64,000 bases of DNA from Dromiciops gliroides (lineage: Eukaryota; Chordata; Mammalia; Microbiotheria; Microbiotheriidae), in assembly GCF_019393635.1 (NCBI RefSeq), contig NC_057861.1, positions 375,892,315 through 375,956,314 of the forward strand, read 5' to 3'. Both the position numbers and the translations under genes were made by a program. Positions 1 to 64,000 of this stretch are shown here, in pieces (the first letter of the stretch is position 1; each line of letters starts with the position of its first letter). The notes under the pieces were generated by a model that had not been told where the DNA came from, searched no databases, and saw only the letters and a program-made list of their open reading frames with translations.

Positions 1-118
1 CTCTTAGTGCTCCAGCCTTTCTGCTCTCTTAATCTCCTCTGCCTCCCCTGAGTCTAATTCCCAGGTCTATATATATTTTCCTTTTCTCCATTCAAATCTT
101 GTTTTTTTTTTTTTTTCT

Positions 119-430
119 GCCCCCACAGACCCCAAGCTAATCCACCAGCCAGGGCTGTGGCTGGGGCTGTGGGGACACTTGAGCATCATGTGCCTCAGCA
201 CAGGCTATGCCAGAGCCCAGCCTGGACAAGCCCGGGATCTCTGGGATAGATTCCATTCAGGTTGGACGGAGCTGGGGGCTTTTTCCCCCCAGCTGTCTGA
301 ACTGGCATCTCCTACAGCCCATGGGACTTTTTGGCTCAACTGAAGTGGAGGGGAAGGGGCACCAGCATCTCCCACACAGAAGAGACCCTGAGGGCCTAAG
401 ATTTCTAATCTCAGACCAAAGGTAGGGTCC
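119..430. other. GC-rich block of unknown origin
   Basis: This block is clearly richer in G and C than its AT-rich surroundings and is preceded on the plus strand by a T run at 101-118. Read on the minus strand it would end in a poly(A) stretch, as a retrocopy or SINE-like insert would. I do not recognise the sequence, and the short open frames on both strands have no family resemblance I can name. It could be the tail end of an untranslated retrocopy or a piece of an old LTR or L1 leader. The run 431-600 beyond it is AT-rich with two short homopolymers and nothing identifiable. Confidence 0.3.
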
Positions 431-2240
431 CCAAAACAAAATAAATTTTCACAGTTCTTTTTTTAATTAGCCTTGAACCTATTAAAAAAAAAACTCCAGA
501 AAGTCTCCATGCTTGTTTTTAAGGGTATGCCACTACCTCATTTTAGTTGAAATCTGACTAAATCTTAATTATTTTGCAATATCAAAGTGATTCCATTAGT
601 TTAGATGACCTCCCCACCTCTGTCTTTGAAGTCTCTCAGATCTTCTTTGTGGAGGATCCACTTAATTCATTCCAATAGAGATGGACATTTTATAATTCAT
701 ATTTCTGCCACATTTCAGGTTCCTGGAACTCAACAAATAGTCTATAGCTATTTCCATATAAGGTTTCATTTCCCTAGCTTGGGTATTAGTATTACCTATT
801 GTTCCTGGAGATCTTCCCTGATCAATAGCTTTCTTTCCTCTGCTCTGGTTGTAGTCATTGGCATCATCAAGTTGTCTAACATTAAATGTGAACAAGTTTC
901 AATGCTGAAAATAGTCATCAGTTCTAAAGACTATGCCACCACGATTCTGACCAAGCAGAACACAAGATAGTGTCATTTTCTTTAAACTGGGCAGATATCT
1001 TGAAAGAATATGTTGCCTCTTAAGCTTTTCCCCTTGGAACTGCTGGTTTATAAGCCTGTCTGTTTTCCACATCTGGAATAGAGCAGGGTCTTTCCAAGAT
1101 TCTTCACTTGTTTCACAGAAATCATTACTTTCTTGTCTATCATGTTGACCATGGCCATTTCTAGAGCCCTCTATTTTACTGTTCCTCCCATCACAATCAG
1201 AATATCTATTATTCTGATCAAATGTTAGAAAATTCCAATTTGTGTTACCAGTGGTTACATTATATCCATGGTACATTTCATATGATTTAAAATCTTGAGC
1301 ATGGAAAACATTGGGTGTTAGAGATGGAGAAGGATTAAATCTTTGAACATTTACATGATAATTGAACTCAGAATGAAAAAGGCCATGAGGAACTAAAGAG
1401 GATTCCATTGGTTGCCATTCAGGCCTAAAGAAAAGAAATGGGTTATTTAAAAACATACATTCCATTTGTCCATTAACTGGATATTCAGTGTTCGACCCAT
1501 CTTGATCCTTAGTAAAATATTGCTCATCACCATGGGGTAACTGTATAGTACTAAATCAAATACCTTTCTTTTTTTCATCAGATTTTAAATTGTCAATGTA
1601 ATAGCCTTGACAAAATAAACTAAATTGCTCCTGAGAGGGTTTAAATTCCTCACAATGGCTTCCCACATCTTCTTTATCATTCCCAAGCTCCTGAATTTCT
1701 TTGTAAAATTGAGATAACTCAATGTCTATATCCAGTTTATTAGAGGATGGTTCTGCTTATTTTGTAGTCTACCATTTTGTGGGTAATGTTTTCTTTTATT
1801 TTGTTTATTTTCCTCAGAAATTTTGTAAATAGGTCCTATGAATGTTTTGCTTGTATTACATTCCACTTCTCTGCTAACTGGATTAGCTACCTGGTGATTT
1901 CTTTCCATTGTAATTTCTTTAAAACTTCCAGAAACATAAGTATAGTTATTTCTAGATACATCACTGATGTTCATGGATACTACTGTTGGATTTACATGCA
2001 GAAGGCTTTCTGAATTAAATGATTCAAGAATATCTGGCCTATTATAAGGGATTAAATCACCCAAAGGTTTCAACAAAACTCTAGTTTCAGTCTTGATCTC
2101 CTGAGTTTTTTCATTTTACTTGTGATCAAAGATGGATAAAAATATCCAGTTGTTATCTGTTTTCTCTTAGGATCTGTGAAAATGGTTACCACCATCATGG
2201 AATATAGTATATCTGTTGATTTCAGTTTTTTATTACATGT

Positions 2241-2599
2241 TGTAATGATTGGAATGACGCCATCTGCTGGAGACTTACTGTAGAAAAGCTCCACCATGAG
2301 GTGAAGGTCTCTGAGGGCAAGATCATGCGTCTTTTCTTTGGCATCAGGAAGTGATGTTTGCTTGTGGGAGGAAGAAGGGGGAGCCTGTCGCTCTGACTCT
2401 CTCTCTTTCCTGTGGACTCTGGCGGAGAGCGGAGCTAGGAATACTTTCTCCCTTTAATAGATAGATGAATCTAGGCCTTTCTCTCTCTACAAAATTCTTT
2501 TTCTCTTTAATACATGCTTAAAAGTCTAACTCTTGCTAATTTATTGGCAACCACTCATTAGATATGTTAGACAGATTAGCTAGAATTTTAGCCCTTACA
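2241..2599 (+). repeat. 5' LTR of the 2241-4251 element
   Basis: It starts TGTAATGATT and ends GCCCTTACA, giving short inverted ends TGTAA/TTACA. It contains the stretch gaggtgaaggtctctgaggg, which is shared with the partner LTR. A late T-rich stretch with taatacatgc matches taataaatgc in the right LTR, probably the polyadenylation-signal area. Confidence 0.82.
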
Positions 2600-2859
2600 T
2601 GATGGCGATGGCAAAGGGACTATCTCTTTAAGAAGAATCTTGGCAACAAAGGCAGCTGAAAAGGTGGTGACAAAACTGAGGTGTGAGACTGTAATCCATG
2701 ATGAGGAATGCAAATTGGCTGGTTTATGGTTGATGGAGGTTGATCTACATTAAAGAAGTAAATGGATGCACAATCAGCTGGTTAAGTATCTGCTGGTCCC
2801 AGGGGCTGGGGTGGCAGCGGCTGCCCGTCCTCCCAGAAGATGAGCTTGAAGTCGAACAC

Positions 2860-3215
2860 CACCGCAGCTGCTGCTACAGGAATCATCTCAGACACAGACA
2901 AGAATCTGCTTCTTATATGCTTAACCATAGAACTGAGTGTGAGTCTTTTAGAATAAATGACTCTCCTTTTGAAGAATATGTTGATGAATTAAAGAAACTT
3001 GGAAGGTAGGGTGGAGAAGAGATGATTGTAGCATTTGCTAGACATCACCAGCTGAATGTGATATTTAATCAGTTGAATCAGCTCCTATTGAAAATCAGTG
3101 GCACAGACAAAGCTGATGCCAAAGAATTCCACATTTTCTACCATAGAAAACATTATGACAGCATTAGAAAAATCAGTGACAATTCAGAACCCCCTGCCAC
3201 TTTGGCATGCAGAGA
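2860..3215 (+). pseudogene. OTUD3-like OTU deubiquitinase fragment inside the LTR element
   Basis: Plus-strand translation shows RNHLRHRQE, SPFEEYV, IVAFARHHQLNV, ISGTDKA and HYDSIRKISDNSE in the order seen in the OTU domain of OTUD3, a de-ubiquitinating enzyme. The N-terminal part with the catalytic aspartate and cysteine is not recognisable, so the copy could not be an active enzyme. It is broken and is treated as a fossil cargo. It is intronless and lies wholly between the two LTRs, which means either capture of a host transcript by the element or insertion of a retrocopy into the element. OTUD3 is the best match I recall, but another OTU family member is possible. Confidence 0.6.
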
Positions 3216-3866
3216 ATTGGGGAACCAGTTAAAACAATGTGGTATACCCCAAATTCTAGCAGTTTAAATAACTTCAAATTTAACAAGCATTTCCTTCTAC
3301 AGGTCAACCACTGAAGAATATGACCTGGTTTTCTGCCCCACCTCAATCTCCCCCACCCTTTCCCCTCCCTGCACCTATCCTTTAATCTTATCTTTTTTTT
3401 GTTTTGGCCTTTGAAAGGCACTGCAAAGGCCTGAAATTCACCACACTTTTAAGTTCTTTAAGAGCACAAAAGAGTGCTTAGCAAATCTTTTTGTTTTTGT
3501 TTTTCCTTTGTTTTTGACTTTTGTTTCTCTTGCTTTACTTTTTTAAAAAAAACTCCATTTTATAAACTAAGGGACTTTTCAAAGACATTTTAAGTATATG
3601 CTGTGGGAGGGGCCATTGGGCCTCAGAAGCTACCAGAATTCTTTTTTTTTCTTTCTTTTTGAGAGAACCATGAGTTTCTTTTTTTTTTTTTTCTCCTTTA
3701 TGGGATTGTTAAAAAAAAAAAAACGCCCCTCTGGACAAAACATTCCTCTCTCCCTTTTCTATATTGTTATTAACATATTGTTAGTTAGAATAGGATATTA
3801 TATTTTGTTATTTTTGACTGTTTCATCAAGGAAACACCCTGTTTCTTGGAGAAACAAAGGGGGGAC

Positions 3867-4251
3867 CGTAATGATTAGAATGATGCCACCTGCTGGAGAC
3901 TTACTATAGAAAACCTCCACCATGAGGTCAAGGTCTCTGAGGGCAAGACCATGCATTTTTTCTTTGGCATCAGGAAGTGATATTTGCTTGTGGGAGGAAG
4001 AAGGCGGAGCTTGGTGCTCTGACTCTAGTTTCTGACTCTAGTCTCTTTCCTGTGTACTCTGGCAGAGAGCGGAGCTAGGAATGCTCTCTCCCTTTAATAG
4101 ATAGAGGAATCTAGACCTTTCTCTCTCTCTTTACAAAATTCTTATTCTCCTTAATAAATGCTTAAAAGTCTAACTCTTGCTAAAATTTATAATTTATTCA
4201 TGACCACTCATTAGATATTTAAGCAGATTGACTAGAATTTTAGCCCTTACA
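3867..4251 (+). repeat. 3' LTR of the 2241-4251 element
   Basis: Homologous along its whole length to 2241-2599, somewhat longer because of a local ctctgactctagtt-type duplication in the middle. It contains AATAAA (cttaataaatgc) near 4150 and ends CCCTTACA, followed by the ATGT target duplication. Confidence 0.82.
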
Positions 4252-4454
4252 ATGTTTACCTTTCTAGTTTTATTTTTTACCATGTCCCAAAGACTTAGCT
4301 TAATTTTCACAATAAGGCACTATGGACTATAGAGTAAATAGTGGCAAGAAACAAGGGTGAGGGGAGAACAGGGCACAGGGCAGGTCCTTGCTGTTGGTTT
4401 TAGAAAGACACTACTTATTGTTTTAAGAAAAGCTCCAATTACTCCTATGTTCTT

Positions 4455-4680
4455 TAGTGTTTATAAAAGAATATGTGGCGTAGTTTGTCCAAAGAATTTT
4501 TTTCTTCATCTGTTGAAATAATCATGAATTCCAATGATTTTATTATTTATATGGTCAATTATGCTGAGAGATTTCCTCATATTGAACAAGTCGTGTGTTC
4601 CTGATATAAATTCCACTTGGTCAAATTAAATGATACTTGTCATATAGTCATATAACATCCTTGCAAGAGAATAAATCTTT
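4455..4680 (-). mobile_element. L1 ORF2 fragment
   Basis: The minus strand of this stretch matches the layout of the L1 reverse-transcriptase region. On the plus strand it shows the reversed landmarks 'gttgaaataatcatga', 'tatatggtcaattatg' and 'ttgaacaagtcgtg', in the spacing seen in mammalian L1. It is truncated on both sides. The following 4690-5080 is AT-rich and shows nothing I can assign. Confidence 0.55.
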
Positions 4681-5080
4681 GAAGAATGTATTATTTGCAT
4701 AAAAGGTAAGATACTTTTGAGTCGTTTCCAATTAGTTTACCACCGTTTTTTTTTTTTAATTTCAGTTTTATTTTCTACCTTCAACTCCTATGCCCACATT
4801 TGTATTAAAGTCAAAAAACATCAACATGCATATTGACTTCTGGAGATCTTGTCAAGTTCCTGATAGTATTTCTACACTTAAAATCTTGCAATGGATCTTG
4901 AAAAAAAAAGCTATAATTATTTTTCATAATCATATTGTTGCTTAAACACATCAAGTCATGAAAGGAGTGATGGTCCTTTCCCTCAAAAATGATTAATAAT
5001 TAATGATATTCATAGTTTACATTTAGGTAGTGCTTTTAATTTTACATGTTTTTTATAATTGTTTTTGAGGTATAGATTTT

Positions 5081-5132
5081 ATATACATACATACATACAT
5101 ACATATATATATATATGTATATATACATATAC

Positions 5133-5196
<64 letters not shown>
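5081..5196. repeat. AT-rich microsatellite (ATAC)n then (AT)n
   Basis: Tandem ATAC units pass into ATATAC and then into an almost pure AT run to 5195. It is a simple-sequence repeat prone to slippage and cruciform formation. Confidence 0.95.
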
Positions 5197-5197
<1 letters not shown>

Positions 5198-7150
5198 GTT
5201 CATGAGAGTGTGAATCTAATTGTTACATGGTTTCTCTGTCTTTCTAGGCTGTAATTTTGGGTATATTCTATTCCACAGTTATTCTTTATGATGGCTAATG
5301 TCTTCTTTGATTTACCGTCTCCTCTCTTGGGTTTTAAACTAAGACTTAAATGAGGAGGAGTTTTACAACATTTTATCTTTAAAAAATGCATGGAATACTG
5401 ATATATCAGGGATTTAGTAGTATCAGTAGAACTATATATATAAGTTTATGATATTTCTTTATGAGTAGTTCCTAAAGCTAAGTGTAATTGCAATATTCTT
5501 TCATATACTCACAAATTACCAAATCTGAAAAAGAAAGTTATCTATTTCAATTCAGCTTCCTAGCACATGCAGGAATCCTCTTTATAACAACTTTGAGAAG
5601 TGATTATCCAAACTTTGCTTCTATGTGTACTATGACATAGAACTCACTACATTATTAGCAAAACCTCTCTAATTTTAGGAAACCCAAATTGTTAGAATTT
5701 CTCCCCTTATGTATTCCTCTTTTGAAGGCACAAAATAAGCTAGAATGTACAGCAATGCATTTTTTTCAAAGAAATTCTAGAAGGTGGCATTTGGAGGTTG
5801 ATGATGAGTTTTGGTCCACAGAGCATTCTGGGAAGGAAAAGATGAAAGGAGAGAAATGGGGAGTTTTAGGAGGAACAAATTGACATGCTCCCTGTCTTGA
5901 GAAATATGACTTTGGTATTGCAAAGTATTTTCTCCCTAGCACTTATATGCAAAAGGACTATGAGAATTTTAAATTAAGGAGGTATTGCTATGGACAGATA
6001 TTGTGCTAGTGACTAGATCTGGTTGAAATGTGATAATCCCTTTCCCAACTGTTCTCTTTTTCTTATGATTCTGAAATTAGGTTGGGAGTGGGGGAAAGTA
6101 TAGATTAACTGCTCCCTCTCTGGAATCTTAGCACTAATCTCTTTGTGCTCTATTCACTTATGTAATCACTGATTTATATCTTACTATTCTGCTCAGTCCC
6201 ATTCTCCATCAAGAATTCTATTTACTCCCCCATTTCTGTGTTTTTTTCTCCGATACATAAAACTAATTTAGCATGGTAGTCTTGGTTATGTAATTACTTA
6301 GGGAATGCTTACATTGTAAGAAAAAGAGGGTGTTGAATAAAAGCAGCATATACAATCTAGAATACAGTGGGAAGCTGGCCTCAAGGGGAGACTAGGTCAT
6401 AGAATACTTTCCCCAGAAATATAATGCCCTCTCTGCAAGTTTTTTTTTTCTTCTCTATGATAAAATAGTCTTGTTCCCTTAACCATTAACATTAATAATA
6501 ATATAGATATATAGATAGATGATAGATATAGATATAGATTTTGTTCAATATATTTTGCATTTAGTTTCTCCCCAGTACTCTTCTGATGAAGTTCCAGTTT
6601 GTCAGTTTCACGTAAAATGTGGTATGTCAAATGGAAAATATTTCAGAAGTAATCCTGACTGATATCACATGTACTTCCGTTGTTCCAGAAACTCTTCTGT
6701 TAATGGAGCCTACAGCTGCCAATTACCTTGACCTTCTTGTCAACTATATCACACTGCTGAATTATGACAGACTTGTAGCAAATTAATTCATCATCTTTTT
6801 TATTATTTTACATGTATCCCTTATTTTTACATGTATTAAGCTGAGGCATCCCCCATTTACTATGTATATAATTGTTTCTATTTTTTACACTAAGTGGAAA
6901 ATTTTAGATCTTTCTCTGTACAAATTTCTCTATGAATCAGCTCCTATTGTTTAGCCTCATGGGAACTATTTTCCCTAATTCTGACATACAATGTATTACA
7001 TTTTTTGTATATATTTTTTCAAAACAACAAATCAAAAATGTGTAAACAGATACAGTCAGGAGATACTGATATAATGTCTTAAATCTTTCCACTTCTCAGT
7101 TGGATAAAACCTGAATCTGGCAGTTAAAATGGCCTCTTGCTATATGTGTG

Positions 7151-7211
<61 letters not shown>

Positions 7212-9660
7212 TAGAGGATTTTTTCACCTTCAGTTTGTATGTTATTACCTTTGGCAATCTCATCTTACATGGGTCAACATTTTAGTTCTTTTCATGTTGG
7301 GTTTCCATAGTTTTGTAGGAAAGACTTTTTTAAAGAACAATTTGGTTACCTAGGGATATAGTTATATCTCTAAGGGTAATAATTTATGCATGTATCTCCC
7401 CATGTATCAAAATCAAATGCTTTCCCTTTACCAGAATGGTTTCATAAAATGCCTATAGCATATTTGCAAAGTAATTTCAAAAATAATTTTCACAGTGTGG
7501 ACATCTGTTTGAATATTCATGAATTAACTTGACATCAACTGAGTCCTAAATGGCTTCTTCCTTTTAAAGTATAATGAGGATATAAAAAAGAGAATCTACC
7601 TGAAAAAATAGCTTTGAAAACTAGAACATGCTTTAAAACACTTTATTATCTAGGAATAGGGAAGGTCTATTGAGGAGTTAATTTTTAATGGATGCTAATT
7701 AATAAAACTTTTCATTCAAGAATGAGTTGCAAATGAATAAATTTGATCATAACAAAGAGAAACAGATAGATGCTATTCTCTTCCAAAAGTACATTGAAAA
7801 ATCCATACTGGCACAATATATAACTATTACCTACATATTTTTAAATGTGATCTTGAAATATTTGCTATAACTGTTTTCTGTTAGTTTGCAATATTAATTA
7901 CATAGATTAATATCTAATAGACTTTGCCCTCTATTCATTATATCAGGCTGTATGACCACCAATATTTTGTTTAATTTGAACCCCAATTGAATTCAAATGT
8001 ATAATTCATATATGGCCCAAAATATATTTATTCATGCATTATTTATGATTTGTGCTAAGCTGAAATGTATTATTATAAGGGATGTTTAGGCTATTCTGGC
8101 AATCATACAATTTTAATACACTTTAGATTCTCATTATTTATATAACACTATTACTACAACCAAAAAGCAGAGGAGCTGATCTGAGCTGAAGGCAAGAATT
8201 GTTTATATAGTCTATTTCCCTCTAATCATTGTAAATACATGGCAAATACAATTAGTGACCACCCTGACCTCAGAAAATCTTATTCTTTCCCTTTTTATGG
8301 AAGCAGTAGAGCTCTGTGTAAAAGAAAGAGGGTAAGCAAAAGAATTGAATAAGATTTCACTGAGGCAAAGCAATACATCTCTAAAGAATATTATTACCTG
8401 ATGATTTCCCATGCTTGTATGGTTCCTCTGTTCCTATATTGTCTTGCTGTGGTAACTTATCTGAAAGGGGATATTCTATAATTTCTGTGAGGTGTCAAAT
8501 ATAGAAAACACCAAGATTCCAAGCATTGAAAAGGGTATCTGTCATAAGGTCAACAGGAGTTGCATCCTTGACAACACCTCATAACCCTTTCCATATTCTC
8601 TTCTCCATAACTGTGCCAGAGATTATAGAATGTGGTATAATATTCTTAAAACACACAACCAGTATATTTTTTACATTTTCACAGTAATCAAAATATGTCT
8701 AAGAAACTCATTGAAATACATTTTTTTGTGTGTGTGGCAAAATCAAATCTATTAAAATATTTTGATGTTCTAGCTTATATTTCTATATGACTTTAAAAAG
8801 TGTAGAACTAAACTTCATGAAGACTCAATTTTCTCATGTTGCTCAGACTGTATTAAATGTAAAATGCTATTAAAAATGTTATAATTGTCAAGACAAGACA
8901 AGGAAATAATCACATTGCAATTGAAAATGTTAATATATGTTTCAAGTTATTTTCATGGGTCTCAATATGTCTTTCTAATTGCTGTCAGCTTTATAAAAAG
9001 TCCTGTGAGGGCCTTTAGTGTAATCATGAATGGAATAGACTGTAATTGTGTATGGACTTTTATTTTCTATATTATTTCATTCATCAGTTAATTAATAAGC
9101 AATTAATATTTCAAAGCACTGGATGGGGTAGGCTGATAGTTATAAAGATCTAAAAATGTGATTTCTTATTCTTGATGAACCATAATCTCATAATTAATAG
9201 AGAAATATATACAATTGATTAAAAAAATTCAAAAAAGTCACCTGCACTTGTAAAGAGGGAGAAATTACTTATGACTTGTTTTTTCAAGGAGTATTTCATG
9301 AAAATGATAGCTTTTAATTTTAGAAGGAAGGCCAGGGAGGATGCAGAGCTGGGATGTTGTATTACTTCTAGTACAAATATTGCAAAAAGCAAAAGTCGAG
9401 TGAGAAAAATATGTGGTCAAATTACTCCCAACAGCCTAGTTTAAATAGAACTGGTTATAGGGAAATAAAGATAGTTAAGGCAAAATGTAGACTCAAACCA
9501 CACTGAAAATTAGAAAGTTTAGTTCAAGAGTTTCTATTTTCTTATTGTAGTAAGCAGTGGGATAAAATTTTAAGAAGGAAAATAACTCTTTCAAAGCAAT
9601 CAAAGGTTGAAATCAATATAAGAACATTTCCCAAGCCAACCAGAAAAGTCAATTGACAGT
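5197..9660. other. Mostly unassigned AT-rich non-coding sequence
   Basis: Apart from the CA microsatellite at 7154-7209 I see no gene, no recognisable young SINE and no long frame here. Short GATA-type tandem units lie near 6505-6540. Base composition is uniformly AT-rich, as in the rest of the window. Old, unrecognisable repeats are likely, but I cannot name them. Confidence 0.6.
7154..7209. repeat. (AC)n microsatellite, about 28 units
   Basis: An uninterrupted AC dinucleotide run of about 56 bases, long and pure enough to be length-polymorphic. Confidence 0.97.
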
Positions 9661-9666
9661 CATTTC

Positions 9667-10022
9667 TTTTTTTTTTTTTATTTCACATACATTTTAATGT
9701 AATCAAGGGTAAATATTTTGTGCTTTCCAACAGTTTTAGAAAATTATCAATTACATACATATTTATTTTGTTTTGTTTTGTTTTTCATACACATTTGTGA
9801 TGATTATACTCTAGTACATTTTCCTGTTTGTGGGGGTAGGGATAATCATAAGCCTGGCATTTTGCCAGAGGCACTTTTTTTTTTAAAACAAGAATTTTTA
9901 CATATATATTTTTATATATGTAATATATATATATATATATATAAAATATATACATATATTTTCAGGAATACAATCCTCACCATTTGTGAAAAACACAAAT
10001 CAAAAACAAAAACAAAACTCCT
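9667..10022 (-). other. 3' UTR and poly(A) relic of the DBF4 retrocopy
   Basis: On the minus strand, the sequence after the DBF4 stop runs about 340 bases. It includes an AT dinucleotide patch at about 9900-9958. It then reaches ATTAAA (9698-9693), and about 13 bases later a run of 13 A (9679-9667, written as T on the plus strand). A polyadenylation signal followed at normal spacing by a genomic A tract is the signature of a reverse-transcribed, polyadenylated mRNA. An AATAAA also overlaps the start of the A run. The A run could also belong to unrelated sequence, since I could not confirm the end by a target duplication. Confidence 0.6.
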
Positions 10023-12086
10023 CTAAAACCCAGTAAATGTGGAGGTTGAAGAAGGGGAAGAGAGAAACATGGACAACAAGCTATTCCCAACATTTTCTTC
10101 CTCCCGAACTTTTAACACATCACATGAACCACGGTTTTCAGAATAACTTCTAAAACCCAAAAACTCAGTTTTGTCTTCACTGCTTTGAAATAATTCAACT
10201 AAAGACTGTATTGGTGAATTACAAATACCATTGTCTTCTTTTGTTGTGGGAAATTCTGTTTTGTTCTTTAAATGTAATTCCACATTCTTCTTCTGGCTCC
10301 TTTTTTTGTTTCTTCCTAATACTATTTTTACTTTTTGCTGCAGCTTCCCTGAAGGAAAGCTGTCTGAACCTTCAACAACCACTTCTTTGGGTTCTTCACC
10401 AGGATGAAAGTAGGATACTGTCTTGGCTGGACTTCTAGGCTGTTCTTCTGGTGAATTGCTAATGATCCTGAGACCAGAACTATGACCACGGGGAGAACTA
10501 GTGCCTTTTTTCTTCCAACAGCTATCTGGAAAAAGTGTACTATCTGACTTTCGTTTTAGTTGAGACACATTTTTATTTGTTTCATCAAAATCAGAAATGT
10601 GCATAAATGTCTCTGGGATATACGGGCAGTATTCTGTTTTTAGTTCTTCTAAGTCTTTTTCATTTACAGTTCCATTATGGTCAGAAACTTTAGGCCTATA
10701 GCCCTGCGTATCTTTATTCAGAGGTAGTTGTACCAAATCCAGCTTAATGTCCTCCTTCACTGGATTTATTATAGAAGATTTTCTACAATCCAAATGTTCT
10801 CTGAGTTTCCTTGTTGAATTGTATGATGCAAGTGGATCTATGGACTCTGAACTGAAGGCAACCTTCTGTGAAGGATCCCTGCTCTCTTGATACTGGGAAT
10901 CCTGTTTTATCACTTGTTTGGTAGTATTTCCCCAAAGATCATTTGGGGAAATACTGTGCGATTCCAGTTGTTTTTCAGGTTCATTCCTTTTAAAAGTATT
11001 TCCAATGATGGGGGCAAAAGATCCAATACTGCATTTTACTCTTCTGGATATATTGCTTTTGTAGTCTACAAAGTCATACACCAACTTGGATATGATATCA
11101 TCAACAACTTGATACTGGGTACTTTGTGCAAAGCTTCTGTGTTGTTCACTGAGAAGATGAGCCTGGAGAGTGTCGTATTTCTGGGAGCAGCATGCACAAT
11201 AGCCCTTCTTCTTGTTCTCTTTGAGGCGGGGCTGAACGGGAGGGCATCGCCTTTCATCTGATCCACAACCTGTTCTGTTCCTTTGTTTAGCTTGTGTTTG
11301 TTTCTGCAGACTAGACGTTTTATCCAAATCAAAAGGACTGCAGGGCTTAGGAGCAGAATAGTTTATAAGAGGAATGTTGGACAACTGCAGGTAAAATGGC
11401 CTGTAATGATGGCTTGAATCTTCCACCTTTACAAATGGCTTTTTGAGCCTTCCTGTTTTTGTTTTCTGAACACCTAATTGTTTCCCCACTGCTTCTCGGA
11501 GAGATGTGCTGGATTTCTTGATGAGATACAATTCTTTTTTCTTTTGTTCAATATAGTATTTAATATCATCAATATGAAGAATTTTCACTCCCCAGGATAA
11601 AGCATTTGACAGTATACTATTTGAAGGGATGAATTCATGTTCCTTGATAGCTTTTTCAACTAATAATTTTCCTCTGCTCATACATACTGGATCTGGAGTC
11701 TTGAATGAACTTCCATCACAACTAGGATGAGGTGAAGTATTTCCTCCTGTATATGTTGATTCTGGACTCGGGACAGGAGAAATACATCTCAATGTTTGAG
11801 CATATTTTGCTTCCTTTTTATTTGAAATTAGGTAACTTATATCTTTGCTGAGAAATTCTTCAACCCTCCCTCCTAGTTCCTTGAGGTCCTTTTCCAGTCT
11901 TTCAGAGATCACAACAGATGGCAAATCAAGATAAAAGACTTTCCCCCAGAGTGGCTTATATTTAGACTTTTCTGATTTGTTATCATTTTTCACAGTTTTC
12001 AAAGATGGTCTATTTTTCTCATTTTTTATTTGGATACCACCCGGGTGATGGCCTTTGCTGCGGATCCTCATGGTGCCGGCTTTCAT
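10023..12086 (-). CDS. Intronless, full-length DBF4 copy (CDC7 kinase regulatory subunit), probable retrogene
   Basis: DBF4 (ASK) binds and activates the CDC7 kinase, which phosphorylates the MCM helicase to fire replication origins in the nucleus. The 687-residue product follows vertebrate DBF4 from end to end (about 674 residues in human). It has the N-terminal MRIRSKGHH and KNEKNRPSLK, the BRCT-like motif N region (about 44-180, with PLWGKVFYLDLPS and SKDISYLISNKKEAK), motif M (about 214-245, KKPFVKVED and YRPFYLQL), and the motif C zinc finger with C297, C300, H310 and H316. It ends with the conserved SPIQSLVELFQ patch and STSTFTGF. The linker between the zinc finger and the C-terminus is diverged, as usual in the family. 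I chose ATG at 12086. An in-frame GTG seven codons upstream is unlikely, since family members start just before the MRI motif. Parental DBF4 genes have many introns and this copy has none, so it is a retrocopy. No stop or frameshift occurs in 687 codons. Expression is unproven. Confidence 0.9.
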   Translation of the reverse strand: MKAGTMRIRSKGHHPGGIQIKNEKNRPSLKTVKNDNKSEKSKYKPLWGKVFYLDLPSVVISERLEKDLKELGGRVEEFLSKDISYLISNKKEAKYAQTLRCISPVPSPESTYTGGNTSPHPSCDGSSFKTPDPVCMSRGKLLVEKAIKEHEFIPSNSILSNALSWGVKILHIDDIKYYIEQKKKELYLIKKSSTSLREAVGKQLGVQKTKTGRLKKPFVKVEDSSHHYRPFYLQLSNIPLINYSAPKPCSPFDLDKTSSLQKQTQAKQRNRTGCGSDERRCPPVQPRLKENKKKGYCACCSQKYDTLQAHLLSEQHRSFAQSTQYQVVDDIISKLVYDFVDYKSNISRRVKCSIGSFAPIIGNTFKRNEPEKQLESHSISPNDLWGNTTKQVIKQDSQYQESRDPSQKVAFSSESIDPLASYNSTRKLREHLDCRKSSIINPVKEDIKLDLVQLPLNKDTQGYRPKVSDHNGTVNEKDLEELKTEYCPYIPETFMHISDFDETNKNVSQLKRKSDSTLFPDSCWKKKGTSSPRGHSSGLRIISNSPEEQPRSPAKTVSYFHPGEEPKEVVVEGSDSFPSGKLQQKVKIVLGRNKKRSQKKNVELHLKNKTEFPTTKEDNGICNSPIQSLVELFQSSEDKTEFLGFRSYSENRGSCDVLKVREEENVGNSLLSMFLSSPSSTSTFTGF

Positions 12087-12195
12087 GGCCGCCGCGCCTC
12101 GGTCCACATGCTTGGGCCGGCTCCCGCGGGGCCCGCCACTGCTCTAGCCGGGCCGCCAGCCGGGGTGGGAAGGAAGCGGGCCGAGTCCGCCAAAG
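12087..12195 (-). promoter_or_regulatory. CpG-dense 5' leader of the DBF4 retrocopy
   Basis: About 105 bases upstream of the DBF4 start carry 14 CpG dinucleotides, in a window where CpG is otherwise rare. The block ends abruptly near 12195, where AT-rich sequence begins. This is best read as the 5' UTR of the parental CpG-island transcript carried along in the retrocopy. It could serve as a small promoter or translation leader. No TATA box is evident immediately beyond it on the minus-strand upstream side. Confidence 0.6.
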
Positions 12196-12364
12196 GCACT
12201 TTTGATGTTACATCAATCCTTCCAAGTAGTACCATTATTGTAGAATATTTTAAATTAGTCATTGTTATACTACATGGCAGATATTTCACCACATGGAAAT
12301 ACACTTGCCAAATCTTCATATTTTTTCCTTGTTTCTTAGTTTAAAATGCTAAAATATATATATA

Positions 12365-12505
12365 TTTTTTTTGATGAGGCAATTGGGTTTGACTTGCCTA
12401 GGGTCACACAGTTAGTAAGTGTTAAGTGTCTGAGGCCGGATTTGAACTCAGGTCCTCCTGACTCCAGGGTTGGTGCTCTATCCACTGCACAACCTAGCTG
12501 CCCCC
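12365..12505 (-). mobile_element. tRNA-derived marsupial SINE (WSINE/WALLSI type)
   Basis: Reading the minus strand: ggggcagctaggttg head, a B-box-like gttcaaatccgg, cacttaacacttactaact, and an A-rich tail (T run near 12365). Full length with moderate divergence. Confidence 0.85.
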
Positions 12506-12725
12506 TAAAATATTTTTAATGAGTTAAAGCATGTGATTTTACCACTATAAGTCTCAGGACAGAATGCCCCACCCTAAGTCCTCTGAAAGAATTCAATCTA
12601 ACATGTAATATGAAGAGGAGATTATTAGTTAATTAAAAAGTTAAAAAACTAGTACTTGAGCACAGGACTAATTAATAAAATATCTATATCATTTGCAGGT
12701 TTTATCTGCTCACAAGTTACACACA

Positions 12726-12870
12726 TCTCATGTTGATGTGAGGTAACTTCAGGACAATGAATCATAGAAAGCTCAACCCCTGCTCTCACAGCAGGAGGCC
12801 TCTGTTAATGAAAAATTGGTTGAGCTTTCTAAGGTTCAGTGTCCAGAAATTACTTCACATCAACATGAGA
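12726..12870. repeat. Long imperfect inverted repeat (53-bp arms, 39-bp spacer)
   Basis: The arm at 12726-12778 pairs with the reverse complement of 12818-12870. It is exact over tctcatgttgatgtga at the outer end and agaaagctcaacc at the inner end, with about eight mismatches between. It could extrude as a hairpin, or fold in RNA read from either strand. Confidence 0.9.
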
Positions 12871-13104
12871 CAGTTGGTTTTGTGAGTTGGTGGTTGGAAC
12901 CTCTTGGGGTTGGCAGCTGAACCAGGAGTGGTTGAGGTAGTTAGGGTTTTCCTATTCTTTCAGAGACACTTGTTCTCTCTTTGTTAACCTCTAATATATT
13001 TTAATAAATGTTTAATACCTAAACTGTTAAACTGTTGTCCTAATTAGCTTTCCCCACAAGGGGATAGATAGGGTAACCACACCCATTTAGTTTTACCCAT
13101 CACA
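12727..13104 (+). repeat. Solo-LTR-like repeat
   Basis: The right part resembles the 3' half of the LTR at 34881-35363: a ctctttgttaacctctaatatattttaataaatg stretch with AATAAA, then tttccccacaagggg, and an end at ACCCATCACA. The left part carries the inverted repeat at 12726-12870. The start may be TGTGAGG at 12737, giving TGTGA/TCACA ends, but I found no target duplication. It is a broken fossil with uncertain boundaries. An alternative is a non-LTR composite. Confidence 0.45.
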
Positions 13105-13199
13105 ACATAAAGCACCTTGCAAACTTTAAAGTGCAATGTAACTGTTTTGGTAATATTAATAGTTGTAAAATTATTAGTTGTTGTAGTGGTAACTAATTA

Positions 13200-13570
13200 T
13201 TCCCTTTTTTCATTTATTTAGAATTTTCTTTTTTCCTCTGAAAGAGTATGCTCAGTTTTGCTGGGTAGATGATTCTTAATTGTAATCATAGTTACTTTGC
13301 CCTCTGGAATATCATAATCCAAGCCCGCAAGTCCTTTAAAAAAGAAGATGCTAAATCTTGTGTTAGCCTACACAATACTTGAATTGTTTCTTTCTAGCTT
13401 CTTGCAATGATTTCACCCTGTCTTTTTATGGGTTCTGCTACTCCAGGAATTATTTTATGGAATTATTTGAAGGCATTTGGAGGGGTTTTGGGGAGAGATC
13501 AGGCAAGTCACTGCCTTTCCTTTGTCATCTTACCTCTGCCCCCAACTATTCCCTTGAAATATTAACATTA
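13200..13570 (-). mobile_element. L1 ORF1 3'-part fragment
   Basis: The plus strand shows the reversed landmarks of marsupial L1 ORF1 also seen at 58760-59000: ctctgaaagagtatgctcag, ttgctgggtagatgattctt, ctagcttcttgcaatg. It is truncated and decayed. Confidence 0.55.
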
Positions 13571-14860
13571 GTTTAAAAACTTAAAATACACTATTAATCC
13601 TCCAAAAATAACTATGTCTGACATGTGACTGGAATATGTTTTACTTCTGGTTTCTGTGGAAGAAGGCAGTGAGTCAATAAACATTTATTAAGCACCTACA
13701 ATAGGCACTGTTTTAAGCACTGAGAAAATTTTGGGTAATAGATGTGGCAAGGACTTCTAAAGCAGGAAAAAAATAAGAAAATTAAAGGAGGTTAGGTATT
13801 AAATTATAAAAGAGAAATTTGGATGAAATTGTGGACAATTTGAAGAATAATTTCCTGCTTAACATTCTTTTACTACTTTTGATGTGAGAGGGGTGAAGGA
13901 GAATGACTAGGATTAAGTAGAATCTAGGAGGATCAAGATCTTGGATCCAGGAGGATTAAAAGAGCTAAGGTATAAGAAATGTTTTATTTTTATTTTTGGA
14001 ATTTTAAAATCTGGCTTGAAGTTTAACATTAAAACCAAAACAAATAAACCAACAAAAACAACTAAGATCTTAGCAACTAGTGCCATCATTCCGTTTTAAA
14101 TAGAGGAGGAGAAATGATAACTGCTTCAGATTTTGTATTCAGGGCAGATAACAACCATTTGAGAAAGATTAAAGGCAATAGAAAAAGGGGATGGCAGAGA
14201 ATTCTCTCTATCTATCTTTCTATCATCATGGAAAAAATTGAAATTGGACAGATTTCAAGAGATAGAGGATTTGACATGTGATGGGCCATGGAATCACAGT
14301 TGAACATGACTGAACAATATCTCTAGCACCTAACCCCAATGCCTTGTATGTACCTAGTAGAAGATTGTAGATATTTACGGAATTTAACAAAATTGAAGTG
14401 TTGACCTTTGAGAGAATAGTTAAAGGGAGGGTTGGGCATAGAATAGTGGTATGATAAAGGAATATAAATATATGTATCAAATTTTATTAATGAAGGGGAA
14501 TAAGAACTGGAATAGGAAATAGAATACCAATAAAATTAAGATAACATGTGTTTTTTTTTCTTTTTAAAAAGCTCTATATGTTTGTAGGAAGGAAAAATAA
14601 GTAGAAAGGAAGATCTTGCAGATTCATGAATTATATCCTTGAAAAAAGTCCTGGAGGAGGTAGGAACATATGGAATAAAGGAAATAATGGCAAAGTAAGA
14701 AGTAGGGATAATTCACTTAGTCAGGAGATAAGTTATAATTGTTACTAGTGCTAACGTGCTTTATTATCAATACTACCCAGTTACAATTGAACATTTCATA
14801 TAGTGACTTTTCAGAAGGTTCTAAACAATTTATGATTTCTTCATACTTTGCCACCTTAGT
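13571..14860. other. Unassigned AT-rich sequence with one relic repeat
   Basis: Around 13670-13725, gtcaataaacatttattaagcacctac and caggcactgtttt-like text resemble a widespread old mammalian/marsupial repeat. The rest has no recognisable gene or element. Confidence 0.45.
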
Positions 14861-15017
14861 TTGTTTTTGTTTTTGTTTTTGGTGAGGCAATTGGGGTTAA
14901 GTGACTTGCCCAGGGTCACACAGCTAGTAAATGTTAAATGTCTGAGGCCATATTTGAACTTAGGTCCTCCTGAATCCAGGGCCAGTGCTCTATCCACTGC
15001 GCCACCTAGCTGACCCA
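14861..15017 (-). mobile_element. tRNA-derived marsupial SINE (WSINE/WALLSI type)
   Basis: On the plus strand it reads as (gttttt)n, then ggtgaggcaattggggttaagtgacttgccc and so on to cactgcgccacctagctgaccc. Full length, minus orientation, lightly diverged. Confidence 0.9.
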
Positions 15018-16309
15018 CCACCTAAGTTTTGAAACATTGAATTAAGAACCATTACCATATTAAAATTTTTTACATATGCTAAGTAAAAATTCATTATAAA
15101 AGCCTTGAAAAATAGAATTCTAAGGAAAATTCCAAACCAGCTTTACCTTTATATTAAGATTTTTTTGTTGTTGTTCTTTCCTGTTCTTGTATTATTAGTA
15201 ATTGTAATGATTAAAACTTTATATAGAAGATCTAGGAAGAGCAGGCAGGATCTATAATTGAAAAAACTTTTTTTTTCTTAAGAAACTTTTTTTCTTTAAT
15301 TTCATGGATGATCAGAATTTTCTATTTGAAAATACATCCAGTCCTCCATGAAATTTACTTGTCTATAAAATGTCCACTCCTGTTAACATGAACAAATAGG
15401 GATCCACAAGGCTTGGATGGATATACAATAATTAAAAAGAAAGTAATTTAGGTTTGATCAGAGTTGAGTGCTTCTAACTATATGAGAATGTGTATATACC
15501 TGTAGTTGAGAATGAAGCAAATATGTATTTTTGACACTGGAAAAGCCATTCCAATAAGAGTCGTTTCACTTCATTAACATAAACAATTTAGCTTAATGCT
15601 GAAAAAGCACTGAATAATAACAAAAAGCTGTCTTTATAAAAATATAAATAATATGTGTGAACAATATGTTCAATATAATTCTTTTTCATTTACTGACCAT
15701 GTTTATTTTTCCATTCTCCATTCAACAGAGTAGTAAATGCACTTCTAATAAAATATTCACAGTTATAATTTTGAATAATTAAACCTTATGTGTTACATTC
15801 TTTCAATATTTTGGTTTTTATTGAGAGATAAAAAATGAGTTAGAATTTATAGGAATCAGAGAATTTAAAGTAAAAGGGACTTCATTGATCATCCACCCAG
15901 CCCATACATAGAAAGAATCCCTATTAGAATATGCATAAATAATGATTAAATCAGCTTAAAGACTTCTATGAGGAAGATCTAGTATCTCTTATAGCAGTGA
16001 TTACTCATTTGAATATCTTTAATTTTTAAAATAATTTCTTTTTACCATAAAAATCGACAGTATAATTTTACAGCTTAAAACCATTGCTACCTCTTGTACA
16101 AATAGGTGTATCTATAATTAAATTTAAATAGTTCCACTTACCAAATTAGGATTATGTGTGTGGGGTGGGGTGGGGTGAAGGATGATAAAGAAAGAGTGTC
16201 TCATTAAAACATTCTCCAATTCCAAAATAACTAACATTAAAAGTAAAAATTTTAAAAAGACTTCACAAAATATGGGTAGTCAAGTAAAATAAATCTCCAC
16301 ATTGGAAAC
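15018..16309. other. Unassigned AT-rich sequence
   Basis: No frame, SINE or L1 landmark that I can support. A faint MIR-like or L2-like patch may lie near 15840-15905 (gggacttcattgatcatcca), and a G-rich run ggggtggggtggggtg lies near 16160. Confidence 0.4.
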
Positions 16310-16620
16310 ATGTTTCATCTTTGGTTCTCTGTAATCAAAATTTGCTGTTGCATTAAAGACCAATTGAAGCTTTTGTTTTTATTTTTCTTTATCAGATTGT
16401 CATTGTATAAATTGTTTTCCCAGTTCTGCTCTCTTTACTCTGCAACAGTTCATGAAGATCTTCTCAGTTTCTGCATGAAACAGTTCCTCATCATTTTTAT
16501 GTTCTAATAATATTACATTGTGCTTAAATGGCATGTTTTAAGTCATTGTACAATAAGTCTGGTGGACACACCTTCATTGCTTTATTGGATTATGAAAAGA
16601 GCTGTGATTATATATTTATA
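16310..16620 (-). mobile_element. L1 ORF2 3'-end fragment
   Basis: The plus-strand text cagttctgctctctttactctg, caacagttcatgaagatctt and aaaagagctgtgattatata follows, in reverse, the order of the L1 ORF2 C-terminal region seen better at 34010-34280. Heavily decayed. Confidence 0.5.
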
Positions 16621-16624
16621 TCTA

Positions 16625-16800
16625 TGTTTATATCCATATCTCTCTCTCTCTCTCCATATGCATGTATAAGTATGTGTATATGTATGTATGCCTATGTGTG
16701 TATATGAATATGTATTCATGTAAATGCATATATGTATATGTGCATGTGTTTATATATATATATAACACACGCATATGTTTGTATATATAGTTCATTATTT
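16625..16800. repeat. TATG/TATA-rich simple repeat
   Basis: A mixture of (TC)n at about 16640-16655 and degenerate TATG/TGTA units up to the TATATA run near 16755, then ACACACG. Confidence 0.8.
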
Positions 16801-16964
16801 TTTTTCTTTAAGCTGTGTGATTATGCCACTCAGCTACTGTTTATATGTATGTATATGTTGTGTACCTAATCCAAAAAGAACAAGTCAATCCTCCACATAA
16901 CAAACCCTCATATATTGAAGATATCTTTCATTCTTTGTCTCTCCAGTCGTTTTCTCTCCATGCT

Positions 16965-17280
16965 AATCATTGCCCTTTTTTTCCAGCTGTCATCTCATAT
17001 GGACTCAAGGTCTTTTGCAATCTTGATTGTTTTCCTCTGGATACTTTTGAGCTTCTCAATATGCTTCTTAAAGGGCACACAAAGACCAGAAGGAAATACA
17101 GATGTACCATAGGAATGGTTACAAAGGTATTGTCACCTTTTTGTTCCTGGATGTTATGGCTTGATTAATGGTATGCAAATTTGAATTAGCTTTTTTAGTT
17201 GTAATATCATACTACTGAATCATGTTTAGTTTGCAGAGCATTAAAACCCACTGTTCTTGACAATCTCTGTCTCAGCCCAA
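16965..17280. mobile_element. Ancient amniote repeat, CR1/L3-like
   Basis: The order tttcctctggatacttttgag, aatatgcttcttaaa, gttcctggatgttatg, attagcttttttagttg, tactgaatcatgtttagttt, aaaacccactgttcttgac follows an old interspersed repeat shared widely among amniotes, which I associate with the CR1/L3 LINE group. The assignment is from memory of its consensus wording. The degree of decay fits great age. Confidence 0.4.
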
Positions 17281-17689
17281 TTCTCTGATTACTTATGTTC
17301 CATACTGAGGAAAAAAAATAAATATTTTTGGTTCATTAAATAATTAATAAAGGCAGAATGGAAGAGAGATATTCAACAAGGATATTCATTGAAGTCACCC
17401 CAATTTGATGCAGCTAAGCAATATTTTCTTCCCTGATGTATACATTGATGCATGTTGACCAAACATCAGAACGTTACTTGAGTATGTTAAGGTTCTTCTG
17501 TACTAAGGCAAACAAGAAGTGATGTCAACTATCTGAGACTTTGATCATATGAACCAATAATATTACAAAGGTTATTTCAAAATGTTTTGAGGAAAGAGTA
17601 GTGTAACTGGCATGGTGGTGAGGATTAGGGGATTTCTATTTCCACACCAACACATGCTTTTAAGAAGAATTGCTAACTAGTCACACATC

Positions 17690-18810
17690 TCCCAATTTTT
17701 TGACGTTATCTTGGTCAATGGGCTAAGATATTGGTTTGAATTCCTTTTTTCTAGCTGCTTGCAATATTTTCTCCTTGACCTGGAAACTCTGGAATTTGGT
17801 TATATTATTCCTGGAGTTTTCCTTTTGGGATCTCTTTCAGGACGTGATTGGTGGATTGTTTCAATTTCTATTTTAGCATCTGCTTCTAGAATATCAGGAC
17901 AATTTTCCCTTACAATCTCTTGTAAGATGCTATCTTAACTCTTATTTTGGTCATGGTTTTCAGGTAGTACAGTGATTTTCAAATTATCTCTCCTGGATCT
18001 ATTTTCCAGGTCAGCTGATTTTCCAAAGAGATATTTTTCATTACCTTCTATATTTTTATTCATTTGGACTTGCTTTACTGTTGCCTGGTTTCTCACAAAG
18101 TCACTAGCTTCCATTTGTTCAATCCTAGTTCTTAGACAATAATTTTCTTTAGAGAGCATTTTGCATTTGGCTTTTCAGTCTGTTGACTTTTTCTCATGAT
18201 TCTCCTACATAACTCTCATTTCTCTTTCCATTCTTTCCTCCACCTCTCTAAATCTTCCTTCTATCTCTCCTACATTCTCTTCAAAGTCCCTTTTGAGCAA
18301 TTCCATTGTCTGAGACCAATTCATAATTTTCTTGAAATCTTTAAATATAGGGCCCTGACACTGCTATTTTCTACTGAGGGTGTACCTTGATCTTCCTTAT
18401 TGTTGAAGAAACTTTCTATTGTTCTCAATTTTCTTTGCTTGATCAATTGCCCTCTTTTATTTGAGTTTAACTCCATCTTACAGTGGGTCCCTACATCCAT
18501 GCTACACTGTCCCAAGCTTCAAAGGGTTCCATGTGTTTAGATGTTTCAGTTTGAGGGAGAGCAGATTTTTCCTCTCACCAGGCCTATTCTCTAGTCTAAG
18601 ATAACCTCAAGCCAATTTACTAATTAACCAACCAGCAAAGCTTTCTGTTCTGTGGTTCTTAGTTCCAATGAGCCTATGTTTCTCCCCCAACTGGGCCTCC
18701 CCCCACTTTAGATTTCTTCCAGTCTCCCTGCTGGGGTGGGACAGCTGAATTCCTCCTTAGGTCCTACAGAAACCCCTGTGAATGGTTATTAGAACCATTG
18801 AACATGTCAA
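17690..18810 (-). mobile_element. L1 5' UTR plus ORF1 fragment
   Basis: Minus-strand translation of 18159-17935 reads RIEQMEASDF, ADLENRSRRDNLKI and LPENHDQ. These are the coiled-coil end and the linker to the RRM of L1 ORF1p. Further downstream on the minus strand the RRM part (reverse of ttctagctgcttgcaatatt) follows. The 5' UTR lies at about 18500-18810. It is truncated before ORF2. Confidence 0.8.
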
Positions 18811-18814
18811 TAAT

Positions 18815-19398
18815 AACAACAAAAATCACTTATTAATATAAATAGATGCAGGAAAAGCCTTTGACAAAATATAACACTATTTTTAAAACTCAAAAAAAAC
18901 ATGAAAATAAAGATAAATGATTTAGACAAAAAGGTTGATATCATAAGTAACTTAAGGGATCATGGAAAAATGTACCTGTTATATATATGGATAAGTGAAG
19001 ATTTGAAGACCAAACAAGAGATAGAAAGGACAATGGAAAGTAAAGTAGATGATTTTGATTAAATGAGATTAAAAGCTTTTACATAGACACAATTAATACA
19101 GTTAACATTAAAATGGAAAAAAAGAAGAAATTTGGGTGGGTGTGGAATTGCATCAAGTTTCCCCGATTAGGCCTCATTTCTGAAATATTAGGCAAACTGA
19201 GTCAATTTTATAAAAATAAGTGCCCTTTCCCAGTTGAAAAATTTTCAAATAATATGAATAGACTGTTTTCAGAAGAAGAAAATCCAAGCTACCAATTAGC
19301 TCATGAGAAAATTCTTTAAATTACTAAAATTTAGAGAAATGCAAATTAAAAAAAAAAAACTCTGAGATATTATCTCACACCTATCATATTGGTTAAAA
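18815..19398 (+). mobile_element. L1 ORF2 reverse-transcriptase fragment
   Basis: The plus strand encodes INIDAGKAFDK near 18834, the L1 reverse-transcriptase motif that precedes the FADD block. This is followed by text matching the later ORF2 region (ttaccaattagctcatgaga, gagaaatgcaaattaaaa). It shows internal deletions and is truncated. Confidence 0.65.
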
Positions 19399-19404
19399 AG
19401 AAAG

Positions 19405-20284
19405 GAAAGGAAGGGGTGGAGCCAAGACAGGGGAGACAAGAGAGTAAGTTCCCTGAGCTCTCCCAAATTTCCCTCCAAAACATTAAATCAAGTATCTAAA
19501 TGTATTCTGAAACTACAGAACCTACAAAAAGGCAGAGAGACACAATCTTCCAACTTGAGATAATTTAGAAGACTTCAGGAAAGGTTAATCTCACTTGGGC
19601 AAAAGGGGAACCCAGTGCAGCTCAGTGAAGCACAGCATGGCAGGGGTCTGTGCAAGACAGCAGTAGGCTTTTGGCCACAGCACAGCAACTGAGGGCCCTT
19701 TGTCCAGGCTCAGCCAGTTGGTGGTACAGCAGGTCACATGTAAGACACACCAGCCCTGAGTGAGAGAAAAAAAAGAAAGCTAGAGAACCACAAACAGGAC
19801 AGGCACGACTAGACCAAGCCATCCCAGCAGAGGAAGCAGGTCTAGAGCAGTATCAAATCCTCAAGGTACAGAAGCCTCAGAGTAGAAATCCAGTGAACTT
19901 GCCCCTATCCCCCAGCAGAGGAAGCTTGCAACAGTTGTCACTGTGCCCCAGGATCAGGCCTTAATTTTAAAAGTTAAAGAAAAGAAAAGAATAGAAAAAA
20001 AGAAAAGGACAGAAAAGAAAGGAAAAGAAAAAAAGCCACAAAATGAGTAAGAAACAGAAAGGTGTCCTTATCATTGAGAGTTTCTGTGTTGACAGGGAAG
20101 ACCCAAAGACAAATTCAGATGAGGAAATACTCTAAAAATGCCTACATGTGAAGCATCAAAGTGGAAGAAGAATTGGTCTCAAGACCAAAAAGTCTTCTTG
20201 GAAGAGCTCAAGAAGGCTTTTAAAAATCAAATGAGAGATGTAGAAGAAAAAATGGAAAAAGAAATGAGAGTTAAACAGACTTCC
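19405..20284 (+). mobile_element. L1 5' UTR plus ORF1 N-terminus, truncated copy
   Basis: It begins at ggggtggagccaagacagg, the L1 start also seen reversed near 60375. It carries the leader text attctgaaactacagaacctac and reaches the ORF1 N-terminal coding segment at about 20160-20275 (WSQDQK, FLEELKKAFKNQ-like, EEKMEKEMR). There it stops and a second leader begins. Confidence 0.7.
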
Positions 20285-22620
20285 TGACACAGATACTCAA
20301 AAAATCTCCAAACAGCCAGAAAACAACTCCTGGAGCAGCAGAATCCAAAAGAAGACAGCTGAGATTATTTTCCAAAGAAAGACAGCTTGGAAGTTTGGCA
20401 GGAGGGGGAGCTGGGCTGGAAGTGGAGTCCAGTCCCATGATTTTGCCAACACAGACCCAGGCCCAGGAAGGCTGTGCCAGAGAAAATTATCCTTGATCCT
20501 CCAAATCAGCTGCAGTGCTGCTGTCTTCTGGCACTAAGCTCATGGTCCTGTAAGGGCTGAACAGCTAGCTGAGGGGGAGTCTATTGAGGTATATGCAGGA
20601 GCTAAGGGGGATTTGGATGTCCTGCCCCAGCAGGAACCAGAAAGAAAACTTGAGTGGTCTCAACCCAGGTTGGGTAGGGGTGCAGGTTCTTTGGAGCTAC
20701 CAACAGGAGACAAAGTTTTACTGCCTGGTTAATCAGCAAGTTGGGCTAGGTTATATATGAGCCAGAGAAAAGTCCAGGTGAGTGAAGAAACTGTCCCTCA
20801 TGAAATCATAACATCTGAGACACCCTGAAGCTTGGGACAGTAAAACTTGGAAGAAGGACCCCACATTCAGAGTAATTAAAAGTCAAGTAAAAGACTGGCA
20901 AGATGAGCAGGCAGAGGAAAGAAAGCTTCTTTAGTGACAAGGAAGATAGAGTTGCACACTCAGAAGAAAATAGCACTGTCAGGGCCCCTACATCTAAAGC
21001 TTCCAAGAAAAATATGAATTGGTCTCAGGACACAGGGGTGCTCAAAAAGGACTTTGAAGGTTGAGTTAGAGAGGTAGAAAAAAAATTTAATGAGAAATGA
21101 GGGTTATGCAGGAAAGTCAGGAAAAAAATTCAACAGCTTGAAAAGACAAATGGAAAAGGAGATACAAAAGCTCCCTGATGAAAATAATTAACTAAAAGTA
21201 GGACTGAACAAATGGAAGCTAGTAACTTTATGAGAAACCAAGACACAATAAAGGAAATCCAAATGAATAAAAAAATAGAGGGCAATGTGAACCATCTTCA
21301 TGGAAAACCTGATGACCTAGAAAATAGTTCCAGGGGAGATAATTTGAAAATTATTGGTCTATCTGAAAAACATGATCAAGGAAAGAGCTTAGATATCATC
21401 TTCCAAGAAATTATCAGGGAAAATTGCCCTGATATTCTAGAAGCAGAAGGTAACATAGAAATTGACAGAATCCACCAATCACCTCCTGAAAGAGTTCCCA
21501 GAAGGAAAACTCCTAGGAATATCATAGCCAAATTCCAGAGTTCCCATGTCAAGGAGAATTTTTTGCAAGCAGCCAGAAAGACCCAATCCAAATACTATAG
21601 AGCCACAGTAAGGATAGTGCAGGATCTAGCAGCTTCTATATTAAAGAATAAGAGGGCATGGAATATGATCTTCTAATGGGCAAAGGAACTGGGACTACAA
21701 CTTAAAGTTATCTACCCAGTAAATCTGAGAATAATCTTTCAGGGAGAAAATTGGAATTCAATGAAAAATAATACTTTCAGGCATTTGTGATGAAAAGACC
21801 TGAACTGAATAGAAAAATTTTGTCTTATGTAAAATGCAATCTAACTACTGAGAGAGAACTGATGGTATTTGAATACAGTTTGAAACATAATTCTTTTTTG
21901 TTAATTACTTTATAGGAAACAAAACATGTGATGAACTGTATGCTATCAGAAAAACCTGGAAAGATCTACAATGAACTGAAGCAGAGTGAAATGTACTGTA
22001 TACAAAATAACAGCAATAGTGTAAGATGATCTGTTGTGAAAGACTTACTTAATTTCTTTCTTTATTTTTATTAAGTTGATTCCATTTTTATTAAATAATG
22101 CAAATGTTTTTCTTGGCACCATTTAGACAGTGGTTGACATGCTCACACAGAGCTGACAGGGTGAGGGTAGGGAGTCCCAATGAATCCTGCAGATGAGTTG
22201 CATGACAAAGAATGCCAGAAAACAAGGACTGCTCTCAAATGTGAATCCATTTGCTTGCCAGTTGATTTAAATGGTCTTCACCTTCACCAAGGCTTACTTA
22301 ATTTCAACAATGCAATTATCCAATATAACTGAAGGACTTATGAAAATTGCAATCCATCTACAGAGAATGAACTTATGGTATCTGAAAACAGATTGAAGCA
22401 TATTTTTTTGATAGTTCATTAATCTTAAATTGTATTTTTCTGTTTTGTTTCACAACCTGGCTAATGTTTTGCTTGACTACTCATTTATAACTTATATTGA
22501 ATTGCTTGAATTCTTAAGGGGCATAGGGTAGAAGAGAAGTTGAAACACAATATTTTAAAAGATTGATTTCAAAATTGTTTTTTACATGTAATTTGAAAAA
22601 TAAAATTACAAATAAACAAA
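20285..22620 (+). mobile_element. HAL1-like half-L1: 5' UTR, ORF1, 3' UTR, no ORF2
   Basis: After a leader (20285-20960), an L1 ORF1 relic runs from about 20980 to 21830. Its clearest open part is 21212-21676, with LENSSRGDNLKIIGL, PRRKTPRNIIAKFQ (RRM) and NFLQAARKTQ. Directly after ORF1 come the L1 3' UTR landmarks (ctgaaggacttatgaaaatt, gagaatgaacttatggtatc near 22330-22385) and an A-rich end near 22600-22620. No endonuclease or reverse-transcriptase region lies between. That is the layout of HAL1 elements, non-autonomous L1 derivatives known from mammals including marsupials. ORF1 has stops in its N-terminal part, so it is inactive. It is interrupted by a retrocopy at 22057-22292. Confidence 0.6.
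22044..22305 (-). pseudogene. Small retrocopy of an unidentified transcript with 13-bp target duplication
   Basis: CTTACTTAATTTC occurs at 22044-22056 and again at 22293-22305, exactly flanking an insert. Read on the minus strand, the insert ends in AATAAA followed by an A-rich tail at the 22057 side. It begins CCTTGGTGAAGGTGAAGACC at the other end. The duplication and tail show L1-machinery insertion of a (probably 5'-truncated) mRNA into the half-L1. One frame reads LVKVKTI then stop, possibly the end of a coding region, but I cannot name the parent. Confidence 0.7.
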
Positions 22621-22632
22621 CAAAAAAATCAA

Positions 22633-22735
22633 ATTAGGGAGCACAGTGGATAAAACACAGGCCCTGGATTCAGGAGGACCTTTGTTCAATCCTGGGCAAG
22701 TCATTTATCAATCATTGCAACACCAACCCCCACCC
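22633..22735 (+). mobile_element. Decayed tRNA-derived SINE
   Basis: gcacagtggataaaacacag, ggccctggattcaggaggacct, and cctgggcaagtcattta are the standard SINE landmarks with an internal deletion, followed by a short C/A-rich tail. Confidence 0.75.
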
Positions 22736-22737
22736 CC

Positions 22738-24450
22738 AAAATGAGAGAGGTAGAAGAAAAAATGGAAAAATAAAGTGAGAAAAATGATAGTTACACAAGA
22801 AAATTATGAAAAATGAATCAACAGCTTTGAAAAGAAAGTAGATTAAATGACTGAAGAAAACAATTCCTTAAAAAACAAAGTTGGTCAAAGTGGAGGGGAA
22901 AACTGGTCAAATAGCAAAGGAGGTACAAAAGCTTAGTGAAGAAAGCAATATCTTAAAAATTAAGATTGGGCAAATGGAAGCTAATGACTCCATGGGACAC
23001 CAGGAATCAATCAAACCGAATCCAAAGAATGAAAAAATAGAAAAAAAAGTGAAATATTTTATTGGAGAAAAAAAAAACTGACCTGGAAAAGAGATCCGGA
23101 GGAGATAATTTGATAATTATTGGACTACCTGAAAACCATGATCAGAAAAAGAGTTTTGATATGATATTCCAGGAAATTATCAAGGAGAAGAACTGCCTTG
23201 ATATTGTAGAAAAAGAGGATAAAATCATCATTGAAAGAATCTACCAATCATCTCCTGAAAGAGACCCCAAAAGGAAAACTTCAAGGAATATTGGAGCCAA
23301 ACTCGATTTATCAGGTGAAGGAAAAAATACTGCAAGCACCCAGAAGGAAGCAATTTCAATATCATGGAGCAACAGTCAGGATTTCACAGGACCTGGGAGC
23401 TTCAACATTAAAGAATTAGAAGGGTTGAATATGATATTCCGGAAGGCAAAGGAACTTGATTTGCAACCAAGAAGCAACAAAACTCATCAATCTCTTTCAG
23501 GGGAAAAGATGGACATTCAAGGAAATAGGGGACTTTCAAGGTTTTCTGATGAAAATACCAAAAGTGAACAGCACATTTGATCTTCAAATGTAATACTCAA
23601 GGGAAATATAAAAAAGTAAATAGGAAAAAAAGCTATTCAATAAGGTTAAACTGCTTACATCCCTAAATAGGAACATAATACTTATAACATGAGAATTTTA
23701 TTTCTATTTGGGCAGAAAGAAGGAATATACTTAGAGGATATAGGTCTAAATATTCTTTGATCTGATGATATAAAGGAAATTAAGGGTTAATAAAGGAGTA
23801 TATGAAGAGAAGAGGAAATAGGAGGTGGAATGGGGTTAATTACATCATGTAAAGAAGTGTAGAAAACTTATTACAATAGAAAGAAGGGAGGGGTTAGCAT
23901 TGTTTTAACCTTACTTTCATCAGATTTGGTTGAAAGAGGCTATAACATATACACTCATTTGGAAAAAATAAATTTAGCTTACGATTTAGGGAAGTAAAAG
24001 GGTAAAGGGAAAAGGAGAAGGGGCACTGACAAAAGGGAGAGTAGAAGCAGGAGAGGAAAGGTTAAAGAAAAGGGAGAGTCCTGATAAAATGGAAGGCAAA
24101 TTGAGGGAGGCAGGGGTCAGAAGCAAAATGCTGTTGAGGAGGAATAGGCTAGGAGAAGAAAAAATAGTTCAAACAAAGGGGAAAATGTGATGGAGGGAAA
24201 TAGATAGTAGGTATTGATAACTGTGAATGTAAATGGGATGAAACCTCCCATAAAACAGAAGTGAATAGCATAATGGTATAAATACCAGAATCCTACAATA
24301 TGTTGTTTACAAGAAATATATATGAAGCAAAGAGATATACAAAGAGTAAATGTAAAAGTTTAGAGCAACTGATGAACTTATTCTTGTTTCATTTTAACCT
24401 GTTTTTTCTTTTGTAACATGGCTAATATATATTAAAAATAAAAAAGTTTT
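22738..24450 (+). mobile_element. L1 with ORF1, spacer and only the first part of ORF2
   Basis: ORF1 text runs from about 22740 to 23580 in at least three frames (MVKVEGKTGQIAKEVQ; then DLEKRSGGDNLIIIGL, KKSFDMIFQEIIKE, RDPKRKTSRNI). A purine-rich spacer follows (23580-24210). The start of ORF2, the endonuclease N-terminus (VNVNGMKPPIKQ and CLQEIYM-like), lies at about 24225-24350. After that the sequence jumps to a 3'-end-like A-rich tail near 24440. It is an inactive, internally deleted copy. Confidence 0.7.
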
Positions 24451-25117
24451 TGAATGCCTTTCCATGTAGAATTGATAATAACTTGCTTGCCTTCTCATGT
24501 GTGGGTGAGTTAGAGAGAATCAAATTTGAAACTCAAAATGTTAACATGCTAGTTTTTTACATAAGAATGGGAAAAAGATAATGAATTAAATAATATAGAC
24601 ATACATATTAAAATTAACCCAAGAGCCTTTCCAATGTCAGAATTGTATGCTATAAACTACTATACAGGTTGTCTCTGACTCTTTTGAAATCTTTCTCAAA
24701 ATGTATTGTATATGTCACAATATTATTCTCTCCTCTATCACAAACTCAAAGATAGTGACCACTTTCCCCAAATAGTATAATCTTTTCCACTTCAACAGCT
24801 AATTTCTCTTTGTTAGTGAGATTCATGTGATTTATAGACTTTTTCCTTATCTATTCCCTTACATTTTGAATAATGGATATTTTATAACAGTAAATCAAGA
24901 CTATACTGGCCACTCTTCTCTACATAGAGAGTTCCAAAAAATATCTAGTTGATGTTCTCCATAACTGATCTATCATTCCTCTCTTCCATACACATTATTT
25001 CTTTAGTGCCTCATGTATTTCTTCTTCCCATTGACTTTCATCTGAATTTTGTACACCATAACTCACTATGTTCATGGTTCAATTACATGAGAATTTTTTT
25101 TGTTCATAAGTGTTTTG

Positions 25118-25168
<51 letters not shown>

Positions 25169-27400
25169 CCCCCCTCTCTCTTTCTACTTCTCTCTATATA
25201 CACATACACATGACCACACACACATATGTATGTATGTATATGCAACTTAGGCATATGCAAACTAGAGCCCTCATACACATTATGGATTTTTTTTCAAATC
25301 CAATATAATTTATATGTTATTTTTTTTGGTGTTTCTTGAATAAGAATTAGGGTCATTCAATTTTTTTTTTATCTTTCAGTCATATTTATGAGATAAAATT
25401 CCCTTCCTTTTATTAGGATCTATTGCCCTTCTTGTTTGTTGCCTATACTCTGAGGTGTGTAAATTTGTCTACTATAAATTTGTTATTGAAATGCAACAAA
25501 ATGCTTGCCACAGTAGGTAAATCATTTTACTTCTCCATAATTCATTCCCTATCCTAATTCCCAACAGCAACTTTTCCATAACTTTCTTTCTCCTTACAAA
25601 CCACTCATACTTCTTCCCTCACCATCTTTACATATGATCTTGGCTCATATTTAGCTAAGAAAATCATGGAAATTAGCCAAAAAAAAAATCTTTGTACTGC
25701 TCATCTCAAAATTTCTTCTCATTATCCACACTTTTTCTTCCTTTATTTAAGTGACTAATAAAAAAATGGAATCTTTATCCTTGCCTTCAGAGACAGTAAA
25801 GAAGACATTAATCAGTTAAATTTTAATGACAAAGAAGGCACACATTTATTCAAACAAACTGTATGTAATTCCATCATGAAATTGACAACAACACTGTTTC
25901 AAGGATAATTGTTCATCCTAACAAAATACTTACTGGTTTCTAGCAATCTATTAATTCACTAAGTGGTTCCCTAGATTTTGGAAGGAATTGAATGTGCCTC
26001 CCTAAGTAACGACTCTACTACCAGGGAATAATGTAAGCAGAGGGAAGTATCAGTATTATTATGTAAATACATAATATTATTTTCTACCAGCTTGTGTTTA
26101 TACTTTGAATGAACCTAATATTTTTTTTAAAAAATATGTCCTATTCACTCCTGGAAATGACTCTGTAATTATGTTTTTAACAAGGTTCTTACAAATTTAA
26201 TAATGAAAAAATGATTATTCATTACAATTACATCTCATTTTTCTTACATTCTTTAAATAAACAACATGTTGATAATGGAACTTTAATTAGGATGTCTTGC
26301 TCATTTAACAACATGCATATTAGTTTTAATAATAAAATATGACAATTTCAGTCCATTGAATTTTTATAATTTTTATTATAACATGTTGATGAAGAAAATA
26401 TTCCATTGGAGGATGTCATTTTAATACTATTATTTTATTTTCAAGGTGATTCAGAGTGCTAATTCTCTCATCATTTAAAAATTTTATATTTAGAATGAAT
26501 GCTTTCCAATGACATTTAATCTCCTAATTTGCCAGTGTGTTAGGTGATGATGATGAAGAATGAGGAAAAATAAGAGACTTCACAAAGTGAAAAATTATGC
26601 TGTATTTCATATTAACTATGGAAATTATGTATTAGATGAAATGCAAAACTAATACAAATTTTTTATCCATAACCCATTATTACATTAAAGTACTGATACT
26701 GATTTGTTCATAGGTGTTTTGCCTCTCTCTCTCTCTCTGTCCCTGGTAAATGTTAAATTAATTAATAGTGAGAGAATTGCAAGAAAGAGATTTTGTTACA
26801 AGATTGAAGAAGAATAGAGAATGCACTTATAAGTTTTATAAGACACATGGACTCCACTTTATATTATGTTTTAGTTTTGATCCTTCAACCTAAAAATTTA
26901 CTGACTAAAATTTTCCTGTTCCTACTCTGAAGTTTACTGATATACCATCATTATTTGACATTTTTACTGAATGGAATTAACTGAAAAATCAAAATGAACA
27001 AAGAAAAAGCAAAGCAAAGCAAAGCAGATCAAAGCAAACAATTGAAAATTTAAATTCTGCTTGATGGTAGATCTTCATACCCCACACACACTGAGTAATT
27101 GTAGTACAAATTAAAAAATGGCCAGTGTTATCCTATAGCACAAATAAACAGCTGGTTTTAATTATTGAGTTTTGATCTTCCAAAGAAGTTCTCTTTCATT
27201 GCACACTATTGATTATAACTTGTGTTGTTGAATTGTTGTGTAACATAGGTTTGGTATGATCCCATCCACAAAGGGGGAATGGTCAAGAGATATAAAGTCA
27301 AATGTGGCACCTGAATGTTCCTTCTCACTCTAAGGGCTCACTTACACTCAATCTGAACTTGCACTGGTTTGTCTGGAGAATTATTTTAAGTGATGTTGAC
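24451..27400. other. Unassigned AT-rich sequence with CT repeats
   Basis: Contains the pure CT run at 25119-25163, a shorter one at 26722-26738, and a GCAAA tandem at about 27005-27030. From 25990 to 26700 the sequence is complex, AT-rich, non-repetitive and free of known repeat landmarks, so it could hold a conserved non-coding element. I see no gene. Confidence 0.45.
25119..25163. repeat. (CT)n microsatellite
   Basis: About 22 uninterrupted CT units followed by T- and C-rich sequence. Confidence 0.95.
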
Positions 27401-27790
27401 AGACATAACCATCATCTCTTGACTCCAATTCACAACGCTTAGGGTACTATTGCAATAATTTCTGATGAAGGAAAAGAAACAGCAAAGTCTCCAAGCCATA
27501 GAACACAGGTTTATGGAAAGAGGGCCTATCCCACAATAAAGCCAAGGGTCGGACCTGAAAGACCTTGAGCTAAGGACTCAACAGGGGTTTTATACCCCAA
27601 CAGAGCTTAAATGCTCATATACCATATTAATTGTTAGAAGAATATAATTTTAAGTCATCTTCTTAGAAAATATGGAAACTGCTTATGGAACAAATATCAG
27701 AATTTTCCAATACTCTTATCAGTCTTCTTGTGACAACAGGGTTATAATTTTGCTGCATGACCCCCTTTTAGTCAAGCATATAATTCATGA
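27400..27790 (-). repeat. Possible solo LTR, minus orientation
   Basis: On the minus strand a TATA box in ggtataaaacccctgttgag (near 27580) is followed, at the spacing expected of U3/R, by gctttattgtggg (reverse of cccacaataaag near 27535), which may hold the end-processing area. The upstream part begins tgcttgactaaaagggggtc. It has no second LTR and I saw no clear target duplication. It is a broken fossil and the family is not identified. Confidence 0.35.
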
Positions 27791-28159
27791 TTTCTAAAAT
27801 ATATTATTGCTGACTATAGTATCCTCTGATATTACTTAATGCTTTACATTAGAAAGTATCATCTGAACTTATTAATTAGAAATAAAATAAACTGAACATA
27901 TTAATACAATTAAAATAAGATATCTAATTATAATAAATAACAAATTTCAGTTCACATGCTAATTTTTATCATAATTACATCACATAACTATATTAAATCT
28001 CATAATTAAGGGGTGTGGTAAATCTCACTCACAGTACATACAAATTGCTTTCAGTGGTTTAATAATACTCACTGACACAAAATCCAATCTTATTAATATC
28101 AATATTATGCTGGGAATTCTCTATGGGTCTGACATACAGAATTTTTAAATAAAATTATG

Positions 28160-28680
28160 TTTAAAACAGAAAATTATATGGCAGCTCTTTTGTGATGGCT
28201 AAGAATTATAAATCAAAGGGATGCCCATCAATTGGAAAATGGCTGAACAAACTGTAGTTTATGATAGTGAGGGAATATTATTGTGCTACGAAAAATGACA
28301 GGAAGGATGATTTCAGAAAAACCTGGGGAGATTTCATGAACTAATGTATAGTGAAATGAACAGAACCAGGAGAATGTTGTACACAGTGACAGAAATATTG
28401 TTTGATGAAGAACTGTGAATGACAACTATTCTCAGCAATACAATGATCCAAGACAATCCTAAAGGACTAAGGATGAGACATCCTATCTGTCTCCAGAGGA
28501 AAAAAATTATATTGATGAATACAGACTGAAGCATCCTATTTTTCACTTTCTTTCATTTTTATCTTTTCTTTGAGTCTTCTTATAAAAAATGAATAATATG
28601 GAAATGTTTGCTCAATTGTACATGAATCACCTATATCTGATTGCTTACCATCTCAGGGTCCTATGGTAGAACTTTGTGAT
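28160..28680 (+). mobile_element. L1 ORF2 3' end and 3' UTR
   Basis: gggatgcccatcaattggaa, aatggctgaacaaactgtag, gggaatattattgtgctacg, agtgaaatgaacagaaccag and acaatgatccaagacaatcc are the standard end of marsupial L1, here in plus orientation. The piece is 5'-truncated. Confidence 0.8.
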
Positions 28681-28804
28681 CTACTAAGGGTGGAAAGCAT
28701 TGTAAATGTCATAGTCCATTTTTATGTTATTAAAGCTCAAAGTGTTTGAAACCATTTTAGATATTTTATATTTTCCCTGATAAATTACTTGTAAGCCTAG
28801 TGCT

Positions 28805-28960
28805 CTTAAAAGATAGGAAAAAAAGAGAAGGAAGAGAGAGAAGGAGGGAGGGAAAAAGAAGGAGGGAAACAGAGAGGGAAGGAAGGAGAAAGGGTGAGAA
28901 TGAAAAGGGAAGGGAATGGGAAGAGAAAGAAAGTGAAGGAAAGGGAAGAGACAGAAGAAA
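28805..28960. repeat. Purine (GA-rich) simple repeat
   Basis: About 150 bases of almost only A and G on the plus strand. The open frames on both strands here are low-complexity artefacts. Confidence 0.9.
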
Positions 28961-29149
28961 GTCACTTAGAGACATTAAAAACAATGGAGGTTACCTCACT
29001 CAACAGAAATTGTAGAAATAGGTTAAGATTTCTGGTTATGTACATATTATGACTAGAAATCACATATTTCTACTTCTATTAAAATAACTTGCCATTAACG
29101 ACAGGGCAAAAAACATTTGCAGTATGGCCTGGAGAACAAGGTAAAAAGT

Positions 29150-29800
29150 TAATGAGTTAATGAATTTCTGAGCAGAAAAGTGCTACATTTCTAAGGAAAT
29201 CGAATAGAAGTAATCATCAGGCCAATATAGCACTCTGTTGATTTAAGTGTAGTACCTAAAATAAATTGAAGTCCAATTTTTAAGGCACCACCGTGCTAAT
29301 ATTTGGACAATTCTTGATTTATAGATTTCATGGAAATTGGACAAATGTTCCTTGTTTTCTTTGATATGTTGAAATTGCTTTCTCAGAATGAAATAAAAAT
29401 AAGATTAGAACAGGCCCATAGTTTATCAAAATTCTCCATCCTTTCCAGGACGCATGCTAAATCATTAGTTAGAAATAGCAGCCCTTGATTTCTAGATAAC
29501 TTCCATGAAAGTCTTGCACAGCTTGATGAAACATTTTAGATGATGTGAAAATCAGTGACATGCTTCTCTTAAGCTGATCAGAGCCCTTAATCTGCAATGA
29601 GTGCAATGCATGTAAGGCAGCTTGTTATTGAATCAGACCATAACTAAGTGAACAGTTTTCAATTTCTCATGAATTGAACCAGAAAATTAAAAAAATATAT
29701 ATTCAAGTTTTAACAGTAACTTTCCAAGAATATTTGTTGTATCTCTCTTCTTCTCTAGGCAGAATCAATTCAATGAGTCTTTGTGTCCATATCATTCTTT
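29150..29800. other. Unique non-coding sequence, candidate conserved element
   Basis: Complex, non-repetitive sequence with no frame and no repeat landmarks. It contains several homeobox/forkhead-like AT cores (for example taattaaca-type and aaattagaa-type) among more mixed-composition text. This is only an impression, since conservation cannot be judged from one sequence. Confidence 0.25.
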
Positions 29801-29804
29801 TTTA

Positions 29805-30003
29805 AGGAAGCAGCATGGTAGAATGGAAAGAGCACAAATTTTAGAGACAGATAGCCAAGGTTATAATATTTTATTGGTGCTTAGGCCATTATCCTTGCCT
29901 TTATGTCATTTATTATTATCTGGACCTTCTCAACTGTAAAAGTGAAGGGTGTAGGGCTAGAAGTCAAGGTTCCTTTCAACACAAAGTCTAGTATCCTAGG
30001 ATT
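29805..30003 (+). mobile_element. MIR SINE
   Basis: agcagcatggtagaatggaa, gagcacaaattttagagaca, atccttgcctttatgtc and tctcaactgtaaaagtgaag follow the tRNA head and CORE order of MIR. Old and decayed. Confidence 0.65.
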
Positions 30004-30544
30004 TCATATATGTAAGGGGGGAGATATCAGATAAAATCGGGAGATATTATGTGTTTGTGTTCAATCATAATTTGTCTGGGGAAACAAAATTTATATTAAT
30101 GAAATGAGTAAATAGCATGATCAGGAAGTATAAGTTTCTGTACCAAAATAGATGCTGACCAAGCTCTAAGCACTCCACAGTGTCTCTTCAGCTGTCTTCA
30201 TGGCCATTGGAACAAATTTGTTCCTTAAACAAAGTGTCTTTTGGTAGTTTGATATGCTTTGTTGCATATATGGCCACAAAAACTTCAATCTATTTCCCTC
30301 AATCATGGCTAGAAAACTTTTCATTTTAGAAGACCCCTTCAGCCCTTAAATAATACCTGAGTAGTATCCCCAGCCCCTGAAGGTACTACTCTTATTGGAT
30401 GTTTCCTGCCAGAACTTCCATTTTTTCCATTTAAAAAGGACACCAGGAAAGCCATCTCTTCATTTTTCACCAGGCTACATTCTGGACTATTTTATCATAC
30501 TCTGCAACCATTGTGGGTATTTCTTCACCATTACCTTTATTGTT

Positions 30545-30672
30545 TTATTTTAGGCATTATCTTCTTCCATTAGAATATAAGCTTCCCAAGGGCAGGGACA
30601 GTATTTATTTTGCTTTATTAGTATACCCAACATTTAGCAGAGTTCCTGATATATAATAAATGCTTGTTGACT
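30545..30672 (+). mobile_element. L2 3' end
   Basis: attagaatataagcttccc, aagggcagggacagtattta, caacatttagcagagttcct and aataaatgcttgttgactga match the L2 3' terminus. Confidence 0.7.
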
Positions 30673-31617
30673 GACTGGCTTGTTCATTTTTTTTTTCATT
30701 TACTATAAAATAGTGCCTCTTAAGAAAGAGACTAGGAACTCAAAACTTAATTGCACAATAGTATCACAAATTCAGCCTCTGCCCTTCACTTGAGAAACAT
30801 TTCTTTTCATTTTCTTTTCTTCCTCACTACTCCTCTGTGACCTCTTGTTCAAATTAGAATTCAATACATTATCCCTCTTTGTTACAACTGAACTTCACTT
30901 GTTCTCTTCTTTTATCAGCCCCAGTTAGCCGTCCACATAGTAAGTAAAGATTTATAGAACTATCTCTTTGCCCCGGGAATAATTACCCATATTTGGCTCA
31001 ATGGACCATGCAGAGTCTGAGGGTACAGACTACAGGCTACATAAAAATATATCCAATGACCCTGAAGAAAAGACAACCCACCAAAATATTCCAGCATGGG
31101 GTCTCAGATGCACCTGATGAAAGGAGCAAATTGGTGTTCCTTACACATTAGTCTAACAATCATTCCCTTAAGTTGAAATTTCCTCATAGATGATCAGACT
31201 TCCACTCTAACATACTTCTTCATCAGAGAATTCCTAAGCTCAATAATTTTAAAGTGTTCCCTTTTGAATACCATTTAGACAAAAATCAATTAATCAAAGA
31301 AAAGGCTTTATTCAGTATCTACCTTGGTCTAGGAAATCTGGCAGCTGATAAGTATATTAATATTAAAATTAATCAGTCCCTACTTTCAACAAGCTCAAAA
31401 CAGTAGAAAAATACATGATATAATTAAATATACAATATGGACAGAGAATTTTTTTCAGGGAAAAAACTGGAGGGATCAGGAAAGTGATGATGTACTAGTT
31501 GTTATTTTAGTTGAGGTTTGAGGAAAGCTATGGATTCTAAGAATTGTAAATGATGCAGAAATGAATTATAGGTGTGGAGAACAGCCTATGTAAAGAAAGG
31601 CACAGAGATCAGATATT
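30673..31617. other. Unassigned sequence
   Basis: No coding region or named repeat recognised. It may contain decayed LTR or DNA-transposon remains near 30880-31260 that I cannot classify. Confidence 0.35.
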
Positions 31618-31845
31618 AAAAGTCATTTGAGGGGGGGCAGCTAGGTGGCGCAGTGGATAGAGCACCGGCCCTGGAGTCAGGAGGACCTGAGTTCAAATCC
31701 GGCCTCAGACACTTAACACTTACTAGCTGTGTGACCCTGGGCAAGTCACTTAACCCCAATTGCCTCACTAAAAAAAAAACAAAAAAACAAAAAAACAAAA
31801 AAACAAAAAAACAAAAAACAAACAAACAAAAAAAGTCATTTGAGG
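31618..31845 (+). mobile_element. Young tRNA-derived SINE with 15-bp target duplication
   Basis: AAAAGTCATTTGAGG is repeated exactly at 31618-31632 and 31831-31845. The body, gggcagctaggtggcgcagt through cttaaccccaattgcctcac, is close to the family consensus. It ends in an (A)nC-type tail of about 60 bases. The exact duplication and regular tail indicate a comparatively recent, L1-driven insertion. Confidence 0.95.
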
Positions 31846-32194
31846 AGCTATAAAGATTCAAGTTCATATGGACTATAGGGTCCATGAAATAAAATTAGGT
31901 GAAATATATCTTGAAATGTGGGTTGGATCCAAGTTGAGAAAACTTTAAATACGAAAGAATTTATATTTTATCCTAGGGGTAATAGGCAGCCACTGGAACT
32001 TACTAAGGAAGGGCTATTATTGTTCGTCAAACTTCTGTTTTGGAATTTCATTTTTGGGCCTCTGGATAGTGAAGAGGATTGAAACAGGTGACATTACATT
32101 TCACCTAGTCAAGTTTGTTCTATCTGGCTTTCATGGCCTTCAATGATCCATCCCTCCTTTACCCATTCACATTTTTCTTCTTCTACTCCTTAAT

Positions 32195-32400
32195 TTAAGA
32201 GAAAGTACTAGAGAGTGAAAAGTGTGCTTAACTTTTAGTCATAGAACTCCCATTTATATGCTGGCACTGCTACTCAGGGTCTCCTGTGAATTTGTAAAAG
32301 TTAAGTAGCATAGCTAAGTCTTAATTTCTTCACTTTTAAGGTTTAAAGGTTAGAAAAGATGGCCTTGAAGTTTTCTTCCAACACTAAATATATGAAATAG
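32195..32400 (+). mobile_element. MIR-like SINE relic
   Basis: gagagtgaaaagtgtgctta, agtcatagaactcc, and taagtcttaatttcttcact with gatggccttgaagttttctt follow the MIR order. Strongly decayed. Confidence 0.5.
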
Positions 32401-32539
32401 GAACTTTCTAGTCCTATCAGACTAGTAATATCACGATACTATGGAAATGCCATCAAAATTTCCAATTATCTTTTGAAAATAATTTTCCCTGGACAAGTTT
32501 TTATTTTCCTCTTAAATATATTCCCCTTATTTTGATAAA

Positions 32540-33545
32540 TATTTCTAAATTATCGGTAAAAGTTTTTAGATGATTTTTAAAAACTTTTGCATTTCAAAAA
32601 TTTTCCCTTCCTTTGCCATTCCTCCTCCTTAAGAAGTCAAGCAATTTTGTATCACTCATACACGTGAAATCAAGGAAAATTTATTTCCATATTAATCATG
32701 TTACAAAAGAAAACACCAAAAAACCAAGGAAAAAATGTTTAAAGTATGTTTCAATCTACATTCAGAGTTCATTAGTTCTCTCTCTGAAGGTGGGTAGCAT
32801 TGTTCATCATGATTTTTTGGAATTTCTCTTGGATCTTAATCAGATTAGCTAAGGCTTTCCTAGTTGATCATCCTTAAAATTTTATTCTTATTATGAACAA
32901 TATCCCCCTGGTTCTGTTCATTTTGTTTTGCATGAGGTTATATAAGTCTTCGTAGGTTTTTCTGAAACCATCCTGCTCATCACTAACAGGAGCAAATATA
33001 TCAACTTGTTTAGCCATTCTCTAATTGATGGCTATCCCCTAGATTTCCAATGGTTTGCCATCAAAATAAAACAAACAAAAAACTTCTATAAATATTTTAT
33101 ACAAATAGGTCCTTTTCATCATTTTTGTGATACAGACCTATTAGTAGCATGCAAATTGTTAAGAATCTTTGGACTAGTTCACAACTATACCAACAGGGCA
33201 TTAGCATACCATTTTTCTACATTCCTTCAGCATTTGTTATGTTTCTTTTCTGTCATGTTAGTAAATCTGATAGATATGAGGTGATACTTCAGAGTTGTTT
33301 TAATTTTCATTTTTCTAAACAGTAGTGACTTAAAACCTTTTTCATGTGATTGTAGATGGCTCTGAATTCTTCTAAAAATTCATAATATCTTTTGACTATT
33401 CATCAACTAAGAATTGACTCTTTTTTATTTTATGTATTTGGCTCAGTTCCCTGTATATTTGAGAAATGAGGCCTTTAGCATCTCATTAAACAGCTTAACT
33501 TTATTGAGTCCACTATGAGTTTTCTTTTGTGTTTACCTTTTTATG
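32540..33545 (-). mobile_element. L1 ORF2 3' end and 3' UTR
   Basis: The plus strand shows the reversed L1 end: gaagtcaagcaattttgtat, ggtgggtagcattgttcatc, catgaggttatataagtctt, ttgatggctatcccctagat, ttctacattccttcagcatt. It is 5'-truncated. A second 3' end of the same type starts immediately after, at about 33550. Confidence 0.75.
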
Positions 33546-33860
33546 CTTCTCTAAAGTCTTGTTTTTATTGTTTATTCAGTTTAAATTTAAATACAAAAAG
33601 ACAAGGAAAGAGCATTTCCATGTATACAACACAACATGAAAAGAGGATTTAATATAAAACCATGAATTTTTATTTCAGTTAAAAAAAAGTAATAAATACC
33701 ATTTATTATTTTCAAAACTACCCTGCTTTTCTGTGTTTTGTTCTAAATATTCTTTTGTTCTCTGCTATGGACTTTTAATTTTTTCTCCCTCCCTCCCAAC
33801 CCTACTGTAAAGAAGGCTACCATTACATGCAAATATGTATGCCTGCATATTTATATATAC

Positions 33861-33861
<1 letters not shown>

Positions 33862-33896
<35 letters not shown>

Positions 33897-33920
33897 ATAT
33901 ATATATATATATATATATGA
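33862..33920. repeat. (GT)n/(AT)n microsatellite
   Basis: A tgtgtg run of about 14 units, then an atatat run, inside the L1 3' UTR. Confidence 0.92.
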
Positions 33921-34608
33921 GTGTATATATGCATATGTAGAACTATAAATATTTCTATTTATCAGTTCTTTCTCTGGATGTGGGTAACATTCCTTCGCAG
34001 TTTCTCTTTAGTTGATTTTAATTATTATTTCAAAATTCTTTCAACAATATTGCTGTTACTGCATACAACATCCTCCTTGGTTCTATTCATTTAACTCATT
34101 TATTTAATGTAAGTCTTCCCATGATTTTTTTTCTAAAATCATCCAGCTTATCATTTCTTAGAACACAGTAGTATTCCATCACAAACATATAGCACAACTT
34201 GTTTGGCCATTCCCCATTTGATGGGCATCCCCTGAATTTCCAGTTCTGTACTATGACAAAGAGAGCTGCTACAAATATATTAGAACAAATAAGTAATTTT
34301 CCTTTTCGCTAATCATCTTGGGGAACATACCTAATAGTCAAATTGTTGGGTCAAAGTGTATAAGCAGTTTGATAACTCTGGGCATAATTCCAGATTGCTC
34401 TCCAAAATGGTTGGATCAATTCACAATTCCACCAATAGTGAATTAGTGACCCAATTTTTAAACATCCTCTCCAATATCTGTTACTCTCCCCTTCAGTCAT
34501 TTTTGATAGGCACATTTGATAGGTCTATGATATCTTGAAATCATTTTAACTTGCATTTCTCTAATCAATGATGATTTAGAACATTTTATATAAATATATA
34601 CAGTTTGG

Positions 34609-34751
34609 AGGTTTTTTTGGTCAGGCAATGGGGGTTAAGTGACTTGCCCAAGGTCACACAGCTAGTGTCAAGTGTCTGAGGCCAGATTTGACCTCAGGTA
34701 CTACTGAATCCAGGGCCAGTGCTTTATCCACTGCATTACCTAGCTGCCCCC
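34609..34751 (-). mobile_element. tRNA-derived SINE inserted in L1
   Basis: ggtcaggcaatgggggttaa to gcattacctagctgccccc on the plus strand. The L1 text (ttagaacattttatataaat / atatatacagttttaatttc) continues on both sides, with atatatacagttt repeated at the junctions. Confidence 0.88.
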
Positions 34752-34880
34752 AATATATACAGTTTTAATTTCTTCATAAAAAAAAACTGCCTATTCATAT
34801 CATTTGGCCACTTATCAAATAAACAATGAATCATATTCTTATAAATTTGAAAACTTCTTTCTACATTTGAGATATGAGAT

Positions 34881-35363
34881 TGTGAGAATCAGAGCTCTGT
34901 CCTGAGGAGAAAACAGGTGACTTGGTGTGTGGAAGTAACCTGATGTCCAGAAGTTACATCTATAGAACCACCCGTAGTCATGTTGATCAAAGCTACCAGC
35001 TAATTAGCTTGGAGCTGTGTGAGTGGACAGCCTTGCTTCTTGTTTCACAGAGGGCTTCTGAGAGAAGTAGTGGAAGATCATTATCTTTTCATCTGGGACA
35101 TTGGCATAGTTGCAGAACTTCATGTGGACTGCTAGGAAAAACAAGGGTTTCTCTCTCACTATAACGAATAGATCTAAGCTAGGCTTTTCCATGCTATAAG
35201 GGAATCTGTTCTCAACCTTTCTCTCTTTACTGACTTCTAATACACTTTAATAAATACTTAAAAGCCTAAACTCTTGCTGACTTTATAAGTAAATCTTAGC
35301 TAGTTTCCCCCCAAAACTGGGAGGGGGGCAGGTTAGGACCCACATTAGATTTTAAACATCACA
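34881..35363 (+). repeat. Solo LTR inserted in L1
   Basis: It starts TGTGAGAATC and ends AACATCACA, with inverted ends TGTGA/TCACA. AATAAA lies in cactttaataaatactta near 35250, and a C/G-rich ccccccaaaactgggagggg segment precedes the end. The L1 text reads continuously from gatatgag on the left to agaccattatc on the right, so this is a clean insertion with a short target duplication (AGAT/AGAC). It is a fossil without interior. Confidence 0.75.
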
Positions 35364-37395
35364 AGACCATTATCTAAGAAACTGTCTATGAATTTTTTCT
35401 CATAATTGAGATTTGATTTTGAAATCAAATTTCCATTTCAACTCTATTCTTTTAATCAGAAACACTTGAAATTCCTCTATTTTATTAAATTTCTATTTTT
35501 TTCCTTGAAAGATTATACTCAGTTTTGCTAAGGAGGTTATTCTTTGTTGTAATATTAGCTCTTTTGACTTCTAGAAAATCATACTCTAAGATCGCCACTC
35601 CTTTTAGGTGGAATAACCAAATTCTGCATGATTCTGATCATAACTTTGTGGTATTTAAATGATTTCTATATGGCTGTTGACATATTTTCTTTTTGACCTG
35701 GGAGCTATAGAATTTAGTTATCATATTCCTGGGTGTTGTCATTCAGGGATCTCTATCAGACAATGATTTGTAGATTCTTTCAATTTCTATTTTATCCACT
35801 GGTTCTAAAACATCAGGACCATTTTCCTTGACACTTTCTTGATATAGGATGTCTAGGTTCTACTTCTGATCATGGCTTTCTGGTCATAAAATAATTCTTA
35901 AAACCTCTCCTCGCACAGCTAGGTGGCACAGTGGATAAAACATTGGCCTTCAATTCAGGAGGACCTGAGATCAAATCCAGCCTCAGACACTTGACACTTA
36001 ACTAGCTGTATGACCCTGTTTAAGTCACTTAATCATTATTGCTCTGCACAAAACAAACAAACAAACAAACAAAAACCCTCTCCTTAATCTATTTTCCAGG
36101 CCAGATGTTTTTTGCTGAAATAATTCATAGTCTCCTTTTTAGTCTTTTGACTGTTTTGTTAATCATTATTTCAAGAACACATTAGTTTCTACTTGCCCAG
36201 TTCTTTATTTTTGCAGAAGAATTTCCTTCAGTAAACTTTTGTATCTCTTTTTCCAGTTGGCCAATTCAGTTGTTGTAATTGTTTTGTTTTCTTTTTTACA
36301 TCAGTAATTTTTACACCTCTTTCACCAAGCTATGAATTTCAATTTTATATTTTTTCTTTTCATTTCTTTACCTAATTTTCATTTACAATTCTTATTTGAT
36401 CATGATACCATTGTTTAGTTATAGATATTTTGGGGGGACCTGTATCCAATTCACACTTTTGAGGTTTTATTGGGCACCTTTAAAAAAAAACTAAACAAAA
36501 AACTTTATTGTTTTCTTCTAAGTTTATATCTTCATTTTCCCTGTCATCATATTAGCTTTTTTTCTGGTCAGGTTTTTTGTTTTGTTTATTGTTCATTTTT
36601 CCACCCTATTTCTTGATTTTGTATTTCTGGTCTTTGAGGAGGAGAGTATCTCTATCTCAAGTTTCAGTCTTTTTTTCACATTGCTATTTTCAGAGCTAGT
36701 TATGAGGGTTTTTAAATTATTGCTGCTTTCAAGGTGGTGTGATTTGAGGAGAGGTATGATCATAGTTCTCCTCATCTGCACTCAGGTTCTTACCTAGAAA
36801 AGATCCCTGGTCTTATGTGATTACAATGTATCCTCCTCTTCAGTGCACCTGCTCTTTTGGCACCAGAAGTAATACTGTTCCTTAGGGCCCTGATCCATTG
36901 AGAGCAAAAGCAACACTGTCCCTCAGGGCTGATATTCCCTTTTTACTGAAAGTGTTCTTCTCTGACCTTGAACTAAGACCGAGAAGTAGATATAGCTAAT
37001 GGAGTTGCCATATAGCCTCTATTCCTACATCTAATCCTAGTACAGGAGTTCTCTGTAATCTCTTTCTGATCAATTGCAACATTTTTTTTACCTCCTCTGG
37101 CTTATTAGCTTCCTAAACTGCTGCTGCTTCTGTTACCACCATCTAGTCCCACCATTGGTGTTGCATCCATGTGAGTTCTGGATCAGCCTTCACTCCTGTG
37201 TCACAGATCTCTTTTCAATCTTAACTTTTCCACCTTGATCATGAAAACTGTCTCAGTCTGACTTTGTGTTCCCTCTGTCACTATAGAATTTGATTTGAAG
37301 AGTTATTTTAATGTTATGTGGAGGGGAAAGTTGGGAAAACTCAGCTAAATGATTTCTCCACCATCTTTGTTTCATTCCTGGAAATACCCACAAAC
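35364..37395 (-). mobile_element. L1 fragments: ORF2 scrap, ORF1 and 5' UTR
   Basis: After a short ORF2 scrap (to about 35490), the reversed ORF1 3' part appears (gattatactcagttttgctaa, ttctttttgacctgggagct, tcaatttctattttatccac). The ORF1 coiled-coil region follows, to about 36400, then leader-like text to about 37380, where ttctccaccatctttgtttc marks the 5' end. All frames are broken. A SINE interrupts at 35916. Confidence 0.7.
35916..36078 (+). mobile_element. tRNA-derived SINE inserted in L1
   Basis: cacagctaggtggcacagtg, ttcaattcaggaggacctga, cacttgacacttaactagct, with a (CAAA)n tail at 36049-36073. Full length, moderately diverged. Confidence 0.88.
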
Positions 37396-38959
37396 CTTTA
37401 TTTACTCTCCTTCCCACTGCTCTGCATCACCACCATAGGGTGGGAGAAGAAAAGAAAATCTTCATGACAAAAAAAATGTATAATCAAATAAAATAGCTTT
37501 CCCTCTCATCATGTCCAAAAATGTCTCATATTCTGTATATTTCAGGTCATCATCCCTCTTTTTCAAGGTAAATAGTATTCTTTACCATTAAGCCTCAATA
37601 ATTTTTGTTGATTATTGCATTCAATATAATTTTAATTTTTAAAATTGTTAATTTTGCATATTGTTGTAATATAAATCACATTCTTGATTCTCACTTCATC
37701 AATTAGTGTATCTTTTTATGTTTCTCAGAAATGATTCCCTTCATTATTTCTTATGGAACAAAAATATTTCATCAAATTAATATAACTTTTTTTTCCATTT
37801 CTGATGATGATCCCTAACCAGGAATGTTTTATTCGTCCCAAATTATTTAAAGACTTTAAGATTACCTTCTCCATGTACACTTCCATAACTTCTCTTGAAT
37901 CCCATTCTAGCCACCCATTAAAGTTGAAAAAGTCACTAGATTTCTCAATCACTCAGTTTCTTGATTTCTAAAATGAGAGGATTATATCAGATGAGCTTAT
38001 ATATCCCTTCTGTTTCTAAAATGCTCTTAATCTAATGATTATCCTGAATAATAATGTTCTCAGTCTCAGAATTCCTCTAATAATTGCATTCCATGCCAAA
38101 CCACTTAGGGATTGATTCTAATATTTCCTATAATTATTTCAGATTACATTAAATTTTATCTACTTTGTAGAACAAAAACTACTACTTTTTAATGTTCACA
38201 ACTGTGGAAGAAATATGATTAGTACTCAGAACTAGTTCTTTTACTTATGTGTCATGGGTCTTTACTTTTAATGAGGTATACTCAGAACTCTTAAGAAAGA
38301 GGCACCTATGGAAGTTCTTAAGAAAGAGGTACTGTGGGAGATGTGAGAAAATTGGCTTCTGGGAGATGACATTCTTCATTTTCTTACCACATAAAGAGGA
38401 ACAGGATCCTTCCAGTGACTGTGTAGCTAAAACAGATTTCATCCTGAATACTATAACACTGGGATAGTCTCTATTTACTGCAGCATCCAGGGGCTAAAGG
38501 GCCTATTTACCTATAAAATGTACACCATACTATATTTGAGGAAATGCTACCTTCACTTTTGACTGTATGGCTCCCAGAATTAGTCTAGAAGATTTGGTGG
38601 TTAGTCTTTTTTGTTTTTGTTCTTTATAATTCTAGTCATAGGATCTCTATCCATTCTTAGGAAATGGTAGAATCCCTAGAATTAGGCTCTGGAAATACAG
38701 TGGCCTTGGAGGCAGGATTCCAGGGTGGATGTTGCTTCCAGGTCATTAGGGAAACCCTAGGAAGCCAAGGTGTTAGGGATTGAATGCAGATTTCCTTAGT
38801 CTTAGGACTTGTTGGGACCATGATCTACTTGAAATGATTTATGTTATGAAACTGATATCAATACTCCCAATGCAGAGACTAAGGTGGGATAAAAAGAAAT
38901 TATGCCCCCATTATGCCCTCAGTGTTTAGGTGAGGATACTTTTATGTTATTCTTGAGAT
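37396..38959. other. Unassigned sequence with a MIR-like scrap
   Basis: A MIR 3'-like piece lies at about 37940-38040 (tcactcagtttcttgatttc, aaaatgagaggattatatca). Otherwise there is no named repeat, and no frame I would call a gene. Possible LTR remains at 38460-38800 are not resolvable. Confidence 0.4.
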
Positions 38960-39225
38960 ACCTTTGAAGAAGATAGCTAGATGACACAGTGAATAGAGTG
39001 CTAGGCCTGGATCAAGAAGACAACTTTTTGAATTCAAATCCTGCCTCACTTACTAGCTGTTTGACCTTAGACAAGTCACAACCCTGTTTGCCTCAGTTTC
39101 CTTATCTGTAAAATGAGCTGGAGAAAGAAATGACAAACTACTCTGGTATGTTTGTCAAGACAAACCCCAAATAAGGTTATGAAGTGTTCAGACATCCAAG
39201 AAAAACAACTGAATACCTTTGAAGT
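38960..39225 (+). mobile_element. MAR1-like CORE-SINE
   Basis: agatgacacagtgaatagag head, then the CORE/3' text ttgcctcagtttccttatct, gtaaaatgagctggagaaag, actactctggtatgtttgtc and acaaccgaata-like end. This is the order of marsupial MAR1 SINEs. Confidence 0.75.
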
Positions 39226-39589
39226 AAATAATCCTTTTTAAAAGCCCATCTGACTATTAAATAGGTTAAACTGAACTCCTAAAACTGAAAGACAGTCAAT
39301 ATAGTATTGAGACAATGGCAGAAACTAGATACCCCTAGACCCCCTTAAACATATCAGAGAAGCTTAGAGACAAAGTGAAGCTATAATATCCAACTTTCAG
39401 ACATTGGAGGCCAGGATAAACACTGTTATATACTAATAAAAGAAAATTGCAATGAATCAGTTCTATCAAAGGAAAAGTTCCTTTTGTAGAGAAAATAATT
39501 TTCCCATGTATATTTAATGCCAAATATAGTTCCTGTCACATAATAGATGTGTAGAAAATGTGATGATTGATTGGTTTCTGTAAAGAATT

Positions 39590-39740
39590 AATTGTTATTT
39601 GAGGTTTTTATGCCTCGGCAAGCACTGGCCTGGGGCTCCACAAACTGCACGGTGTTCTACCCACTGGTCGTAGCAGATGTCAGGGCTCTGGCACATCGTG
39701 TCATCACCACTCACCGACGCCTATATGGACCTGGCAAAAT
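39590..39740 (+). other. GC-rich, coding-like patch abutting an LTR
   Basis: This 145-base patch is unlike its AT-rich surroundings in composition and holds several CpGs. One plus-strand frame stays open across it (QALAWGSTNCTVFYPLV, VRALAHRVITTHRRLYGPGK) and runs into the LTR. I do not recognise the peptide. It may be an exon-like piece of a retrocopy, or the last part of an element's interior, since it touches the LTR with no target duplication between. Confidence 0.35.
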
Positions 39741-40133
39741 TATAATGATTGGAAGCCTAGTGAGGGCAGTCATGTGACTGTCAGAGTGGCCATCCCATTG
39801 GCTGGGACTGTGTGGGGTGTTTCTAGGTTTGGGGGAGGAGAATTGGGCATTCTAGGTAGAAGCTGGAAAGCGACAGGCTTTCTGCAGTGTATTTTCAGCT
39901 GATTCCTGGGCGGTGGTGTTTTTTAAGGTATTATAATTTCCCTTCTCCATTTTATTACCTTTCCCTTGATCCTACTGATTCTGTTTGTGTTTTGTTTTGT
40001 TTTGTTTTTTAAGTTCGTTCTTGTTAAAATAAATCTTGTTCTGTTTTAAGGGAGGCTGCCGGTCTGCTTCCTTGCCCCAATATTGTGGCGAGCCACTTAG
40101 CTAGCACTCACCAATTAAAAATTGGTCCTTACA
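39741..40133 (+). repeat. Solo or terminal LTR
   Basis: It begins TATAATGATTGG and ends GGTCCTTACA, the same end style as the LTRs at 2241 and 3867, so probably a related group. It contains tgggactgtgtggggtgttt, a taaaataaatcttgttctg polyadenylation area near 40025-40045 and tgccccaatattgtggcg. I found no flanking target duplication, which leaves open that 39590-39740 belongs to the same element. Broken fossil. Confidence 0.65.
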
Positions 40134-40481
40134 TTTCTCATCACTAGGCTTTTGTTTACTCATCAATAAATTGAGAAGATTAGATCTTGGCCAGGCCCTG
40201 ATGAAACTCACATTCAAATATCAGGTGTTTGCATAGATACATGAAAATGAAATACCCCCAAGGTGGCAATACAGTGAAAATTTAACTACACCAAAACCAA
40301 TAGAAAATACAGAAAGTTTATAACTATATAAGACAAGTCAAAAAGAGAAATACACGTGTCCATCTAATCTGATGTTTGGGGGATAAAAACAATCAACTGG
40401 GAAAGGATTATTCCTCTTATGACCTGTCATACACCTGACCTTTTTTTGGACTCAACATTGACATAAAGATTTATACCTCTG

Positions 40482-40632
40482 GGGCAGCTAGGTGGCACAG
40501 TGGATAAAGCACCAGCCCTGGATTCAGGAGTACCTGAGTTCAAATCCGGCCTCAGACACTTGACACTTACTAGCTGTGTGATCCTGGGCAAGTCACTTAA
40601 CCCCCATTGCCCTGAAAAAAAAAAAAAAAGAT
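40482..40632 (+). mobile_element. tRNA-derived SINE
   Basis: ggggcagctaggtggcacag to cacttaacccccattgccct plus an A tail of about 14. Close to consensus. Confidence 0.93.
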
Positions 40633-43600
40633 TTAAAGAAGGTACATGGATTCAGATCTAAATGTTATTGGATCTTTATCATGGATCTTGGATTTGATAA
40701 TATTTATTTATACTTTACTGATCAAAGTAAAGGTGTAGTTAGCACTACTGTGGTACAAAATATATCCATGCCAAATTATGCAGCTGAGCAACATAAGAGC
40801 TAATTCAAATCCTATGATTATTTCCACCACAATAGCCTATCTACAAATAAAGCAGATTATTGCAATGTAATTGTTAATCACAGAATTGTTAGTGTTGTTT
40901 CATTTATAACCAGAAACACCTTGACCTGTGCCTGTCATTATGTGCACATTTAAAGGAATTATAATCTTTCCAATTACTAACTAGAAATATTATAATATAA
41001 AATATTAAGGATATTATTGCCTGAAGCTGTTCATTTGAAGAAAAAAAGAAGCTCTCTTGAGAAAAAAATCAAGAAACTGAGTTCCTTGACTTCACACTAT
41101 GCTAAGGATCTTTTATTGAGATAACAGATATGTTTCTAATTCTACATAAAACAATTGCACTATTAAAAAAACCTAACAGGATAATATAATCTAACAAATC
41201 ATTTTCCCTTTATTCACTTACATAGCATGTAGTAAATACATGTATGTATACATATGCATACATATATACATATACAATGCATATACACACCTAGGTACAC
41301 ACAAACTATACACACACACACAAGTATATACTTCTTTGTGTGTATGTATATATAATACATACATACATACATACACCTGTATATATGTATCTGTATACAC
41401 ATATACATATGCATTCTTTAAAAAAAATTCTCTCAAAAAGCTGCATTTGACATTTAAGTGTTTTTGACTAAAAATGGCTTCTCAGTTTAGTTTAACCACA
41501 TGCAGAATCATCTAGTATAATTAATTATACAAATAGTTGTTAAATATAAAGCAAATTATATGATTTATGAATTTGTACAAGAACAAGTAAAGTCAGAGCT
41601 ATTAGTATACCTGCATTTAATTGCCTAGGCAAGAGACCCCTTTGAGAAAGAAGAGTACAACAAAATAGCTCTCAGTGTCATCAGTAATGTTACTTCCCTC
41701 TATATCAATCTCAAGAGGAATTATTCCTGGTATTAACACATATTGCTCCTCAAGACCCTTCTTTCTTTCAAATAAAACATAATCCAGAGGCCTTGAAGTC
41801 TTGGAACTAGCATCGATACTTTAGCAGAAAAAATGGTATTAACCTTCATGTTCTATCCAAATTTCCCCAAAGTAATTACTGTGCATGCTGCCCTTCCTAA
41901 ATCCCAAAGTAGATTGAATTGAATGACATTTTTCATTTTCTTTCCTAAATAATCATACAGTATTACTTTTTGCCATTTGAAAAGCAATTCTTGTTAACTT
42001 GTTTTTTGTTGCTAACATACATACCAATGCTGACTGGCAGTAGTATCTTCTAGGCCAATTTTAGGCATACCTGGACAATGGACACTAATTGACCCCCTAA
42101 AACATCTCCAATCAATTCCATTATAGCTGAAATTATTTTTACTAAGGGACATAGATTTTCATTAAGGAAGTATAGATAGGTCAGACAATACAAATGCTCT
42201 TGGGATAGTTAACAAATTGATTTGAATTGAGTCAGTTATAAATGAAAAATGGTAGCTTCTTTTACTGCGAGGTTGTTTTAATGGAATGAAGGAGAATGAG
42301 AGCACACAAGGATACTGCTGAACAGGAAAAGAAAGATAAGGACGAAGAAAGGTGTTTGGAAATAGAAGACTGAGAATAAAAACAAACTTTACCTACTTGA
42401 AAATGTTGCCTTGTGATATTTATTCAATTCAAATAGATTGAAATCTCTATCATTAATGGGATTGTAAATTGATAAGATCAGTACTTCCAATGAAACATTG
42501 ACATTTGTAACATACTATTGCAATAATTACTTTATTTTAACCCTATAGACAATATAATGGCTCCTAAGATCCAGCAAGATACCTCCTCTTGAGCTTTAAA
42601 GAGTTCATTTTAGATGAGAAAATCTGAATTCAGTCACAATTACTCCTACCTCCAATCCCCAGATAGTAAATTCTATAACATTTATTTCTTAACCCATGAC
42701 TTTTTTCTGTTTAAGGTTTTAGAACATTTTTAGCAACAAATTAACAAATTATCTAATAAAATGACTATGGAGAGGTAGACATTGGTGTTGACAAGTTGAG
42801 GGAAGAACTTACCTTTCTCGGAAATTCTCTCAGCTTTTTCTGAGAGGCTTATAGAGGAAATATCTCTTCTAAAGGTCTCCCTTATCTGTTGTAACCCAGT
42901 CATCTCTTTGCTTCTCAAAGATATGTAGAAAGGCAATGCTTGCTTCTGTATTTCTATTCCACGAATTCAAAATATCTCTCTCTGGTTTCTTTCTGTCATA
43001 CAAATTATTTAGGGGATGGCTTAGTCTCTTATACATTGAATTTGATTAATTCAGTAGGTATACAGGCACTGTTCATATCTGGTGTTGATTTCTTAAGTGT
43101 CCCAAAATCAAATTATACTTTAAGGTGCATAAGATAATCAATGATGTTTATATTTAAGACCTAAGGATAAATTTATGTTAATTCACAGAAATGATAAAGT
43201 GAAACTTATTAGACATGGTAACATATTGCCTGGAATTGAAGAGGATCAGGAAGAATGCATCAGATAAAAGGGAGAAGGTATCAGGACATTCAATGCAAGG
43301 GAAACAACATTATGAACAAAACCATGAAGAAAACCACAGAGCATGTATGTGAAAGAGGCAGAAAATATTTTACTTCCCTGAAGCATAGAATGCATGAATG
43401 GATATAATTTGAGATATGGTTGGAAAGGTAAGACAATATGTTGAAGTCAATATGATAGATACTTTAAAGAAAACAGTGTAAGGAAAGGGACTTTTTTGGT
43501 GGGGGTCTCTAATCAGAAGAGAAATTGAGTATACTATGGCCCTTCTAAGTTTTTTAATGATATATTGACTTATTTTAATGGAAATTATTTTATGTTCTCA

Positions 43601-43726
43601 AATCTAAGAGCTAATGTGGTCCAGTAGACAAAGTTGTGAACACAAAGTGGAAAGATTAGGTTTGTATCCCTGACACTTTGCTCTCATGCCTTTGTGCATT
43701 TGCTCAAACTTTTCCACATATTTGGA

Positions 43727-43729
<3 letters not shown>
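40633..43729. other. Unassigned AT-rich sequence
   Basis: Apart from a CA/TA-rich simple repeat at about 41235-41410 (tacatatgcatacatatata, cacacacacaagtatata) I see no repeat landmarks or gene. The stretch 41560-42200 is complex unique sequence. Confidence 0.45.

Positions 43730-43810
<81 letters not shown>
43730..43810. repeat. (TC)n(AC)n compound microsatellite
   Basis: About 10 TC units pass directly into 30 AC units without interruption. Confidence 0.97.
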
Positions 43811-43815
<5 letters not shown>

Positions 43816-43936
43816 GACTTCAATGCCTACTTAAAGCCCAAATCAAAAGTCATCTTCCTGCCTGCCCATATAATAACTGTAAACAGTAATAATTTAGCCC
43901 TTCAGAATTCAAATACTATTTTGTCATTCTTCTAAG

Positions 43937-44165
43937 TATCTCAGTGGACAGTGTGCTAGGCTTGGAGTTAAAAAGTCCTAAATTCAGATTTAGCCTCAAA
44001 CATAGGGAAATTCACTTAATCTCTACCAATCTCAGTTTTTCACCTCTAAAATGGGGACCTATCTGGCAGGGCTGTTGTGGGAATTAAATAAGATAATATT
44101 TATAAAGCACCTAGTAGTGTCTGTAACATAACAGATACTTACTAAAGGTGTATGTCCCTTTCCCT
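43937..44165 (+). mobile_element. THER/MIR-type CORE-SINE
   Basis: ctcagtggacagtgtgctag, aattcacttaatctctacca, caatctcagtttttcacctc, tctaaaatggggacctatct, gttgtgggaattaaataaga, tttataaagcacctag: full-length CORE-SINE order. Confidence 0.75.
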
Positions 44166-44179
44166 AAATCCACATTCAC

Positions 44180-44395
44180 TTCTGCCTACATGGATAAAGT
44201 GTTGGCCTTGCATTTAGGAAGACCTAAATTCAAATCTTATCTCTTATATTTACTAGTATTACCCTGGTCAAGTCACTTAATATCTAAGTGACTCAAGGAA
44301 CTCCATAAGACTATCTTCTTAATCATGGATAGCCTGTGATCTACAATAATGGGAGGAGTTCCTTCATAAAAATTTTGCCATGATAACCAAATCAC
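44180..44395 (+). mobile_element. tRNA-derived CORE-SINE relic
   Basis: acatggataaagtgttggcc, ggaagacctaaattcaaatc, cctggtcaagtcacttaata, followed by the ctccataagactatcttctt and gggaggagttccttcataa 3' text seen in a common marsupial SINE (compare 47245-47480). Confidence 0.6.
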
Positions 44396-44533
44396 AAGTA
44401 TTGAACAGGTTTCTAAAATAATTATCATGAAATATTGTATATTCTATTTTATTCCCCTACTATATCTAAAATTTCTTGTGGTACAAGATCATGTTTTAGC
44501 TTGACTTTGTATTTCCTTCATATACATCATTCT

Positions 44534-44697
44534 TGTTTTGTTTTTGTTTTTGTTTTTTTAAGTGAGACAATTGGGGTTAAGTGACTTGCCCAGGGTCACA
44601 CAGCTAGTATGTGTTAAGTGTCTGAGGCCAGATTTGAACTCAGGTACTCCTGACTTCAGGCCCGGTGCTCCATCCACTGAGCCACCTAGCTGCCCCA
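44534..44697 (-). mobile_element. tRNA-derived SINE
   Basis: On the plus strand: gttttgtttttg tail, then attggggttaagtgacttgc through gccacctagctgcccc. The flanking acatcattctt is repeated (44523-44533 and 44698-44708), a target duplication. Confidence 0.93.
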
Positions 44698-44708
44698 ACA
44701 TCATTCTT

Positions 44709-47244
44709 TATGCAAACAAAACATCGTGTGTAATATTGTATTTGACATAATATGTAATCTTTTGAAAATGATTTTCATTAATATATAATAGGGCTTTTGG
44801 AGAATGTCCAAATTGCCTAATTTAGAGGCACCCCTAAGGATTGTGCCCAAATCTCCTAAAACGGTGGTACTATGTATCTACCCCCTATTTTATTGATAGG
44901 TGTAGTCATGGGGTTTTTTTTGTTTTGTTTTGTTTTTGTTTTTTTGCTAAGTAGCCAAAACTGGCTGTGGCTTTAAAACTGGATAGACTGAGACAGTCAC
45001 TCCCTTTCTGCCACACCTTGTTTGCTACTCTTTTACATCCACAAACTCTTTTGCTCTTTTCCGTTGTGTCCAAAGTAAAAATTACTGTTCACCCATAGGA
45101 TGAGCATCATGAACTGAATCAGTGAGAAGGGAAGAAATTCCTTCCCACACTTTCCCTCTCATTTATCCCAGTTGCAAGAAATGGTCTTAGGGATGTGTAT
45201 TTCTGTCCTCAGCCTCACATGTTAGTTGCTTATGAAGGAGTTTGAACCACAGAAACATTGAAGACAAGATTGCACTTAGAATGCAGTATCCAACCCACCT
45301 GGCAGAAAATCCCTGAGAAGGTGAGGTATGGGGCACTAGAGCCTGAATAGGCTTTTAAACTTGTAACTTAGATTGGGATCTATAAGACTCCTTTCCCCTC
45401 CCTAGAGATTGAGTTGATACAAGACAGGAAAAGGATAATAATCCACATGTTGGGAGTAAATTTCTACATTTATAATTATAATTTCTGACATAAATATTCC
45501 TTTTTAGAAGCTAATTTGATGGCTAGCAGATAAATAGAACTACTGTGTAGTGGACTAGCCCTAAAATTAAGGAATATCATTGGTAGTGGCTAGAAAAATT
45601 AGCAGAGGACCTAAATACACAATCCCAACCCAATTAATGGTATCAGAACACCCTGAAGATTGATGAGGTGAAATCCATCTGGCTTTAAGCCACTGGAGGT
45701 CACAGGAGTCATTTTTCAATTAGTCAGGTTTCTAAATTATATCTAACATATAAGAATTAAGTAGCTTATACAATGTGAACTCTCATTTGGCTTACAATTA
45801 TAAAATAACAAACTTCATCAATTCCAACCTATACTCAAATCAAGGATTCTCTCTGCAGTATTGTTGCTGTTCATCCTTTATCTTTGAAGAGGATCAATTA
45901 CATCATGGAGTGGTTCCTTGACTAGCAAGTGAATTGCATTTAAGTGAGATAGAGTTGCACAAAGTTGTAGCCTCACACTCTCTTCCTGAGTCATAAAAGT
46001 ACAGTGTTAAGCAAAAGTCAAGATGACTGGCAAGGATTTAGCTATAAGTTTGGCTGATATAGATCAAATCCTTGAAAATTACAAAGTTAATCAAGAAAAA
46101 ATGGACAATAATATAAAATTAATTTATGAATAAGCCACAAAAAGAAACCATCACACTGCTGACATTTAGGGACATTTGGAAAAAGGTATCCAAGAATTTT
46201 TCACACATGAGAAAAGAATCTTCTTGTGCATGAAGGATCTTGTCAGTCATATATCATTTTTTCATCCTTTAGATGGAAAATATATGTGTGTTGGAGAGGA
46301 GAGGGGTGCACTGCATGAAATCAGTAGAGAGCAATGAAAGGCAAGTTCAAAACCATCAAATGTCACTGGCTCCCTTTTACCAAGTAGGGGTCAGAGTCAC
46401 ATCTGAATGAGTAGGTAGAACCTATCTCCAACACATCAAACAATATTTCAAATGTTTCTCTAATAGCTGTTCACTCAGTGGGAGGATGTCTACACATACA
46501 TCACAAATGGTGGTGAATGTGCATCATTTAATAACCATGAATATTTTTTAGTTAGTAAAAATATTTTTAGTTCTCATAGTTGGGGACCAAGATTATCAAT
46601 CAAAATACCATATATAAGACAGAACACTGGGGAACTGTTCCTCATTTGTAAGAAAAATTAATGATTTGTATTTGACAAGAAAAAAAGGTAAAAGTGATAA
46701 ATTATTTTAACTTGATATATAGAATTTCTTCCATTCTAATATAAAAATAAGCTAATATTTTCATTATGCAGTTGTAAACAGCTTTATTCTATAAAGTATT
46801 AAGGTAAATGGCAATAGATCTCTCCTGTTTTCTCAAATTCAGTATGTCCAAATAATATATTATTATATACTATTTTTGTTTTCTTTCTAGATGTTAAACT
46901 TTAATATTTTATTATATATTATCTTTATTTCTATTTTCCCATATATATGTGTATAGTTATGTATACATATATCTGTATATATATATATATATATATACAC
47001 ATTTTATTGCATCACTGATTTGCTGAAACTATATTACACCTTATTTTTTGCATATTCAATAAAAATTCACTAAATTAAAGGAAATTAATTCTTTTGTGTC
47101 CACAGGAACCAAGATTTCTATGGGATTTCTTTTGAGTAATGAACTCTAAATTAACTGGAAGTTCTGTGTTAGTTTTGCTTACTATTCACTTCATATTCAT
47201 ACTCCAATATTGTAGTACTCAGAGGATTTTTACTATAATACCCA
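44709..47244. other. Mostly unassigned, with one dispersed marsupial repeat
   Basis: At about 45855-46045, tgttgctgttcatcctttat, ctttgaagaggatcaattac and gaattgcatttaagtgagat resemble a repeat common in marsupial genomes whose name I am not sure of. A TA run lies at 46970-46996. I see no gene in the rest. Confidence 0.4.
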
Positions 47245-47485
47245 TAAAGAGAGAGCGAATATTGTTTAGTTGGTAGAGAGATAAACTGAGAGCCAGGAAG
47301 GCCTAGTTCAAACCTCTTTGATGACACATGTGGTCCTTGTGACCCAAAGCCAGTATCTTAACTCTCAGTTCTCTAGGCAACTCTCCAACACTGCCAGTTA
47401 CAGAAAAGGTGCCAACCTAAAGTGGTAGAGGGGATTTTCCTATGATAATGAAATCTCAGGCCCAATCCCTTTCTCTCTCCTTATT
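47245..47485 (+). mobile_element. tRNA-derived CORE-SINE
   Basis: tagttggtagagagataaac, aggaaggcctagttcaaacc, cttaactctcagttctctag, gcaactctccaacactgcca, aaaaggtgccaacctaaagt, ggtagaggggattttcctat: the same family as the relic at 44180. Confidence 0.65.
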
Positions 47486-47899
47486 TAATAAAGGTTAATG
47501 TGTCAGAATGGATAATGAGCCATACCTCTGTGTTATATACTCCCTGCATGATTCAAAGTATGCCATTTATTCTCCTCTGCCTCAGGCAACTCTTTAAGTC
47601 TATAAATGTAGAATAATTGTTGTTCTCAACTAGAGAAAAGATTTTCCTTACTGTGGGAGAGTTCATGTCATCAGTTAAGCATAAATTCAAATAAAATATA
47701 ACACACATTCATATACAAACTAATAATAGAGTCATTGATATACTTATAGAAATGTGTGTGATAGACATATACACATATATGTATATACACCTACATACAT
47801 AACTTAAAACAATTTAGAATTTTGGGATGACATATGTTGTATATTTGTGTATTGAAATATATTGGCAATGAAAAATTGCATAGACAAAGAAATATAACA

Positions 47900-48078
47900 G
47901 CATAGATTTAGAGCTAAGAGGATCTCTGAACTCATCTCATCTACATTACCACCACCCCACCTCTAATAGTTGAGAAAAATGAGGCCTGGAGAGGTGAAAT
48001 GCATTGCCTAAGGTAACACAGGAAATATGAGAGACAAATTTGATTCCAAATGGTCTGACTCCAGAACTACTGGTTTTT
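47900..48078 (-). mobile_element. MIR SINE, antisense
   Basis: agcatagatttagagctaag, gagaaaaatgaggcctggag, aggtgaaatgcattgcctaa, ggtaacacaggaaatatgag: the reversed MIR order. Confidence 0.65.
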
Positions 48079-48208
48079 TTTCAAAGTATCATGAAAAATT
48101 GACCAATTAGAAAATAAAATGTTTAATGTTCAGTAAAAATAAGAGATGCCAAAAGGACAGCCATAATGCTTCATCATTATCTATAAAAAAATTTCAAAAG
48201 AGTTACCA

Positions 48209-48363
48209 GGGGGCAGGTAGGTGGCATAGCGGATAAAGCACTGAGCCAGGATTCAGGAGGACCTGAGTTCAAATCCAGCCTCAGACACTTGGCACTTAAC
48301 TATCTGTGTGACCCTGGGCAAGTTACTTAACTCTCATTGCTCTGCAAAAAAAAAAAAAAAAAG
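48209..48363 (+). mobile_element. tRNA-derived SINE
   Basis: gggggcaggtaggtggcata to cttaactctcattgctctgc and an A tail of about 18. agagtta(c/a)ca flanks both ends (48199-48207 and 48362-48371), an imperfect target duplication. Confidence 0.92.
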
Positions 48364-48639
48364 AGTTAACAGAAGACCCACAATATATTAGCTGGACTCC
48401 TGAAAGTATCTATAGTAAGACTTGAGCACTGTTCATATGAGATAAGAGAAGTGAAGTCAGAGTTGCCACAACAAAATTCCTTAAAATATATCTAGTAAAT
48501 ATTCCAGTCCAAGTCCTGATGGAGAAAGCTTGAAAAAGTTTGTAATGCATCATTTTTTACAGCCCAGGTTGACATAGGGAGATAGAAAGAGATGTGAAGG
48601 GACACTGAGGAAGTAATAAGGCCAGAAGCACATGGAAAA

Positions 48640-50035
48640 CAGAGAATTCTAGGAGAGGCTATGCAACAAGGAAAGAAAGTAGGTTTCAGACATATACTGC
48701 CCCCCCACACACACACCAATGCCATACTATGGCACTGTGATGGAAACAGGTTTCAACTGCCATCTTTGTCATCCACAACCTAGTTTTGAGGCACAGATCC
48801 AGGGAAGAATGATGAACAATACCGGAGGGTGGAATTCCCAGATACCTAGAAAGGAAAAAGTTCAGAAGTAACCAGCAGCAATCTGGCTCATCTGCCAGCA
48901 AAAAAAGTAAATTCTTAGTTCCAGTATCTAGCAAGGCCTGTAATGGAAGAACTAGGCTAGATATCTCAAATCAACAGTAAGTGTACAATACTGGTACTCT
49001 GAACCAATGGATCTTTTCAGTTGGCTCATAGGGGCCAAATTCAACAATATTCTACTGTTGCTCGGATAAAATCCCAGATCAGGAATTTAAAGATATCAGA
49101 CACTGGGAAGGATGGACTGACAATCGGTCTGCCCTGGGTCAGACACCTTTGGGAGCACTGAAAGCTTGCAGGTACCTAGCCTGTTACTGAGATCCTATAA
49201 TAAGATAACATTCAATATTCCCAAGAAAGCATCAACAGGTCCAGTCTTGATCTTTCCAGGAGAAAGACATAGCCAAATATTAAGATCAAGTCACAAGAAA
49301 GGAAGTAGGCTGGGAGAAAGATCAAATTAACAAATAAAAGTTAATTCATCCATGAAAAGTTATAATGATGGCAGGGAAGCTCAACTTATGAACCCAGAAG
49401 AAGGGAATAACTCCAAAATATCTTCAAGTATAGCCTCAGAGCAAAAACAACTTGGTTACAAACTCAAATAGGATTCCTGGAAGAGATGAAATAAGACTTT
49501 TTTAAAGGCTTAAAAAATGTGATGAAATGATATGGGAAAGAGAAAAAAAGAAAAGAAATGGGAGCTATGGAAAAAATGAATTAGAAAGGGAATTACAAGT
49601 TGAGCACAGGAGCTACAAACCTTTATCTAAGCAATAACCCCCACCCAAAAAAATAGAATTGACCAAGTAGAAATTAATGATGATACAGGATATTGATGTA
49701 GATGTAGATATAGAGATATGTATGTGTATATATAGTTTATATATATGCTATATGTGTATATATGCACATGTACATATATATGTGCACATATGTATGCAAA
49801 CACACATAATTTCATAGTTAAAGCAATTGATCTGGAAGATAGTTAAGGAGGGGAAATAGAGAGATCATTGAACCTTGCAATCACCAGGATCAACATAAAA
49901 CCCTAGACACCATATTTCAAGAAATTAAAGAAAATTCCTAGATCTCTTAGGAACAGAATGCAAAGTGGAAATAGAAAGAATACACCAGTGATTTCCTAAA
50001 AGCAACCCTAAAATGACAACATATGATGTGAGAGG
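48640..50035 (+). mobile_element. L1 5' UTR and decayed ORF1
   Basis: The leader-like text leads to an ORF1 relic near 49375-50030: gaacccagaagaagggaataa, ggattcctggaagagatgaa, ggaaaaaatgaattagaaag, then ccctagacaccatatttcaag, aaattaaagaaaattcctag and gaaatagaaagaatacacc, which follow ORF1 from its N-terminus into the RRM. Many breaks, no ORF2. A TA/TG simple repeat (49690-49800) interrupts it. Confidence 0.55.
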
Positions 50036-51330
50036 TCTTGCATGAATTGTAATTTACAACAATGAAGAGAAGACTGACGTGAATGAATGAATGAACTTTG
50101 TCAAATATTCACTGTGGACAAAACATTGTGTTAAGCACCAGGAAAAGAATCAGAAAACCATGATAATTCCTGCTCCTAGGGAGCTGACATTCTAATAGAC
50201 TAGAAATATGCAATAGTTTAGCTACAGGGTTTATGGAATGGCTCAATGACCTTTTGGGCACAGTGGTAAAACATCTTCTTGGTGTCATTTCCACTCATAC
50301 ATTTATCTAAGTTTCTGAAGTAAAAGAATTTGTCAGTTTCAAGAACTTGGTTTGAAATTTTTATTTCTGGGTCTTCAATACCTATGTATACTGAGGAATT
50401 TGGGGGCCTGCAGCATCTGTAGAATAATGGGTCAAGTGATTATGGAGCTTTATGCCCCTACAGTATGCATGGATAAAGGAGTCTATAAGCACACACAGTG
50501 GCCCATAGATGTAGGATATGCTGTAGAGCAGAGATTATTTTATTCTTTGCAATTATATCCCCAGTGCTTAAAAGAATGTCTGGCATATTGTAGACATTTA
50601 ATATTTAATGATTCTTTGATTCTGATGCCTTCATAGTACTGGGTCCTTGCTTAAATCTAGTCCAATTTGATAAGAGATGGTGTTTCCAGCACTTACGAAC
50701 CTCAATACCTCTTTCTTTCTCTCTGGTTCTGTTTCACACTATCTCTATGCCTCCATCTCCGTCTTTCTTTCTCTGTCTTTGCCTCTTTTTTCTCTTTTTG
50801 TTTATTTCTCTGTCTCTGTTTCTGTCATTTTCTTTGTCTTTATCTATTTCTGAATTTCCATCTCTGTCTTTCTCTTTATACCACCCACCCAATGACTTAT
50901 GCCTTTTACTCACTGCATCCATCACTTCTTCAACTAGCTTGGATTACTCATTCAGCATTGGTACTTAGTTGGTACTGCAGATGGAAAAGGAAAGGAAGGC
51001 TATCTTTGTAGAAATTATTCCTTTGGACAATGGCTGGGAGAAGAAAGGGATGGAATCTGAGTTGATGACCTAGGGCACACAGCTCTTTCTCATTCTCATA
51101 GGTCCTGGATTGTCTTCACTGGAATCTAAGATCATGCAACCATTGATAAATTTAATCAGCTGAAGAAGTCAGCATCAAAACAATCTTGTCATGCCAAAGG
51201 CATTGTCAATGTAAATTAAATTCCTGTGGAGATCTGGCTGAATAATTGATTGTGCAGGTATTTTAGGCCCTTATTTCCCATAAGTATTTTGGTACTCCAG
51301 GTCTCATTAAATTTATTCCTGACATTTTTA
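50036..51330. other. Old repeat scraps and T/C-rich sequence
   Basis: An L2-3'-like piece lies at about 50540-50620 (ttatatccccagtgcttaaa, tgtctggcatattgtagaca). Another old repeat is near 50080-50210. 50690-50890 is T/C-rich low-complexity sequence whose open frames are artefacts. Confidence 0.45.
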
Positions 51331-51333
51331 GTG

Positions 51334-51488
51334 GTTTTTGTTTTCTTTTTGGTGAGGCAATTGGGGTTAAGTGACTTGCCCAGGGTCACACAGCTAGTAA
51401 GTGTTAAGTGTCTGGGGCCAGATTTGAACTCAGGTCCTCCTGACTCCAGTGCTGGTGCTCTATCCACTGTGTCACCTAGCTGCCCCCC
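51334..51488 (-). mobile_element. tRNA-derived SINE
   Basis: gttttctttttggtgaggca through gtcacctagctgcccccc on the plus strand. Full length, minus orientation, lightly diverged. cattttt-like text flanks both ends. Confidence 0.92.
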
Positions 51489-53396
51489 ATTTTTCATAGT
51501 TATTACAGGAGCTTAGTTGCCTGTTTGATATCCCAGGCCATTTCAATGACTGGGTTTCTTAATTTTTAATTTTAGTGTCTCTACAACAGTACTATTACCC
51601 CTAGTCAAATCTGTCCTTCCATATGCCAAATGCTCATCCAAATTACTTTCAGTTGTCCTTCAATTCAACCTCTGATCATTGCTGTAATTTCCTTTATTTG
51701 AAATGTACATTTTATATCTTGTAACACATATGAGTCTTTTGCTAACAATTTTACATACCATATACAACTTCAAGCCACTAAACTTGACCTCAGGTTTTAC
51801 CTTCCAATATATCTTTGCTAGAATAATTGATCACTACCCTTCTTTCCATGTAATTTTCTCACAAAATTCACTTAACCTTATGGGTCTGCTTGGTATCCAG
51901 GTCACAAAATTTTCTCAATCTGAACCTTTCCATTGAGCTTCTGAAGTTCAAATTCTCAAACAATTCTCCAATAATTTAAGGATTTATAATTTTGTTTCTG
52001 GGGTTATTTCTTCCATCAATGTTAAATGCAATTATTCTATAAAGTAGCATAGTGGCTATATCTGACAAAGTGATCTCTATAGCCACTTGGGTAATGAGTT
52101 TCTAAGAAGAGAACTATATTTGTTCTGGAAGAGTAGATATTCAGTCCATCAAGCCTTTACTCAAATACTTTCTAGTTTGGTAGATCTAGCCAGAGCTTAT
52201 GCTCTATTTGTATAACTTCTGAGAATTGATTATCTATTTCTCCTTTGCTACTAAGGCATTAGAGTAGGACATAAGTTTTTAAAAGATTGCATTAAATAAA
52301 TAGCTGCTATTTCTTGATATGATTGAGAAAAATGAAATAAAAAATCTCAGACATTATCTGGATTCTTTATTGTCATGTTAACAGGTTTACTAAAAGAAAT
52401 TACTGACATTCTCTTCTCTTTGTTCTTATCTTAGGCCAACCATGTGCAATCATCATTTGAACTGTGTTGCTAAACTGAATTAAATAGCAAATCTCAAAGG
52501 ACCTTTTAGGTTTAATGGCTTCCTTTGAAATAGACATGCAAAGGGGACTTGTCTATGAGGTACCTAAATTGGAAAGGTTAATTATAAACCCAAAACACAA
52601 CTTTGGAAATGTTGTATCTGTCTATAGATAGAAGACAGTTTGACTTTTAAAAATCCCAAAGTGGAGCTTAATTGTGCTAATAAAATTTAATATTAAACTA
52701 AGTTAGGCACAGTTTGGGTGACTACTGCCCCCTAGTCATGTGTTATAAAGGTTAATCAAAAATTTTGACTAACAAGGGAACTTTGATTTTCTTTCCTCAA
52801 ATATTATTAACAAGTAAATAGAACTATCTTTCACTGTCATTGTTAAAACCTTTATTATGTATGATAGCTCTAAATTAGGGGCCTCAGAACAATGGAAAAA
52901 TACAATTTTATTGCTTTCATTATTGCAGGCTCAGCAAGGCATCACATGACTGAATGACATTTTAGAATAATAAAATTGAATAACATGTTGTAATGGCATT
53001 TTTTATGTTTAAATTTCCCTATGTTGCTTTTATTTTATATTATCATTTCCTTTCTATATGAATGATGATTAGTAAAATTCCTGATTGCTTCTACTAATTT
53101 AAAATCTCTTAAATCTATGTTCCATTTATAATATCTTAATATTTGTTTGCAATCTATCTTGGTCTGCTGATTGAATTAAATTATTATGCTCTCTGGGGTT
53201 CTATAAATAGCTTCCTTCTCCAAAAATGATTCTTCTTTTGATTTTATTTTTTTAGCATTCTGCCAATAGGTGATAATTTCATATGTTTGTATGTATCTAC
53301 CACCAGTATTTCTTTAAAATAATAAAAGTATTATACAACAACCTTGGCATTTAAAACATTTTAAGGGAAAATATATTAAGTCCTAAAAATGAATGA
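51489..53396. other. Unique non-coding sequence
   Basis: No repeat landmarks and no gene. 52290-53100 is complex AT-rich sequence with a mixed-composition core (ggtgactactgccccctagt near 52718-52737, resembling a CTCF-type core). It may contain regulatory DNA, but conservation cannot be judged here. Confidence 0.3.
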
Positions 53397-54425
53397 CATG
53401 GAGGAGGATTCTGGGATGATGTCAGAGTACATTAGAAAAATTCCAGGCTCTCCAAATTTCCTTCCCAAATGGAAAGATTATCATCTCATAATGAACATAG
53501 AGCCCCCATAATAAAGAGGTAAAACATTTGTCCTCCTAAGATACCTTGAGAGGACCTCAGGAAAGACTCAACTCTGAGGGGCTGAGGTTTTGCCTATATG
53601 AAGTACAAACACCTACCTCCAGGCTGACTCCTCTGAATCAACAAACACCAATCTCTGGATCTGGAAGCAGGCTATGCCTAAAGGACTTTCACCTCATGAA
53701 CATTCATCTAAGGAAGAGTAAACGGTGTGGCGACCTGAGAGCTGAATACGGGGAGACTGTGCCTACCTGTGCTGCCCAGACATCATCCCAGGCTGAGGTT
53801 AAAATCTAGGAAGAGTCAGCACACACCCAGTGAGTGTGGTACTGCAGGGAATAAGAACATTTTCTGGGGGCCCTAGTCATGGATTATCAGAGAATAGGGG
53901 AAGAGTTCCCAAGGAGCCCTTCCAAAACAGAAAAAGAAAAGAAAAACAGAAGAATTCAGAAATTAAACTTAAGAAAGATCTGAAGCCTGGACCACCATTG
54001 TCAACAATTTGGAATTAAAAACTGCTTAGAATACCAACACTACATCTATATGTACCAAATACTATGGCATTTAAGTTTTTAAAAGAAAAGTTAAATAAAT
54101 TACATGGGAAATAGAGAGTAGTACTATAATAGTTGGGGACATTAATCTTCCCCTTTATAATTAGATAAATCTAACCACCCCCAAAAAACTAAGAAAAAAA
54201 ATCAAGGAAATAAATAGAATTATAGATAAGCTAGATATGATAGATATCTGGAAAGAATTAAATGGGAATAAAAAGGAATGCAACTTTTTTCAGCGGTTCA
54301 TGGTATCTTTACAAAGAGTGACCATATAATAAGTCATAAAATTATAGTTAAAAGCTGAAAAGAAAAAAAATATTAAAATCATCATTTTCAGATCAAAATG
54401 TAATAAAAATTTTATTTAATGTGGG
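53397..54425 (+). mobile_element. L1 with 5' UTR joined to ORF2 middle
   Basis: Leader text starts at ggaggaggattctgggatga and runs to about 54000. It then jumps to ORF2 text at about 54030-54420 (gttggggacattaatcttcc, ataaatagaattatagataa, ctagatatgatagatatctgg, gaccatataataagtcataa). ORF1 and most of ORF2 are absent. Broken copy. Confidence 0.65.
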
Positions 54426-54434
54426 ACTACGGAG

Positions 54435-54578
54435 GAGGCAACTAGATGGTTCAGTGGATAAAGCACTGGCCTTGGATTCAGGAGGGCCTGAGTTCAAATA
54501 CAGCCTCAAACACTTGACACTTAGTAGCTGTATGACACTGGGCAAGTCACATAACCCTCATTGCCCCACCAAAAAAAT
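54435..54578 (+). mobile_element. tRNA-derived SINE
   Basis: ggcaactagatggttcagtg, cttggattcaggagggcctg, ctgggcaagtcacataaccc. Diverged full-length copy. Confidence 0.88.
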
Positions 54579-54716
54579 GAGACCATGGAAACATAACTTA
54601 AGAACTAGAGATTAAACAATAGAATCTTAAAGAATGAGTGGGTTAAATAACATATAGAAACAATGAATAATTTCATTGGAGACTGACATATGAGACAACA
54701 TATCAAAACCTATGAG

Positions 54717-54870
54717 GGCAGCTAGGTGGTGCAGTGGATAGAGCAGTGGCCCTGGAGTCAGGAGTACCTGAGTTCAAATACAGACTCAGACACTTAACAC
54801 TTACTAGCCGTGTGACCTTGGGTAAGTCACTTAACCTCAATTGCCTCACTTAAAAAAATTTAATTGAAAA
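54717..54870 (+). mobile_element. tRNA-derived SINE
   Basis: gggcagctaggtggtgcagt, ggccctggagtcaggagtac, cttaacctcaattgcctcac, then a short A-rich tail. Close to consensus. Confidence 0.93.
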
Positions 54871-54877
54871 AAGTTAT

Positions 54878-54945
54878 CAATATAGATATATAGATATATA
54901 GATATTTATATCTATATATCTATATATAATATGTGTGTGTATCTA
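54878..54945. repeat. Palindromic TATAGA/TATCTA simple repeat
   Basis: Repeats of atatagat are followed by their complement atctatat, so the block is self-complementary around about 54905 and then runs into (GT)n. Confidence 0.85.
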
Positions 54946-55004
54946 TGTAGACAGAATAAAAATTTATAGCATAACATTTTATACCATATATATGTGCTAT
55001 AAAC

Positions 55005-56460
55005 AATTTTCTTCATCAAGGTCCTTTTCTCCCTGTCATAGAGTGTTTTGTAGCTGGGTTTAGAATTCTTGTGACTTCATGGGTAGATTTTAATTATTAT
55101 GAATAGAATTTATCTATCTCCTCTTGGTGATTTTCCTAATAAGATAAAAAAGAAGTTGTTTGTATAGTTCAATTTTGTTATGTACTTTGCTGAGGTTATT
55201 AATTATTATAATTTAGTTTCATTGTTAAAGTTCTCAAATAGAGGACTATATAATCAACAAAAACTGTTTTTTTAAATTTCCTTTATTTTCTCAATTTTTT
55301 TTCTTTTCTAATGTTTATAATTAGCATGTCTGATACTACATCAAATAATGGAGATAAAGAACATTATTTCTTTCTCCTAATCTTATTGAAGAAGTTTCCA
55401 GTGTTTCTCTATTCCAAATAAGGTGGAGACATGGTTTTTGACAAGCATGGTTTTAATATTAAGGGTAGATCCTCTTATCCCTAGGCTTTATAAACAATTT
55501 TAAAACATAAATGTTTTATATTTAGAAAATATATTTTCTTCAGTATCTATTGATACTGAAGATTCTTTTTATTAACATGGTATAGCTTTCCTAATTTTGA
55601 ATTTATCTTGTCTTCAGAGAATAAATGAAACCTATTCATATCATATAATCTCTACAATTTTTTTCTTTTTATAATAAAAGTATTTTATGATATTGCAGTT
55701 ATATGTAGAAATATTTTTCAGCATTAGTTTATGTAAGATTTCTAATTTCAAAATTTTCTCCTCTCTTCCCCTCCATAACCTCCCTCCCCCCTTCCCAAGA
55801 AAACAAGCAATCTAATATAGGTTATATATGTACAATTACATTAAACATATTTCTGCATTATTCTGTGAAAGAAGCAAAGTATGGTTTAATCTGCATCCAT
55901 ATTCCACAGTTATTTTTTTCTGGATGTGGAGAGCATTTTCCATGATGAGTCCTTTGGAACTATCTTGTACCATTGTATTGCTGAGAAGAATCAAGCCTAT
56001 CAAAGTTAATCAACACACAATTTTGATGATACTGTGTTCTCCTGGTTCTGTCCATGCTGATGATTTATGTGGATTTATTTTATATCTTGAAACTATGCAA
56101 AAGTTGTTAATTGTTTCAAACAGTTTGTTAGTTGATTCTCTAGGATTGTCTAAGTATACAATCATATCATCTGTAAAGAGTGATTTTTTTTTTCATCCCT
56201 GCCTATTCTAATTCCTTTAATTCCTTTTTCTTCTCTGATAAAAGGAATTTGGTAGGACTCCACCTATTTTTCCAAATAATTTGTATGATATTGGAATTAA
56301 TTGTTCTTTAAAAGTTTGGTAGAAGGGGCAGCTAGGTGGCGCAGTGGATAGAGCACCGGCCCTGGATTCAGGAGGACCTGAGTTCAAATCCGATCTCAGA
56401 CACTTAACACTTACTAGCTGTGTGACCTTGGGCAAGTCACTTAACCCCAATTGCCTCACT

Positions 56461-56492
<32 letters not shown>

Positions 56493-56950
56493 GGTAGAAT
56501 TTACTTGTAAACCCATGTGGTCCTAGAGATTTTTTCTTAGGGAGTTCATTAATGGCTTGTTCAATTTCTTTTTCTAATATGGGGTTATTTAAGGATTTTA
56601 GTTCCTCTTCATTTCACCTGGGAAATTTGTATTTTTGTAAATACTTATCCATTTCATTTAGATTGGCTAATTTATTGGCATACAATTGGACAAAATAATT
56701 CCTAATTATTGGTTAAATTTCCATTTCATTGGTGGTGAAATCACCACTTTCATTTTTGATACTGGAAATTTGGTTTTCTTCTTTCTTTTTTTTTTTATCA
56801 AATTAACCAATGGTTTATCTATTTTATTGGTTTTTTTTTCATAAAAACAGCTCTTAGTTTGATTGAGTAATTCTATAGTTTTCTTGCTTTCAATTTTATT
56901 AATTTCTCCTTTAATTTTCAGGATTTCTAATTTAGTATTTAATTGGGGAT
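55005..56950 (-). mobile_element. L1 ORF2 fragments with a 3' UTR piece between them
   Basis: Reversed ORF2 landmarks occur at 55005-55680 (gtttagaattcttgtgactt, gaacattatttctttctcct, cagtgtttctctattccaaa) and at 56070-56950 (acccatgtggtcctagagat, ttcaatttctttttctaata, acagctcttagtttgattga). A 3'-UTR/3'-end type piece (55690-56070: cagcattagtttatgtaaga, ttctggatgtggagagcatt, gtattgctgagaagaatcaa) lies between them. That suggests a truncated L1 inserted into another L1, or a rearrangement. All frames are broken. A SINE sits at 56325. Confidence 0.7.
56310..56499 (+). mobile_element. Young tRNA-derived SINE with target duplication
   Basis: AAAAGTTTGGTAGAA precedes the body (ending at 56324) and recurs after the A tail (ending at 56499). 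The body, ggggcagctaggtggcgcag to cttaaccccaattgcctcac, is near consensus, with a pure A tail of about 28. Confidence 0.95.
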
Positions 56951-56954
56951 TTTT

Positions 56955-57260
56955 AATTAGTGGGTGGCATTCTAGCTGGCAGCCTGCCCTCTCAGCTGGT
57001 ACTGGTGGACCTCACCACTGGCCTGTTGCACTATTAGCTTGCAGAGTCAGGATCAAGGGGCCTCAGTTGCTTGGCTGTTGCCCAGAGCTTCCTGCTGACT
57101 TGCCCAGACCCCATCCACATTGCACTGTACTGTGCTCCCTGAGTAAGTCTGACCTTTCCTCAAGTCTTCTAATTTATCACAGGTTGGAAGTCTGTGTCTC
57201 CATGTCTTTTTGTAGATTCTGTAGTTTCAGAATCCATTAAGAGGCTTGACTTAATGTTCT
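56955..57260 (-). mobile_element. L1 5' UTR piece, directly upstream of ORF2 text
   Basis: The reverse complement contains ttctgaaactacagaatcta, caaaaagacatggagacaca and ttagaagacttgaggaaagg, matching the L1 leader near 19500-19570. Because ORF2 text follows at 56950 with no ORF1, this L1 has lost ORF1 by internal deletion. Confidence 0.65.
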
Positions 57261-58203
57261 TTTTTCTTTTATTATTATTCAGTTTTACTTTCCAAAATAT
57301 ATGTAAAAAGAAATTTTGACATCAATTTTTTAAAACTTTGTGGTCCAACTTCTCTTCCTCCCTCCCTTCCCACCCCCCACCCACAAAAACTCAAAGAATT
57401 CAAAATAAGTTAGACATGAGCAGTGATGGAAAATATTCCCACATTAGCTAGGTTGTGAGAGAAAACAGTCAAAAACCAAAATGTGTTTCCATCTGTTTTC
57501 AGATACCATCATTTCCTTCTCTGTAGATGGATAGCAATTTCTATAAGTCCTTCAAGGTTGTATTGGATCATTGCCTTGCTTCTGACTGTCCCCTCCCTGC
57601 TCTGCATTCCCTTTTTTCACCCTTTTCTCCTTATCCACTGCCCCTCCTACTTTCCTGTAGGGTTAAGTAGATTACTCCTCCCAATTGGGTGTGAATGTTG
57701 TTCCCTCCTTGAGCCAGCCCACTCTAATGAAATTAATGTCTTTGAGCTAATTCTGTGTTCTAAATTTTTCTTCCTCCTTTCCTCCTCAACCTTCCCTATG
57801 AAATCAAGCAATTCAATATGTCATAATTGTGAATTTATACAGAACATCTTCACCTTCTTCAAAAGTGTTTTGCTTTTTACTGCTCTCTCCCCCAATCTGC
57901 CCCTCCCTCCTTCCATTCTTCTCCTCCCCTCCCCCAACTTATATTCCTCCTCTTCCCCCTTCCCTCAGGGCAAAAATATATCACTATACCCACTTGAGTA
58001 TGTATGTTAGTCCCTCTTGTAGCCAATTCTGATGATATTAAGGTTCACTCACTCCCTCACTCCTTCCCCCTCTTCCCCTCCCCTCCCCAATCTTTTTTCT
58101 TATTTCCTTCATGTGAACCACATCTCCCCAGTCCACCTCTCACCTTCCCCTCCTCCAGTTTATTCCTCCTACCCCTCAAACCTATTTTAAAGATGTCATA
58201 AGG

Positions 58204-58315
58204 GCTTAGTTAGGTGGCACAGTGAACAAAGCACCAGCACTGTACCCAGAAGGCCCCAAGCCAAAATCCAGCCCCAGATGAAAGACACCCCACCCTGTTT
58301 GCCCCACAAAGAAGA
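58204..58315 (+). mobile_element. Highly diverged tRNA-derived SINE
   Basis: cttagttaggtggcacagtg, aacaaagcaccagcactgta, aaaatccagccccaga: recognisable head and B-box area with many changes, much older than its neighbours. Confidence 0.65.
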
Positions 58316-58581
58316 AAACATAAATTCTTTATAGACATCATCCCTTCGTATTTAGTTCAGACCTATGTCTTCTGTGAATTCCTTACTGAGATTGTTCTTA
58401 TGATTTCAAAGTATTATCTTCCCATTTAGGAATGTAAACAGTTTGACCTTTTAATATCCCTCATGAAGTCCTTTTCCTTTTTACCTTTTTATGCTTCTAT
58501 AGGGTTTTGTATTTGAAAGTCAAATTTTCTATTCAGTTCATGTCTTTTCATCACAAATGCCTGAAATTCCTCTTTTTCTTT

Positions 58582-58756
58582 GAAGTCCCATTTTTTAATT
58601 TAATTTAATTTTTTGTGAGGCAATTGGGATTAAGTGATTTGCCCAGGGTCACACAGCTAGTCTTAAGTGTCTGAGACCAGATTTGAACTCAGGTCCTCCT
58701 GACTCCCAGGCCGGTGCCCTATCCACTGTGCCACCTAGCTGCCCCAGAAGTCCCAT
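58582..58756 (-). mobile_element. tRNA-derived SINE inserted in the half-L1, with target duplication
   Basis: GAAGTCCCAT occurs at 58582-58591 and 58747-58756 around the SINE, which reads on the plus strand from ttttttgtgaggcaattggg to ccacctagctgcccc. The ORF1 text continues on both sides, so the insertion postdates the half-L1. Confidence 0.93.
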
Positions 58757-60375
58757 GTTTTTCTCTGAAAGATTAAACACAGTTTTGCTGGGTATATGAT
58801 TCATGGCTGTAAGCCCAGTTCCTTTGTACTCTGGAATACCATATTCTATGCCCTCCAGTATGTTAATGTGGATGCTGGCAGATCTTGTCTTACTCTTATT
58901 GTAGCTCCACAGTATTTAAATTCCATTTTTCTAGCTGCTTGCAATATTTTCTCCTTGACCTGGGAGCTCTGGAATTGGCTATAATATTCCTAGAGGTTTT
59001 GCTTTTGGGATCTCTTTCAGGAGGTGATCAGTGGATTCTTTCAACTTCTATTTTGCCTTCTGCTTCTAGAATATGAGGGCAATTTTCCCTGAAAATCTCT
59101 TGGAAGTTGCTATCTAAACTCATTTTCATCATTGTTTTCAGGTAGTCCAATGATTTTCAAATTATCTCTCCTGGATCTATTTTGCAGTTTAGTTGTTTTT
59201 CCAAGGAGATATTTCATATTGCCTTCTATTTTTTTTTCATTTGGATTTGCTTTACTGTGTCTTGGTTTCTCATAAATTCACCAGCTTCCATTTGTTCAAT
59301 CCTAGTTCTTAGGCAATCATTTTCATCAGACAGCTTTTTCATCTCCTTTTCCATTTGGCTTTTCAAGCTGTTGACTTTTTTTTTCATAGCTCTCCTGCAT
59401 TGCTCTCATTTCTCTTTCCATTCTTTCCTCTACCACTTTAAATCTTCCTTCTATCTCTCCTACTTTCTCTTCAAAATCCCTTTTGAGAGCTTCCATGGCC
59501 TGAGACCAATTCATATTTTTCTTGGAAGCTAAGGGGCCTTGAGGTTGTTATCCTCTTCTGTGGGTGCACATCTGTCTTCCTTGTCGGTAAAGAAACTTTC
59601 TATTGTTCTCACCTTTCTTTGCTTGTTCATCTTGACTTTCTTTACTTGACTTTTAGCTCCCTGTTACAGTGGGGCCCTACTTGCAAGCTACACTGTGTCA
59701 AGCTTCAGAGGGTCCCAGGTGTATTGATTTGAGAGAGGACAGGCCCACCTGGCCTTTTTTTTTGGAGTTAAGGTAACTTCAAGCCAACTTTCTAGTTAAC
59801 CAGCCAGCAGAGTGCTGTGGTGATTTTTAGCTTCAACAATCCTGTGCCTTTCCCCCACCTGGGCCTCCTGCTGCTCAAGATTTCTTCCTGATTCCCTGCT
59901 AGGGTGGGATAGCTGAACTCCTCCTCAGGTCCCCAGACACCCCTGTGTTTTCCACCCCTGGGGCTAGCCATTCAGTCCTCTTACCTGATGGTAAGCTTAG
60001 TTCCAAAAGATGCTGGTGCTGCAGCTGATTTGAAAGCTGGGGGTAAATTCCCTTTGTGCAGCATGTTTGGAGTCTGTGTCAGCACCATCGGGGGTTGAAT
60101 TTTGCTCACAGCCCAGTAAGGCCCCATTTATTCTGGAAAAGAATCTCAGCATCTTTTTGTCTGTTTTGCCACTACTGGACTTGTTTTACTGCTGTTTTGG
60201 GGGTAATTGTGTCAGAAGCTCTGTGTGTTTAATGTCTTTCTTCTGCGACCTTGGCTCTACCCCTACCTCAAAAATAAAGCAATATTTTGATTTAATATTC
60301 TTTTTGAGGGAACTGAAGGAGAACTCAGGCAACTTGATGTCTTCTCTCTGCCATCTTGGCTTGGCCTCTCCTCTA

Positions 60376-61065
60376 CTATTTTTTTCTAATTTGAATGCTT
60401 CTTAAATTTTCCTAGGTCACAGAGGAGTACATTGATGCTGCCAAATAAATAATATTGTTGCTTACTTCTCAAATTAATTTTATTATCTTTCCCTTTTGGT
60501 ATTTAGATGTTTTTTTTTCATTTGTTGTGTGTATACATATATACATTTGTAAATATTAATATTACTTCAATGGCTACAATTCTTTTATGCATCAAATAAT
60601 TTCTTTTTATTCTTTAAACCGTATTTATTTTTTATTTTCTCCTTGCCTGAGGTTATGATTGATATCAGCATTTTTCTGAGTTTAATTGAAGCTCATTCAA
60701 TTCTCTTTGTCAGTCATTTCAATTCAGCACAAATTTTTTTTTGTCAGATGTCCTTATTTTAAGCAATATATTATTGGATTCTGCTTTCTGATCTATTACA
60801 ATATCCTCCTTTCTTTTATGAATGAATTCATTTTTTCACATTCATCCTTTTTGGAAAAGTTCAGATAATAAATGAGCACAACAAAAAAAGGATTACAATT
60901 AATTTGTCTTCTCTTATTAAAGAAAACTGTTTTGTCAAGTCAATAAGCATTTATTATGTACTTATTAGATCCCCAACACTGTTAAGTGATGGAAATACAA
61001 ATATAGAAAGAAAAGTATTTCCTGTTCTCTCTTATTCTTTGTTGTTGTTTTGTGGTGGTAGTGTA
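60376..61065. other. Unassigned AT-rich sequence
   Basis: No gene or young repeat. At about 60935-61010, gtcaataagcatttattatg, tacttattagatccccaaca resembles an old repeat also glimpsed at 13670 and 62590. Confidence 0.45.
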
Positions 61066-61069
61066 ACAG

Positions 61070-61290
61070 CTAAGGATATAGTGACCAAATGCATAGAGTG
61101 CCAAATCTGAAGTCAGAAAGACTTTTTGTCTTGAGTTGAAATCTAGCCTCAGATACATACTAGCTGTGTGACACTTGACATGTCACTTAGCCTTGTTTCC
61201 CTTAGTTCCTTCTTCAGTATCTTTGCCAAGTCAATCCCAAATGGGCTCACAAAGAGCCAGACTAGAATGAAAAAAATGACTGAAAAATAA
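61070..61290 (+). mobile_element. MAR1-like CORE-SINE
   Basis: gtgaccaaatgcatagagtg, ctgaagtcagaaagactttt, tagctgtgtgacacttgaca, agtatctttgccaagtcaat, aatgggctcacaaagagcca: full MAR1 order, moderately decayed. Confidence 0.75.
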
Positions 61291-63410
61291 AATTGTGTGC
61301 TACACACTGTGTTAAATGATGATAAAACAAATGTAGAAAGAAAATTGTTCCCTAGGAGTTTTTATTCTAATTGAGAATATAATGTAAATATAAGTAGAAA
61401 ATTCATGTGTGCCCCAATGATATATGGTTGAGAAAGCCCAAAGGGTAAAGAATGGTGCCTGGAGATAAATGAAAACTTGCTTGGCCTGGGTAAGTTCCTT
61501 AAAATGAAAAAATCCAAACAAAATTGTGTTTGGATCATATTCTGCTGCGTAGTTGTGATGGGGAGGGGATCCCTTAGAAAGAAGGAAGTTTCCTCTTGCC
61601 TCTTAATCTCAAAGTGGAGCAGATAGCAGAAGGTACTAAAAAGGGAGTAGAACATAAGTTCAGGATGATTGAACGAAGCTCTTTTATCCCCACCGGGTCC
61701 ATATCTTTGCCCTCCTTTGGGCATACCTTCCTGCAATAATTCTAGTAATCCCTAGCTAGGGTCATTCTTTGGTAACACTTATGGTCTGCTCTCAGACTGC
61801 CTTCCTGCATCAACTCAAGAGATATATGGGTTGGACATTAGCTATTGCTGTTGCTGTCACCTCCATTAAATCTATGCATAAGCCAGGGCAGAAGTAAGGG
61901 CATGTGCAACTTAGGGGCCTATTTTGATCTTCACATCTCTACCCCTTTTTTCTACCCTTTGGCCTTCAACACTAACCACTAGGTCTGACAATTTCTCTTT
62001 TTTTCTCCTCCTTTTATATTCCATCCTTGGAAGTTAAGTATATTTTTATTTCAACTCCTCTCTACAATTCTATATTTGCTCTTAAATCTTATGCATCCCT
62101 TTCCCTATCTCTGTTTATTTTCCTATTGAGTTTAAAATATGACTACATCAAACTCTGTGTACCTGTGGGTGTGTGTATGACTATAAATGGATAGCTCCTT
62201 TATCTTTTTCAGGTAAGAGTGAAATTTGTAATAGACTCCCTCCAACTCTTTTGTATGCCTTTCATCCAATTATGACTTATAAAATTTCCACTCTGTCATC
62301 CCGATTTCTTACCTATTGGATTCCTTCCTTTCTATCACTTTTCTTTCCTTTTCCTAGATCAGTTCAAGAATCTCTGTCCAGTATTTTTAAAATTGTGACT
62401 TTTCTGTGATCCTTAAAAACATTAACATTTTGAAGTGGTTATTGACTTTTTCTATTATCTTCATATTGTAATGGAAGTACTTCATCATTCCTCAGCCCCT
62501 TCCATGTGCCGAAATACAAATAACATTTTATTTTCTATCGATTCCTATATTTGTGACTCAAAATATCTACTCAGCTCTAGTCTTTTAGTCAGTCAGCCAA
62601 AACATTTATTGTGTCTACGATCCAGGCAGTGTGCTAATGTCCAAAAACAAAAGAATACCCTAGGAGAGTTCACAATCTAATGGTAAAGTTGACTTGCAAA
62701 CAATTATGTACAAACTACAAGAAAAATAGGAAGTGATCAACATAAGAAAAGCACTGGAATTGAGGGATTCAGAAAGGCTTCATATGCAATGTGAGTATGT
62801 AGTTAGGATTTCTATGAAACCAGAGGAGTCAATAGGTTAAGAAGAGGAAGGAAAGAATTCTAGGCATGGCTTACAGTCAGTGGAATTGTTTTTGTGCTTT
62901 ACTTTGTATCCTCAATAGTAAGCACAATGTGTGTCATCTAGCAAGAACTTAATGAATTCTTGTTAACTTGACTAATATAGTTTTAGATTTATTGAACATT
63001 ATTTGATCAGGTAACATAGTAAACTTTACTGGAATATAATCTGGAGAACAGTATAGTTCTACAAGTGTTTTTGATATTATCTCAATGAAAAATTTCTCAA
63101 GATTCATATTACATTATGTTCCTACTAGACAATGCCCAAGTTACAGAGGACTATGGGTGAAGATAGTATTGAATCATATGGTCTAAAATAAAAGAGTTAA
63201 AATTCCAAGATTTAGTCCATTTAAATCTGTCAAACTTTAAATAAATTATCATCAAGGTTTCAGGAAATTTAGAACTTCCCTTTGAGTGAAATGAAGTTTC
63301 AATATTTATTGAGTTGCAAGCAATCTCAAGATATTTTAAAGAATCTGTCTTTAACCTGTTACCCATTCTTTAGCAGTCATACCAAGGATAACGGTTCATA
63401 CAATTCAGAT
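61291..63410. other. Unassigned sequence with old repeat scraps
   Basis: 62580-62700 (aaacatttattgtgtctacg, agagttcacaatctaatggt) resembles an old, widespread repeat. I see no gene. The frame on the minus strand at 61736-61362 has no family resemblance and reads through a repeat-like patch. Confidence 0.4.
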
Positions 63411-63417
63411 TAATAGG

Positions 63418-63589
63418 GATATTCATTTTTTTTTATTTTAGTGAGGCAATTGGGGTTAAGTGACTTGCCCAGGGTCACACAGCTAGTAAGTGTTAAGTGT
63501 CTGAGGCCGGATTTGAACTCAGGCACTCCTGACTCCAGGGCCAGTGCTCTATCCACTGCACCACCTAGCTGCCCTGAGATATTCATTTT
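63418..63589 (-). mobile_element. tRNA-derived SINE with 12-bp target duplication
   Basis: GATATTCATTTT at 63418-63429 and 63578-63589 flanks a full-length SINE reading on the plus strand from tagtgaggcaattggggtta to gcaccacctagctgccc. Confidence 0.95.
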
Positions 63590-63609
63590 AACACTTGGAA
63601 TTCTCCCGT

Positions 63610-63835
63610 ACTCAGACCATAAGATCCCAGAATTCAGAGATGAAAAGGGATCTGAGATATCATCTAATTCAGTATTTTGTATTATATAGAAAGTAAAGGA
63701 GACACAATGAGATGAAATGATGATCTGCCCTCCCCAAGGCTCTACTCTTTTTAAGGTCTTTGGGTTTGGATTTGAACTTAGTTCCTCTGACAGTACAACA
63801 AAGACTTTTCCCACTACGCCATGCTATCTTTCTAT
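63610..63835 (-). mobile_element. MIR SINE, antisense
   Basis: gggatctgagatatcatcta, gtaaaggagacacaatgaga, gggtttggatttgaacttag, ttcccactacgccatgctat: the reversed MIR order ending at the tRNA-like head. Confidence 0.65.
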
Positions 63836-64000
63836 TAAACAAAAACAAAACAATCTTTTCAAAGAATACATATAATCCTACATGAACTAAAAATATTCCT
63901 TTAAAAATGTAATTTTCCATTTGGTAAATTATATTTTTGAAGTATAATTGTACTAACAAGGAAAAATTCTTCTCCATTATTCTCAAAAAAATAAATTAGG

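Follow-up and report, generated by a model that had tools for sequence, protein, structure and literature searches.

Background

Most retrocopies become pseudogenes. Retrocopies that are intact and yet non-functional form a known class, and in the excerpted text of PMC2657826 it is cited that 258 of 2090 human ribosomal-protein processed copies are intact; the same excerpts give, for the opossum, 232 candidate functional retrogenes, 93–162 of which are estimated to be functional. In the literature on DBF4, retrogenes and marsupials surveyed here, mostly as titles and the opening lines of abstracts, no description of a Dromiciops DBF4 retrocopy was found, which is no proof of absence; in the portion of PMC9448537 covered, DBF4 appears in a gene table.

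Here we describe a copy of DBF4 in the window, that is, the whole stretch of 64,000 nucleotides of Dromiciops gliroides DNA (contig NC_057861.1) that was analysed. Judging from its letters and alignments, it appears to be a LINE-type retrocopy of Dromiciops DBF4 that is both young and of full length, with the features of a textbook case.

Results

The open reading frame that carries the copy runs on the minus strand from ATG to TAG without an inner stop (687 codons, 12086..10023). In a multiple alignment its product is collinear from end to end with the DBF4 proteins of eight marsupials and human, which bears out the description of a full-length, uninterrupted DBF4 retrocopy given in an earlier note on this DNA. 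A protein search scored 7996 candidates and returned 644 matches, and the best 120 of the 644 were used in the comparisons. The best match is isoform X3 of the D. gliroides DBF4 homolog A (P0001; 687 amino acids), whose identity to the copy over 687 residues is 98% in BLASTP and 99% when taken from the multiple alignment. The second-best among the best 120 of the 644 matches, the DBF4 of Sarcophilus, is 86% and 88% identical by the same two measures. The coordinates of all features are given in Table 1.

Table 1. Features of the DBF4 retrocopy, in coordinates of the window
Feature	Position	Strand	Basis
Whole insert, 2310 bp (5' UTR, ORF, 3' UTR, start of A-run)	9879..12188	-	flanking duplications
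5' copy of target-site duplication, AAAAGTGCCTTTGGC in transcript orientation	12189..12203	.	repeat search
GC-rich 5' UTR, 102 nt	12087..12188	-	sequence composition
Short upstream ORF, stop overlapping the main ATG (ATGA)	12083..12109	-	read from sequence
DBF4 retrocopy ORF, 687 codons + TAG stop	10023..12086	-	ORF listing, sequence, domains, alignment
Inferred parental exon junction 1 (optional CAG, NAGNAG type, missing from copy)	12040..12041	-	alignment, inference
Motif N / BRCT-like region (residues 43–105)	11772..11960	-	Pfam, marginal
Motif M (~residues 209–255, aligned to human 210–254)	11322..11462	-	4f99_B alignment
Inferred parental exon junction 2 (optional CAG 11455-11453, present in copy)	11453..11456	-	alignment, inference
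Motif C zinc finger, Pfam zf-DBF (residues 292–335)	11082..11213	-	Pfam
Codon 298, GCA (Ala); human Glu297 of P+4 substrate pocket	11193..11195	-	alignment, PMC7416108
Codon 533 in copy, CGT (Arg)	10490-10488	-	other marsupials His, parent Cys
Codon 661 in copy, CGG (Arg)	10106-10104	-	other marsupials Trp, parent Gln
10-A run, short retroposition A-tail	9875..9884	-	read from sequence
3' copy of target-site duplication, AAAAGTGCCTCTGGC in transcript orientation	9864..9878	.	repeat search

The insert is bounded by the two copies of a 15-bp target-site duplication (12189–12203 and 9864–9878), which are identical at 14 of 15 nucleotides, with one mismatch. Read in transcript orientation, the 5' copy, AAAAGTGCCTTTGGC (12203..12189), stands directly upstream of the GC-rich 5' UTR, and the 3' copy, AAAAGTGCCTCTGGC (9878..9864), overlaps the end of the A-run, with which it shares the last four of the ten A residues. 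When the window was scanned on both strands in non-overlapping chunks of 400 nt, no match to the 3' 15-mer, with up to one mismatch allowed, turned up in any of 316 chunks; chunks holding either copy of the duplication were skipped, and matches that lie across chunk edges are missed by such a scan. From the base context we take the nick site to be of the TTTT/GA kind, which would fit a LINE-1 endonuclease. The span of 9680–12195 proposed previously does not hold, since the duplications bound the insert at 9879–12188; that span covered 3' flanking sequence as far as a 13-A run that does not belong to the copy, and also part of the 5' duplication. The 13-A run (9667–9679) was rejected as the 3' end of the copy, the duplication being placed at 9864–9878. 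In a plain ungapped search, five A/T-rich repeats outscore the chosen pair, and at least six others equal its score; these low-complexity repeats were set aside as target-site duplications, and the best of them (19/21, 12350–12370 with 9942–9962) has one side inside the insert.

The copy therefore carries what is looked for in a LINE-mediated retrocopy, namely an intronless body, a target-site duplication and a 3' A-tail adjoining that duplication. The intronless state is given by the collinear 687-codon frame together with isoform differences at two presumed junctions, from which, at the level of proteins, the parental introns are deduced. Elsewhere in the window, a remnant of L1 ORF1 is recognized at 21212–21676 on the plus strand (Pfam PF02994, Transposase_22, E 1e-12), so that LINE-1 sequence, broadly the type by which retrocopies are made, occurs near the DBF4 copy.

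The first 162 nt of the insert contain 16 CpG dinucleotides, at an observed/expected ratio of 0.80 compared with 0.08 for the window. The short upstream ORF is the end of the frame of a 78-amino-acid ORF. A functional DBF4 retrogene would have transcripts, in the germ line for instance, and would be held by purifying selection as a working second activator of CDC7. For such a retrogene, which we regard as unlikely although by no means negligible, the retention of the 5' UTR is a favorable sign. The 500 nt upstream of the insert, however, are AT-rich and poor in CpG (observed/expected 0.07), and no CpG-rich, promoter-like stretch was noticed in the base composition of these 500 nt, so that no obvious promoter lies there.

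Two other sequences in the surroundings deserve mention. Just upstream of the insertion, at about 12370–12505 on the minus strand, an A/T-rich-tailed sequence was picked out by eye, and we take it to be tRNA-type SINE-like. At 899–1465 on the minus strand, a frame of 188 amino acids has as its sole match, among 10 candidates scored, a low-quality Sarcophilus NEDD4-binding protein 2-like 2 (45% identity); in contrast to the DBF4 copy, it has the look of an old copy that has decayed.

Between the copy and P0001 there are nine substitutions and two CAG-sized splice-isoform differences. The first of the latter is one residue after HHP, where a CAG added to the copy turns HHPGG into HHPAGG; the second is TG/R after KTK, where a CAG removed from the copy turns KTKTGRL into KTKRRL. 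Both isoform forms occur among the seven other marsupials, six of which have the extra A and four the G, and among 112 further DBF4 proteins from the best 120 of the 644 matches the extra A is found in 5 and the G in 62. We infer that the two differences correspond to NAGNAG tandem acceptors at two exon junctions of the parent. Because the isoform differences are CAG-sized, we take P0001 to be encoded by a multi-exon gene at a separate locus.

A replacement of lost parental function by the copy, as suggested in the earlier note, is contradicted by P0001, a full-length D. gliroides protein that is annotated as an isoform and is distinct from the copy at the nine residues and the two splice-isoform sites. 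The frame in the window would, by its intronless and full-length state, suit the sole functional DBF4 of a species that had lost the parent, or a mis-assembled cDNA. The existence of P0001 speaks against the former and the flanking target-site duplication against a stray cDNA, and we give this reading practically no credence.

Within the encoded protein, the Pfam zf-DBF domain matches residues 292–335 (E 7.8e-16), and residues 43–105 give a marginal match to BRCT (E 1.7e-4; score 22.2 bits, cut-off 21.3). In a search of solved structures, the human DBF4 motif M–C chain from the CDC7 complex (4f99_B) matches residues 209–348 (E 4.7e-57), and the regions of motif N and motif M are both collinear with those of other DBF4s in the multiple alignment. 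The copy also retains C297, C300, H310 and H316, presumably the zinc ligands of DBF4 motif C. The retention of motifs N, M and C with all four ligands, another point of the earlier note, is confirmed by these matches, that for BRCT being marginal. The limits of motif M used here come from the excerpts of PMC7416108. Binding and activation of CDC7, as expected of a DBF4/ASK protein, would be candidate properties of the copy. A full-length frame in which the BRCT-like region, motif M and zinc finger are all retained counts in favor of a functional retrogene.

One change that the earlier note does not mention is E298A. Residue 298, flanked in the zinc finger by C297 and C299, is Glu in all of the 120 DBF4 proteins compared (the best 120 of 644 matches) and in both other DBF4 chains from the solved-structure search, which we assume to be from yeast, whereas it is Ala in the copy, where it aligns with human Glu297. 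In the human CDC7–DBF4 structure, as described in the excerpts of PMC7416108, Glu297 forms a salt bridge with Arg44 of MCM2 at substrate position P+4. This contact, and the constancy of the residue, would be the grounds for an expressed copy with altered activity, in which E298A shifts the substrate preference of CDC7 or the copy competes with its parent. The same excerpts state, however, that MCM2 Arg44 substitutions have relatively minor defects in vitro and that there is no P+4 consensus among targets (PMC7416108). Furthermore, about 10% of random missense changes in the frame strike fully invariant columns, so that one such change in five is unsurprising for a neutral copy. An altered activity is accordingly most improbable in our estimate. 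If the protein is made, E298A might shift substrate preference mildly. It is the sole change in the motif M–C core outside the inter-motif linker, and a young expressed retrogene, as a second CDC7 activator, could conceivably give the animal, perhaps in its germ line, an S-phase kinase variant whose preference among MCM targets is altered, a possibility to which we attach only a very small chance.

The nine substitutions were polarized with the seven other marsupials and the 112 further DBF4 proteins, several of which are isoforms, close kin or unnamed and hence non-independent. Five changes are best read as those of the copy (G279R, E298A, L491P, R524W and R584Q) and four as those of the parent (I447V, R533C, P562T and R661Q), codons 279 and 447 being the least certain. 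At 533 and 661 the copy looks ancestral, because its Arg codons are likely intermediates from His and Trp to Cys and Gln; the parent probably lost these Arg codons by CpG-type changes. Some of the parental changes could be alleles and not fixed differences. From this alignment, the copy seems to keep four ancestral residues that have since changed in the parent, as a fossil of the parental sequence.

Random changes in the frame are missense in 68–71% of cases and stops in about 4%, and a missense share of 70% was used for the estimates that follow. Under neutrality, the five missense changes would thus correspond to approximately 0.35% divergence (0.11–0.81%), or about seven substitutions in the frame, and to an age of approximately 2.3 (0.7–5.3) million years at 1.54e-9 per site per year. 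This rate is used in PMC13429303, in the excerpts of which one legend gives it as per generation (3 years); with a rate per generation, the age would be roughly threefold higher. The one mismatch in 15 between the target-site copies points to an age somewhat above that of 0.35% per branch. With indels at 0.05–0.15 per substitution, the indel ratio and the divergence prior both being assumptions, the probability that a neutral copy still has an open frame is 0.18–0.49 over the settings tried. Since 18–49% of such neutral copies would still be open, an intact frame by itself says little in favor of selection. Given how young the copy appears to be, its open frame calls for no special explanation. 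It had been proposed that the copy is either very recent or kept by selection; recency can suffice, since only 5 of 687 residues appear to have changed on the side of the copy.

Tests of selection were made on amino acids only, with assumed values of omega, and they pull in two directions. Of the five changes assigned to the copy, two are at columns where at least 97% of 119 orthologs agree. The neutral expectation for such columns is 20–21%, and of the changes that a single one of eight marsupial DBF4s has to itself, 18 of 319 (5.6%) are located there. Under constraint, the probability of two or more in five is 0.028 at this threshold, and the likelihood ratio for neutrality is 7.9. The 97% threshold was the first choice and is the most neutrality-favoring of eight conservation measures, the others giving 1.1–4.2; for example, fully invariant columns, with one of the five changes, give 3.3, and columns invariant in seven marsupials, with three of the five, give 1.3. 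On the other hand, a neutral copy of a constrained gene should be faster than its parent, whereas this copy is not (five residues versus four), and this is a point in favor of a functional retrogene. The intact frame and the single difference between the two target-site copies count on the side of constraint as well. With a parental omega of 0.2–0.5 assumed, the 5/4 split and the duplication left out of account, rates and intactness together give a BF (neutral/constrained) of 0.04–0.29, which on inversion (0.287 to 0.043) is 3.5–23 for constraint.

When multiplied by the site-conservation ratio, this BF becomes 0.02–2.3 for the 5/4 split, and over three polarizations, three assumed omegas, calculations with and without the duplication, and all site ratios in their range, it extends from 0.004 to 4.5. 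For these ranges, each of the three splits used the site ratio at n = 5; the ratio was also computed for n = 6 and n = 4. Shifting I447V to the copy or G279R to the parent moves the BF in opposite directions. The amino-acid rate tests thus lean to constraint and the site tests to neutrality, the latter by an amount that depends on the threshold. Combined, these data would lean slightly to constraint, except at a high omega or with the 97% threshold. Our preference for neutrality owes as much to the general rarity of functional retrocopies as to these data.

Discussion

The reading that we consider quite probable is that of an ordinary young retrocopy with no selected function, from a recent LINE-1-type insertion of Dromiciops DBF4 mRNA. 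A spliced and polyadenylated DBF4 mRNA would have been reverse-transcribed in a germ-line or early-embryo cell of Dromiciops, and machinery of the LINE-1 type would have inserted the cDNA, from the GC-rich 5' UTR to the A-tail, with duplication of a 15-bp target site. The insertion would be recent, of the order of 1–5 million years at 1.54e-9 per site per year, and the intronless copy would still be open mainly through the small number of mutations accumulated. The loss of the invariant Glu298 suggests that the copy is starting to drift. The loss of this residue and of the near-invariant Arg584 (E298A and R584Q) also speaks against a functional retrogene, and the young age leaves the open frame unremarkable.

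If silent, the locus adds one to the young processed copies, and its chief use would be as a dated marker. The split between D. gliroides and Dromiciops bozinovici is put at approximately 4 million years in the excerpts of PMC13429303, and the presence or absence of the copy in D. bozinovici would date the insertion against it. If expressed, the copy would be a natural test of the role of an otherwise invariant glutamate of the DBF4 substrate pocket. In either case, a near-identical second locus can confound DBF4 reads and annotations in D. gliroides.

Compared with its parent, the copy has the same N- and C-termini as P0001, but P0001 retains Glu298 and Arg584 and would be the product of splicing, whereas the copy lacks introns and carries five substitutions that we read as derived. 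With functional mammalian retrogenes the copy has in common a complete frame, while transcription and a low ratio of nonsynonymous to synonymous change are characteristic of those genes. The processed retrocopies made by LINE-1 in mammals are, like the DBF4 copy, intronless and of full coding length, with an A-tail and a target-site duplication, and the copy differs from them in nothing essential.
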